A program made the translations under genes and the position numbers. The notes under the pieces are model-generated. The model ran no database searches. It had not been told where the DNA came from and saw only the letters and a list, made by a program, of their open reading frames with translations. From positions 1,937-37,931 of the forward strand of contig PKTI01000049.1 of the NCBI GenBank assembly GCA_002869235.1: a stretch of 35,995 nucleotides of DNA. Reading direction: 5' to 3'. Origin of the DNA: Candidatus Parcubacteria bacterium. GTDB taxonomy: Bacteria > Patescibacteriota > Patescibacteriia > UBA1558 > GWA2-36-10. How positions within the stretch are numbered: the first letter of the stretch is position 1; every line of letters begins with the position of its first letter. Positions 1-35,995 of the stretch are shown here, piece by piece.

Positions 1-1276
1 TATAAATCGTGCGTGGAAATGGGATGGTTTCTCTGACATGTGAAATGCCACAAACCCAAGCTACTATCCTCTCCAGTCCAAAACCAAATCCACCGTGCCT
101 TACTGACCCATATTTTCTAAGATCTAAATACCACTGAAATTCATCCAAAGGAAGCTTTTCCTCTTTGATGCGTTTGAGCAAAACCTCGTAGTCATCCTCA
201 CGCTGTGAACCACCTATAATCTCTCCATAACCTTCTGGAGCCAATAGATCAGCACACAAGGCTTTACTAGGATCTTTGTCATCACGCTTCATATAAAAAG
301 CTTTGACTTCTGCTGGATAATGAGTAATAAAAATTGGATTATCAAATTCTTGGGTCAATTTTGTTTCATCTTCCGCCCCTAGATCGTCATTATCTCCTAT
401 TTCACTACCAAGTTCTTTGAGTTTTTTTATAGCTTCCGCATGAGTCATTCTATAAAAAGGCTTGACGATATTTTCTAGAGGCTTTGTATCTCTCTCTAGA
501 ATATCCAAATCGTCTTTGTTGTTGTCCAAAACAGCCTGAACCATAAAACGAATCAAGCTTTCTTGAATATCCAAATTTTCTTTGAGGTCTACAAAAGCCA
601 TTTCTGCGTCCATCATCCAAAATTCAGTCAAATGACGTCTAGTCTTGGATTTTTCAGCACGAAATACTGGACCAAAATCATAAACTCTGCCGTGAGCAAA
701 AATAGCAGCCTCCAAATATAATTGTCCACTTTGTGACAAATAAGCTTTTTTGTCAAAATATTCTAATTCAAAAAGCTCAGTTGTACCTTCGCAAGCATTT
801 GGTGTCAAAATAGGAGAATCAATCTTGGTAAAACTATTTTCCTTCATAAATTGATAATTGGCTTGTATCAAAGTATTGCGTACTCTTTGTATAGCCCACT
901 GCTTGCTAGAACGAAGCCACAAATGACGATTGTCCAACAAAAAATCTACTCCATGTTCTTTCTTGCCAATAGGATATTCATCTGCTATTTGATAAAATTC
1001 AAAATCTTTGACATGAAGTTCGTATTCGTCTTTCTTGGGATGCTTGGCTACTTTGGCAATGATCTTGACCGAGGTCTCCAAAGTGACTTTGTTTGACTCC
1101 TCCCATTTTTTATCGGACAAATCAGCCTGAGCCAAGATAGCCTGACTATAGCCAGTACCATCTCTCAACTGCCAAAAAGAGATCTTGCCGGAAGAGCGAA
1201 AATTGCTCACCCAAGCCTTTATTTCTACCTCTTTATCAACAAATTTTTCCAAATCTTTTATAAAAACTTTTTCCAT
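1..1276 (-). CDS. asnS: Asparagine--tRNA ligase, C-terminal end cut by window edge
   Basis: Class II aminoacyl-tRNA synthetase that charges tRNA-Asn. Reading the minus strand gives an N-terminal OB-fold (residues about 1-110), then the class II core with motif 2 (FRAEKSKTRRHLTEFWMMD) and motif 3 near the window edge (GFGFGLERIVAW), followed by IPFPRT, the typical AsnRS terminus. Only a few C-terminal residues should be missing. ATG codons lie at 1282 and 1276. I prefer 1276 because a -10-like TATAAA (1286-1291) puts the predicted transcript start only about 3 nt upstream, which would make the mRNA essentially leaderless; no SD is visible. The window also carries tRNA-Asn at 10799-10874. Confidence 0.95.
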   Translation of the reverse strand, partial: MEKVFIKDLEKFVDKEVEIKAWVSNFRSSGKISFWQLRDGTGYSQAILAQADLSDKKWEESNKVTLETSVKIIAKVAKHPKKDEYELHVKDFEFYQIADEYPIGKKEHGVDFLLDNRHLWLRSSKQWAIQRVRNTLIQANYQFMKENSFTKIDSPILTPNACEGTTELFELEYFDKKAYLSQSGQLYLEAAIFAHGRVYDFGPVFRAEKSKTRRHLTEFWMMDAEMAFVDLKENLDIQESLIRFMVQAVLDNNKDDLDILERDTKPLENIVKPFYRMTHAEAIKKLKELGSEIGDNDDLGAEDETKLTQEFDNPIFITHYPAEVKAFYMKRDDKDPSKALCADLLAPEGYGEIIGGSQREDDYEVLLKRIKEEKLPLDEFQWYLDLRKYGSVRHGGFGFGLERIVAWVCGISHVRETIPFPRTIY

Positions 1277-1334
1277 ATTCATTATTTTATACGAGATTAA
1301 TAATACCTAAAATAACTATATTTTACAAGCCATC

Positions 1335-1363
1335 TTGACTAGTACCGACATACTTGGTTTAAT
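1335..1363 (+). promoter_or_regulatory. Promoter of the small gene at 1419
   Basis: TTGACT (1335-1340), 17-nt spacer, TTTAAT (1358-1363). It predicts a transcript start near 1370, downstream of the upstream TTG codon, which argues that translation starts at ATG 1419. Confidence 0.55.
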
Positions 1364-1418
1364 TAATTTTGTGGCTCTTTTCGGCTCCCCCGTGACCCTC
1401 AAGGAGGTGAAACAAAAG

Positions 1419-1622
1419 ATGAAACAACTCAGCTCAGATCAACAGGCTGCCATAAATTGGGCAGCACAGCAACTTCTTGGCAGAGAAATCATCTACGCAC
1501 CAGATATAGATGAGGTCATTCTCTCTGCTTTCGACGATATACCCCTTCCCCCCAACGTCGATGACAAAGTCCTAGCCCGTCTCAGGGCCCTCAAACGGGA
1601 GCGTCAACTTGTCAGACATTAG
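1419..1622 (+). CDS. Small orphan protein, 67 aa
   Basis: I do not recognise this protein. The frame is open from TTG 1335, but that TTG coincides with a -35 box. ATG 1419 follows a strong SD, AAGGAGG at 1401-1407 (spacer 11 nt), so I call the 67-aa form. It is soluble and mixed-charge, with a helical N-terminal half rich in Gln and Ala, a proline patch (IPLPPNV) and a basic tail (LRALKRERQLVRH) that could bind nucleic acid; that last point is inference. A terminator follows at once. Richer GC and the canonical SD set it apart from neighbouring genes and resemble the units at 1709-1936 and 19553-20215. It could be a recent acquisition. Confidence 0.6.
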   Translation: MKQLSSDQQAAINWAAQQLLGREIIYAPDIDEVILSAFDDIPLPPNVDDKVLARLRALKRERQLVRH

Positions 1623-1627
1623 ACAAT

Positions 1628-1650
1628 ACTCGACCAAGGTCGAGTTTTTT
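1628..1650 (+). terminator. Intrinsic terminator after the 67-aa gene
   Basis: ACTCGACC / GGTCGAGT hairpin (1628-1635 with 1638-1645; innermost pairs probably open to give a 4-nt loop) followed by a T-run to 1650. Confidence 0.8.
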
Positions 1651-1681
1651 ATATCTCTTGATAAACTCAAGACAAATTAAA

Positions 1682-1703
1682 TAAAAAACCACCAAATGGT
1701 GGT
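1682..1703 (-). terminator. Intrinsic terminator of the 75-aa gene
   Basis: On the minus strand ACCACC/GGTGGT (1688-1703) is followed by a T-run (plus-strand A-run 1683-1688), just past the stop codon at 1709. Confidence 0.8.
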
Positions 1704-1708
1704 CATGT

Positions 1709-1936
1709 TCACGAGGTGATCTTGGGTGCCAAAGGCAGCTTGTCCCAGTTGAGCAGGCGGGACAGTTTCTCCATGGTCATCTCGATACGAGCAATGGGAT
1801 ATTTGCTTGTCTGGTTGGTGTCGATCGGAATGGGGGTACTGGACTTGATGGTCATGTGACCATCGCTGAGAATCATGAAAACAGCCGCCAGGCAAATCAG
1901 CCAGGCCATCAGGTCAGCCAGATCTTGTCGTGTCAT
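1709..1936 (-). CDS. Small membrane-anchored orphan protein, 75 aa
   Basis: Family not recognised. Residues about 6-23 (LADLMAWLICLAAVFMIL) form one hydrophobic segment, probably a signal anchor or single transmembrane helix. The remaining 50 residues are polar with a short Thr/Pro-rich stretch (SSTPIPIDTNQTSKYP). ATG 1936 is preceded by AAGGAGG (1945-1951, spacer 8 nt), a canonical SD that native genes here lack. It has its own promoter (1986-2014) and terminator (1682-1703). Codon choice is GC-rich, with many CTG, ATC, ACC and CCC codons, unlike the flanking asnS and RND genes. It sits just downstream of the RND pump, so a role with that pump is possible, but independent transcription argues for a separate unit. 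Confidence 0.65.
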   Translation of the reverse strand: MTRQDLADLMAWLICLAAVFMILSDGHMTIKSSTPIPIDTNQTSKYPIARIEMTMEKLSRLLNWDKLPLAPKITS

Positions 1937-1985
1937 TTCGGATCCCTCCTTGGCTCGGGTTATATGAAACAGCGATTACTAAAAA

Positions 1986-2014
1986 ATAATAACAAGTATA
2001 GCCACTATTAGCAA
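1986..2014 (-). promoter_or_regulatory. Promoter of the 75-aa gene
   Basis: Minus strand: TTGCTA (2009-2014), 17-nt spacer, TATTAT (1986-1991), in the gap after the RND pump stop codon. Confidence 0.55.
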
Positions 2015-2018
2015 ACCA

Positions 2019-5000
2019 TTACTTAGAGTAGCTTATCTCTTGTGATTTGGCCTTACTTCTTTTGAGTATTCCTTTTCCTTCAAACTTCAAAAACATCATT
2101 GGTATAACAAACAACTGTAATATAGTAGCAAAAGCTAAACCAAACATAATAGATATAGACATTCCCATCCAAAATTCATCAGCAATAGCTAGCGGCACAA
2201 CACCAAATATAGTGGTAATTGATGTAAGTAATATTGGTTGCAAACGAGTATCTCCAGCATCAGCAATAGCTTCGGCAGCCAACATTCCTTTTTCTTCTAT
2301 ATTACGTTTGGTTTTATCCAAAAGCACTATAGCATCATTGACCACAATACCAGCTAGAGATATCAATCCCAAAAATACTGGGAAACTAAATGGTAAGCTG
2401 AATATAAGCATACCTATAACTACACCAATAAGCATAAGCGGTAAAGTGCCCAAAACTATAATTGGACGGATAAATGAATCAAATTGCAATACTAAAATAA
2501 TCAATATCAAGAGTACCGCTACTATCATAGCGCTCCATAGTTCAGAAAAAGATTGCTCTATATCCTCTACCTCACCACCAAAACTTACTTCATATCCTTG
2601 AGGTATACCTTTTTCTTCCAAAATCTTTTCTATTTCGGTAGTTACTGCTGCTGCGGTATAACCTTCTTCTAAGTCAGCAGTCACGGAAATTGTTCTTTCA
2701 AAGTCTCTGTGCCTGATAGAAGCCAAGGCTGGCTCTAGAGAGAAATCAGCCAAAGAAGAAAGTTTTACTTCCTGGCCCATATTATTGACTATAGAAATAT
2801 TTTTTATTTCCTCAACAGAAGAAATGCTATCTTTGTCCAACTTCACCACAACATCTATATCCTCACCACCTACAGAAACTTCAGTAGCCTTTACACCAAA
2901 GATAGCTGTTCTCAAAACACTAGAAACATCTCCTACACCAAGGCCAGCTTTAGCTACAGCCTCTTTGTCTAATCTAAACGTAAGATCAGCTGGAGAAACA
3001 GCTTGATTGCTTTCTATATTTATTGGACCATCCATCTCTTTGAGTATTTCTTCCAATTGATTTGCAATTTGATCCAAAACTACTAAATCATCACCAGATA
3101 TACGACCTTCCACTGGAGCACCAGTTGGAGGTCCAGCAGTAAGCTCTTTTATGACAATTTCACCTTCATTTATGGTTTTCAATTCTTCTCTTAAATCTTC
3201 GACTACTTGATAACTCTTTTTATCTCTATATTCTTCATCTACAAGATTGACGCTGATACTACCCAAATGTTCACTGCTACTACCAGCATCAAAAGAACCG
3301 ACGCTAGATGATTGTCCTATAGTAGTAACAAAGTTTTTTACATATGGATTTTCATATAATTTATTTTCCACTATATTGGCTACTTTTTCGGTTTCTGTCA
3401 GTTCTGTACCATTTGGCATTTTGACATCTATATAAACAAACTCCGAGTCAATACTAGGAAACAACTCAACCGGTACAATACCGCCAATCAACAATCCCAA
3501 GGAAGTAAAAAACAAGAGTGTCAAAGCAACGGTCATCTTAATCTTGTGTTTTCTGTCCTTTAAGAATTTTACTATAAACTCTCTGTATTTCTTACGCAAT
3601 GAATTGGTTACATATTTTTCCAAAAGACTTTCTTTTTTTTCTTTGCTCAGTTTGCTATTTTTCAAAAACATACCAGCAAATGATGGTACCAATACCAAAG
3701 AAACAAACAAAGATGCAGTCAAAACTATAGCAATAGTTATAGGAAATATTTCCAAATATTCACCCAAAATACCACTTACCAAAAGCATTGGGAAAAAGGC
3801 TGATATAGTAGTAAGCATTCCAGCAGTAAGTGGCTTGCTGTAATTTGCTACAGAAAGCAAAGCCGCCTGAACAGAAGAATAACCTTCTCTCATGTTGTGA
3901 AATATACCTTCCAATATAATAATAAAGGAATCAACCAATAGACCCAAAGATAATACCAAAGCATAAAGAGTCATGCTATTTAGGGTATAACCATAAAAAT
4001 ACAAAACTATAAAAGTAATCAAAAATGTAACTGGAATAGAAAACAAAGCCAAGATAGCTTCCTTGAGACTCAAAGCCACAAACATTATCAAGAAAATAAG
4101 CAGTGTTGCTTGTAGACCACTATTGGTCATAGTCTTGAGATCTTCACGTATAAAACTAGAATAATCATTATTGATTTCTACTTTGACATTTGGCGGGATA
4201 GTTCCCCTGTCTTGTAGATCTGTCATTTTTTCTTTGGCAGAATCTACAATGTTCAAAATATTACCACCAGTTTTTTTGAAAATCTGAAGAGAAATTGTTT
4301 TTTGAGCCTCTTGGCCATCAACAGAAAGTTTGGATATAACTTTATGTTCAGTAAATTCCTCTTTGACATCAGCTACATCTTCCAAAAATATAGGACGATT
4401 GTCATCCTGAGATACAACTACTTTTTTCAAATCTTCTATAGACTCAAATTTGGCAACTGTACGCAAATTATAATTTATATTATCAACAGTGATATCTCCC
4501 AAGGGCATATCCATATTACTAGCTGCTATAGAACCAACTATCTGAGAAAGGGATATATTGAGCCTAGAAATAGCTGCTTTGTTGATAACTACAGAATACT
4601 CTCTGTCTCTAACACCCAAAAGAGGTGCTTTGGAAACACCAGAAATTCCTTCCATTTCATCTTGAACTATTTCTCCCAATTGCTTTAGTTGGTTTTCTGT
4701 CAGATCACCAGCCAAAGAAAAAGTAATAATAGGATAATCATTGGCTCTAATCTGAGTAACTACTGGATCATTAGCATCTCCAGGCAAACCAACTACATCG
4801 CTTACTTTTTCTCTTAACTCCTGGATGCTATCATCCAAATTGGCTTCTGCCTCAAACTCTACCACGATAGAAGAAATACTATTTCTAGAAGTAGAAGTAA
4901 TCAACTTGACATTGTCCAATTCTTCTAATTTGGATTCTATCTCATCAGTTACCAAAGACTCTATGTCCGAAGGACTAGCCCCAGAATAAACAGTACTGAC

Positions 5001-5207
5001 TATGGCAATAGGGATTTTTACTTCTGGATCAGATTCTCTGTCTATGTTGCCCAAAGAGAAAAAACCCATAATAAAAATAGAGGCAATCAAAAGAATCACC
5101 AAACGACAATGGGTAATAAAATAACCAAAAATATTTTTACGAGTCTTTTTTATTGCCTTTTTGGCAAATACATCTTCCCTTTTTTCGGGATTATTATCTA
5201 AAGTCAT
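2019..5207 (-). CDS. RND-family efflux transporter (AcrB/HAE-like)
   Basis: Inner-membrane proton-driven exporter of the ACR_tran family; its 1062 aa match the usual length. It shows the duplicated RND layout: TM1 at about residues 33-53, a large extracytoplasmic loop, TM2-6 at about 355-520, TM7 near 555, a second loop, and TM8-12 at about 900-1045. The TM4 motif reads LGLLVDSF: Asp426 is kept, but the second Asp of the usual DD pair is Ser427. TM10 reads GIVVNDAIVLLD with Asp958. The stop of the adaptor gene lies 2 nt upstream, so the two are co-transcribed. No outer-membrane TolC-type gene is present, which fits a single-membrane cell. The substrate cannot be predicted; antimicrobial, lipid or peptide export are all possible. 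Confidence 0.92.
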   Translation of the reverse strand: MTLDNNPEKREDVFAKKAIKKTRKNIFGYFITHCRLVILLIASIFIMGFFSLGNIDRESDPEVKIPIAIVSTVYSGASPSDIESLVTDEIESKLEELDNVKLITSTSRNSISSIVVEFEAEANLDDSIQELREKVSDVVGLPGDANDPVVTQIRANDYPIITFSLAGDLTENQLKQLGEIVQDEMEGISGVSKAPLLGVRDREYSVVINKAAISRLNISLSQIVGSIAASNMDMPLGDITVDNINYNLRTVAKFESIEDLKKVVVSQDDNRPIFLEDVADVKEEFTEHKVISKLSVDGQEAQKTISLQIFKKTGGNILNIVDSAKEKMTDLQDRGTIPPNVKVEINNDYSSFIREDLKTMTNSGLQATLLIFLIMFVALSLKEAILALFSIPVTFLITFIVLYFYGYTLNSMTLYALVLSLGLLVDSFIIILEGIFHNMREGYSSVQAALLSVANYSKPLTAGMLTTISAFFPMLLVSGILGEYLEIFPITIAIVLTASLFVSLVLVPSFAGMFLKNSKLSKEKKESLLEKYVTNSLRKKYREFIVKFLKDRKHKIKMTVALTLLFFTSLGLLIGGIVPVELFPSIDSEFVYIDVKMPNGTELTETEKVANIVENKLYENPYVKNFVTTIGQSSSVGSFDAGSSSEHLGSISVNLVDEEYRDKKSYQVVEDLREELKTINEGEIVIKELTAGPPTGAPVEGRISGDDLVVLDQIANQLEEILKEMDGPINIESNQAVSPADLTFRLDKEAVAKAGLGVGDVSSVLRTAIFGVKATEVSVGGEDIDVVVKLDKDSISSVEEIKNISIVNNMGQEVKLSSLADFSLEPALASIRHRDFERTISVTADLEEGYTAAAVTTEIEKILEEKGIPQGYEVSFGGEVEDIEQSFSELWSAMIVAVLLILIILVLQFDSFIRPIIVLGTLPLMLIGVVIGMLIFSLPFSFPVFLGLISLAGIVVNDAIVLLDKTKRNIEEKGMLAAEAIADAGDTRLQPILLTSITTIFGVVPLAIADEFWMGMSISIMFGLAFATILQLFVIPMMFLKFEGKGILKRSKAKSQEISYSK

Positions 5208-5209
5208 AA

Positions 5210-6823
5210 TTATTCTTGAATAATCTCAACTTCGTCGCCTTGAGATACAAATACTCCGTTGAGTAAAATCAATTTATCTCCCATATCCAAACCGCTGACA
5301 ACAGAAACTTTGTCGCCAAAGACTTGTCCCAAAACTACATTTTTTCTGACAACCTTGCCATCTTCACCAATGACAAATACATAATTACCAGAGGCTTCTA
5401 TGATGACAGATTTTATAGGTACCACAACTGTATCGATACCTTCATAATTTAAAATAAATTTAACATCCGCTGTGTCTCCTGCGACTAGATTTGATTCTGC
5501 TTCAGAACTTTGAACAGTTACAGAAACTTTACCACTCTGTAGATCACCAATTGGTTCAATCTCAGACACCAAACCCTTGTATTGATCATTGATCATTATC
5601 TCATCACCCAGCTTAAGAGCTTTGGCAAAATCAACATCAATATCAACTGTTATTTCTATAATAGACAAATTACCAACCTCTATCAGTTGTTGACCTACAG
5701 AAACTTGCTCACCGGGATTTACATAATGTGACAAAATTGTACCTGAAAATGGAGCAGCAATAGAAAGATTGTTGTAATTGTAAGCTACATTATCAAATTG
5801 AGTTTGAGAAACATTTAGTTCCAATTGAGCACTTTCTCTGGCATTATCCAGACCAATAACAGCATTGTTGTATTGTATTTCTGACAAATCCATTTGCGCT
5901 TGTGCTTGATCAATAGCCAAACGGTTGCTAATTCTAGCATTGTTCAAGCTGCTTACAGCACCAATAACTGCTGATATGTGCCCATTTATCTGGGTCTGAT
6001 AAGCAGAAATTTTTGCTTGCTCTGCAGCTATCTGAGCTGCACTCAAATTGCTCGAACTAGGAACAGCGTTTTGCAACAATACTGAAGTATCGTCCAAAAG
6101 CTCTTTTTCTGCCAAAAGAGATTGGTGTAGGGTATTTAGATTCAAAGATAAAGTATCTTTTGTAGTAGTAGGACTAACTGTATCAAAAACATCAAGAGAA
6201 TTTTCAAATACCAATATAATGTCTCTACTCAACTGTCCTTCTGGGGTCAAAATATCTCTATATATATACCTGTGAGTATTTACATTGCCTTCACTAAGAT
6301 AAACCAATGACTGCTTCAGAGAATTATAAGCAGACCCATAAGCTACCAAAGCAGAATCCTGGGATGTACTCATAGCTTGCTCTGTTTGAGCCACTGCATT
6401 GTCATATTGACTGCGAGCCAAATCCAAGCTAGCCTTGGCACTATTTACTGCCAATTCAGACTGAGTTATTCTTTGTGAAGTGATAATATTTGTTTGTTCT
6501 AGGCTCTGCAAAGCATTGAAATAATTATTTTCAATACCTTGATCTCTTATAGCAAAAAGAGGTTGACCAATAGAAACTTCTGAGCCAACTGGAGCCAAGT
6601 ATTCAACTGTACCTGGAGTCAAACTTCTAATAGAAGAATATTGTTTTGGCACTACTGTACCACTGAGTACAAGTGATGTACTCACTTCATCCTGCTTGGC
6701 GATTTCCTGAATTTTAACCTGCTTTTTTACTACAGTTTCTTCAGTTTGTTCTTCTTGTTTGCCGCAACCAGTTGTCAAAAACGTCATGGCTGCTAAAACA
6801 AAAATAATAGTAAATTTTTTCAT
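5210..6823 (-). CDS. RND efflux periplasmic adaptor (HlyD/MFP) lipoprotein
   Basis: Membrane fusion protein partner of the adjacent RND pump. I chose ATG 6823 because it gives a signal peptide (MKKFTIIFVLAAMTFLTTGC) ending in a Cys suited to lipidation, although the -3 position is Thr rather than Leu. A longer frame reaches 6868 but adds residues that overlap the predicted leader. The order is a lipoyl/barrel-sandwich half (APVGSEVSIGQPLFAI, about 78-93), a long alpha-helical hairpin of about 250 residues, then the second lipoyl half (APFSGTILSHYVNPGEQVSVGQ) and beta-barrel domains. At 537 aa it is longer than the roughly 350-400 aa common for RND adaptors, and the extra length is in the hairpin. 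Promoter at 6859-6887. Confidence 0.9.
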   Translation of the reverse strand: MKKFTIIFVLAAMTFLTTGCGKQEEQTEETVVKKQVKIQEIAKQDEVSTSLVLSGTVVPKQYSSIRSLTPGTVEYLAPVGSEVSIGQPLFAIRDQGIENNYFNALQSLEQTNIITSQRITQSELAVNSAKASLDLARSQYDNAVAQTEQAMSTSQDSALVAYGSAYNSLKQSLVYLSEGNVNTHRYIYRDILTPEGQLSRDIILVFENSLDVFDTVSPTTTKDTLSLNLNTLHQSLLAEKELLDDTSVLLQNAVPSSSNLSAAQIAAEQAKISAYQTQINGHISAVIGAVSSLNNARISNRLAIDQAQAQMDLSEIQYNNAVIGLDNARESAQLELNVSQTQFDNVAYNYNNLSIAAPFSGTILSHYVNPGEQVSVGQQLIEVGNLSIIEITVDIDVDFAKALKLGDEIMINDQYKGLVSEIEPIGDLQSGKVSVTVQSSEAESNLVAGDTADVKFILNYEGIDTVVVPIKSVIIEASGNYVFVIGEDGKVVRKNVVLGQVFGDKVSVVSGLDMGDKLILLNGVFVSQGDEVEIIQE

Positions 6824-6858
6824 GTTTTTTGATAATTTAAAATGTGAAATGTTAGCCA

Positions 6859-6887
6859 AAATTAACATAAAAAGACCTTTTTGTCAA
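6859..6887 (-). promoter_or_regulatory. Promoter of the RND efflux operon
   Basis: Minus strand: TTGACA (6882-6887), 17-nt spacer, TAATTT (6859-6864), giving a leader of about 30 nt to ATG 6823 with no SD. It lies back to back with the sigma-factor promoter. Confidence 0.7.
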
Positions 6888-6925
6888 GATAATAAGCTTT
6901 TGTTACCTTTTGTGCAAAAATTCGT

Positions 6926-6951
6926 TATAATATAGTGTAAAGGATATATCC
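6926..6951 (+). promoter_or_regulatory. -10 box and palindrome upstream of the ECF sigma gene
   Basis: Consensus TATAAT at 6926-6931 without a good -35, followed by the perfect palindrome GGATATATCC (6942-6951) between the predicted start site and ATG 6958. The palindrome contains the only SD-like stretch (AAAGGA), so it may be an operator or a start-masking element. A weak -35 fits a promoter that needs an alternative sigma factor or an activator. Confidence 0.4.
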
Positions 6952-6957
6952 AAAAAT

Positions 6958-7518
6958 ATGGAACAAGATAAAGAGTTGATAAAAAAAATACAATCCGGAG
7001 ACTCCTCTGCTTTTGCTGACTTGTATGATAGATATTTTGAAAAAATATATAAATTTATCTATTACAAGACTAGTCACAAAGAAAATGCAGAAGATCTTTG
7101 TAGTCAAACATTTACCAAGGCTCTGGAAAAAATCTCTGATTTCAAATTTACTAAAACAGGAACTTTTTCTGCCTGGTTGTACAGAATAGCCCGAAACACT
7201 GTTATTGATTTTTATCGCACATCACCTCAACAACAAGATATAGACAAGACATACAATCTTTATCAAGAAGATGATATGGAAAATAAAATAAGTAATAAAC
7301 AAGATTTAGACAATATCAAAGATAAACTAGGTCTACTCAAACAAGAACAAAAAGAAATAATTGTTATGCGTGTTTGGGATGAACTATCATACAAAGAAAT
7401 ATCTGAGATAATGGGCAAAAGTGAAGCCAGTTGCAAAATGAATTTTTCCCGTGGAATAAAACAACTAAAAAACAGTTTAATATCAATAATTATAATAATA
7501 GCTCTATTAGTCAGCTAA
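6958..7518 (+). CDS. ECF RNA polymerase sigma factor with hydrophobic tail
   Basis: Group 4 (ECF) sigma-70 factor, 186 aa. Region 2 spans about residues 18-87 (DLYDRYFEKIYKFIY; SAWLYRIARNTVIDFYR, the -10 recognition part) and region 4 about 125-172 (LLKQEQKEIIVMR, then LSYKEISEIMGKSEASCK, the helix-turn-helix for -35 contact). After region 4 come 14 mostly aliphatic residues (about 173-186) that could anchor the protein to a membrane or pack against its partner. The next gene starts 4 nt downstream and encodes a single-pass membrane protein, the usual arrangement for a sigma/anti-sigma pair. The divergent RND operon is a plausible target; that is inference. Confidence 0.9.
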   Translation: MEQDKELIKKIQSGDSSAFADLYDRYFEKIYKFIYYKTSHKENAEDLCSQTFTKALEKISDFKFTKTGTFSAWLYRIARNTVIDFYRTSPQQQDIDKTYNLYQEDDMENKISNKQDLDNIKDKLGLLKQEQKEIIVMRVWDELSYKEISEIMGKSEASCKMNFSRGIKQLKNSLISIIIIIALLVS

Positions 7519-7522
7519 ACAT

Positions 7523-8980
7523 ATGAATGAAAATATAAAAAACATCTTAGAGGATATTTACTCTATTGATGATAGTCTACGCAAACACGAAAAAGATTTG
7601 ATAAAAATAATCAAAACTCTTTTGGCTGCCAAACCCAAAGCCAAATACGACGAAGCATTCAGGCAAGAGTTGCGCGCGGAGCTCTTGGAAAAGTTTGCTG
7701 AGTTGGAAGAAAAACAAAGCAAGGGTTTTTTAAAAATTAATTTTAAACTTATGAATAAACTACCTTACGCTATAGGTGGATTGATACTAGGCATGTTGGT
7801 ACTACTACCTTTTGTATCAAAAGATAATATTCTACCTGGTGGCAAGCAAATAAATATAGGATTAGAATCCGAAATAGCTAAATTGTCTAGCAACAATGCC
7901 TTTGGCAAAATAAATTCTGATTCAGATGCTAGTCTGGCTGCCAGAAATGCTGCTACAGAAGAGACTGTTGCTGGTTTTGGCGGTGGAGGTTCTATGACTG
8001 CTTATGAAAAATCTATGATATCTAGTGTAATGCCAGCTCCAATGCAATATTCTTATATTTATGAAGGCGAAGATATCAGTTTAGACGACGAACTTTTGCC
8101 AGTACTGAAAAAAGTAAAAGGCACAGAAGCGCAAAAATCTCTAGCCAAAATACTACAAAATGCTGATTTTGAAAATATACAAATGACCAGCTTCAGCAAC
8201 AGTCACTTGAGAAACTTTCAAATATCAGAAGAAGAAGAATATGGTTATACCCTATACGTAGACCTGCACGAGGGCATGATGTCTATTATGGAAAACTGGG
8301 AAATGTGGCCACAACCCGAAGTCATGCAAACCCTTTCTCCAAATCAAGTACCAGACGATCAAACACTTTTAAATATTGCCAATAAATTTCTCCAAGAAAA
8401 GAAAATAGACACTAGCCAATATGGGCAACCACATATAGACGATAATTGGAGAATGTATTATGACCAAAGATTGGCTGAAGGTCTGGATTATTACGTACCA
8501 GAAAGTATAGGTGTGATTTACCCACAAATGGTTGACGGACAAATGGTATATGATGAATGGGGCAATCCTCATGGTATGAACGTAACTGTCAACATAAGAT
8601 ACAATAGGGTTTCATCTGTACACAATATATCTACCCAAAAATACCAAAGTTCTGACTATGATATGGAAACTGATGTAAACAAAATAATCAAACTAGCAGA
8701 ACAAGGTGGATCATACACATATTACCAAGATGAAAATGCTCAAAACTTTGAAATAAAATTGGGCACACCTACATATTCTTATGTACAAATATGGCAACAT
8801 GATGGAAGAACTTCAAACCAACTATTTGTACCTGCCCTGATCTTCCCAGTTACAGAGAAGCCTGACAATGAATACTTCTTCAAAGAAAACGTAGTCGTGC
8901 CTCTAGCAAAAGATATGGTAGAGCAAAGACTCAATCCACCAATATATCCAGAAGATCAACCCGAAATACTACTAAAGTAA
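7523..8980 (+). CDS. Single-pass membrane protein, putative anti-sigma partner
   Basis: 485 aa, family not recognised. Residues 1-70 are charged and helical (cytoplasmic), one transmembrane helix lies at about 81-98 (PYAIGGLILGMLVLLPFV), and about 385 residues follow outside. The outer part holds a Gly-rich linker (GFGGGGS, about 152-158) and a large acidic, Tyr/Gln-rich domain without Cys. Its start lies 4 nt after the sigma gene stop, so the pair is surely co-transcribed. The topology (short cytoplasmic helical part, one TM, sensor-like exterior) fits an anti-sigma factor, but I see no clear zinc-binding anti-sigma motif. No SD at the start. A strong terminator follows. Confidence 0.75.
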   Translation: MNENIKNILEDIYSIDDSLRKHEKDLIKIIKTLLAAKPKAKYDEAFRQELRAELLEKFAELEEKQSKGFLKINFKLMNKLPYAIGGLILGMLVLLPFVSKDNILPGGKQINIGLESEIAKLSSNNAFGKINSDSDASLAARNAATEETVAGFGGGGSMTAYEKSMISSVMPAPMQYSYIYEGEDISLDDELLPVLKKVKGTEAQKSLAKILQNADFENIQMTSFSNSHLRNFQISEEEEYGYTLYVDLHEGMMSIMENWEMWPQPEVMQTLSPNQVPDDQTLLNIANKFLQEKKIDTSQYGQPHIDDNWRMYYDQRLAEGLDYYVPESIGVIYPQMVDGQMVYDEWGNPHGMNVTVNIRYNRVSSVHNISTQKYQSSDYDMETDVNKIIKLAEQGGSYTYYQDENAQNFEIKLGTPTYSYVQIWQHDGRTSNQLFVPALIFPVTEKPDNEYFFKENVVVPLAKDMVEQRLNPPIYPEDQPEILLK

Positions 8981-8983
8981 AAT

Positions 8984-9015
8984 AAAAAAACAGCTCGTAA
9001 TTGAGCTGTTTTTTT
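8984..9015. terminator. Bidirectional terminator between convergent genes
   Basis: A-run, CAGCTC, 6-nt loop, GAGCTG, T-run (8984-9015): a perfect inverted repeat that terminates the sigma operon on plus and the ABC transporter gene on minus. Confidence 0.9.
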
Positions 9016-9016
9016 G

Positions 9017-10786
9017 TTAGCTGATAAATCCACCGACTTGACGCTCCCACAGATCAGCATAGATGCCAGACTTTTTGACCAGTTCACCATGAGTGCCCTG
9101 CTCTTTTATCTGACCATCATCCATCACTACTATCCTATCCATCTGTCTTATAGTAGAAAGCCTGTGAGCTATGACTATTACTGTCTTATTTTTCATCAAG
9201 TTTATCAAGGCTTCTTGTATCAATTGTTCTGAATGTGAATCTAGGCTAGAGGTCGCCTCGTCTAGGATCAAAATTGATGCATTTTTGAGTATAGCTCTGG
9301 CAATTGCTACTCTTTGACGCTCACCACCAGAAAGCTTAACCCCTCTTTCTCCTACATAAGTATCATAGCCCTCTGAAAATTTACTAATAAAATCATGACA
9401 GCGAGCTAATTTGGCGGCTTCGATTATTTCCTTATCAGTAGCATCTGGCTTACCATACTTTATGTTTTCTTTGAGAGTTCTATGAAACAAAATTGGATCC
9501 TGATTGACCAAAGATATATTTTTCCACAAACTTTCCTGCTGTACAGCAGATATTTTTTGTCCGTCAATCAATATCTTCCCCTTTTCAAGATCATAATTTC
9601 TCAAAATAAGGTTTATCAAAGTAGTCTTACCAGAACCAGAAGCTCCTACTAGAGCCACTTTTTCTCTAGACTTAATCTCCAAATTCAAATCTGATATTAC
9701 TCTACGGGTTTGTTTGTAGCTAAAACTAATATCTTTGATGTCAATCTGTCCTTTATCAACTACTAGTTCCTTGGCTCCTTTGACATCTTGTATCTCGTGT
9801 GGGGTTTCCAAAATCTCTGTCATTTCTTTGGCTTCTGCTAGTTGTTCATATAAATATCTGACAACTCTGCCAAAATTCCAAACTCTATTGAATATAGTCA
9901 AAATATAGGCCTGGATCAAAACAAAATCACCCACACTAAACGACCCTTGTTTCCAAAGATTAACAGCAAAATACATCAAGGCAAATTCCAAGAATATCAT
10001 CAACATTGTCTGAGCTGCGTCAAAAACTGTAGTCAATTTCCAAGAAAAGAACCTCAATTTTCTCAATTGTTCATTCAAATCAGCAAAACCTTTTATTTCT
10101 CTTTTATATCCAGAAAATAATTTGACGTTGGTGTTGTTTGTGATGGTATCAGCCAAAAATCCAGTTACCTTAGAATCTACCTCACTTCTTTTCAAATCAT
10201 GCCTCAGTTTGTAAAGACTAAGGTAATAATTGATAATAGAAAAAATAACTACCCAAATAATCACGCCAACAGCCATCCAAATATTTCTCTGCCACAAGAT
10301 TACCACTATAAAAGCTATACTAACTATAGCTGGCAAAAGACTCCAATAAAAAGCTTCTAGTATTCCTTCAAAAGATCGTGAAAATCTATTTACCTTTTTT
10401 ACCAATGAGCCAGTAAAGTTGTCATTGAAAAAGGATGTTGAATGTTTGTGCAAATACTGAAAACTAGTGTTATTGAGATTTGCCATAGAATGTGTCTGAA
10501 AATAACCTGCGGCAAATCCAGATATGCGCCAGAATACCCAAGTAATAGCATTGAAGAGCAAAACCATAAATATCATATCCATCATACCTGGTATTTTGTC
10601 ATCCATTGAGCCTATACCTGTCAAAACATCAAAAAAGTTTTTGTAAAATATAGGTATAATAATACCCCCAATAGAAGCTAGGGTTATAGATGTTACTACC
10701 AAGATAAATGACCAACGATGTCTTTTGAGGTGCTCATAATAAATCTTGAAAGTCTGTTTTGTGTATTTTTCTGAATAATCTCTCAT
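9017..10786 (-). CDS. ABC exporter, fused membrane and ATPase domains
   Basis: Type I (ABCB/MsbA-like) half-transporter, 589 aa, acting as a dimer. The membrane domain covers about residues 1-320 (helices such as WSFILVVTSITLASIGGIII and AVGVIIWVVIFSIINYYL). The nucleotide-binding domain has Walker A GASGSGKTT (Lys387), the signature LSGGERQRVAIARA (about 483-496), Walker B ILILDEATSSLD and the switch His in IAHRLST. I start at ATG 10786; an upstream extension would read through tRNA-Asn. Only 12 nt separate the start from the tRNA CCA end, so tRNA 3' processing would leave a nearly leaderless mRNA. Substrate unknown; lipid, drug or peptide are all possible. Confidence 0.93.
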   Translation of the reverse strand: MRDYSEKYTKQTFKIYYEHLKRHRWSFILVVTSITLASIGGIIIPIFYKNFFDVLTGIGSMDDKIPGMMDMIFMVLLFNAITWVFWRISGFAAGYFQTHSMANLNNTSFQYLHKHSTSFFNDNFTGSLVKKVNRFSRSFEGILEAFYWSLLPAIVSIAFIVVILWQRNIWMAVGVIIWVVIFSIINYYLSLYKLRHDLKRSEVDSKVTGFLADTITNNTNVKLFSGYKREIKGFADLNEQLRKLRFFSWKLTTVFDAAQTMLMIFLEFALMYFAVNLWKQGSFSVGDFVLIQAYILTIFNRVWNFGRVVRYLYEQLAEAKEMTEILETPHEIQDVKGAKELVVDKGQIDIKDISFSYKQTRRVISDLNLEIKSREKVALVGASGSGKTTLINLILRNYDLEKGKILIDGQKISAVQQESLWKNISLVNQDPILFHRTLKENIKYGKPDATDKEIIEAAKLARCHDFISKFSEGYDTYVGERGVKLSGGERQRVAIARAILKNASILILDEATSSLDSHSEQLIQEALINLMKNKTVIVIAHRLSTIRQMDRIVVMDDGQIKEQGTHGELVKKSGIYADLWERQVGGFIS

Positions 10787-10798
10787 ATGTTTATAAAT

Positions 10799-10874
10799 TG
10801 GCTCCGGGGGCAGGACTCGAACCTGCGATATCCACGTTAACAGCGTGGCGTTGTACCAGCTCAACTACCCCGGA
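10799..10874 (-). tRNA. tRNA-Asn (GTT), CCA encoded
   Basis: Full cloverleaf on the minus strand: acceptor TCCGGGG/CCCCGGA, D-arm GTTG/CAAC, anticodon stem CCACG/CGTGG around CTGTTAA (anticodon GTT), T-arm GCAGG-TTCGAGT-CCTGC, discriminator G and encoded CCA. 76 nt. Confidence 0.97.
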
Positions 10875-10890
10875 TTATAAATAAAATATT

Positions 10891-10915
10891 AAAAAATCGG
10901 TCTATTCTGACCGAT
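10891..10915 (-). terminator. Intrinsic terminator upstream of tRNA-Asn
   Basis: Minus strand: ATCGGTC, 6-nt loop, GACCGAT, then a run of T (plus-strand A-run 10891-10896). It lies between the 11058-11086 promoter and the tRNA. Confidence 0.75.
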
Positions 10916-11051
10916 CAACTTTTATACATTTATTGCTTTTTCTGTGATTTTTTAATGCATGCGAAAAGTTACCGGTCATACTTGAGCCAGTTATTATTAC
11001 GTGTTAGGTTAGCAACTTTTCCAAAAATCATAAGTCAATTTATTACTAAGT
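10891..11051 (-). ncRNA. Candidate small RNA or leader RNA upstream of tRNA-Asn
   Basis: The gap between the Nudix stop and tRNA-Asn holds a near-consensus promoter (11058-11086) and an intrinsic terminator (10891-10915) on the same strand, defining an RNA of about 160 nt. It has a long-range pairing of AAAAGTT (about 11012-11018) with AACTTTT (about 10964-10970). It also has a 20-codon frame from ATG 11031 to TAA 10969, ending NNNWLKYDR, with no SD. It could be a standalone sRNA, a short peptide gene, or an attenuated leader of the tRNA-Asn/ABC transcript. I do not recognise a known family. Confidence 0.45.
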
Positions 11052-11057
11052 AGCTAT

Positions 11058-11086
11058 ATAATACTCAAAAAAACAACTTTTGTCAA
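11058..11086 (-). promoter_or_regulatory. Promoter upstream of the candidate RNA and tRNA-Asn
   Basis: Minus strand: TTGACA (11081-11086), exactly 17 nt, TATTAT (11058-11063). It begins 1 nt past the Nudix stop codon. Confidence 0.75.
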
Positions 11087-11087
11087 A

Positions 11088-11564
11088 TTATTGGCTGAGT
11101 TTAGCCAAAGTCATATCAATTTCCTGTCGCACATTGTCAAACATAGGAAGATCTTTGGTCTCATCTACTGTAAACCAGCCAATATCATGAGATTCTCTTT
11201 CTTGGTACTTTATTTTCTGCAGAGCTACTTCTATCACATAGACAAAATCTACATGATAATGCTCTGGTTGTCCGCCATGAGCATCTATCTTTTCTTCCAA
11301 AATAAATTTTGGCAAAGGCAATGACCTGGCTCTATTGTCTACAGTTTTTATTTTTTCCAAAAAAGGTTTTATATCAATACCCGACTCTTCCTCTACTTCG
11401 CGCACTGCTGCCTCTACTGGATTCTCCATTTTTTCTATGTGCCCACCAGGCGGCATCCATTTGTCAAACTTTTTGTGATGGGTCAACAAAAATTTTCTAG
11501 GCTTGGTTTGTGAAACCACCAAAACAGTGGCTGTGTAATGTTTCTGTCCTTCTACTACATCCAT
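11088..11564 (-). CDS. Nudix hydrolase
   Basis: 158-aa hydrolase of nucleoside-diphosphate-linked substrates. The Nudix box is complete at about residues 41-63: GHIEKME, seven residues, then REVEEESGI, matching GX5EX7REUXEEXGU with all catalytic Glu present. The beta strand KFLLTHH and the WMPPGGH lead-in are typical. Its start lies 1 nt after the stop of the P-type ATPase gene, so the two form one operon. Substrate specificity (oxidised nucleotide, NDP-sugar or other) cannot be read from the sequence. Confidence 0.92.
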   Translation of the reverse strand: MDVVEGQKHYTATVLVVSQTKPRKFLLTHHKKFDKWMPPGGHIEKMENPVEAAVREVEEESGIDIKPFLEKIKTVDNRARSLPLPKFILEEKIDAHGGQPEHYHVDFVYVIEVALQKIKYQERESHDIGWFTVDETKDLPMFDNVRQEIDMTLAKLSQ

Positions 11565-11565
11565 A

Positions 11566-14232
11566 TTACTTTTTCTTGCGGTAATAAATATATATAGCTT
11601 TGATACCTTCTATCATGATGATCACCAATGAGAATACAATAAATATAACCCTCCATTCTTCCCAATAAATTGGCACTGTTCTCAATAGTCTATTGAAGAA
11701 TGGTACATACACTGCTACCAACTGAGTAGCCAGACCAATCAATACAGCTCCATTTAAATATTTGTTTTTAAAAGGATTGGCAGTAAAGATGCTGTGATTG
11801 AGGCTCTTGATAGAAAATACATAAAACAATGTGTCTAGTCCCAGCTCTACAAAAGTAACTGTTCTGGCAAGATCCAGGTCTCCTGTTTTTTTGTAAAAAT
11901 ACCAAAACAACCACAAGCTACTAACTGAGCTGAAAATAGAAATCAAAATTATCAAAAGCTTACTTTCTCCGTCTACCAAAGATTTTTGCTTCTTTGGTTT
12001 TTTGTTCATAATTTCCTCCTCTTCTGGTTCCATAGTTAGAGCCAAAGCTGGGAAACTATCTGAAACTAGGTTGATCCACAAAATTTGCGCTGCCAAAAGT
12101 GGCAATGGTATCTGAAAGAATAGACTACCGACAATAATTATTACCTCCGAAAAACTATCTGACAAAAGATACAAAATAACTTTTTTGATATTGGCAAAAA
12201 TTACCCTACCTTGTTTGATGGACATGACAATGGTTTCAAAATTGTTGTCCAAAAGCACCAAGTCAGCTGTTTCTTTGGCCACATCAGAACCACTGGAAAC
12301 TGCTACACCAATATCAGCAGCCTTCAAAGCTGGCGCATCGTTGACTCCGTCACCTGTCATAGAAACAATTTCTCCTCTACTTTGCCAAGCTTTTATGATC
12401 CTCAATTTATCAGTTGGAGTAACTCGAGCATAAACTTTTATGTTTGTTATTCTTTCATTCAGTTCTTTATCAGTCATCTTGAGCAACTCATCACCTGTGA
12501 CCACACTATCTTTGTTTACTGCTATCCCCAATTCTTTGGCAATGGTTCTAGCTGTAAATTTGTTATCTCCAGTAATAATGACTGTATTTATACCTGCCTT
12601 CAAGGTTTTTTGTAGTGTTTCTTTGGTCTCGGGACGCAATGGATCAGATAGTCCCCAAATACCCACAAAAGTAAACCCAGTAGGATTTTCCTTGCACTTT
12701 TCTATATCTTTGAAGCTCTTGGGCACCAATTTAAAACCACAAGCCAAAACTCTCAAACCATTTTTGCTGAGCATCTGCCAATGATCATCAAAATATTTAT
12801 GACGAACTTTGCTCATCTTGGTTTCTTTTTTGCCGTCCAAATATTTATTAGAATAAGACAAAACTTTTTCAGGAGCTCCTTTGATATAAATTATGTCGTG
12901 CTTGGCATCATAACTATGCCTAGTAATCATAAATTTGCGCAAAGAATCAAAAGGAATTTCCTCTATTCTCTTTCTATCATCTGACAAATTCTTTGTTTCG
13001 GGATGATGTCCAGAAAATAAAAGTAAAGCTTTTTCTGTGGGACTACCTATTACTTTCCAATTGTCTATATTTTCATCAGGGTTTTGTACAACTGCGTCAT
13101 TGGACAAAAATCCCACTTCCATTATTGTACTAAGCTCATTGTCTATATCCACGTCTTTCAATGACTGCCCCCCAAGGTCCAACTGATAATTGTTGGTTAC
13201 TATTTGAGTAACTGCCATCTCGCCTTCTGTCAGTGTGCCTGTTTTGTCTGTACAAATAACTGTAGTTGATCCCAGTGTTTCGGCAGAAACCAAGCGCCTG
13301 ACTAGTCCATTGTTTTTCAAAATACGCTGCATACCCACGGTCAAAATCACTGTCATAGAAATCACCAAGCCCTCTGGTATAGCAGAAACTGCTACTGCTA
13401 CTGCAATAGTAAACATCTCTGACCATTCATGATCTTGATATATACCAAAAACAAACAAAGCAAGGGCAATAAGAACTACTATCTTGGTAATATTTTTGGC
13501 AAAAGAATCCAATCTTTTTTGTAAAGGAGTTTTTTCGTCTTCAGTTTCTTTGAGCATTACAGTGATCTGACCCATCTCTGTGCTTACCCCAGTACTTGTC
13601 ACTACTGCTGTGGCCCTACCCTCTACTACCAAAGTGCCCATAAAAACCATATTCTTTCTTTCTGCCAAAACCGTACCCACATCCAATACATTCAATTCTT
13701 TTTTGACTGGCCATGATTCTCCAGTCAAAGTTGCTTCATTGACATCAAAATCATTGAGTGACAACAATCTAGCATCAGCTGGTACCCTATCTCCAGCTGC
13801 CAATACAATCACATCTCCTGGAACCAATTCCTTGGCTTCTACTTTTTTCTCTATTCCGTCACGCCAAACCAAGGACTCCTTACGCACCACTTTGTTCAAT
13901 TTTTCCAAAGACTGGTTGGCTTTTTTTTCTTGAAAAAATCCAACTATGACATTGATGAAAACAGCTGCAAAAATAACATAAGCATCTACAAATTCACCAA
14001 AAAAGAAACTAATAATACCAGCTATTAGCAAAACATAAACTAAGGCACTTTTGAATTGAGAAATAAACAAACGCCCAAGAGAAAATTTTTGCGCCCTTAC
14101 TAATTCATTTAAACCGAATTTTTCGAGTCTTTTTTTGGCTTCTTGACTAGCCAAACCTTTTTTATTTGTATTGAGTTTTTTTAAGGTTTGGGCACTAGAC
14201 AAATTATGCCAGTTAATATTTATTTTTGGCAT
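11566..14232 (-). CDS. Cation-transporting P-type ATPase (P2, calcium-pump-like)
   Basis: 888-aa ion pump. An N-terminal cation_ATPase_N segment (about 1-60) is followed by TM1-2, the actuator domain with TGES (about 169-172), TM3-4 with IPEGL, the phosphorylation loop DKTGTLT (Asp329), the nucleotide domain, GDGVNDAP (about 626-633) and six more TM helices. Compared with SERCA, the TM4 PEGL Glu, the TM5 Glu and the TM6 Asn and Asp (LWINLVSDSFPAL) are kept, but the site I Asn of TM5 appears as Ser. A Ca2+-type pump is likely, possibly with one ion per cycle; that last point is inference. TATAAT (14239-14244) is only 6 nt before ATG 14232, predicting a leaderless mRNA. Confidence 0.93.
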   Translation of the reverse strand: MPKININWHNLSSAQTLKKLNTNKKGLASQEAKKRLEKFGLNELVRAQKFSLGRLFISQFKSALVYVLLIAGIISFFFGEFVDAYVIFAAVFINVIVGFFQEKKANQSLEKLNKVVRKESLVWRDGIEKKVEAKELVPGDVIVLAAGDRVPADARLLSLNDFDVNEATLTGESWPVKKELNVLDVGTVLAERKNMVFMGTLVVEGRATAVVTSTGVSTEMGQITVMLKETEDEKTPLQKRLDSFAKNITKIVVLIALALFVFGIYQDHEWSEMFTIAVAVAVSAIPEGLVISMTVILTVGMQRILKNNGLVRRLVSAETLGSTTVICTDKTGTLTEGEMAVTQIVTNNYQLDLGGQSLKDVDIDNELSTIMEVGFLSNDAVVQNPDENIDNWKVIGSPTEKALLLFSGHHPETKNLSDDRKRIEEIPFDSLRKFMITRHSYDAKHDIIYIKGAPEKVLSYSNKYLDGKKETKMSKVRHKYFDDHWQMLSKNGLRVLACGFKLVPKSFKDIEKCKENPTGFTFVGIWGLSDPLRPETKETLQKTLKAGINTVIITGDNKFTARTIAKELGIAVNKDSVVTGDELLKMTDKELNERITNIKVYARVTPTDKLRIIKAWQSRGEIVSMTGDGVNDAPALKAADIGVAVSSGSDVAKETADLVLLDNNFETIVMSIKQGRVIFANIKKVILYLLSDSFSEVIIIVGSLFFQIPLPLLAAQILWINLVSDSFPALALTMEPEEEEIMNKKPKKQKSLVDGESKLLIILISIFSSVSSLWLFWYFYKKTGDLDLARTVTFVELGLDTLFYVFSIKSLNHSIFTANPFKNKYLNGAVLIGLATQLVAVYVPFFNRLLRTVPIYWEEWRVIFIVFSLVIIMIEGIKAIYIYYRKKK

Positions 14233-14238
14233 GCCATT

Positions 14239-14267
14239 ATTATAACATATTCTTATACTTTAGATAA
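14239..14267 (-). promoter_or_regulatory. Promoter of the P-type ATPase operon (leaderless)
   Basis: Minus strand: TTATCT (14262-14267), 17-nt spacer, TATAAT (14239-14244). The start codon at 14232 falls at the predicted transcript start. Confidence 0.65.
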
Positions 14268-14274
14268 GAAAAGC

Positions 14275-14302
14275 TTGCCTTTTACAGAATTTGCGGTAAA
14301 AT
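14275..14302 (+). promoter_or_regulatory. Promoter of argS (leaderless)
   Basis: TTGCCT (14275-14280), 16-nt spacer, TAAAAT (14297-14302). ATG 14310 is 7 nt past the -10 box, so transcription and translation starts nearly coincide. Confidence 0.6.
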
Positions 14303-14309
14303 TAATACC

Positions 14310-16127
14310 ATGAAAATAAGTGAAAAAATCAAGCAAAAACTGGCTGACAATATCAAAAAGACTTTTGATGTTGATTTTTCTGTTGAAAAGATAAATTTGG
14401 TATTTCCCCCTGATGAAAATCTAGGAGATTACGCTTTTGAATGTTTCGCCCTAGCCAAAGATAGCAAACAAAGCCCCCAACAAGTAGCTGAAAAGTTGGC
14501 TATGAATTTTGAAGTTGATGATTTGATTGCCAAAGTAGCCAATGTAGGACCTTATCTCAATATCAGCTTGGGCAAAGATTTTTTCCAAGAAGTCCTAGCT
14601 GAAATATCTTCTGATAAAAAATTTGGTCAATTAAACTTTGGCAAAAACAAAAAAATACTCATAGAATTTTCTGGACCAAACACCAATAAGCCACAACACG
14701 TTGGTCATGCTAGAAATAATTGTATTGGACAAAGTGTAGTGAATATATACAAAGCTTGTGGCTACAAAGTAATACCAGTCAATATCATAAATGACCGTGG
14801 TATTCATATTGTAAAAAGTATGCTAGCTTGGCAAGAATTTGCCAATGGAGAAACTCCTCAGTCTTCGGGTATGAAAGGTGATCATCTGGTAGGAAAATAT
14901 TATGTGAAATTTGGCCAAGTTTTGGCTGAAGAAAAAGCCAAGTATGCTCAAGAAAAAAATATTGATTTCTCAAAACTGGGCAATATAGAAAAAAGGAAAG
15001 CTGAAGATGAATTCTTAGCTCAATCAGAGTGGATGAAAAAAGCCAGAACTATGCTTCAGGCCTGGGAAAAGGGTGACAAAGAAGTACTAGCTCTATGGGA
15101 AAAAATGAATTCTTGGGTATATGAAGGTTATGATAAAACTTATCATGACTTGGGTATAAAATTTGAACACCTAGACTTTGAAAGTAAAAACTATCTTTTT
15201 GGCAAAGAAATAATACAAATGGGTCTAGACAAAAAAATCTTATTCAAAAAAGACGATGGTTCTATCTGGATAGACCTTAGTCAAGATGGCTTGGACGAAA
15301 AATTGTTGCTGAGAAGTGACGGCACTTCTGTATATATGACTCAAGATATTGGTACAGCTGTCAAAAGATACAAAAAATTCAAATTTGACCAAGGCGTATA
15401 CGTAGTAGCTAGTGAGCAAGATTATCACTTCAAGGTTTTATTTTTGATACTGGAAAAACTAGGCTATCAATGGTCAAAAAATCTACACCACCTATCATAC
15501 GGCATGGTTGACCTGCCTGATGGCAAAATCAAATCTCGTGAAGGCAAAACTGCTGATGCTGATGATCTTATAGCCCAAATGATAGATAAGGCCAAGGAAA
15601 TAATGTCTCAAGCTGAAAAGAAAGTAGAAACTAACGATAAAGATAAAAAGAAAATTGCTCGTGATGTTGGTATTGGAGCTTTGAAATTTTTTATGCTTTC
15701 TACCAACCCACAAAAAAACATTACTTTTGTACCTGATGAATCTATTTCTTTTGACGGCTATACTGGCACTTTTATACAATACACTCACGCTAGAATATCA
15801 ACTATGCTCAAAAAGGCTGGCAAAATAAACTCTATTAAAAAATTAGAAACAATTGACTATAATGATGAAGAAAAAAAGTTGCTAAAATTATTGGCCAACT
15901 TCCCACAGACAATAAAAAATGCTGCCATTGATTACAATCCTGCTCACTTGAGTCAATATCTTTTCAATTTGGCCAAAACTTACAATAATTTTTATCAACA
16001 TCACTCTGTTTTGAATGCCGAAGATGAAAATCTCAAACAGATAAGAGTCAATCTATCTCAAGAAACAAAGGAAGTATTGGCTAAAGGACTAAAATTATTG
16101 GGCATAGAAGCACCTGATGTAATGTAA
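14310..16127 (+). CDS. argS: Arginine--tRNA ligase
   Basis: Class I synthetase that charges tRNA-Arg, 605 aa, slightly longer than the usual 550-590. It shows an N-terminal ArgRS additional domain (about 1-95), the catalytic lead EFSGPNTNKPQHVGHARNN with the HIGH-type signature HVGH at 130-133, NDRG, the KMSKS-like loop KIKSREGKT (about 404-412), and a helical DALR anticodon-binding domain at the C-terminus (YTHARISTMLKKA onward). No SD; the predicted promoter makes the transcript leaderless. It diverges from the P-type ATPase operon across 77 nt. Confidence 0.96.
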   Translation: MKISEKIKQKLADNIKKTFDVDFSVEKINLVFPPDENLGDYAFECFALAKDSKQSPQQVAEKLAMNFEVDDLIAKVANVGPYLNISLGKDFFQEVLAEISSDKKFGQLNFGKNKKILIEFSGPNTNKPQHVGHARNNCIGQSVVNIYKACGYKVIPVNIINDRGIHIVKSMLAWQEFANGETPQSSGMKGDHLVGKYYVKFGQVLAEEKAKYAQEKNIDFSKLGNIEKRKAEDEFLAQSEWMKKARTMLQAWEKGDKEVLALWEKMNSWVYEGYDKTYHDLGIKFEHLDFESKNYLFGKEIIQMGLDKKILFKKDDGSIWIDLSQDGLDEKLLLRSDGTSVYMTQDIGTAVKRYKKFKFDQGVYVVASEQDYHFKVLFLILEKLGYQWSKNLHHLSYGMVDLPDGKIKSREGKTADADDLIAQMIDKAKEIMSQAEKKVETNDKDKKKIARDVGIGALKFFMLSTNPQKNITFVPDESISFDGYTGTFIQYTHARISTMLKKAGKINSIKKLETIDYNDEEKKLLKLLANFPQTIKNAAIDYNPAHLSQYLFNLAKTYNNFYQHHSVLNAEDENLKQIRVNLSQETKEVLAKGLKLLGIEAPDVM

Positions 16128-16131
16128 ATAG

Positions 16132-16160
16132 TTGACAAATGACCAAAATTAGCATATAAT
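16132..16160 (+). promoter_or_regulatory. Consensus promoter of tRNA-Lys
   Basis: TTGACA (16132-16137), 17 nt, TATAAT (16155-16160): a perfect sigma-70 consensus, 16 nt before the mature tRNA 5' end. Confidence 0.9.
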
Positions 16161-16176
16161 AATATCCGTATTTTAT

Positions 16177-16253
16177 GCGCCTATAGCTCAGCCCGGTAGA
16201 GCAGCAGCCTTTTAAGCTGATGGTCCTAGGTTCGAATCCTAGTGGGCGCACCA
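16177..16253 (+). tRNA. tRNA-Lys (TTT), CCA encoded
   Basis: Cloverleaf of 77 nt: acceptor GCGCCTA/TGGGCGC, D-arm GCTC/GAGC, anticodon loop CTTTTAA (anticodon TTT), T-arm CTAGG-TTCGAAT-CCTAG, discriminator A, CCA. The first anticodon-stem pair (27-43) is a G/A mismatch. Confidence 0.96.
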
Positions 16254-16318
16254 CGTAAAATCGAGCAAAGCTCGATCACGTGGCGCAGCCACGTAATTTA
16301 TTGTTTGGCTTGCCACGT
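16251..16318 (+). repeat. Nested inverted repeats in the tRNA-Lys trailer
   Basis: CCACGT (16251-16256, including the tRNA CCA) can pair with ACGTGG (16278-16283) around the inner hairpin ATCGAGC-aaa-GCTCGAT (16260-16276). ACGTGGC (16278-16284) can instead pair with GCCACGT at 16288-16294 or at 16312-16318. These are mutually exclusive folds ahead of the terminator. Confidence 0.6.
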
Positions 16319-16320
16319 GA

Positions 16321-16345
16321 AGCCCCCGCATTGCGGGGGCTTTTT
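16321..16345 (+). terminator. Intrinsic terminator of the tRNA-Lys unit
   Basis: AGCCCCCGC, loop ATT, GCGGGGGCT, then T-run to 16345. Nearly the same hairpin sequence recurs at 30101-30131. Confidence 0.9.
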
Positions 16346-16420
16346 ACTTAACTGTTTTTTTGTTTAGACTGAGCTGTATAGCTGTTTATAAGCTGTATAT
16401 AAAAAGAGTATAAAAAAGCC

Positions 16421-16449
16421 TTGAAAAATAGAGGCAAATAGGCTAAGAT
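16421..16449 (+). promoter_or_regulatory. Putative dnaB promoter
   Basis: TTGAAA (16421-16426), 17 nt, TAAGAT (16444-16449), about 22 nt before ATG 16472. Three AGCTGT-type direct repeats lie upstream at about 16371-16400. Confidence 0.45.
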
Positions 16450-16471
16450 AATTTTACGTGATAAAAATCCC

Positions 16472-16684
16472 ATGTCTAAAATACCTCCACAAAATTTAGA
16501 AGCAGAAAGCTCCCTTTTGGGTGCTTTGCTTTTGGACAAAGACGCACTTATCAAAGTGTCAGACACACTCAATCCTGGTGACTTTTACAAAGAGTCCAAC
16601 GGCATTATATACCAAGCCATGTTGGACCTATTTGAAAAACATGAGCCTATCGACATTGTAACTGTTAGCAATAGGCTGGATTAA
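16472..16684 (+). CDS. dnaB: Replicative DNA helicase DnaB, N-terminal part (ends at in-frame TAA)
   Basis: 70 residues matching the start of the DnaB N-terminal domain: PPQNLEAESSLLGALLLD, then GDFYKESNGIIYQAMLDLFEK and PIDIVTVSNRLD. The frame then meets TAA at 16682-16684 and continues in the same frame with KKQLSASGGKSYLAEL, exactly the residues expected next in DnaB. No shift is needed: one codon is a stop where a Glu or Lys is expected. Either this is a base error or nonsense mutation, or DnaB is made as two chains or by readthrough. TAA is a normal stop elsewhere in the window. No SD is visible. Confidence 0.85.
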   Translation: MSKIPPQNLEAESSLLGALLLDKDALIKVSDTLNPGDFYKESNGIIYQAMLDLFEKHEPIDIVTVSNRLD

Positions 16685-16693
16685 AAAAAACAA

Positions 16694-17923
16694 TTGTCAG
16701 CTAGTGGCGGCAAATCATACTTGGCCGAACTAACTTCTGGAGTGCCAAACTCCTCTCATGTCTTGTCTTATGCCAATACTATCCGCAAAAAATCTACTTT
16801 AAGAAAACTAGAAAAAGCAGCTGCTGATATATCTGAATTTTCTTTTTCTGAATCTGAAGATGTAGATAAGCTCTTGGACATGGCCGAACAAAGATTATTT
16901 GGTATCTCCCAAGAGTCACTAAAAAAGAATTTTGTATCTATCAAAGATGTTTTGGGTGAGACTTTCACCCGTATAGACGAGCTCCACAAAATGGGTGGAC
17001 TAGGAACTAGAGGTGTGCCTACTGGTTTTTCAGACATAGACAAACTCTTATCTGGTCTCCAAAATTCAGACTTGATTATATTGGCTGCTCGTCCTTCTGT
17101 AGGTAAAACCACTTTTGCCCTTGATCTTTTGAGAAATATAGCTGTCAAAGCCAAGGTACCTGTTGGCATGTTTTCTCTAGAAATGTCCAAAGAACAATTG
17201 GTAGATAGACTACTAGCCTCAGAGGCAGGAGTAGATCTATGGCGTATGCGTACTGGTAAACTATCTGACAAAGAAGATGATGACGATTTTCCTCGTATTG
17301 GCAGAGCTATGGGTGTCTTGTCTGAAGCACCAATATTTATAGACGACTCACCTATGTCCAATATCATGCAAATTCGTACCAAAGCCCGACGTCTAAAGAT
17401 GGAACACAACTTGGGATTTTTGGTCATTGACTACCTACAATTGATGGATAGTGGTGAAAGTAGATATGGCGACAATAGAGTACAAGAAATATCTGCTATC
17501 TCCCGTGGTCTAAAACAAATAGCCCGTGAACTTGATATACCTGTACTGGCTTTGTCCCAGCTTTCACGTGCTGTTGAAAATAGATCACCAGCTATTCCAA
17601 AATTGGCTGACTTACGTGAGTCAGGTTCTATTGAGCAGGATGCTGATATTGTCATGTTTATTTATAGAAAATCAAAAGACAAGAGTCGTGAATGTCCAGA
17701 AGATGAGAAATTCCTAGCCGAACTTCATATCGACAAACACAGAAACGGCCCTACTGGCATAGCTAGATTATTCTTTGATGAACAAAAAGTAACTTTTAAA
17801 AATTTGGATAATAATTATAGTGAATCTTTGCCACCACCAGAAGAAGCTCCTATAGGAAATGGTGAGCAAAAATCTGATGGTAAAACACCACAAGGTAAGA
17901 TTGGTTGGCAAAACATACCTTAA
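16694..17923 (+). CDS. dnaB: Replicative DNA helicase DnaB, rest of N-domain and RecA-like motor
   Basis: Continues the previous frame after the TAA. TTG 16694 is the first possible restart, 9 nt past the stop, with no SD. It carries the second half of the N-terminal domain (SGGKSYLAELTSGVPNSSHVLSYA), the linker and the full C-terminal ATPase: Walker A AARPSVGKTT (about 131-140 from TTG), MFSLEMSKEQLVDRLL, Walker B LGFLVIDYLQLM (about 237-248), LSQLSRAVENR and DLRESGSIEQDAD. The motor looks intact and conserved, which argues against long-standing decay. DnaB unwinds DNA at the fork as a hexamer; the N-domains form the collar that binds primase. ybaB and recR follow. Confidence 0.9.
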   Translation: MSASGGKSYLAELTSGVPNSSHVLSYANTIRKKSTLRKLEKAAADISEFSFSESEDVDKLLDMAEQRLFGISQESLKKNFVSIKDVLGETFTRIDELHKMGGLGTRGVPTGFSDIDKLLSGLQNSDLIILAARPSVGKTTFALDLLRNIAVKAKVPVGMFSLEMSKEQLVDRLLASEAGVDLWRMRTGKLSDKEDDDDFPRIGRAMGVLSEAPIFIDDSPMSNIMQIRTKARRLKMEHNLGFLVIDYLQLMDSGESRYGDNRVQEISAISRGLKQIARELDIPVLALSQLSRAVENRSPAIPKLADLRESGSIEQDADIVMFIYRKSKDKSRECPEDEKFLAELHIDKHRNGPTGIARLFFDEQKVTFKNLDNNYSESLPPPEEAPIGNGEQKSDGKTPQGKIGWQNIP

Positions 17924-17952
17924 AATAATAAATCATTAACCGAAAATAAAAA

Positions 17953-18243
17953 ATGTTTAACAAGATGAAGCAATTTAATGACTTGCGTAAACAAGCCAAT
18001 AGCCTCAAAAGTGCTATGGCTGAAGAAACTGTTGAAGTAGAAAACAACGCAGTCAAAATAGTAATGGATTGTAATCAAGAAATAAAATCTTTGGATATAA
18101 ACTCTGATTATCTCAATCCAGACAAGAAAAAAGATCTGGAAAAGAAAATTACTGACGGTATTGCTGACGCCATCAAAAAAGTACAGCGCAAAATGGCCAT
18201 GAAAATGCAAAAAATGGGTGGCCTAGATAATTTCATGAAATAA
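17953..18243 (+). CDS. Nucleoid-associated protein YbaB/EbfC
   Basis: 96-aa DNA-binding protein of the YbaB/EbfC family, which forms a tweezer-like dimer. It shows the typical helix, three strands, helix order: FNKMKQFNDLRKQANSLKSAMAEE, then VEVENNAVKIVMDCNQEIKSLDI, then KKDLEKKITDGIADAIKKVQRKMAMKMQKM. The gene lies between dnaB and recR; the ybaB-recR pairing is the common bacterial order, usually after dnaX, here replaced by dnaB. No SD before ATG 17953. Confidence 0.92.
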   Translation: MFNKMKQFNDLRKQANSLKSAMAEETVEVENNAVKIVMDCNQEIKSLDINSDYLNPDKKKDLEKKITDGIADAIKKVQRKMAMKMQKMGGLDNFMK

Positions 18244-18247
18244 CCTG

Positions 18248-18313
18248 TCCCGTTAAAATTTATTGGCTATTGTCGGTAAATTCAAGGGAATAATATTTAA
18301 ATTTTTTACGGGA
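18248..18313 (+). promoter_or_regulatory. Inverted repeat that buries the recR start codon
   Basis: TCCCGTTAAAATTTA (18248-18262) can pair with TAAATTTTTTACGGGA (18298-18313); the last base is the A of the recR ATG. A stem of about 15 bp with one bulge spans the ybaB-recR gap. Confidence 0.5.
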
Positions 18314-18909
18314 TGAAACACCTGCCTGATTTTATCAGAAATCTAATAGATGAATTCGACAAACTACCTGGCATTGGCCCCAAAACTGCCACCAGGTTAG
18401 TTTTTGATTTACTCCATAGACAAAATGACATAAAGTCTTTTGCTGACGCTCTCAATGAAGCTCATCAACAAATACACTTTTGTCCTGAGTGTTTCAATCT
18501 TACTGATGATGGTTTATGCAATATTTGTTCCAATCCATCAAGAGACAAGACCACTATTTGTGTAGTAGCACACAATCAAGATGTAGAAGCTATAGAAAAA
18601 ACATCTGAATTTGAGGGAGTCTACCATTTGCTCAATGGACTACTCAGTCCTTTGGAGGGAGTCACGCCCGATAAGCTAAAGATAAAAGAATTGGTTAAAC
18701 GTATTGAAAAAAACAATGTCCAAGAAGTCATCCTTGCCCTAGACCAAAGCATGGAGGGTGAAGCTACAGGCCTCTATTTGTCAAAACTACTAAAAGAAAA
18801 TGGAGTAAATATCAGCCAACTAGCCAGAGGCATACCCATGGGCGCAAACATAGAATACACTGATGAAGTGACCCAGTCCTCGGCTCTGAAAAATAGTAAA
18901 AAAATATAA
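18313..18909 (+). CDS. recR: Recombination protein RecR
   Basis: 198 aa, the standard length. RecR works with RecO/RecF in loading RecA at gaps and stalled forks. It shows the helix-hairpin-helix LPGIGPKTATRLVFDLL (about 18-34), the four-Cys zinc motif (Cys57, Cys60, Cys69, Cys72), a Toprim domain (TTICVVAHNQDVEAIEKT onward, with VILALDQSMEGEATGLYL) and the C-terminal Walker-like segment LARGIPMGANIEYTDEVT. It lies 69 nt after ybaB, and the gap can fold into a stem that reaches the start codon. Confidence 0.96.
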   Translation: MKHLPDFIRNLIDEFDKLPGIGPKTATRLVFDLLHRQNDIKSFADALNEAHQQIHFCPECFNLTDDGLCNICSNPSRDKTTICVVAHNQDVEAIEKTSEFEGVYHLLNGLLSPLEGVTPDKLKIKELVKRIEKNNVQEVILALDQSMEGEATGLYLSKLLKENGVNISQLARGIPMGANIEYTDEVTQSSALKNSKKI

Positions 18910-18913
18910 TCGA

Positions 18914-18942
18914 AAACCCTGTACCGAAAGGTACAGGGTTTT
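18914..18942. terminator. Bidirectional terminator between recR and rplU
   Basis: AAACCCTGTACC, GAAA loop, GGTACAGGGTTTT: a strong hairpin with A- and T-runs on either side, serving the convergent genes. Confidence 0.9.
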
Positions 18943-18964
18943 CTTATTATCTAAGAACAGATAT

Positions 18965-19282
18965 TTATGCTGTTATTTTGTCGATCTTGATTTCAGCCAA
19001 TTGCTGACGGTGTCCGTATTGAACTGAGTATCTAGTTTTATTCTTGTACTTCAAAACATCGACTTTCTTATCCTTAAAATTTTTGAGCAAAGTAGCTTCT
19101 ACTTTGGCATTAGCCACATATGGCTTACCAACAGTTACATTGTCTTTGTCATCAATTATCAACAATACCTTATCAAAAACCACCTTCTTACCTTCTTCGG
19201 CTTTGGGCAATTTTTCTACCTTCAAGGTATCACCTTGAGCTACTTGATATTGTTTTCCACCAGTTTTTATTACTGCTTTCAT
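18965..19282 (-). CDS. rplU: 50S ribosomal protein L21
   Basis: 105-aa ribosomal protein that binds 23S rRNA. The start MKAVIKTGGKQYQVAQGD at 19282 is the conserved L21 N-terminus; a frame extending to 19318 would run into the promoter region. The C-terminal part RYSVQYGHRQQLAEIKID matches the conserved basic L21 motif (GHRQ). Usually rplU is followed by rpmA (L27); here it is alone, ending at the convergent terminator. Promoter TTGACA-17-TAAAAT at 19309-19337; short leader without SD. Confidence 0.96.
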   Translation of the reverse strand: MKAVIKTGGKQYQVAQGDTLKVEKLPKAEEGKKVVFDKVLLIIDDKDNVTVGKPYVANAKVEATLLKNFKDKKVDVLKYKNKTRYSVQYGHRQQLAEIKIDKITA

Positions 19283-19308
19283 AATTTTACTTAATTTAAA
19301 ACAATATG

Positions 19309-19337
19309 ATTTTAACAAAAAACAAACAAAGTGTCAA
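19309..19337 (-). promoter_or_regulatory. Promoter of rplU
   Basis: Minus strand: TTGACA (19332-19337), 17 nt, TAAAAT (19309-19314). Confidence 0.8.
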
Positions 19338-19376
19338 TATTTAAACCTTAAGTAAAAACAAAAAGCCTTTTATATA

Positions 19377-19405
19377 TTGACAAATATAGATATATATGAT
19401 ATAGT
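19377..19405 (+). promoter_or_regulatory. Strong extended -10 promoter of the GC-rich gene
   Basis: TTGACA (19377-19382), 17 nt, TATAGT (19400-19405), with TG at 19397-19398 making an extended -10. Predicted transcript start near 19412. Confidence 0.85.
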
Positions 19406-19410
19406 ATGAA

Positions 19411-19552
19411 GTCCCCTAAACACCCTGATAAACATACTATTTGGGGATTTAACCCGTGTTCTTTTACTCTTTCAAGGAGGCTAATCCTTTTTCCACGCTC
19501 TCAAATCACCAGTTGATGTTTCCTTCCCTTCAGACCAAATGGAGGTCCAGCC
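19411..19552 (+). promoter_or_regulatory. Structured 140-nt leader of the GC-rich gene
   Basis: The predicted mRNA begins with a hairpin: TCCCCTAAA (19412-19420) can pair with TTTGGGGA (19440-19447). A full but orphan SD, AAGGAGG (19474-19480), has no start codon within reach, and AAGGA can pair with TCCTT just downstream. The SD used, GGAGG (19541-19545), is 7 nt before ATG 19553. Confidence 0.5.
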
Positions 19553-20215
19553 ATGGATCGCAATCCGCAGAGCTATCGTCAGGACGAGATGAAGGTCATC
19601 TTCGGAGTGTTCAACTTCGAGGGACAGCAGGGGCCCGAGGCCTTCCTCGGCAAGGCCATCAACGGCCTGCCCGGCATGTCCATCCGTCCCGCCAACGACT
19701 CCCCCATCAACATCGACTTCGGCTACCAGGCCGTCAGCATGGCTATCCGGCCGGAGTGGACCCGCATCTACGCGCGGGCCATCACCGACATGGCCTACAT
19801 CAAGGCCGTCATCACCGCTCTCCAGCGGCAGCAGGAGATGATCCAGCAGGAGAAGGCCGATCCGGTCCCGGCGATGATGAACGCCGCCAGGATCCTGCCG
19901 ATCCTGGACTTCCGGTGGAACATCAAGGGCGGCCACATGACCGTCAACGCCAACTGGGGCGCCGGTCTGCGCGACAGCCAGGGTCACCTGAGCAACGGCA
20001 TGCCGGTCTTCGCCCACAAGGACGACCCCGTCAAGACGGCGGGCTTCCACCTGGTCGAGATCGACATCGCGCCCAGCATGGGCTACCTGTTCGCGAGGCC
20101 CTGCCGCAACCAGCGCCTGCTGAGCGTGGCCATCGACAACCTGAGCGACCAGCTCGGACGCGTCGTCCAGGCCGGACTGGAGCAGCCCTCCAACGACCAG
20201 GCCGCCGAGGCCTGA
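19553..20215 (+). CDS. GC-rich orphan protein, 220 aa, probably acquired
   Basis: I do not recognise this family. Composition is the striking feature: most third positions are G or C (codons such as GAC, GTC, ATC, GGC, CTG, GCC), while every flanking gene is AT-rich. Because of that bias other frames and the reverse strand are also open, but this frame has the ATG, a well-placed SD (GGAGG, spacer 7 nt) and a protein-like composition. No signal peptide or TM helix. It starts MDRNPQSYRQDEMKVIFGVF, has a helical mid-part ending in QRQQEMIQQEKADP (about 90-104), then beta-like stretches (LDFRWNIKGGHMTVNANW), and no Cys until residue 183 or so. Complete unit: promoter, leader, gene, terminator. 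A cytosolic protein of foreign origin is the most I can infer. Confidence 0.75.
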   Translation: MDRNPQSYRQDEMKVIFGVFNFEGQQGPEAFLGKAINGLPGMSIRPANDSPINIDFGYQAVSMAIRPEWTRIYARAITDMAYIKAVITALQRQQEMIQQEKADPVPAMMNAARILPILDFRWNIKGGHMTVNANWGAGLRDSQGHLSNGMPVFAHKDDPVKTAGFHLVEIDIAPSMGYLFARPCRNQRLLSVAIDNLSDQLGRVVQAGLEQPSNDQAAEA

Positions 20216-20233
20216 CCCTCCTTGAACCACTGA

Positions 20234-20287
20234 CTATCCTTTTTGGATAGCACCACCCCCGGACCACCAGGCCCGGGGGATTTTTTT
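20234..20287 (+). terminator. Double hairpin terminator of the GC-rich gene
   Basis: First hairpin CTATCC-ttttt-GGATAG (20234-20250), then CCCCCGG (20256-20262) with CCGGGGG (20273-20279) followed by A and seven T. Confidence 0.88.
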
Positions 20288-20294
20288 ATCCAAC

Positions 20295-20322
20295 AAAAAA
20301 AGACCTATCAAGATGATAAGTC
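20295..20322 (-). terminator. Intrinsic terminator of tRNA-Glu
   Basis: Minus strand: GACTTATCA, TCT loop, TGATAGGTC (20302-20322), then seven T (plus-strand A-run 20295-20301), 5 nt past the tRNA CCA. Confidence 0.85.
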
Positions 20323-20327
20323 ACTTT

Positions 20328-20402
20328 TGGTGACCCTACGGGGAATCGAACCCCGGTTACCAGGATGAGAACCTGGTGTCCTAACCACTAGACGATAGGG
20401 CC
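20328..20402 (-). tRNA. tRNA-Glu (CTC), CCA encoded
   Basis: 75 nt on minus: acceptor GGCCCTA/TAGGGTC (one G-T pair), D-arm GTC/GAC, anticodon stem CCAGG/CCTGG with loop TTCTCAT (anticodon CTC), T-arm CGGGG-TTCGATT-CCCCG, discriminator A, CCA. Its first 23 nt are repeated about 280 bp upstream, beyond the GIY-YIG gene. Confidence 0.96.
20380..20402 (-). repeat. Direct repeat copy 1 (5' 23 nt of tRNA-Glu)
   Basis: Plus strand CCTAACCA (20380-20387) plus CTAGACGATAGGGCC (20388-20402), inside the intact tRNA. The same 23 nt occur as copy 2 at 20662-20722, split by a palindrome. Similarity continues past it: ATGAT beside TTGAT. Confidence 0.9.
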
Positions 20403-20642
20403 ATGATTAAATAAATATTTTAATTTTTTTCTACCAACACAAGATTTCCAATATTTTTCTCTTATTCTGGCTTCTCTTATATTATCAATATTTTCTATAA
20501 TAAAACATCTAAATTTACCAAAATATTTTGTTGATTTAACGTGCTGATCTTTATGCTTTTTAATTCTTTCCCTTATATCATTTGTAAAACCAATATAAGT
20601 CTTATCCCCTGTTTCGGAAATAAGTAAATAAATACTATCCAT
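20388..20642 (-). CDS. GIY-YIG nuclease, ending inside tRNA-Glu
   Basis: 84-aa single-domain GIY-YIG (URI-type) nuclease. It has SIYLL and TYIGFT as the GIY and YIG strands (about residues 3-7 and 14-19), an Arg/His helix NDIRERIKKH with the catalytic-type Arg, and the Glu-bearing helix NIREARIREKYWKS. ATG 20642 gives the normal family start; a longer frame to 20696 would run into a palindrome. The last four codons (GPIV) and the TAG stop lie within the first 15 nt of mature tRNA-Glu, so RNase P processing would strip the stop codon from the mRNA. The gene is bounded by direct repeats of the tRNA 5' end, suggesting a small mobile element. There is no evidence for an intron. Confidence 0.85.
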   Translation of the reverse strand: MDSIYLLISETGDKTYIGFTNDIRERIKKHKDQHVKSTKYFGKFRCFIIENIDNIREARIREKYWKSCVGRKKLKYLFNHGPIV

Positions 20643-20661
20643 AATCACTTTTCTTCTTTTA

Positions 20662-20722
20662 CCTAACCACCCGCCTCGACTCGCGAAGCTTGTCAACGCG
20701 AGGCGGGCTAGACGATAGGGCC
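20662..20722 (-). repeat. Direct repeat copy 2 (split tRNA-Glu 5' fragment)
   Basis: CCTAACCA (20662-20669), a 38-bp palindrome, then CTAGACGATAGGGCC (20708-20722). The two blocks rejoin to exactly the 23 nt of copy 1. As a tRNA it is only a 5' fragment covering the acceptor strand and part of the D-arm. Confidence 0.88.
20670..20707. repeat. 38-bp palindromic insertion in the tRNA-Glu fragment
   Basis: CCCGCCTCG (20670-20678) pairs perfectly with CGAGGCGGG (20699-20707) around a 20-nt core; an alternative register pairs CTCGCG with CGCGAG. It is far more GC-rich than its surroundings and interrupts copy 2 without visible target duplication, as a repeated palindromic element would. Confidence 0.75.
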
Positions 20723-20769
20723 TTGATAAACGTATATATTTCTACCAAATTTTTGGCTCTTTGTCTAGC

Positions 20770-22038
20770 CTACTTGGATACTGGCCCAACCAACAAATCA
20801 TCAGCCAACCAAGGTTTGGCCATTATTTCATAAACCACCTGCTCCATTTTTGCTCCTCTAGAACCTTTGATCAATACAATATCGTCTGATTTTAATCTAC
20901 CTTGCAAAAATACACCTGCTTCCATGGTATAAGGAAAATGGTATATCTTGTCCTCGCTCATACCAGCCTCCTTAGCTCCTCTGGCAATATCACGAGACCT
21001 TTCCCCTACTACAAACAAGTATTCTATACCTAACTCAAACAGCTTTTTACCTACGGCCCTATGAGCTGTTTCTGAAACTTTACCCAATTCAAGCATATCT
21101 CCAAAAACAGCAATACGTCTTCCCTTTGTAGGTATTTGTGCCAAAATCTCCAAAGCAGCCTTGGAAGACTGTGGAGAAGAATTATAAGTATCGTCAATTA
21201 TATAACTACCTTTTACGCCCAAAATAAGATTTGTCCTGCCTCTAGCAGTTCTATATTTTGCCAAAGCTTCTCCTACATCAACTAAGTTCATGCCCATAGA
21301 CAAAGCAACTGCAGCGGCCGTGGCAGCAGCTTGAGCGTGTTGCCAGCCCAAAACAGTAGGCAAAAACATTGGTACCTCTGCACCATTGTAATGCAATTTG
21401 AAGCTAGTGCCATACTCACCACCTCTTTGAGTAATTTTTATATTTGAAATTCTGACTTCAGCATCCTCTGATTGGCCAAAAGTTTTGAGTTTGCTTTTGC
21501 ACTTTTCAATAGCTGGAGCCAAGTTTGTATCATCGCGGTTGATAATAGCCCAATCATCTTTGTCTAGCTTACCCAAAATACTAGTTTTTTCTTTTACTAT
21601 ATTTTCTATACTGCCAAAAAATTCTATATGACTATGACCAATAGCTGTCAAAACTGCAATGTCGGGCTTGGCAATTGAAGTCAAATATTTGATGTCCCCC
21701 CTCTTGTCTGCACCCATTTCCAAAATTAAAACTTCAGGATAGTCCTTGTCTTTGATAAGAAGTATTTTGAAAATATACCAAAATATATATATCCAACGGA
21801 AAATATTGCGTCCACCAGATTTTCTGATACGCAAAACAGTCAAGGGAAGACCTATTTCATTATTATAATTTTTGATATTACGACGAGCTCTATATTTTGA
21901 TTTTAGTACCGAAAAAATAGCTTCTTTGGCAGAAGTCTTGCCCACACTACCAGTAATAGCTACTATTTTTGGCTTATATTTCCTAATGACCAAAATAGCT
22001 AAAACCTTTAAAATTGGGTGTAATATCTTTCTCATCAC
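20770..22038 (-). CDS. murF: UDP-MurNAc-tripeptide--D-Ala-D-Ala ligase (MurF-like)
   Basis: Mur ligase of 422 aa that adds D-Ala-D-Ala to the peptidoglycan precursor in the cytoplasm. It shows the ATP-binding loop TGSVGKTSAKE (about 29-39), LEMGADKRGDI (the MurF-type substrate and metal segment), the central-domain GHSHIEFFGS, DDTYNSSPQS (the conserved DxYN motif) and a C-terminal domain with FGDMLELG and VLIKGSRG. Residues about 1-20 before the P-loop are short and hydrophobic, so the usual MurF N-terminal UDP-binding domain seems trimmed. The start overlaps the stop of the penicillin-binding protein gene by 4 nt (ATGA), a tight operon link. Confidence 0.92.
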   Translation of the reverse strand: MMRKILHPILKVLAILVIRKYKPKIVAITGSVGKTSAKEAIFSVLKSKYRARRNIKNYNNEIGLPLTVLRIRKSGGRNIFRWIYIFWYIFKILLIKDKDYPEVLILEMGADKRGDIKYLTSIAKPDIAVLTAIGHSHIEFFGSIENIVKEKTSILGKLDKDDWAIINRDDTNLAPAIEKCKSKLKTFGQSEDAEVRISNIKITQRGGEYGTSFKLHYNGAEVPMFLPTVLGWQHAQAAATAAAVALSMGMNLVDVGEALAKYRTARGRTNLILGVKGSYIIDDTYNSSPQSSKAALEILAQIPTKGRRIAVFGDMLELGKVSETAHRAVGKKLFELGIEYLFVVGERSRDIARGAKEAGMSEDKIYHFPYTMEAGVFLQGRLKSDDIVLIKGSRGAKMEQVVYEIMAKPWLADDLLVGPVSK

Positions 22039-23846
22039 TTTGGTGGAATTTGATAATATTCTAGCAGAAATTTGGCAATTTCGCCAAATAATGGAGCAGC
22101 TGTATCGGAAGAATACCTAGCTGCTGTCGGATAGTCAAGTTTGACTATCATAGTAAATTTGGGGTCATCATTTGGGGCAAAACCAACAAAATTGTGAATA
22201 GTCTTTTCGTCATCATATCTACCTGTCTCTGAATTGGCAACTTGAGCTGTGCCAGTCTTGCCAGCCACATAATAGCCATCTACCGCAGCCTTACCAGCGT
22301 GTCCGCTGTCTACTACATGCACCATCATAGCTGAAACTTTTGAAGCAGTAGCTGTGTCTATCACCTGACGTATGACTGTAGGTTGATGCTCATCTATTAC
22401 CTCATCATCCTGCATTACCTGACTCACCAAATAAGGTTGAACCAATTTACCACGATTGGCAATTACATTGATAGCATTAACCATTTGCATAGCTGTGACC
22501 GTGATACCCTGACCATATGAAGCTGTAGCTTTGAAAATATCACCCTCTTTGGCCAAAGAACTAATATTGCCACTCAAATCCTGACTAATACCCAAACCAC
22601 TGGACTCACCAAAACCAAACTTTTTCATATAATCCTCGTAGATCTTGTTGTTTATTTCCGAAGTAGCATGAACAACCCCCGTATTGATAGATGATGCCAA
22701 AACTTCTTTCATGTCTACCAAACCATATTCTTCATTACCAGCGTTTCTTATCACTTTACCGCCAGCAAACTTAATTTCACCTTCATCTTTATAGGTGCTA
22801 TCTGGTTCTACCTTGCCCTGATCTATAGCTATAGCCATAGATATTGCTTTCATGACAGAACCTGGCTCATAGCTGTGATAAACTGCATTGTTATTGAAAA
22901 CATCTGCACTATCTACGTCACTATAATTGTTGGGGTCAAAACTTGGATAATTGCACATAGCTCGAATAGCTCCTGTTTTTGTCTCCATAATAATCACCGT
23001 TCCACTCTCAGCATCATATTCTGCCAAAGACTTTTCCAGTGCCTTACAAGCTGCATATTGAACCGTACGATCTATAGTAAGTACAAAATCCAACCCATTT
23101 TCTACAGACTTACCTTCATTGCTAGACACCAATCGTCCAGCTACGTCCGCCTCTCCGACTATTTGACCTCCATCTCCTGCCAACTCATGCTCAAAATAAC
23201 CCTCCAAGCCATATTTACCCACCCTAGAATAACCATCATCTCCATAACCCAAAAATCCCAAAATATGAGACCCAATTTCTTTGTCTGGATAATATCGCAA
23301 AATGTTTTTATAAAAATTCAAACCCAAATCCTCTACTGACTCTATTTTTTCTTCATCTGTTTTGCCTTTGTTTATGTCAAATCTCAACTCTTCAAATCTT
23401 TCTTTGAGTAATTCTACTTTTTCTCTAGACACATCTTTGGCTATCATCTCAAAGCTAGCTTCTGTTTTTTTTACTTTTTTCAAAACTTTTTCAGCTTCAT
23501 CTTCCTCCAAAGCTAAAACCTCTACAAAAATATCTGTTACATTTTGTGGACGAGTTATTATACTAGGATTTACACTTATTTCATAATAAACTTTGTTGAC
23601 TGCCAAAGGATAATAATCGCCCCCTTCGTCTGCTGAAGTCAAAGCAAAAATACGCCCTCTTTCTGGGCGAATATCACGAATTACTGAGCGCTGTTCCATG
23701 CCCATAGCCATATAAGTATCATTTTGCATTATCTGCAAATGAAACAATCTAGCAACAATTGCCAAAATCAAGAAAAAAATGACCCCTTGCAGGGCATTTA
23801 TTCTCAGACTGGATACCTGGTGCTCATTGACATGAAAAAAATTCAT
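22035..23846 (-). CDS. Penicillin-binding protein, FtsI/PBP2-type transpeptidase
   Basis: 603-aa class B PBP that crosslinks septal peptidoglycan. One N-terminal TM helix (about 18-40, LQGVIFFLILAIVARLFHLQI), a PBP dimerisation domain (RPERGRIFA near 60) and the transpeptidase domain with all three motifs: SVMK (Ser330, Lys333), SSIN (about 383-386) and KTGT (Lys530). The place between ftsL and murF in the dcw cluster makes FtsI the likeliest identity. No PASTA domain is visible at the C-terminus. It starts 9 nt after the ftsL stop. Confidence 0.93.
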   Translation of the reverse strand: MNFFHVNEHQVSSLRINALQGVIFFLILAIVARLFHLQIMQNDTYMAMGMEQRSVIRDIRPERGRIFALTSADEGGDYYPLAVNKVYYEISVNPSIITRPQNVTDIFVEVLALEEDEAEKVLKKVKKTEASFEMIAKDVSREKVELLKERFEELRFDINKGKTDEEKIESVEDLGLNFYKNILRYYPDKEIGSHILGFLGYGDDGYSRVGKYGLEGYFEHELAGDGGQIVGEADVAGRLVSSNEGKSVENGLDFVLTIDRTVQYAACKALEKSLAEYDAESGTVIIMETKTGAIRAMCNYPSFDPNNYSDVDSADVFNNNAVYHSYEPGSVMKAISMAIAIDQGKVEPDSTYKDEGEIKFAGGKVIRNAGNEEYGLVDMKEVLASSINTGVVHATSEINNKIYEDYMKKFGFGESSGLGISQDLSGNISSLAKEGDIFKATASYGQGITVTAMQMVNAINVIANRGKLVQPYLVSQVMQDDEVIDEHQPTVIRQVIDTATASKVSAMMVHVVDSGHAGKAAVDGYYVAGKTGTAQVANSETGRYDDEKTIHNFVGFAPNDDPKFTMIVKLDYPTAARYSSDTAAPLFGEIAKFLLEYYQIPPK

Positions 23847-23855
23847 AAAATCAAA

Positions 23856-24185
23856 CTATTTTAAAGCTACAGCTCCATCTTCAGTAGTATCAAGATAATA
23901 GATATCGTCTGTCTGAATTTTTACTAGATCAAGTCTAGCACTTTCAGTCTCAATCCTTTCTGTAGTTTGAAGCTCGCTGACGCTAGAATCCAACAAACGA
24001 TAGCTATCTTCTGCCAATCTAATATCTTTGTTGAGTTCATTCCTCATCAAAGCTTGGCCGTTGGCATAATTTGAAGAAGCCAATAGGATCATCCAAAGAA
24101 CTACAATGCCCACCGACATGGCGGTATTTAGTTTTTTGAAACGATCAAAAGTTTTTAAAAATTGATTTTTAATCTTGACAAGCAT
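23856..24185 (-). CDS. ftsL: FtsL-like cell division protein
   Basis: 109 aa with FtsL topology: a short basic cytoplasmic N-terminus (KIKNQFLKTFDRFKKLN), one TM helix (about 22-41, MSVGIVVLWMILLASSNYA) and an extracytoplasmic heptad-like helix (about 42-90, LMRNELNKDIRLAEDSYRLL onward) suited to a coiled coil with a DivIC/FtsB partner. FtsL sequences are poorly conserved, so the call rests on size, topology and position between rsmH and the PBP gene in the dcw order. It would recruit and activate the septal PBP. Confidence 0.75.
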   Translation of the reverse strand: MLVKIKNQFLKTFDRFKKLNTAMSVGIVVLWMILLASSNYANGQALMRNELNKDIRLAEDSYRLLDSSVSELQTTERIETESARLDLVKIQTDDIYYLDTTEDGAVALK

Positions 24186-24206
24186 GGGGTTTTGTTTTTT
24201 TTATTT

Positions 24207-25175
24207 TTATATTTTCTCAGCTACCCGCAGTTTAGCACTACGACTACGTGGGTTGGCTGATATTTCTTGGGCACTTGGTGCTATTACCTTTTTAGTTATT
24301 ATTTTAATTTTTGGCTTGTTGCCACAGATACAAACTGGAGATTCTGGCGGACAGATACAGGCTTGTGACATCTGTTTGAAGTATTGTTTGACGATTCTGT
24401 CTTCAAGTGAATGAAAGCTAATGACAGCAATTCGTCCGCCTTTCTCCAATATATCCAACGCTTGTGGCAAAGCTTTTGTAATGTTATCCAACTCGCTGTT
24501 TACTGCTATCCTCAATGCTTGAAAAATCTGAGTAGCGGGATGGATACGGTGTTTTTTCAAATTACTCTCTTTTATATTCAATATCCGGAGTACAGCGGAG
24601 ACAAACATGGAAGTTTTTAACTCTTTTTGTTTTTGTTTTAAAAAAGTTTTTCTCCAGGCAAGAATGCCTTGGACTAAACGATCGACTTGTTTGACCTCAC
24701 CATACTCACGGAATATTTTCGACAATTCATTTTCAGACCAATTGAGTACAATATCTGAAGCAGTCAATTTTTGATTTTCCGAATCAAATCGCATGTCCAG
24801 TGAACCATGATCTTTGAACGAAAAACCACGATCAGCTTTATCCAATTGGTCTGACGACAAACCAAGATCAAATACTATTCCGTGTACAGGTTTGTAATCT
24901 TCTTTTTTTACGTATTGTTTTAAATGTGCGTAACTGTCCTGAATTATGATCAATCTATCTTGGTATTTCTTTAATCTATCTTTACTAGCCTTGATGGCTC
25001 TATTATCCATCTCAAAGGCCAATACTTTACCATCTGGCTCGGTGAGCTCCAATATACTCTGGGTATGCCCTCCTCCGCCAAGTGTACAATCTACAAAATT
25101 CTGTCCTGCCTGAGGCTGTAGATATTCTACGACTTCATCACCAAGTACACTTATGTGATGGTAATCCTCTTTCAT
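24207..25175 (-). CDS. rsmH: 16S rRNA (cytosine(1402)-N(4))-methyltransferase
   Basis: SAM-dependent methyltransferase (MraW) that modifies C1402 in the ribosomal P site; about 322 aa, slightly longer than the usual 300-315. It shows HHISVLGDEVVEYL at the N-terminus, the SAM motif FVDCTLGGGGHTQ, VFDLGLSSDQLDKADRGFSF, the RIHPATQIFQALRIAVN segment and GGRIAVISFHSLEDRIVK. I chose ATG 25175 (MKEDYHHISV), the conserved start 4 nt after the mraZ stop; an upstream start at 25196 would overlap mraZ. The C-terminal Cys pairs (ACICPPESPVCICG) are typical. Confidence 0.96.
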   Translation of the reverse strand: MKEDYHHISVLGDEVVEYLQPQAGQNFVDCTLGGGGHTQSILELTEPDGKVLAFEMDNRAIKASKDRLKKYQDRLIIIQDSYAHLKQYVKKEDYKPVHGIVFDLGLSSDQLDKADRGFSFKDHGSLDMRFDSENQKLTASDIVLNWSENELSKIFREYGEVKQVDRLVQGILAWRKTFLKQKQKELKTSMFVSAVLRILNIKESNLKKHRIHPATQIFQALRIAVNSELDNITKALPQALDILEKGGRIAVISFHSLEDRIVKQYFKQMSQACICPPESPVCICGNKPKIKIITKKVIAPSAQEISANPRSRSAKLRVAEKI

Positions 25176-25179
25176 AACT

Positions 25180-25611
25180 TTAAATTCCCAAATCAACTAA
25201 ACCTTCTGAAATTTCATTGGTATCTTTTTCTGAACTACGTTGGTATTTGCTCCACATCTTTTCGTCCCAAACTTCCAAACGATTGTACAAACCAGCTAGT
25301 ATCACCTTTTTGCCCAAACCAGCAAAACCTTTGAGATAATCTGGCAAGATCACTCTACCCTGAGCATCAAGTCTTACATCCATAGCACCAGCTAGCATCA
25401 TACGGGAAAAAGCACGAGATTTGGCCTGTGAAATTGGTAAAGCAGCTAACTTCTCTACTAGCTTTTTCCATTCTTTATCAGTGTAGACAAACAGACAATT
25501 ATCAAGTCCTTTGGTAATAACCGCTCCATCTTTGAACATTTTGCGGAATTTACTTGGAATTGCCAATCTATTCTTGTTGTCTAAGCTGTATTTGTATTCT
25601 CCAATAAACAT
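25180..25611 (-). CDS. mraZ: Transcriptional regulator MraZ
   Basis: 143 aa, usual length. MraZ is a double-AbrB-fold DNA-binding ring that represses its own dcw operon. Both halves are visible: GEYKYSLDNKNRLAIPSKFRK (about 4-24) and AMDVRLDAQGRVILPDYLKGF (about 75-95), each with the conserved DxxxRxxxP pattern. It heads the operon mraZ-rsmH-ftsL-pbp-murF. Two AAAGTGG repeats in its leader (25640-25656) match known MraZ boxes, and sites resembling DnaA boxes flank the promoter. One of these ends 2 nt from the start codon. No SD. Confidence 0.95.
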   Translation of the reverse strand: MFIGEYKYSLDNKNRLAIPSKFRKMFKDGAVITKGLDNCLFVYTDKEWKKLVEKLAALPISQAKSRAFSRMMLAGAMDVRLDAQGRVILPDYLKGFAGLGKKVILAGLYNRLEVWDEKMWSKYQRSSEKDTNEISEGLVDLGI

Positions 25612-25613
25612 AG

Positions 25614-25622
25614 TTATCCACA
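25614..25622 (+). promoter_or_regulatory. DnaA-box match beside the mraZ start codon
   Basis: TTATCCACA on the plus strand, a perfect match to the TTATNCACA consensus, in the mraZ leader 2 nt from the start codon. Confidence 0.6.
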
Positions 25623-25639
25623 GGTACTTTTATAATTCC

Positions 25640-25656
25640 CCACTTTTTACCACTTT
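25640..25656 (-). promoter_or_regulatory. Two MraZ boxes in the mraZ leader
   Basis: Minus strand: AAAGTGG at 25650-25656 and again at 25640-25646, a 10-bp period, followed by TAA and GGA. This agrees with the AAAGTG-type, 3-nt-spaced boxes described for Mycoplasma MraZ and with the 10-bp TGGGN period of E. coli. A further GGTGGGG lies in the promoter spacer. Confidence 0.7.
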
Positions 25657-25672
25657 TAGGTATTACATTGTC

Positions 25673-25702
25673 ATTATACCCCACCGTTAGCCATAATGTC
25701 AA
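25673..25702 (-). promoter_or_regulatory. Promoter of the mraZ (dcw) operon
   Basis: Minus strand: TTGACA (25697-25702), 18 nt, TATAAT (25673-25678). Predicted start near 25666, giving a leader of about 55 nt. Confidence 0.88.
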
Positions 25703-25720
25703 TCATTAAAAGGCCTATAG

Positions 25721-25742
25721 TTATCCACAAAATTGTGGATAA
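25721..25742. promoter_or_regulatory. Inverted pair of DnaA-box matches upstream of mraZ promoter
   Basis: TTATCCACA (25721-25729), 4 nt, TGTGGATAA (25734-25742): two perfect DnaA-box matches in inverted orientation, about 20 bp upstream of the -35 box. Confidence 0.65.
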
Positions 25743-25752
25743 AGTCAATACT

Positions 25753-25777
25753 AAAAAATCCCGCTGCTGTGCGGGAT
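25753..25777 (-). terminator. Intrinsic terminator of the pilin/TsaB-like operon
   Basis: Minus strand: ATCCCGC, 6-nt loop, GCGGGAT (25758-25777), then six T (plus-strand A-run 25753-25758). Confidence 0.85.
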
Positions 25778-25799
25778 CAAATTTATCAATTTTTTGCTT

Positions 25800-26225
25800 T
25801 TACTTTTTTAGCTTAAATTTGGGCTTTTTCTTGGATATAGTGATGTCTGCTTTCCTCTTATACTTCACTTCAAGCGGCTCAAACTCCTTTAACTTTGAAA
25901 TCTTTTTGAGCAACTTGGCTAATATTTTGTCAAAATCAGCTGTAAAATAATATTCCCCCACTATGGGCCACCCAAAATTCCAAGCCAAAGCATTGAGCAT
26001 GGCTGTAGAGACTTTTACTTGAGTCAAGCTAGCTTCTTCTATAGCCAGAATTATTCCTGAAAAATCTTTTAGCTTCAATTTAGACTTAGACAAAAAGCTG
26101 TCCAAACCAAGAAAAAGACTATCCTGACCCACTCTTAAGTCAAAAGTATACTGAAATTTTATTTCAGTATCTTTTGTTGCCATCCAAGTGGCCTTTTTAT
26201 CTTTTATATATAAAATTATAAACAT
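25800..26225 (-). CDS. TsaB-like protein, divergent
   Basis: 141 aa from ATG 26225; a longer frame to 26252 would overlap the pilin gene end. Similarity to TsaB (YeaZ), the non-catalytic partner of TsaD in t6A tRNA modification, is suggested by MFIILYIKDKKATWMATKDTE at the N-terminus (ASKHA first strands), a mid segment LDSFLSKSKLKLKDFSGIIL, and IEEASLTQVKVSTAMLNALAWN, which aligns with the TsaB GPGSFTGLRIGxATANGLA motif but has lost its Gly residues. It is shorter than usual TsaB (about 220 aa) and ends in a Lys-rich tail (ISKKKPKFKLKK). It is last in an operon with the pilin gene. TsaB identity is inference. Confidence 0.55.
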   Translation of the reverse strand: MFIILYIKDKKATWMATKDTEIKFQYTFDLRVGQDSLFLGLDSFLSKSKLKLKDFSGIILAIEEASLTQVKVSTAMLNALAWNFGWPIVGEYYFTADFDKILAKLLKKISKLKEFEPLEVKYKRKADITISKKKPKFKLKK

Positions 26226-26233
26226 TTTAAAAA

Positions 26234-26686
26234 TTACCAACCTATACGACAACCATCACCCCTACCACTAAAACTCTGCTCACATACTACTTCTGTCAAT
26301 ACATTTTGAGCATCATCCATAAGAAAAATCCAAACTCCATCATTATAAGACCCCCCAGAACCTGGACCATCTAAGGCAATTATATAATCATATTCCTCTG
26401 GTAGCTCCCCTAGCTCAGGCCAATCAACACCAATATCTATACTACAAACATTACCGCCTACGTATGACCCTGATGGATAAGGATTATTTAATATAGCCCC
26501 CTCTTCATGATCACAAAGTATAGCCGCTGTAGTATACGATGCTATAGACTGCAAAGCAGCGGTTTCCTTGGCTTTTTTTCTAGAAGAATTCAAATTGACT
26601 ACAGCCACTGTAGAAAGTATGCCAATTATAGCTATTACTACCAAAAGCTCTACTAAGGTAAAACCCTTTTTGTTTTTTGTTTCCAT
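26234..26686 (-). CDS. Type IV pilin-like protein (prepilin)
   Basis: 150 aa with a class III signal: METKNKKG, cleavage before Phe, then FTLVELLVVIAIIGILSTVAVVNL, the N-methylated hydrophobic helix with Glu5. A short pilin helix (SSRKKAKETAALQSIASYT) and a Cys-containing globular head follow (four Cys, two near the C-terminus forming a possible D-loop). It would be processed by a prepilin peptidase, which is not in this window, and assembled into a pilus or pseudopilus. Upstream in the operon is a Cys-rich membrane protein, 14 nt away; downstream is the TsaB-like gene. Confidence 0.9.
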   Translation of the reverse strand: METKNKKGFTLVELLVVIAIIGILSTVAVVNLNSSRKKAKETAALQSIASYTTAAILCDHEEGAILNNPYPSGSYVGGNVCSIDIGVDWPELGELPEEYDYIIALDGPGSGGSYNDGVWIFLMDDAQNVLTEVVCEQSFSGRGDGCRIGW

Positions 26687-26700
26687 TTTTTTTATTATTT

Positions 26701-27267
26701 TTATTCAATTGAATAGTCTACTATATCGCCAAAAGCTCCCAGCATAATAGTCATCTGACCTTGGTCTGTGTCACATATTATCTCCCAATCCAAACCATCT
26801 TGATTGATAATTACTTGATCCTGACACTGATTCAAGATAGTATCACCATCTATATTGGCCTGAATAAAGGCTTGTACTTGCTCTGAAGTGGCCAATAACT
26901 CCTTGTCGTCAGACTCCGATGAATCAAGATCATCATCTATGATCTCTCCGGCAAAATAACATCTCTTACCATATTCATCGCCTTCTCTGGCCTCACAAAC
27001 AAAATCATCCTTACAATCAGTATCGCTATTGCAACTAGTGTATTCACAACGACATTCTTTGATGCCTAGATCTGAAGGAACACAACGATTACTCTGCTCT
27101 CCAAAACAATTTTCATCAAAAGGACACTCCGCATCGCTACTACAAAGGTCCAACACTCCCTCCTCCAGAGATATGTCCTCTCTAGTATTCCAAGATTGAT
27201 AGAAAAAATAACCAACTATCAACAATAGCACAACTAGTATCAAAGCTATAATTTTTGATTTATCCAT
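26701..27267 (-). CDS. Cys-rich single-pass membrane protein
   Basis: 188 aa, family not recognised. An N-terminal TM anchor (about 6-24, IIALILVVLLLIVGYFFYQ) is followed by an exported part with about ten Cys in the pattern CSSDAECPFDENC, RCVPSD, CRCEYTSCNSDTDC, VCEARE, resembling small disulfide-knotted repeats seen in secreted proteins. An acidic linker (DDDLDSSESDDKE) and a C-terminal domain (about 125-188) with one Cys pair come next. It lies between a wHTH regulator and a pilin gene in one operon, so a surface or pilus-related role is plausible but unproven. Confidence 0.75.
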   Translation of the reverse strand: MDKSKIIALILVVLLLIVGYFFYQSWNTREDISLEEGVLDLCSSDAECPFDENCFGEQSNRCVPSDLGIKECRCEYTSCNSDTDCKDDFVCEAREGDEYGKRCYFAGEIIDDDLDSSESDDKELLATSEQVQAFIQANIDGDTILNQCQDQVIINQDGLDWEIICDTDQGQMTIMLGAFGDIVDYSIE

Positions 27268-27281
27268 ATTTTTATTTTAAA

Positions 27282-27896
27282 TTATTCTTCTGGTCTAAAA
27301 TGTTTAAAATCAAACTCATCCAAACGCTTGGCTTTAATTTTGTCAGAAATCTTGTCTATTACAATAATCTTTTCGTTGGCCCAAATGTCATAGATAAACT
27401 TATCTGTGATATCCAAACGATACAAATAATCACTTAAAGGCAAAAATGTATAACGAAGATCTTCTGGTAAGCCTTCGGCAATTTTACCCAAATATTTATC
27501 AAACTTGCCTTTATTGACTTTGCCGACTATCAATACATCTGTTGAGGCTGGTGAGTCGGTCAAAACTCCAGTAAATATCAAAAGCTTGAGGCCTGGAATC
27601 TTTGACATCTTATTGGCTATATTCATCTCTTCAATAGCCAAAGCCTTGAACACCATGGCCTTTATCTCAGGATAAAGAGAAAATGACTGATTAGTATAAT
27701 AATATTTTTTCCCGCCCTGCTCTTCTGATTTTAAAAAACCAAAATCTTCCAAATTTTTTAGCTCTCTTCTTATAGAATTTAATTGCACTCCTAGACGACG
27801 AGCTAGCTCTCGGACAAAAAATTTATCTTGAGCATTGACACAAAAAAACTTTATTACCTTGGTTCTAGCTATTGAACTAAAAATTTGCTCAAGCAT
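27282..27896 (-). CDS. Winged-helix regulator with nucleotidyltransferase-like domain
   Basis: 204 aa. Residues about 1-70 form an ArsR/MarR-type winged helix: FVRELARRLGVQLNSIRRELKNLEDFGFLKSEEQGGKKYYY, where the recognition helix and the beta wing are clear. The rest (about 85-204) resembles a minimal nucleotidyltransferase-like fold (LKLLIFTGVLTDSPASTDVLIVG), with GVLTDSP and DVLIVG at the positions where active enzymes carry GS and DxD; the catalytic residues look lost, so a sensing role is likelier. It heads the operon with the Cys-rich protein and pilin genes and diverges from the 27971 gene, so it may control either or both. Confidence 0.75.
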   Translation of the reverse strand: MLEQIFSSIARTKVIKFFCVNAQDKFFVRELARRLGVQLNSIRRELKNLEDFGFLKSEEQGGKKYYYTNQSFSLYPEIKAMVFKALAIEEMNIANKMSKIPGLKLLIFTGVLTDSPASTDVLIVGKVNKGKFDKYLGKIAEGLPEDLRYTFLPLSDYLYRLDITDKFIYDIWANEKIIVIDKISDKIKAKRLDEFDFKHFRPEE

Positions 27897-27917
27897 ATTG
27901 CTAAGCTTTTAAAAACA

Positions 27918-27946
27918 TTTACTAATAATCTTGATTATAGTATAAT
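27918..27946 (+). promoter_or_regulatory. Promoter of the PP2C-like gene
   Basis: TTTACT (27918-27923), 17 nt, TATAAT (27941-27946), about 24 nt before ATG 27971. The region between the divergent genes is only 74 bp. Confidence 0.6.
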
Positions 27947-27970
27947 ATTATTTGAAATAAATGTAAATAA

Positions 27971-30097
27971 ATGGGCTTAAAACACCACAAACTATTTATT
28001 CACGATCATATCAATTCCCGTGAATTATCAGAGGTATATTTTAGCAACCTAACTGATTCTGGTCGCTTATTTATTTTGTTGGAATTGCCCAAAAACAAGG
28101 TAGACCAACAACCACTTATTGACGAAATCATCAATGAAGCAGCTACCTACTTTGAAACTTCCCAACAAGAAGACTCTGAAATGCTTTTGGAGGAAATACT
28201 CCACCAACTCAATCAAATATTGCCTGATATCAGCGCTTCTTCAAAAATAAAAAATTGGCTAGCTACTATTGATATGGCAGTTGGTATCATCAAAGAAGAT
28301 GAGGTGTTTTTGGCCGGCATCGGTAATATCAATGCCATTTTGGTACAGCACAACCAGCTTACTCCTATACTAGACAAAAATATAGAGATAAACCCTAGCA
28401 AAATATTTGCCGACATTATTAGCGGTAGTCTAGACCAAGGAGATGTTTTGATGGTGTCTACTGACGCTTTGTTTGACTATATTTCCAAAGAAAAGATAAA
28501 ACAAATCACCAAACAATACTCACCCCAAGGTACAGTAATAAAAGTGAATGAACTTTTGGAAACTGTGCCTGATTTTGTAAGCTTCAATTCTGTCTTTATC
28601 AAAAATGCCACTGAAACTGATAGAGAAGCCGTGCCCGAGACAAGAGAGTCTATTGAAGAAAAAGAAGAGCCTATTTTGGTTTCAGATACACACTCCAGCC
28701 ATAATCCAGCCAAATCAAAGTTTTCTTCGCCCGACAAAACAAAAACAAAGACAGTAGTAGACATCAAGGGCTTCAAAAATATAGGTTTTATCAAAAAACT
28801 CCAAAAAATATTTGCCTTAGTTGGCTTATTTTTTGCCATGGTGGGCAAATCAATTACTTATGTAGGCAACAAAATAAAAGCCGGATTTTTATTCTTGTTT
28901 TCCAGAAACTACAGACAAAAAACCGAAACCGAAACCTTGGACAGCATCAAACATATAACTGATAAAAAGGTCAATTGGTGGCAAGCACTATCTTTGAAGA
29001 AAAAAATAGCCTTGGGCGGATTTTTTGTGGTTTTGTTAGTATTTTTGCAAAGCTTGGTAATGATGACTCAACAAAAAGATGTTGAACAAAAAAATCAGGC
29101 CTATGAAGATGCTTTTGTGAAAATAGAAGAAAATTACAACGAAATGGAGGCAAAGCTCATCTACAATGATGAGGAGGCTGCTGAAGAATTATTGCTAGAA
29201 AATTTTGAGATACTAGACAATCTGAAGGCTAGCTCCCCTGAGCAAGAACAAGAAATCGCCCAAAAAAGAGAAGAATTATTTTACAAATTAAACAAAGTAA
29301 GACATATAAACGTTATTCCTGAGCCAGCTGAGCTTTTCAATATGGCTGACAAAGTCGTAGAAACTAGAAATATAGTTCAGAAAGATGGAAAATTTTATAT
29401 ATTGTCAGATAGCAGATTGTACCTTATAGAAGACAACAATCTAAGCTTGGTAGCTGATTTGCATGAGGGTCAAAGCGTACAATCAATGACTGACTGGCCA
29501 AATGAAAACAAGATAGTAATGAGTACTATGAGCCCTGATAAAAAATTGAGTTACTCTATATTTGACCTAGACAAAAAAGAAACAGTAGCTGTATTTGAGC
29601 CAATCACAGATAACACCGAGGTAAGCGATCTGTCAATATATGGAAATAACCTATATGTTTTGGATTCTCAAAATAGCCAAATATTCAAATACCCTGAAAG
29701 TGGTAATGGCTTTGGTGGCGGTCTAACTTGGCTACAAGAAGAAGTAGATCTATCCAATGCTTCTAGTCTTACTATAGACGGAAGTATCTATACTATAGAC
29801 AATGACGGTACAATCCGAAATTTTCTCAAAGGAGCAAGAGAAGACTTTGACTACCATGAACCACGACCAACAATAGGAAAAGACGTTATTATCAAAACAT
29901 TCAAAGATTCAGACTATCTATATATTATAGATCCACAAAATATGCGTATAGTAATTCTAGACAAAGAAGGAAACATAAAAGATCAGTATGCTTCTCAAAA
30001 ATTTGATAATCTAGTTGATCTAGCCATTGACCCTGAAGAAAAAGCTATATATCTACTCAACGGCGAACATCTATACCTTTTGGCAATAAACGAATAA
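27971..30097 (+). CDS. Membrane protein: degenerate PP2C-like domain plus propeller-like domain
   Basis: 708 aa. Residues about 1-215 resemble a PPM/PP2C phosphatase: FILLELP, AVGIIKEDEVFLAGIGNINAIL, and QGDVLMVSTDALFDYI in place of GDxxLLCSDGL. The metal-binding GDS and DG signatures read GIG and DA, so catalysis is doubtful. A polar linker, an amphipathic stretch (280-299) and a TM helix (about 346-364) follow, then a coiled coil (about 368-440) and an extracytoplasmic C-terminal domain with repeated YILSD, LYVLDSQ, YLYIID, IYLLN strands like a beta-propeller. The layout suggests a sensor linking outside binding to a cytoplasmic pseudo-phosphatase; that is inference. No SD. Confidence 0.7.
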   Translation: MGLKHHKLFIHDHINSRELSEVYFSNLTDSGRLFILLELPKNKVDQQPLIDEIINEAATYFETSQQEDSEMLLEEILHQLNQILPDISASSKIKNWLATIDMAVGIIKEDEVFLAGIGNINAILVQHNQLTPILDKNIEINPSKIFADIISGSLDQGDVLMVSTDALFDYISKEKIKQITKQYSPQGTVIKVNELLETVPDFVSFNSVFIKNATETDREAVPETRESIEEKEEPILVSDTHSSHNPAKSKFSSPDKTKTKTVVDIKGFKNIGFIKKLQKIFALVGLFFAMVGKSITYVGNKIKAGFLFLFSRNYRQKTETETLDSIKHITDKKVNWWQALSLKKKIALGGFFVVLLVFLQSLVMMTQQKDVEQKNQAYEDAFVKIEENYNEMEAKLIYNDEEAAEELLLENFEILDNLKASSPEQEQEIAQKREELFYKLNKVRHINVIPEPAELFNMADKVVETRNIVQKDGKFYILSDSRLYLIEDNNLSLVADLHEGQSVQSMTDWPNENKIVMSTMSPDKKLSYSIFDLDKKETVAVFEPITDNTEVSDLSIYGNNLYVLDSQNSQIFKYPESGNGFGGGLTWLQEEVDLSNASSLTIDGSIYTIDNDGTIRNFLKGAREDFDYHEPRPTIGKDVIIKTFKDSDYLYIIDPQNMRIVILDKEGNIKDQYASQKFDNLVDLAIDPEEKAIYLLNGEHLYLLAINE

Positions 30098-30100
30098 AAC

Positions 30101-30131
30101 AAAAAGCCCCCGCAATGCGGGAGCTTTTTTT
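30101..30131. terminator. Bidirectional terminator between the PP2C-like gene and rplL
   Basis: A-run, AGCCCCCGC, loop AAT, GCGGGAGCT with one mismatch, T-run. Its core matches the terminator at 16321-16345. Confidence 0.88.
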
Positions 30132-30144
30132 GGTTGTGAAAAAT

Positions 30145-30564
30145 TTATTTTAGACCTACAGTACCGCCAGCTTCTTCGATCTTTTTCTTGATCTCTTCAG
30201 CTTCTTCTTTGGAAGCACCTTCTTTTACCATGGTTGGAACGCTATCGGTCATATCTTTAGCTTCTTTAAGGCCCAATTGAGTGACCTCACGGATAACCTT
30301 GATAACACCAATTTTGTTGTCACCAGCATTTGTAAGTTCTACGTTGAAGCTTGATTTTTCTTCAGCAGCTTCACCAGCGTCACCACCAGCTGGAGCAGCA
30401 GCCATAGCTACTGGAGCAGCAGCGCTAACACCAAACTTATCTTCCAAGATAGAAACCAATTCTGACAAGTCAAGGACTGACATTTTTTCAATTTCCTCAA
30501 CAATGCTCTTGAATTTGGCAGGAACTTCTACGTCCTTTTTTTCGTCTTTTTTTTCTTCTGACAT
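30145..30564 (-). CDS. rplL: 50S ribosomal protein L7/L12
   Basis: 139 aa (typical 120-130). Stalk protein that binds translation factors. N-terminal dimer and L10-binding part ([29 protein letters not shown]), Ala/Gly/Pro hinge ([21 protein letters not shown]), then the conserved C-terminal domain ([67 protein letters not shown]) with the factor-binding helices. An acidic Lys/Glu N-terminal extension ([14 protein letters not shown]) explains the extra length. It lies 39 nt downstream of rplJ under the same leader. Confidence 0.97.
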
Positions 30565-30603
30565 AATATTTATTGATTATTATTTATTAATTAAAAATAT
30601 ATA

Positions 30604-31125
30604 TTAACTTTTTTTGTCTTTGATAGCACTAAGTACTCCTACAAAATTTCTAGGAACACCACTAAGCACTCCAACCATACCAGACAAAGGACTATTGATT
30701 GAGCCAACCAATTTGGCCAACAATTCTTCTTTGCTTGGTAAGGTGGCCAATCTCTTGACCATATCTGGCATGATAAAACTACCTTCCAAAACACCACCTG
30801 ACAATTCAATGGCTTGATTGCTTTTGGCAAATTTATTTACAATATTAGCTCCAGCAACTTCGTCTTCATAAGAAAATGTAAGTCCAACTGATCCAGTCAA
30901 ATCATTTACTTGATTTTCACCTTCAATATCCTTAGTGACTTTTTTGAGTAAAGTCTTTTTGGTAACCATGTATTCGGCACCATTTTTTCTCAACTCCTGT
31001 CTCAACTCCTCTATGACCTGGACAGTGGCTCCGTTGTCAGAACTAAACACTACTGACTTACTTTTGCCTAGCTTGTCTTTTAAAGTTTCTAAAATTTGTT
31101 TCTTTTGTTCCTTGGTTTTAGGCAT
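30604..31125 (-). CDS. rplJ: 50S ribosomal protein L10
   Basis: 173 aa, the usual size. L10 anchors the L7/L12 stalk to 23S rRNA. The N-terminal domain has KEQKKQILETLKDKLGKSKSVVFSS and LRQELRKNGAEYMVTKKTLLKKV, the conserved RNA-binding segment. The central GSVGLTFSYEDEVAGANIVNKFAK and the C-terminal helix (NFVGVLSAIKDKK) for L12 binding follow. First gene of the rplJ-rplL operon. Its 5' leader (31126-31266) carries competing hairpins that look like an autoregulatory attenuator. No SD is seen at ATG 31125. Confidence 0.96.
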   Translation of the reverse strand: MPKTKEQKKQILETLKDKLGKSKSVVFSSDNGATVQVIEELRQELRKNGAEYMVTKKTLLKKVTKDIEGENQVNDLTGSVGLTFSYEDEVAGANIVNKFAKSNQAIELSGGVLEGSFIMPDMVKRLATLPSKEELLAKLVGSINSPLSGMVGVLSGVPRNFVGVLSAIKDKKS

Positions 31126-31143
31126 ATATTTGTTGATTTAAAC

Positions 31144-31252
31144 AAAAAATCTGCGAATTAGGCCGCAGACTACAAAATAAAAGCTCAGTTTTATTACCTC
31201 GGTAGGACTTATATTTGGCCAATTTTGGCCAAAAACCCACTGTCTGCGGTGA
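31144..31252 (-). promoter_or_regulatory. L10 leader with terminator/antiterminator switch
   Basis: Minus strand: GTCTGCGG (31163-31170) can pair with CCGCAGAC (31242-31249), closing a long structure that contains CCTACCGAGGTAA and a TTGGCC palindrome. Alternatively part of the same strand pairs with a downstream segment, TCTGCG/CGCAGA (31150-31155 with 31164-31169), and is followed by six T: an intrinsic terminator. The two folds exclude each other, as in known L10(L12)4 leaders. Confidence 0.8.
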
Positions 31253-31272
31253 AATATTTAATTTATGTAAAT

Positions 31273-31301
31273 ATTTTATACTAAAAACCTAAATTTGTCA
31301 A
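31273..31301 (-). promoter_or_regulatory. Promoter of rplJ-rplL
   Basis: Minus strand: TTGACA (31296-31301), 17 nt, TAAAAT (31273-31278). The -35 box overlaps the stop codon of the upstream pilin/FISUMP gene. Confidence 0.82.
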
Positions 31302-32422
31302 CTATCTCTAATGCAACGCACAGCGTGTCCACGCGCTCTGGTTACATTAAAAGAAGAACTAACCCCAGAAGAAGAAAAATAAACAGAAGAACTATTGGAT
31401 CCAGAAACAGTACTTGACCAATAATAACCCCAACTACCCTGCAAACTAAGTCCTCCATTGTCATCATGACGACGGCCAGAAACTACTAATTTTAAAGATG
31501 AATTATAAGCTGTAACTGAATTAGTAATTCCCTCAGCACTGATGAGACCTGCCCATTCTCCACCACCACCTCCAGTTGGTAATCGCCAACCATTAGGACA
31601 AGGATTATTGGTACCATTTTCACCCTGCCATAAACTACTACTTTGCGGACTACGCCAATCATTTGGCGAAGAGGCCGCTGTAATAAAATCTCCGTGTCCT
31701 GGAGTATCAGAAGCACTCAAAGTGGCGGTATTATCGCTAGTAGTAAGTTGGTGACCATCTGCATATCTACCCCATTGATAAAGATCTCCATATGCCTGAG
31801 AATCATTGTAGGCTATAGCCGCTCTAGTAGCACCTAAATTTCTATCCATCCAACAGTTACCATCTGCCGCCAAAATAGAACCATATATGTTATCATCTCT
31901 CGGATCCACTAGATCACTTCCACATGACCATCCAGGAGTAGTTGATTTTACAAACGGCACATCATTTGTATCATAACTTTCACAAGCACCAAAAGATAAA
32001 ATACCACCAGTACTAACACTAATATAATAACCCGTATCACCGTCATTATCCTTAGCTGGATCTACCGGCAACTCGGGCAAATACTTACCTATAAAATCCT
32101 CATCGTCTACAACTGCACAATCTGCTGTTTCTCCATCACAGCTTAATTCTGCAGCACTTGAACACAAAACTACCTTACTATCTGTAGTTAGAGTTCCTAT
32201 ACTAAAATCACTGGGTAAAATAGCGTTTTCAGAGGTATATTTTTCTACTGCACTAGCTATTGCTCTCAAATCTAGCCATCTTTGAGCGTCTCTAGACTCG
32301 CCTATTCTCTTGGCTGGATTGATAATAACAAAAACTGCCACAGCCAACAAAGCTATTATGGCAATCACTATAATCAATTCTATTATTGTAAAACCAGTAT
32401 TATTTTTATACTTCGATTTCAT
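31298..32422 (-). CDS. Pilin-like protein with C-terminal FISUMP domain
   Basis: 374 aa from ATG 32422 (a TTG 9 nt upstream is possible). The N-terminus is a prepilin signal (MKSKYKNNTG, then FTIIELIIVIAIIALLAVAVFVIIN) with the pilin helix (SRDAQRWLDLRAIASAVEKY). Residues about 180-374 match the Fibrobacter succinogenes major paralogous (FISUMP) domain: CWMDRNLGATRAA, YQWGRYADGHQ, NPCPNGWRLPTGGG, EWAGL, YYWSST and a final RGHAVRCIRDS. This fold is C-type-lectin-like and is exposed on the cell surface. It starts 11 nt after mltG. The last 40 residues are unusually Ser-rich, with mostly NNT codons. A surface adhesin or minor pilin tip is likely. Confidence 0.85.
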   Translation of the reverse strand: MKSKYKNNTGFTIIELIIVIAIIALLAVAVFVIINPAKRIGESRDAQRWLDLRAIASAVEKYTSENAILPSDFSIGTLTTDSKVVLCSSAAELSCDGETADCAVVDDEDFIGKYLPELPVDPAKDNDGDTGYYISVSTGGILSFGACESYDTNDVPFVKSTTPGWSCGSDLVDPRDDNIYGSILAADGNCWMDRNLGATRAAIAYNDSQAYGDLYQWGRYADGHQLTTSDNTATLSASDTPGHGDFITAASSPNDWRSPQSSSLWQGENGTNNPCPNGWRLPTGGGGGEWAGLISAEGITNSVTAYNSSLKLVVSGRRHDDNGGLSLQGSWGYYWSSTVSGSNSSSVYFSSSGVSSSFNVTRARGHAVRCIRDS

Positions 32423-32433
32423 TGAAAGCAAAA

Positions 32434-33426
32434 CTATTTAAGATATTTTTGTTTATTAGCTACATGTTCATCATGATCCACACTATAGATCACATCCCCT
32501 TCTGGAGTAGTCAAAAAATAATAATAATCATTTGAAGTAGGATAAAGTACAGCTTCTATACTATCAATTCCTGGGCTAGCAATCGGCCCTGGAGGCAAAC
32601 CTCGATATTTATAAGTGTTGTAAGGTGAATCAACCTGCAAATCATCAAGTGATGGTGTGGGGTCCTTTTTGCCAGTAATAAAATTGATAGTTGCGTCTGA
32701 CTGTAGACCTATGCCAGCGTCAATACGCTTGAGAAAAACATCAGCTATCATTTTTTTGTCAGTAGAAACTGGTACTTCACGTTCAATGATAGAAGCCAGG
32801 GTCACTACTTCAAAAATACTCTTACCTTGTTTTTCTATTTCCTGACGCAACTCGTCGGTCAATTTTTTGTCAAAATTGTTGAGACATTTGCCAACAAAAA
32901 TCTCCAAAGTAGTACTATCATCTACAAAGTATGTATCCGGAAATATATAACCTTCCAAACTAGCATTGTCTGGCGCATCTTCTAAAAAATCATAGTTACT
33001 CTGCCAATCACTTTTTTTGGAGGTAATTTCCAAAAATTCTTCCTCAGAATAACCCGCCTTAGCCACTGCTTCGGCCATAAATGGCCTAGACCAACCCTCA
33101 AGCAAGGTAATAGCCTGCTGAGAGCTCTCAGAGCCTATCATAAACATATTGGCCAAGCGACGTATAGAGATATCCCCCGGAACATCATAAACTCCCGCTT
33201 GCATCTTATCTTCGGATTTTTTGAGCCAAAGCCAAGTTTCAAATACAAACTTACTCTTGATAATATCTGCTTCATCTAGATTGTTACTTATCTCATTTAC
33301 TCCCTGACCACTCTTTATCACAAAAGTTTTTGCTTCTTCACTGTCATTGCTAGAAGTCAGAGTAAATAAAAACCAAAAACCGACAATAAACGCCAAGACA
33401 AAAAAGATTTTTATAATTTTTATCAT
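32434..33426 (-). CDS. mltG: Endolytic murein transglycosylase MltG (YceG)
   Basis: 330 aa. Cleaves nascent glycan strands at the membrane and so sets chain length. N-terminal TM anchor (about 3-22, IIKIFFVLAFIVGFWFLFTL), a LysM-like stretch (FVIKSGQGVNEISNNLDEADII), then the catalytic domain: LEGYIFPDTYFV, LASIIERE with the catalytic Glu215, LQSDATINF, SPYNTYKYRGLPPGPIASPG and the end YYYFLTTPEGDVIYSVDHDEH. All conserved YceG motifs are present. Overlaps manC by 4 nt, and uppP lies upstream, forming an envelope operon. Confidence 0.96.
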   Translation of the reverse strand: MIKIIKIFFVLAFIVGFWFLFTLTSSNDSEEAKTFVIKSGQGVNEISNNLDEADIIKSKFVFETWLWLKKSEDKMQAGVYDVPGDISIRRLANMFMIGSESSQQAITLLEGWSRPFMAEAVAKAGYSEEEFLEITSKKSDWQSNYDFLEDAPDNASLEGYIFPDTYFVDDSTTLEIFVGKCLNNFDKKLTDELRQEIEKQGKSIFEVVTLASIIEREVPVSTDKKMIADVFLKRIDAGIGLQSDATINFITGKKDPTPSLDDLQVDSPYNTYKYRGLPPGPIASPGIDSIEAVLYPTSNDYYYFLTTPEGDVIYSVDHDEHVANKQKYLK

Positions 33427-34487
33427 AGATATTTTTTTAAATTTTTGTCAGACTCTATCTTTTTGAGCAAAGATTTGAGATCTTGAGCCCTATCAGCTGG
33501 ACACATGAATATTGCCTCTTCTGTTTCTACCATGATCATATCCTCTACTCCAACCGTGGCTATTAATTTGTTATTAAAACTGTACAACAAATTATTCTTA
33601 CTATCAAGACCGGCATAATGGCTGTTTAAAATATTCTTTTTTTTGCCCTCCAAAAACAATACATCTCTGACACTACGCCAATTGCCTACATCAGCCCAAT
33701 CCAAATGAATTGGTAGGACCAGTATCTCAGGTAATTTTTCCAAAAGACCATAATCTATAGACAAGCCTTTACTGGCTTTGTTAAATTCTCTAGCAATTTG
33801 CGCCTGTGATTTGGCAGTTTTTATATTCATCAAAATCTTGTAAAGATCAGGTAGGTATTCTTTGTACCAAGACAGCAATTGATCTGCCCTAAATACAAAA
33901 ACTCCAGAATTCCAAAAATACTTTCCAGATTTGATGTACCTATTAGCAGTTGCTTTGTTTGGTTTTTCGGTAAAAGCATCTACCTTAAAAAATCCTTTGA
34001 CTTTGTAAGAACCGCCTCTCTTGATATAACCATAACCAGTTTCTGGATAGCTAGGTTTGACTCCCAAAAGTATCATTTGGTCAGGATTTTTTTTGAGTAG
34101 CTTAGCAGCTTTTTTGAGCTCAGCTACATATTGCCTGCTTTGCTTGACATAAGCATCACTACTGAGAGTAATAATGACTGCATCTGGATCTTTGGCCAAG
34201 AGTTTTACTGCTGAAAAACCAATAGCCATAGCTGTACCCCGAGGAGATGGTTCTATCAACAAATTTTTCTTGGGTATAGATATTTGCTTGCTGACATAAT
34301 CAGTCAAATTTTTGCTAGCAATCAAATGAATGTTTTTTTTGTCAAAACCAATCAAAATACGACTATAGGTACTTTGAAGTAGTGTTTGGTCTCCCAAAAG
34401 AGCTTTGAATTGTTTGGGACGATGTCTAGTAGAAACTGGCCACAAGCGAGTTCCAGAGCCTCCGGCCAATATGAGCGGGTAGATCAT
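33423..34487 (-). CDS. manC: Mannose-1-phosphate guanylyltransferase
   Basis: 354-aa sugar nucleotidyltransferase that makes GDP-mannose for surface glycans. The N-terminal nucleotide site reads LILAGGSGTRLWPVSTRHRPKQF (about 6-28), with the conserved GGxGTRLWP and PKQF. LIEPSPRGTAMAIGFSAV, ETGYGYIKRG, FTEKP and YFWNSGVFVFRA follow as in ManC/GMP proteins, then SIDYGLLEK and LDWADVGNW. It lacks the C-terminal isomerase domain of bifunctional enzymes. Overlaps uppP and mltG by 4 nt on each side. Confidence 0.93.
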   Translation of the reverse strand: MIYPLILAGGSGTRLWPVSTRHRPKQFKALLGDQTLLQSTYSRILIGFDKKNIHLIASKNLTDYVSKQISIPKKNLLIEPSPRGTAMAIGFSAVKLLAKDPDAVIITLSSDAYVKQSRQYVAELKKAAKLLKKNPDQMILLGVKPSYPETGYGYIKRGGSYKVKGFFKVDAFTEKPNKATANRYIKSGKYFWNSGVFVFRADQLLSWYKEYLPDLYKILMNIKTAKSQAQIAREFNKASKGLSIDYGLLEKLPEILVLPIHLDWADVGNWRSVRDVLFLEGKKKNILNSHYAGLDSKNNLLYSFNNKLIATVGVEDMIMVETEEAIFMCPADRAQDLKSLLKKIESDKNLKKYL

Positions 34488-35236
34488 AACAAAAATTTAA
34501 TAATAAGTGACAAAGCTAAAGTATAGATAAAAAACAAATAAAATTTATTGCGTTGCATGACAAACTTGAGAAGTGACAAAGCTAGATAACTCACCAATGC
34601 TGTCACTACAAAGGCCAGCAAATACACCCAGCTAAAACTCAAATCTCCTACTGTCAAAATAAATGAACCAAATATAGCTGGAATGGCTACCAAAAAAGCA
34701 TAATCAAAAGCTTGTTCTTTTTTTATCCTCATAGCCAAGGCTATAGCAATGACTGTACCTGAACGTGACAAACCTGGCAAAACAGCAAATCCTTGGGCCA
34801 AGCCCAATGCTACAGCGTGCCACCAAGTAATTTCTTTTTTGCTAACTACAAAACGAGTAGAAAAAACCAAGGCTGTAGTAATAAGAAGCCAATCAGCCAC
34901 TGCTCCTGGAGTCCTACAATAATCTATTTTTGGATAAAGTATCAAGGCTATAGCTACAGTAAAAACACTACTTAGAGCTATATACCACAACCAATGTTTG
35001 CGGGGATTATCCTTGCCTTGTTTGGTCAATCCTAATTTTACAATTTCTACAATTTCTTTTCTAAAGAAAAATAAAATAACCACCAAACTGGCTATATGCA
35101 AAAATACATCAAAACTAAGATTGGCCTCTACTTGTAGCCAACTTTCAAATAAAACTAGATGACCGGAGCTAGAAATTGGCAACCATTCACTGATACCTTG
35201 AACTATGCTCAAAAATACGCTCTCTAAAATATTCAT
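34484..35236 (-). CDS. uppP: Undecaprenyl-diphosphatase
   Basis: 250-aa integral membrane enzyme (BacA) that recycles undecaprenyl pyrophosphate, the lipid carrier for wall synthesis. The two signature loops are clear: VQGISEWLPISSSGHLVLFE (about 13-32) with the catalytic Glu and the SSSGH motif, and LPGLSRSGTVIAIAL (about 150-164) with the PGxSRSGxT signature. About seven hydrophobic helices. First gene of uppP-manC-mltG-pilin; divergent from the PAP2-like gene at 35290. Confidence 0.95.
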   Translation of the reverse strand: MNILESVFLSIVQGISEWLPISSSGHLVLFESWLQVEANLSFDVFLHIASLVVILFFFRKEIVEIVKLGLTKQGKDNPRKHWLWYIALSSVFTVAIALILYPKIDYCRTPGAVADWLLITTALVFSTRFVVSKKEITWWHAVALGLAQGFAVLPGLSRSGTVIAIALAMRIKKEQAFDYAFLVAIPAIFGSFILTVGDLSFSWVYLLAFVVTALVSYLALSLLKFVMQRNKFYLFFIYTLALSLIIKFLL

Positions 35237-35267
35237 TGTCTTTTAACTATTTTTTGCTATACTTAGT

Positions 35268-35273
35268 GTATAA
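35268..35273 (+). promoter_or_regulatory. -10 box of the divergent PAP2 gene
   Basis: TATAAT preceded by GTG (extended -10 type), about 16 nt before ATG 35290; no convincing -35 box. Confidence 0.5.
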
Positions 35274-35289
35274 TTATTATTTTTTATAT

Positions 35290-35721
35290 ATGGAATACAA
35301 ATTGTTTGCTATACCTATAATAGTTATGCTGCTCAATCAAGTGATCAAAGTAGCAGTAGAAGCTATGCGAGGCAACTGGACTTGGATGTCTGTTTTTAGT
35401 TACGGAGGCATGCCCTCATCACACTCTGCTATAGTAGTTTCTTTGGCCACTGTTATGTGGCATTATCAGGGTATAGAATCACCAGCTTTTGCTATTACTG
35501 TCATCTTGGCTCTTTTGACTATGCGTGACGCCACTGGTATCCGCTGGCACCTAGGCAATCAAGGTAAGGCTATCAATCGATTGATAAAAGAGCTTCCCGA
35601 CCAAAAAGAATATAGTTTTCCTGTTTTGGGCGAAAGATTTGGCCACAAAACTATAGAAGTAATTGTTGGTCTGTTTGTTGGTTTGATATTGACCGGTATT
35701 ATTATCCAAGCTTGGGGCTAA
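35290..35721 (+). CDS. Divergent PAP2 family protein (DUF212/YuiD-like)
   Basis: 143-aa membrane protein. I start at ATG 35290 (MEYKLFAIPIIVMLLNQVIK), which sits after the -10 box; the longer frame from 35236 would begin upstream of the promoter. The family signature is clear: GGMPSSHSAIVVSLATVM (about 38-55, the phosphatase-like PSSHS motif), then MRDATGIRWHLGNQGKAIN and FGHKTIEVIVGLFVGLILTG. It is related to acid phosphatase/vanadium haloperoxidase enzymes but shorter. The neighbour uppP has a similar substrate class, so a lipid-phosphate role is plausible. No SD. Confidence 0.9.
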   Translation: MEYKLFAIPIIVMLLNQVIKVAVEAMRGNWTWMSVFSYGGMPSSHSAIVVSLATVMWHYQGIESPAFAITVILALLTMRDATGIRWHLGNQGKAINRLIKELPDQKEYSFPVLGERFGHKTIEVIVGLFVGLILTGIIIQAWG

Positions 35722-35734
35722 ACAATTTTTAACT

Positions 35735-35995
35735 TTATATCAATGAACTACCAGTCATCTCTGGTGGTTTTTTTATTCCCATTATCTTCAAAACAGTAGG
35801 AGAAATGTCAGCCAAAACACCAACTGGTGTTACATGACTCAAGTCTGTACCGGTTGTACCTGCCAACACACTTTTACCAGCATAATCTTTTCCTATTATA
35901 AAAAGAGGTACTGGCGCATTGGAATGTTCTTTGTTTATCTCGCCTGTCTGCAAATCATAAAGATTTTCTACATTACCGTGATCAGCTGTGATCAA
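35735..35995 (-). CDS. gpmI: 2,3-bisphosphoglycerate-independent phosphoglycerate mutase, C-terminal part
   Basis: The 3' 87 codons of a gene that continues past the window edge. The peptide begins with ITADHGNVENL, carrying the conserved Asp and His of the metal site of the alkaline-phosphatase-like domain, followed by EHSNAPVPLFI (a second metal-binding His) and the end LADISPTVLKIMGIKKPPEMTGSSLI, the standard GpmI terminus. The enzyme interconverts 3- and 2-phosphoglycerate in glycolysis. It converges with the divergent PAP2 gene; the terminator of that gene falls inside this coding end. Confidence 0.95.
   Translation of the reverse strand: MITADHGNVENLYDLQTGEINKEHSNAPVPLFIIGKDYAGKSVLAGTTGTDLSHVTPVGVLADISPTVLKIMGIKKPPEMTGSSLI
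35750..35774 (+). terminator. Terminator of the PAP2-like gene within gpmI 3' end
   Basis: ACCAG (35750-35754), loop, CTGGT (35761-35765), GG, then a T-run. It overlaps the last codons of the convergent gpmI. Confidence 0.55.

Follow-up and report, generated by a model that had tools for sequence, protein, structure and literature searches.

A GC-rich gene between rplU and tRNA-Glu in a Parcubacteria-type genome as a probable native member of a separate expression class

Why should a gene with overwhelmingly G- or C-ending codons lie between rplU and a tRNA-Glu gene in the AT-rich genome of a Candidatus Parcubacteria bacterium? We addressed this question in a stretch of 35,995 nucleotides of contig PKTI01000049.1, hereafter the window. 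The GC content at third codon positions (GC3) of this 220-codon gene is 93.6%, compared with 20.6-38.0% in the window's 30 other genes, rplU, rplL and rplJ among them, and its codon adaptation index to its neighbours is 0.297, every other window gene scoring at least 0.605. These values bear out the strong third-position bias that had been noted at this site. The bias is not common to ribosomal protein genes, since rplU, rplL and rplJ have a GC3 of ~32%, and such an atypical composition is what is expected of a recently acquired foreign gene.

All the parts described in the original prediction, namely an extended -10 promoter, a leader, a Shine-Dalgarno (SD) sequence, the 220-codon gene and a double-hairpin terminator, were confirmed at 19377-20287 (Table 1). 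The promoter is almost unchanged in both sister species of the genus. The terminator, which likewise consists of two hairpins in the two sister species, has an energy z of -4.74, and 0 of 200 shuffles were equally stable. The 5' hairpin has counterparts of different sequence in the sister species; given its fold z (Table 1) it is not significant by itself, and it was dropped as a strong feature (the class of genes described below averages -0.85, versus -0.30 for core genes). The anti-SD CCTCC was found at the 16S 3' end of one sister species, G001, and in Rfam tRNA alone was matched above threshold.

Table 1. Features of the unit, of its surroundings and of a second unit in the window (window positions)
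Feature	Position	Strand	Details
rplU	18965..19318	-	conserved divergent neighbour
sigma70-type promoter	19377..19405	+	TTGACA 19377-19382, 17-nt spacer, extended -10 TGA-TATAGT 19397-19405
5' hairpin	19409..19450	+	CCCC...GGGG, near expected transcription start; weak, fold z -0.46
Leader box GTTCTTT-N9-AAGGAGG	19458..19480	+	72 nt upstream of start codon
Leader box halves	GTTCTTT 19458-19464; AAGGAGG 19474-19480	+	
Shine-Dalgarno GGAGG	19541..19545	+	adjoins start codon
220-codon gene	19553..20215	+	ATG 19553, stop 20215; GC3 93.6%; two tandem beta5-alpha repeats
Double-hairpin intrinsic terminator	20234..20287	+	hairpins 20234-20279, T-run 20281-20287
tRNA-Glu(CTC)	20328..20402	-	conserved neighbour
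GIY-YIG ORF	20388..20730		within ~320-bp insertion
Second GC3-rich, SD-led unit of the class	1709..1936	-	75 aa, GC3 71%, no Pfam family

The encoded protein, which had not been recognised from its sequence, matched no known family in the profile and structure searches performed here: sequence searches of Pfam, NCBIfam, PHROGs and the PDB gave no match. Its N- and C-terminal halves match one another in a profile comparison (E 3e-16), indicating two repeats, and the AlphaFold2 model (mean pLDDT 84, pTM 0.81) contains two beta5-alpha units; the protein is predicted to be cytosolic. Foldseek and VIA searches with this model gave no confident fold, which does not prove that the protein lacks a family; the best Foldseek match in the PDB was Pur-alpha (3k44; E 0.03, probability 0.54), and there were further weak S1/IF1/OB matches with Z up to 4.2. 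The model thus resembles PUR/Whirly-type and OB/S1-type nucleic-acid-binding domains in its tandem beta-rich repeats, but differs from them in that TM-scores are ~0.24-0.34, no E value falls below 0.001, Z stays below 5 and the likeness lacks sequence support. That the protein might bind nucleic acids is a guess.

We then compared the locus across related genomes. Both sister species carry GC-rich orthologues (48-50% identical, GC3 80-96%) in the shared gene order recR, rplU, gene, tRNA-Glu(CTC), murF, and in three further genera of the family distant relatives with a GC3 of 54-79% lie beside rplU or beside tRNA-Glu/murF. Across the six species the GC3 of the gene is 93.6, 79.9, 96.4, 54.4, 63.8 and 78.8%, with neighbours at 22-44%. 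The divergence of the gene ranks as it does for rplU and recR, but is faster, rplU being 75-83% identical where the gene is 48-50%. Among 380 genomes of the taxonomic class, the 6 with matches belong to the same family, and ~360 other genomes of that taxonomic class held no relative. When genome contigs were scanned, the sister species were the sole matches; the phages and plasmids searched contained no relative, a single-protein viral scan gave no match, and no relatives were found away from the rplU/tRNA-Glu/murF neighbourhood.

Judging from these comparisons, the 220-codon gene is inherited at its site in related bacteria and not recently imported. The original prediction had proposed recent acquisition from a high-GC donor, for which the composition of the gene speaks and nothing else. 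This proposal is contradicted by the syntenic, GC-rich orthologues at ~50% identity in both sister species, by the relatives in three further genera and by the failure to find a donor among the genomes, phages and plasmids searched; other native genes of the genome moreover have the same GC3, and we consider such a transfer highly improbable. Unusual codon selection, offered at the same time, fits better than recent acquisition, the selection itself being something that we infer. A few other GC3-rich genes may be true imports, for example one in L069, which we take to be a probable IS110-type transposase.

The unit is also not the isolated oddity that it had appeared to be, as the window contains a second, smaller GC3-rich unit (Table 1) and the genome contains dozens. 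In 310 kb of the source genome, comprising the window and ~274 kb of stretches partly chosen for hits, GC3 is bimodal, with a core at 20-40%, a second group at 60-96% and few genes between. This second group, hereafter the class, is a separate GC3 mode of ~5% of genes, mostly stand-alone units; with the hit-chosen contigs left out it accounts for 9 of 186 genes, which would amount to ~40 per genome. GC3 is bimodal in G001 too, where the class comprises 19 of 334 genes, and in another genus, represented by a single 1.04-Mb contig, 17 of 335 genes belong to it at a GC3 of at least 55. A third genus has a graded version, GC3 in G012 showing a tail and not a clean second mode, and the two genomes sampled from other families of the order (GC3 near 15%) have no such class. 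Runs of 21 successive G or C third positions occur in 17 of 21 family genomes, and are commonest in the source genome. Within that genome, a dense cluster of ~10 class genes on contig C33 (L077, 5698-15444) includes a PepT-like peptidase and a receiver-like protein; in G001, class genes adjoin tRNA-Gln(TTG). A literature search on such a gene class in CPR returned nothing relevant. Although the assembly that holds the window is in 59 contigs, which would allow for foreign sequence introduced by assembly or binning, several assemblies have contigs on which core genes flank the units, among them the single contig of 1,035,212 bases, and contamination is hardly credible.

Class genes combine TTGACAAA promoters close to the consensus with a strong SD and GC-ending codons, and often have GTTC in the leader; the rest of the genome has AT-ending codons and mostly SD-less genes. 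With a home-made gene caller that rewards an SD when choosing starts, a strong SD precedes 56-79% of class genes versus 4-5% of core genes, an enrichment that reaches significance in each of the four deeply sampled family genomes (Fisher p 6e-10, 4e-14, 4e-11 and 4e-3). Promoters starting with TTGACAAA were found for 14 of 16 class genes versus 3 of 50 core genes, and the motif GTTC[ACT][CT]T in 8 of 16 class leaders, where 0.7 were expected, and in 0 of 50 core leaders. GTTCTTT followed by AAGGAGG gave 36 hits in 21 family genomes, 13 of them in one genome (G011), compared with 6 for the reversed GTTCTTT, and GTTCTTT ranks top of 42 permutations. Furthermore, the median upstream gap is 212 in the class versus 72 in the core, and 8% of class genes versus 41% of core genes are members of operons. 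The GTTCTTT in the leader of the unit resembles the core of boxA, known from boxA/Nus antitermination leaders, but differs in that the family's GTTCTTT usually has an SD directly after it; antitermination of this kind was rejected, as the 16S leader of G001 lacks a GTTCTTT element.

Regarding gene content, candidate exported proteins, as called by a simple hydrophobicity rule, make up 30% of the class versus 11% (p 2.5e-5). The class proteins tested mostly have no family, the exceptions being a PepT-like peptidase, a receiver-like domain, an HD domain and a propeller domain. One conserved, secreted, beta-rich class protein (L065 4125-4961, minus strand; L101 27-857; L015 2708-3547) has a barrel-like look, which would be unexpected if the cell is single-membraned; its structure prediction has a pLDDT of 31. 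Two genes that we take to be CsrA-like (L068 2-145, minus strand; L029 near 1500) have leaders with the class type of strong SD, and a regulatory link between them and the class is possible.

All testable orthologues in G001 keep their class, namely 97 of 97 core pairs and 4 of 4 class pairs, the latter 32-57% identical; class membership is inherited between species, with four class orthologue pairs being testable. Codon identity at conserved residues exceeds that of independent draws in the two classes (0.66 vs 0.55 and 0.54 vs 0.44) and in the 220-codon gene (0.76 vs 0.54). Synonymous saturation is therefore incomplete, and provides no argument for inheritance.

What, then, maintains the GC-ending codons? 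The rise in GC is confined to the transcription unit, from 38% at -240 to 60% in the gene. In the class, whose mean GC3 is ~80%, fourfold sites reach 80% GC and leaders 46%, a difference that speaks for selection acting on the coding mRNA. GC1, GC2 and leader GC are raised as well (57, 40 and 46% in the class versus 46, 32 and 26% in the core), so that composition may be shifted more widely, over the entire transcription unit. Such a shift could take the form of a mutational or gene-conversion bias limited to transcription units, raising GC in the absence of selection. We regard such a bias as rather improbable, however, since it would have to leave leaders at 46% where fourfold sites attain 80%, and ribosomal protein genes, which are presumably highly expressed, are unaffected (GC3 ~32%). 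We infer that selection on the coding mRNA is the cause. The sampled stretches encode tRNAs with G34 or C34 for several class codons. The idea of isoacceptor charging under starvation does not explain the C-ending choice where one tRNA reads the amino acid.

The surroundings of the unit had also been considered a plausible integration hotspot. Here an insertion of ~320 bp carrying a GIY-YIG ORF, which has three distant paralogues in the source genome, has on either side a 23-nt direct repeat (91%) of the end of tRNA-Glu. The sister species have no such insertion at this place, so that it is an event separate from the 220-codon unit; the tRNA repeat bounds the insert and not the unit, and no integrase was recognised among the window ORFs. 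A hotspot is still conceivable, since in G017, of another genus, the rplU/tRNA/murF interval is occupied by another class gene (lipoprotein-like, GC3 85; L120 11012-11437, minus strand) with a promoter, TTGACAAAAAAG...GCTATAAT, of the same form as in the class. It is therefore plausible that class genes replace one another at fixed sites, and this constitutes the main rival: a family-internal pool of GC-rich cassettes would circulate between relatives and land at conserved sites such as rplU/tRNA-Glu/murF, and the pool, and not the chromosome, would set their composition. In line with this, reciprocal best hits in the part of G001 that was sampled exist for 4 of 30 sampled class genes versus 97 of 253 core genes, and class genes cluster densely on C33. 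The 220-codon gene is nevertheless syntenic in three species with a divergence ranked like that of its neighbours, no copy was found outside the family or in the phages and plasmids searched, and neither a mobility gene nor an att site was found tied to the units; we consider a circulating pool unlikely, if well short of negligible.

Taken together, the 220-codon unit is probably a native, vertically kept gene of a separate expression class in this Parcubacteria-type family. As far as sequence features tell, the class is best read as a second, native mode of expression that serves fast-evolving accessory proteins, with likely exported proteins over-represented; this suggests that a further, distinct programme of gene expression is maintained in these tiny, AT-rich bacteria. 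More tentatively, one genome might speak two inherited expression dialects, a mostly SD-less core with AT-ending codons and a stand-alone, SD-led minority with GC-ending codons that is switched together. Under the reading as a native class, RNA polymerase would produce a short, discrete mRNA from the strong promoter, 30S subunits would be recruited via SD pairing and not via an unstructured AT-rich start, and selection on the coding mRNA would maintain the GC-ending codons, through decoding by GNN/CNN anticodons or through mRNA stability. SD recruitment together with GC-ending codons would make the class translatable apart from the core, and its content would fit a condition- or partner-facing programme.

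Should the class prove real in expression too, screens for horizontal transfer that rely on composition would take native genes of these genomes for imports, and it could be tested whether start-site type and codon choice are coupled, which would be unexpected. The class further points to a limited number of genes that are probably accessory and in many cases exported, in bacteria about whose dealings with other microbes little is known. Bacterial genes are commonly divided by codon usage into background, high-expression and alien classes, and here too a minority of genes is sharply different in codon use. The class differs from the high-expression category in that ribosomal protein genes lack its bias, and from the alien category in that the 220-codon gene is inherited at its site. 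SD-led and SD-less genes occur side by side in prokaryotic genomes, in varying proportions, as described in two published studies (PMC5397173, PMC10783764). What sets this class apart from the known codon classes is that its codon style goes together with the type of promoter, leader and SD.

Follow-up and report, generated by a model that had tools for sequence, protein, structure and literature searches.

How does a tRNA gene come to be preceded by a copy of its own 5′ end, and what is a nuclease gene doing between the two copies? This question is raised by a tRNA-Glu locus in the window, as we call the whole stretch of 35,995 nucleotides that was analysed. The original prediction proposed a minimal mobile element, lacking integrase, transposase and intron, that is aimed at the 5′ part of a tRNA gene and reconstitutes this part on insertion. 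We find this proposal largely right. The locus very probably holds a selfish mobile element of ~320 bp, whose sole gene encodes a free-standing single-domain GIY-YIG endonuclease and which inserts into tRNA genes and restores them, apparently by intron-less homing.

The intact, restored tRNA-Glu gene (anticodon CTC) lies on the minus strand at 20328..20402 (ARAGORN; Rfam tRNA, 64.4 bits). Its first 23 nt (20402-20380) recur upstream as first noted, every base being exact. Nt 1-15, the 5′ end of the original gene, stand at 20722-20708 and nt 16-23 at 20669-20662, also on the minus strand. This duplication is real, but its first description left out a perfect-ended 38-nt palindrome, CCCGCCTCG...CGAGGCGGG (20670..20707), that splits the repeat between nt 15 and 16. 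By chance, about 1e-6 exact 15-nt matches would be expected within 500 bp (500 x 2 / 4^15). Read along the minus strand, the order is relic nt 1-15, palindrome, relic nt 16-23, a leader (20643..20661) with a purine-rich ribosome-binding-like stretch, AAGAAGAAAAG, the GIY-YIG gene and the intact tRNA-Glu. The leaders of other tRNA-linked GIY genes resemble this one. The GIY-YIG gene (20388..20642, minus strand; 84 aa) starts with ATG and ends with TAG, and its stop codon (20388-20390) lies inside the intact tRNA-Glu as tRNA nt 13-15.

Counted from relic nt 1 to the base preceding nt 1 of the intact tRNA, the inserted unit spans 320 bp (20403..20722, minus strand). Because of the repeat, the exact cut can be placed anywhere within tRNA nt 1-15. 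The content of the unit was confirmed as first noted, the only gene between the tRNA-Glu copies being that of the single-domain GIY-YIG protein (PF01541, E=9e-14), which is also the sole ORF. A group I or group II intron with a homing endonuclease was rejected, as no intron family matched at E<=1 in 20200-20900 (Rfam).

Throughout the family, and also outside it, tRNA-Glu stands next after murF, and the empty tRNA-Glu sites that the original prediction proposed to look for were found in the relatives. The murF-to-tRNA gap is 367 bp in the window versus 28-52 bp in the congener G001 (L009) and seven other relatives (L012-L016, L018, L020), most of which have a promoter-like block immediately ahead of the tRNA. 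The window has this block right in front of the relic, which begins 47 nt after the murF stop. As the block directly precedes the relic and the gap is larger, the relic stands where the original tRNA stood, with 320 bp added. The 46-nt gap of the empty sites (TGGACA...TTAGTAATAT in L009) could be aligned by eye to 20723..20769 of the minus strand (TAGACA...TAGAAATAT). From this alignment, we infer that 20723..20769 is the putative old tRNA-Glu promoter, now driving relic, GIY gene and tRNA.

The window species has a filled tRNA-Glu(CTC) and an empty tRNA-Glu(TTC) site (L062). The congener G001 is its reciprocal, with CTC empty (L009) and TTC filled (L158). The CTC and TTC elements belong to one GIY clade with full support and carry an identical palindrome, but nt 6 of each relic agrees with the local tRNA. 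Orthologues of the element occur in G022, again adjoining murF, and in G028. That close relatives differ in having or lacking the gene at a fixed site is as expected of a free-standing homing endonuclease gene. At two loci (L031 and L159, in G022 and G035), an intact tRNA-Glu is flanked by a 5′ relic and by a 3′ relic whose acceptor differs, apparently through insertion of a whole foreign tRNA into a resident one; some elements may thus bring an entire replacement tRNA.

A search for other tRNAs with adjacent GIY-YIG genes and repeated 5′ ends, likewise proposed beforehand, was successful in the same genome and in the family. Four of the six non-UvrC GIY-YIG genes of the host genome lie at tRNA genes (Glu, Ser, His and Thr-type), and in the Thr-type case the gene runs into the tRNA at the contig end. 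Surveying targeted stretches of the family, we collected 82 distinct GIY genes. Wherever a downstream tRNA lay within 350 nt, it was on the same strand (37/37), and relics of the same tRNA precede many of the surveyed genes (Ser, Glu, Tyr, Asn, Lys, Gln, Phe, Trp and Arg). Members of a GIY clade share their target tRNA or else target tRNAs whose D-arms are alike. Contrary to an earlier supposition, not every single-domain GIY gene is tRNA-linked: one large clade in these genomes is not.

Beyond the order, a genome scan gave 80 named loci, including some in Komeilibacteria, Moranbacteria, many cultured Flavobacteriaceae, WOR-3 and Planctomycetota. The scan used a conserved peptide pattern from the Glu-type alignment A2, since a profile of 13 diverse GIY proteins varied too much for this purpose. 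A tRNA lies directly 3′ of the gene, always on the same strand, in 58 of the 80 loci, and about 55 of those 58 have a relic of the same tRNA, mostly tRNA-Leu(CAA), before the gene; the pattern biases the set toward the Glu-type subfamily, and these proportions do not estimate all GIY-YIG genes. The median element length is 328 bp. The patescibacterial data come from metagenome assemblies; the flavobacterial loci, some of them from isolate genomes, give the same picture. Together with the empty sites, recurrence at other tRNAs supports a minimal mobile element that inserts at the tRNA 5′ part and rebuilds the tRNA. Targeting of the 5′ part holds for the window, but 13 further loci show the mirror form, in which intact tRNA, GIY gene, palindrome and 3′ relic follow one another. 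Similarly, the predicted link between relic and GIY gene recurs, but the palindrome is a constant part of the unit, and relics with palindromes but no GIY gene stand upstream of 21 of 120 other tRNAs. Such a GIY-less relic can reflect a lost gene or another process.

At the tRNA-Leu loci with an alignable relic, all seven relic acceptor bases match the local tRNA in 22 of 23 cases and six of seven in the other, although tRNA-Leu acceptors vary between species. The relic (23 nt in the window) has kept the sequence of its local tRNA, in tRNA-Leu at nearly every locus, even as the gene diverged, which is unexpected of a dead scar.

Comparing the prs/tRNA-Leu(CAA) locus in 17 genomes of the genus Arenibacter, we could follow gain and loss. 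The site is empty in L288 and others. In L284, it is filled by exactly +321 bp, and the flank is 95% identical to that of L288. L285 is doubled in tandem (2 x 321 bp, +642 bp), with copies 98.8% identical. Decayed sites with a scar of the gene's last codons are found in L286, L287, L291, L293 and L294, and L290, L292 and L295 were re-invaded atop older remains. Read as sequence histories, the compared loci show insertion, tRNA restoration, recurrence, loss and re-insertion. Among six Arenibacter pairs, the GIY gene shows less divergence than prs in four, as much in one and slightly more in another, single values being rough for so short a gene. One pair gave a dS of 0.84 for GIY versus 2.48 for prs, and between L284 and L292 the two synonymous divergences are equal (0.86 and 0.85). 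The lower divergence of GIY than of prs hints at lateral movement.

Tandem arrays of two or three GIY genes were seen in L103, in L285, where a tRNA relic stands before each GIY copy, and on contig 5 of G053 (82-1008). We read them as repeated insertion or unequal exchange. In L207, a tyrosine-recombinase-like integrase gene (3073-4332, recognised by eye) lies just 3′ of a tRNA-Leu that bears a GIY element at its 5′ end.

Using a motif, we found a palindrome in the relic or leader region of 56 of 57 relic loci (looser threshold) versus 2.3% of random windows, the motif having been written after the palindromes were seen. The motif replaced an exact-arm inverted-repeat test with arms of 7, which had failed to pick up the flavobacterial palindrome with its arms of 5. 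Each GIY clade has its own palindrome type and position, even where the tRNAs differ (Phe in L111 and Lys in L118; Glu CTC and Glu TTC). The position is constant, being GGTAGA^CGCGCT in tRNA-Leu and TAG^TGG in tRNA-Glu, which suggests that it marks a candidate cleavage site of the uninterrupted tRNA gene. GGTA^GAGC serves within the D-loop in several tRNAs and close to the 5′ end in tRNA-Met; in at least this case, the position tracks a short sequence and not a tRNA arm.

We asked whether the palindrome is a dispersed repeat that landed in the relics by chance. For the Glu type this was rejected, with exactly one copy each in the window genome (G000), G001 and G022, always at the GIY-linked tRNA-Glu relic. 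G021 has two copies, both in tRNA relics, and an exact pattern search found none in 32 of the 36 genomes of the order. Most of the Arenibacter genomes searched also contain scattered copies of the CCTGCC..GGCAGG palindrome, few in number and mainly at a distance from tRNAs, and for that type the chance-landing reading may apply. In L326, a CCTGCC..GGCAGG palindrome lies inside another palindromic repeat (GTCATTGCGAG..CTCGCAATGAC), as one of several dispersed Arenibacter copies.

Palindromes were also noticed at GIY genes outside tRNAs. In the non-tRNA GIY clade (L001, L071, L119, L129, L130 and relatives), a long palindromic repeat starts within ~15 nt of the GIY stop. The abutting repeats include TGTCATTGCGAG..CTCGCAATGACA and GTCATTCTGGAG..CCAGAATGAC, gene and repeat looking as if they were one unit. 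In L082, L096 and L102, the GIY gene sits at the palindrome centre (CCCCGTTAGAAATT, gene, AATTTCTAACGGGG).

The 84-aa protein was modelled by AlphaFold as a bare GIY-YIG domain (pLDDT 92.8), and its best PDB matches (Foldseek, weak E-values) are the I-TevI catalytic domain and a UPF0213 protein. The catalytic residues Y5, Y16, R26 and E62 as well as H30 are invariant in 46 homologues. The fold and the catalytic Tyr, Tyr, Arg and Glu place the protein in the GIY-YIG superfamily (PF01541). The dN/dS of the gene is 0.27 against the congener and 0.06-0.19 among other pairs (about 0.1), and the gene is under purifying selection. A phage origin of the GIY type of the window was rejected, as no viral contig encodes a relative.

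From the arrangement of the parts, GIY-YIG-driven homing appears the most likely route of movement. The nuclease would cut the uninterrupted tRNA gene near the palindrome position, a cleavage that the original prediction had implied and that we too infer, and repair would copy the element in from a donor, guided by the tRNA homology that flanks the break. The old gene's outer part stays behind as a palindrome-bearing relic. The element brings a copy of the lost tRNA segment, so that a complete tRNA is re-formed at its other edge. Harm to the host would be avoided because the tRNA is rebuilt. The GIY gene is co-directional with the tRNA, whose sequence may supply its stop codon. Relic, GIY gene and tRNA are probably transcribed together from the old tRNA promoter; RNase P processing of this transcript would then remove the stop codon of the nuclease and could limit its expression. 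The relic site is interrupted, yet the restored tRNA retains the presumed target sequence, so that classical self-immunity by target disruption does not account for carriers. The doubled and re-invaded loci suggest that self-immunity is incomplete. The palindrome-bearing relics without a GIY gene, and relics that keep the tRNA sequence while the gene changes, also count against this reading.

Could the same loci have arisen without such an element? The plainest alternative is an ordinary tandem tRNA duplication, in which one copy decayed and a GIY-YIG gene came to lie between by chance, nothing being mobile. Some relics indeed have no GIY gene, and these genomes often contain clusters of tRNAs. 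The uninterrupted sites of close relatives with 95%-identical flanks and the exact 321-bp steps nevertheless rule out a non-mobile tandem relic, and the strict strand bias, the reciprocal CTC/TTC pattern and the recurrence at many tRNA types in distant phyla speak against it as well, leaving this alternative hardly any credit. Slightly better placed, though still very improbable, is a reading in which filled sites expand and are lost mainly when the 23-nt relic recombines unequally with the intact tRNA, horizontal entry being rare and the nuclease stimulating exchange locally without homing between genomes. The tandem double of L285 and the deletion scars are as unequal exchange would give, and the equal divergences of L284 and L292 fit too; but unequal recombination creates neither the first insertion nor the move from tRNA-Glu(CTC) to tRNA-Glu(TTC), and the GIY gene is less diverged than prs in 4/6 pairs.

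The palindrome itself might instead be what moves or recombines, a different enzyme inserting such small repeats into tRNA genes while the GIY-YIG gene is only a passenger or a resolver of hairpins. We consider this unlikely, albeit the strongest of the three. It draws on the palindrome-bearing relics without a GIY gene, on the dispersed CCTGCC..GGCAGG copies and on the likeness of single-domain GIY-YIG folds to the structure-specific SLX1 as well as to I-TevI. It is opposed by the Glu-type palindrome, which has one copy per genome and is always with the gene, by the agreement of palindrome and GIY clade across tRNAs, by the purifying selection and by 321-bp steps that include the gene. A wider view, which we hold as a tentative possibility, is that single-domain GIY-YIG proteins mark a class of mobile elements of its own, with palindromic ends. 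Here, the nuclease would act on a hairpin or cruciform of palindrome and tRNA arm, and insertion would not be by classical double-strand-break homing. The tRNA form would be one branch, others residing at other palindromes (TGTCATTGCGAG-type ends, CCCCGTTAGAAATT/AATTTCTAACGGGG centres), and solo palindromes would be non-autonomous derivatives.

Keeping the homing element as the preferred reading, we compared it with known systems. By analogy, its closest precedent is the fungal mitochondrial mORFs, intron-less endonuclease ORFs in genes (Allomyces atp6; Glomus atp6, atp9, cox2 and nad3), which bring along a copy of the end of their target gene; this copy takes over from the native end, of which a relic is left; the Glomus atp9 mORF is GIY-YIG (PMC3630166). 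On architecture alone, the tRNA element shares the carried target end and the native end as relic. It differs in its bacterial hosts, its tRNA targets, its bare GIY-YIG domain of 80-100 aa, its use of either gene end, its constant palindrome and its size of about 320 bp instead of about 1 kb. The Seg family of T4-like phages, e.g., SegB in the T4/T6 tRNA region, consists of free-standing GIY-YIG homing endonucleases, likewise intron-less genes adjoining tRNA genes, and Seg promotes inheritance of its own region (PMC2988022, PMC13096335). Seg genes, to our knowledge, lie between genes, have no target-gene relic, restored tRNA or palindrome, and encode an extra DNA-binding part. CPR bacteria, to which the host of the window also belongs, are known to have GIY-YIG ORFs within a structural RNA gene; these are insertion sequences of rRNA genes outside known introns, described as sparse in a paper that does not mention tRNA (PMC11270868). 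Those insertions interrupt the rRNA, whereas the tRNA element rebuilds its RNA gene.

REP/REPIN sequences are short palindromes tied to a single-protein mobiliser, the RAYT (Y1 HUH) transposase (PMC3116915, PMC2817692). The tRNA element differs from them in its GIY-YIG enzyme, in a palindrome inside a tRNA relic and in the restored target; an assignment to RAYT/REPIN was rejected, as the unit has no Y1 HUH transposase gene and its palindrome no GTAG tag. Integrase-bearing genomic islands insert in a tRNA gene, and the segment they carry restores its 3′ end. The 320-bp unit, in contrast, mostly restores the 5′ half and has no tyrosine or serine integrase and no transposase gene, as predicted; it is thus neither an integrase or transposase element nor a tRNA-integrating island. 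In the accessible part of a GIY-YIG superfamily survey, no tRNA-adjacent elements were found (PMC1564403), and our literature search, incomplete for subscription papers, returned no description of a tRNA-restoring GIY-YIG element family. By carrying the lost piece along, a selfish gene can reside within an essential gene and need neither splicing nor an integrase. At ~320 bp with one 80-aa gene, the tRNA element would be among the smallest protein-coding mobile elements known to us, overlooked because it resembles a stray GIY-YIG ORF beside a tRNA. Its presence in cultured Flavobacteriaceae makes homing, immunity and the role of the palindrome directly testable, and it would explain part of the tRNA fragments in genome annotations.

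Directly before the tRNA-Glu of the window, a 220-aa ORF (19553-20215, plus strand) with no Pfam match has a GC content of ~62-66% versus ~37% in the surrounding stretch, and it looks recently acquired.

Follow-up and report, generated by a model that had tools for sequence, protein, structure and literature searches.

A GIY-YIG nuclease gene that ends inside tRNA-Glu(CTC) as the probable cargo of a small mobile element leaving its target tRNA intact

Integrase-borne islands are known to insert in a tRNA gene and to restore that gene. The mobile ORFs of fungal mitochondria, as described in PMC3630166, are endonuclease ORFs located in a gene that is kept whole by a duplicate end, while the native end persists as a remnant; the hosts are atp6 in Allomyces and Glomus and also atp9, cox2 and nad3, and the endonuclease in Glomus atp9 belongs to the GIY-YIG family. 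In phage T4, SegB is a free-standing GIY-YIG gene between phage tRNA genes, with a tRNA intergenic region as its listed target (PMC2988022). I-TevI is described as having a separate DNA-binding part and as residing in a group I intron (PMC10448857, PMC2988022). In CPR bacteria, endonuclease-coding insertions in rRNA genes are mainly intron-like with LAGLIDADG enzymes and a few with GIY-YIG enzymes, and the word tRNA has no occurrence in the main text of that report (PMC11270868). A full-text literature search, covering titles, abstract starts and few subscription papers, returned no description of tRNA-rebuilding GIY-YIG elements in bacteria.

Judged by the description in PMC3630166, the fungal mobile ORFs are the closest precedent for the locus presented here, which displays the same geometry with a tRNA gene in the place of the protein gene. 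The fungal hosts are mitochondrial protein genes and the inserted end is there diverged or foreign, whereas the bacterial elements occupy tRNA genes, occur as 5′ and 3′ types and carry a rebuilt part that mostly matches the adjacent remnant. T4 SegB is alike in being a free-standing GIY-YIG gene aimed at a tRNA region, but it belongs to a phage, its target is intergenic and its description in PMC2988022 does not mention rebuilding of a tRNA. The rRNA-gene insertions of PMC11270868 share the host radiation and the coding of endonucleases within RNA genes. Compared with an integrase island, the element here is only about 320 bp long, with one nuclease gene and no integrase.

The window, by which we mean the whole stretch of 35,995 nucleotides of Candidatus Parcubacteria DNA that was analysed, contains the following features around its tRNA-Glu(CTC) gene.

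20770 to 22038, minus strand: murF, the gene upstream of the insertion (TIGR01143, 319.9 bits)
20739 to 20767, minus strand: promoter-like pair located 5′ of the remnant, TAGACA-17 nt-TAGAAA, read by eye
20708 to 20722, minus strand: truncated second copy (the remnant) of the tRNA-Glu 5′ end, nt 1-15, 15/15 identical
20670 to 20707, minus strand: GC-rich palindrome of 38 nt interrupting the remnant at tRNA nt 15/16
20662 to 20669, minus strand: probable continuation of the remnant after the palindrome, TGGTTAGG, corresponding to tRNA nt 16-23
20388 to 20642, minus strand: stand-alone GIY-YIG nuclease gene of 84 aa, ATG at 20642-20640 and TAG at 20390-20388
20388 to 20402, minus strand: overlap of gene and tRNA, four codons (GPIV) and TAG forming tRNA nt 1-15
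20328 to 20402, minus strand: intact tRNA-Glu(CTC) (Rfam, 64.4 bits)
20302 to 20322, minus strand: terminator-like hairpin directly 3′ of tRNA-Glu

The nuclease ORF ends with GGC CCT ATC GTC TAG at 20402-20388, its TAG being nt 13-15 of the tRNA. An earlier note on this DNA had placed the last four codons and the stop in tRNA nt 1-15 on the same strand, and this reading was exact, also in its coordinates. The second tRNA 5′ copy at 20708-20722 had not been reported there. The 15-mer of tRNA nt 1-15 gave 2 matches (expected 0.00), 320 bp apart on the same strand. The order of the element is truncated tRNA 5′ end, palindrome, nuclease gene and intact tRNA, and the GIY-YIG gene is the sole gene identified between remnant and tRNA. 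Whether TGGTTAGG continues the remnant is uncertain; it is short and resembles the 5′ UTR seen in other GIY-YIG genes. In the window, Rfam models matched three tRNAs and one L10 leader and no intron, the downstream tRNA being complete; neither of the tRNAs other than tRNA-Glu had a remnant next to it. A second GIY-YIG gene of the same genome has the same arrangement at tRNA-Ser(TGA) (L005).

No terminator-like hairpin was found between the nuclease gene and the tRNA. By eye, the promoter-like pair occupies the place held by TTGACA-17 nt-TAAAAA at the empty site of a relative; a sigma-70 consensus scan of 20220-20850 gave no promoters and did not report this pair. A tmRNA was found in the genome. 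Between an ORF at 18965-19318, which we take to be L21-like, and tRNA-Glu lies an ORF of 220 aa (19553-20215, plus strand) with 63-67% GC in a region of about 30-40% GC; it is without match in Pfam, NCBIfam and PHROGs and may be foreign.

The region 20643-20722 folds with -26.6 kcal/mol (z -1.46), and other Glu-type elements have a similar palindrome at about this position. Palindromes of this kind are not exclusive to the elements, as only 4 of 20 fetched CCTGYCTGCCGRCAGGCAGG sites were at a GIY-YIG/tRNA element; there are few sites of this motif per Flavobacteriia genome. A stem of at least 7 at the remnant break was present in 23/64 cases compared to 14/64 in the control. This test is weakly positive, and the palindrome is therefore described here without a claim of function. 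A TTGGTAGAAA repeat near the window tRNA was accounted for by a conserved protein motif (GRKK).

The protein matched PF01541 with 52.8 bits (cut-off 22.6). R26 and E62, presumably the equivalents of R27 and E75 of I-TevI, were invariant in 22/22 aligned sequences and align with the positions at which the structures 1ln0 and 1mk0 differ from each other, 1mk0 carrying E75A in its title; the catalytic-position Arg and Glu are thus in place. An AlphaFold2 model reached a mean pLDDT of 91.3, the least confident end being the tRNA-encoded residues 81-84 (pLDDT 59). The top structure matches of the model were I-TevI 1ln0 and 1mk0 (prob 1.00, TM 0.63, E 0.004-0.006, none below 0.001), which places the fold in the GIY-YIG superfamily, with the I-TevI catalytic domain and UPF0213 as the nearest folds and sequences. 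The window protein differs from I-TevI, as that enzyme is described, in having 84 aa only and in residing where no intron was found. Carriage of the element on a phage or plasmid found no support, the phage, plasmid and viral contig sets giving no match.

A tblastn search with murF against 30 tRNA-Glu loci revealed seven loci in other genomes that have tRNA-Glu(CTC) directly downstream of murF and lack a nuclease gene. Two further empty CTC sites were present in the same-genus genomes G001 and G002, giving nine relatives with an empty site. The spacer between murF and the tRNA was 46 nt in two of the seven, while in the window murF is separated from the remnant by 47 nt and from the intact tRNA by 367 nt. 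Two others of the seven have longer spacers of 180 and 100 nt; since both hold palindromes by eye, and the shorter one also a short tRNA-like scrap, these may be scars and not never-occupied sites. Occupancy within the genus is reciprocal: the genome of the window (G000) has its CTC site occupied and its TTC site empty, whereas in G001 the CTC site is empty and the TTC site occupied, the latter locus being the same DNA as L167. Presence and absence at orthologous sites, as expected of a free-standing homing endonuclease gene, was thus observed, with the window occupied and nine relatives empty.

The tRNA-Glu(CTC) of the window (20328-20402) differs from its two same-genus orthologues at the same locus in 11/75 positions and from that of another genus in 1/75 (L340, L341 and L138 compared), a pattern as if the body of the tRNA had been replaced. 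We also noticed that in L147 (G018), a locus without a nuclease gene, murF ends inside tRNA-Glu(CTC) at nt 13-15, the tRNA supplying its last codons and stop.

A PF01541 search of the window's genome and 34 relatives provided 136 stand-alone genes, among the matches listed, that were read (G000:C58, L002, starts at contig base 1 and was not counted); nine without enough flank were dropped. A tRNA was assigned to the 3′ side if it was on the same strand and started -90 to +150 nt from the stop codon, and to the 5′ side if it was on the same strand and within 200 nt upstream only. Among these listed matches, 73 of the 127 genes adjoined a tRNA, which was at the 3′ side in 55 and exclusively at the 5′ side in the other 18; gene and tRNA always shared the strand, with 0 cases on the opposite strand. 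A remnant of the cognate tRNA 5′ end (score of at least 12) was located upstream of the gene in 27/55, compared to 1.4% of 4695 decoys, i.e. comparisons with other tRNAs; the other 28/55 among the matches listed had no detectable remnant.

A second set of 80 named loci was obtained by scanning genome contigs with Glu-type protein motifs only. Here 75/80 adjoined a tRNA, 59 with the tRNA at the 3′ side and 16 at the 5′ side only, again with 0 opposite, and remnants were found in 54/59 (decoys 0.67% of 2242). The loci are not independent, because many share a single target: 45 of the 59 are at Leu(CAA). Five loci lacked a tRNA at either side (L173, L191, L185, L225 and L228); by eye, the first three have a tRNA 3′ remnant at their end and L225 is cut off by the contig edge just past a remnant, and L228 is without a stop in the locus. 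The titles of the named loci include Bacteroidota, Moraniibacteriota, Komeiliibacteriota, Omnitrophota, Planctomycetota and WOR-3. A Rhodobacteraceae bin falls within the Flavobacteriia clade and may be misbinned. A phylum-wide sample consisted of 70 loci (30 given, 20 by rank and the last 20 listed), three of which were dropped; 18/67 GIY-YIG genes were at a tRNA, 8 with the tRNA downstream, 10 with it upstream and 0 opposite, and remnants were present in 3/8 and 4/10 of these, respectively.

The elements also occur in mirror image. Of the 33 genes whose tRNA is on the 5′ side alone, 16 are followed by a duplicate of the tRNA 3′ end (score of at least 14; decoys 0.8% of 1881), and 14 of these 16 copies end precisely at the tRNA 3′ end. 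L168 and L169 are the same records as L115 and L132 and were left out of the counts of mirror types, leaders, stem lengths and stop positions. Copying of the tRNA promoter together with the tRNA was rejected as a rule, as the exact leader match had a median of 2 nt (n = 64); the longer matches seen in L073, L105, L183 and L195 resemble tandem copies or vestiges of earlier units, and those of L008 and L108 (12-13 nt) fall outside this account. Tandem copies of the whole unit were found in L073, L183, L173 and L191.

Several other arrangements were noted. Palindrome-looped tRNA 5′ remnants directly upstream of an intact tRNA, with the nuclease gene absent, occur in L004 (1285-1368), L126, L133, L141, L148 and L161 and are either deletion scars or non-autonomous units. 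In G017, two consecutive GIY-YIG genes from different parts of the tree (L018 and L051) precede tRNA-Asn, with a tRNA-Asn remnant between them. Nuclease genes broken by internal stops are those of L170, L197 and L199 and, among the relatives, L046, L061, L069, L112 and L126; several of them still adjoin a tRNA or a remnant, which is the decay that selfish genes would be expected to undergo.

A tree of 207 proteins was made with FastTree from 82 columns, leaving out genes with internal stops or out of range (three named loci and one without a stop, and five relatives). The target isoacceptor changed 62 times on this tree, compared to a shuffled mean of 95.1 and minimum of 92 (n = 146), and with the Leu(CAA) block removed 60 times compared to a mean of 81.5 and minimum of 77 (n = 97). 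For the relatives alone, the target changed 46 times against 61.4, whereas the genome of origin displayed no clustering (63 against 63.4). The Glu-type rows formed one clade (8 rows, 6 distinct genes, local support 99) that takes in the two isoacceptors, whose 5′ half is shared; L119, another Glu row (at tRNA-Glu(CTC)), is placed elsewhere on the tree. In a clade of 31 rows no gene had a tRNA. Together with the 18/67 of the phylum-wide sample, this makes the association with tRNA a property of lineages and not of the fold.

The nuclease gene is in our judgement likely to be the cargo of a mobile element of roughly 320 bp in tRNA-Glu(CTC), spread most likely by intronless homing, and such elements are interpreted as selfish nuclease elements whose insertion into a tRNA gene leaves the tRNA intact. 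The course of events may be depicted as follows: The GIY-YIG nuclease would cut a tRNA gene lacking the element, the lineage of the nuclease determining which tRNA gene that is, and the element would be inserted at the cut gene when the break is repaired from a copy that bears it. After insertion, the original promoter would be followed by a truncated tRNA 5′ end, and a complete tRNA would stand at the opposite side of the element, so that the host would keep its tRNA. With the rebuilt 5′ end placed directly after the nuclease frame, the frame would run into the tRNA and borrow its first in-frame stop. The intact tRNA of an element-bearing host should remain a target, since it holds any target within its own sequence.

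The main rival to homing is a transposition-like step, or recombination between repeats, that duplicates the tRNA sequence of the host, the GIY-YIG protein nicking or cutting without homing copied from a template. It draws its strength from the Leu(CAA) loci. The tRNA acceptor strand had seven variants in the 45 loci of Flavobacteriia type, and remnant nt 1-9 were identical to the tRNA of the same locus in 36/45. For the 41 loci that had 8 or 9 matches, remnant and tRNA of the same locus agree at 364/369 positions, compared to a mean of 302.6 and a maximum of 328 upon permutation, and a D-loop variant was matched by the remnant in 33/35. As the remnant tracks the tRNA of its own genome, it is either young or kept equal by conversion. 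The tracking fits duplication of host sequence or gene conversion, and plain homing from a diverged donor would not be predicted from these alignments to give it. That the duplication usually starts at tRNA nt 1, with the little leader identity given above, is likewise in favour of this rival. On the other hand, the unit has no transposase or integrase, a given nuclease lineage retains its target from one candidate phylum to another, as would be expected if the enzyme cuts at a specific sequence, and gene conversion after homing would give the same tracking. A transposition-like origin is regarded as possible but rather doubtful, and homing stays the preferred reading.

The earlier note proposed that maturation of the tRNA competes with the nuclease message. 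RNase P cuts at the tRNA 5′ end, and it follows that, on a transcript of gene and tRNA, the cut would leave the nuclease message without a stop, which is a fair inference carrying no sign of conservation. The one-transcript part of the proposal agrees with the anatomy: gene and tRNA share the strand, a terminator-like hairpin follows the tRNA only and a promoter-like pair lies upstream, so that co-transcription appears plausible from the layout of the locus. An evolved switch, in which RNase P removes the stop so that tRNA maturation represses the nuclease, would in addition accord with the exact overlap and with the tmRNA of this genome. The C-terminus comparison suggested in the note revealed that the tRNA-encoded tail is not a one-off, as a sister gene in G001 has the same GPIV* ending inside tRNA-Glu(TTC), and the stop was wholly within the downstream tRNA in 26 of 113 genes of the 5′ type. 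Recurring positions were a TAG at nt 8-10 in Asn, Lys, Phe, Thr and Arg, a TAG at nt 13-15 in Glu and Ser(GGA), and, for Ser(TGA), Arg(CCT) and Met, stops within the anticodon or next to it. In the remaining 87/113, however, the overlap is absent. Among the seven distinct Glu-type genes (that of the window and L167, L168, L169, L170, L171 and L172, of which L170 has an internal stop), only two stop inside the tRNA and five stop 4-9 nt before it; an earlier end of the frame in relatives, named in the note as contrary to its idea, was thus in part found. The murF of a relative ending at the same tRNA nucleotides and the poor modelling of the tail also speak against evolved control, which we regard as improbable. 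Because the overlap varies even among Glu-type elements, it looks like a by-product of the junction and not a conserved regulatory device, and we conclude that it follows from where the rebuilt tRNA starts.

Slightly less probable still is that remnant and palindrome form a cis-acting leader of a domesticated gene whose protein serves the host. The remnants do stay near-identical to the tRNA and the palindrome recurs at class-specific places within them, but presence at orthologous sites is patchy, some copies have internal stops and the Flavobacteriia palindrome is mostly located away from such elements. An ancient tandem duplication of the tRNA with decay of one copy and the nuclease gene as a bystander, of which the nuclease-free pairs of remnant and intact tRNA beside other tRNAs are reminiscent, is very improbable in view of the strand rule without opposite-strand cases (the count for the relatives being among the matches listed), the location of remnant and intact tRNA on opposite sides of the gene, the repeated tandem units that contain the nuclease gene and the reciprocal occupancy inside a genus.

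We find it somewhat probable that these genes represent a cross-phylum class of minimal selfish GIY-YIG nucleases. Its members would be single-domain proteins of about 85 residues, dedicated by lineage to one or a few tRNA genes, which insert within the tRNA gene, from its 5′ or 3′ side, rebuild it without splicing or integrase and from time to time renew or exchange parts of these essential genes.

Annotators are thereby warned that such a gene may have its stop and C-terminus within a tRNA and that adjacent truncated tRNAs are marks of insertion. If true, a nuclease that cuts a tRNA gene and has it repaired with the nuclease's gene would be efficient as a selfish element, because tRNA genes are essential and conserved, and also a force on tRNA evolution. 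It would offer a system of intronless homing on bacterial chromosomes that is testable in cultured strains such as Flavobacteriia, and many short GIY-YIG genes, both of Bacteroidota and of the reduced Patescibacteria genomes, would gain a function.
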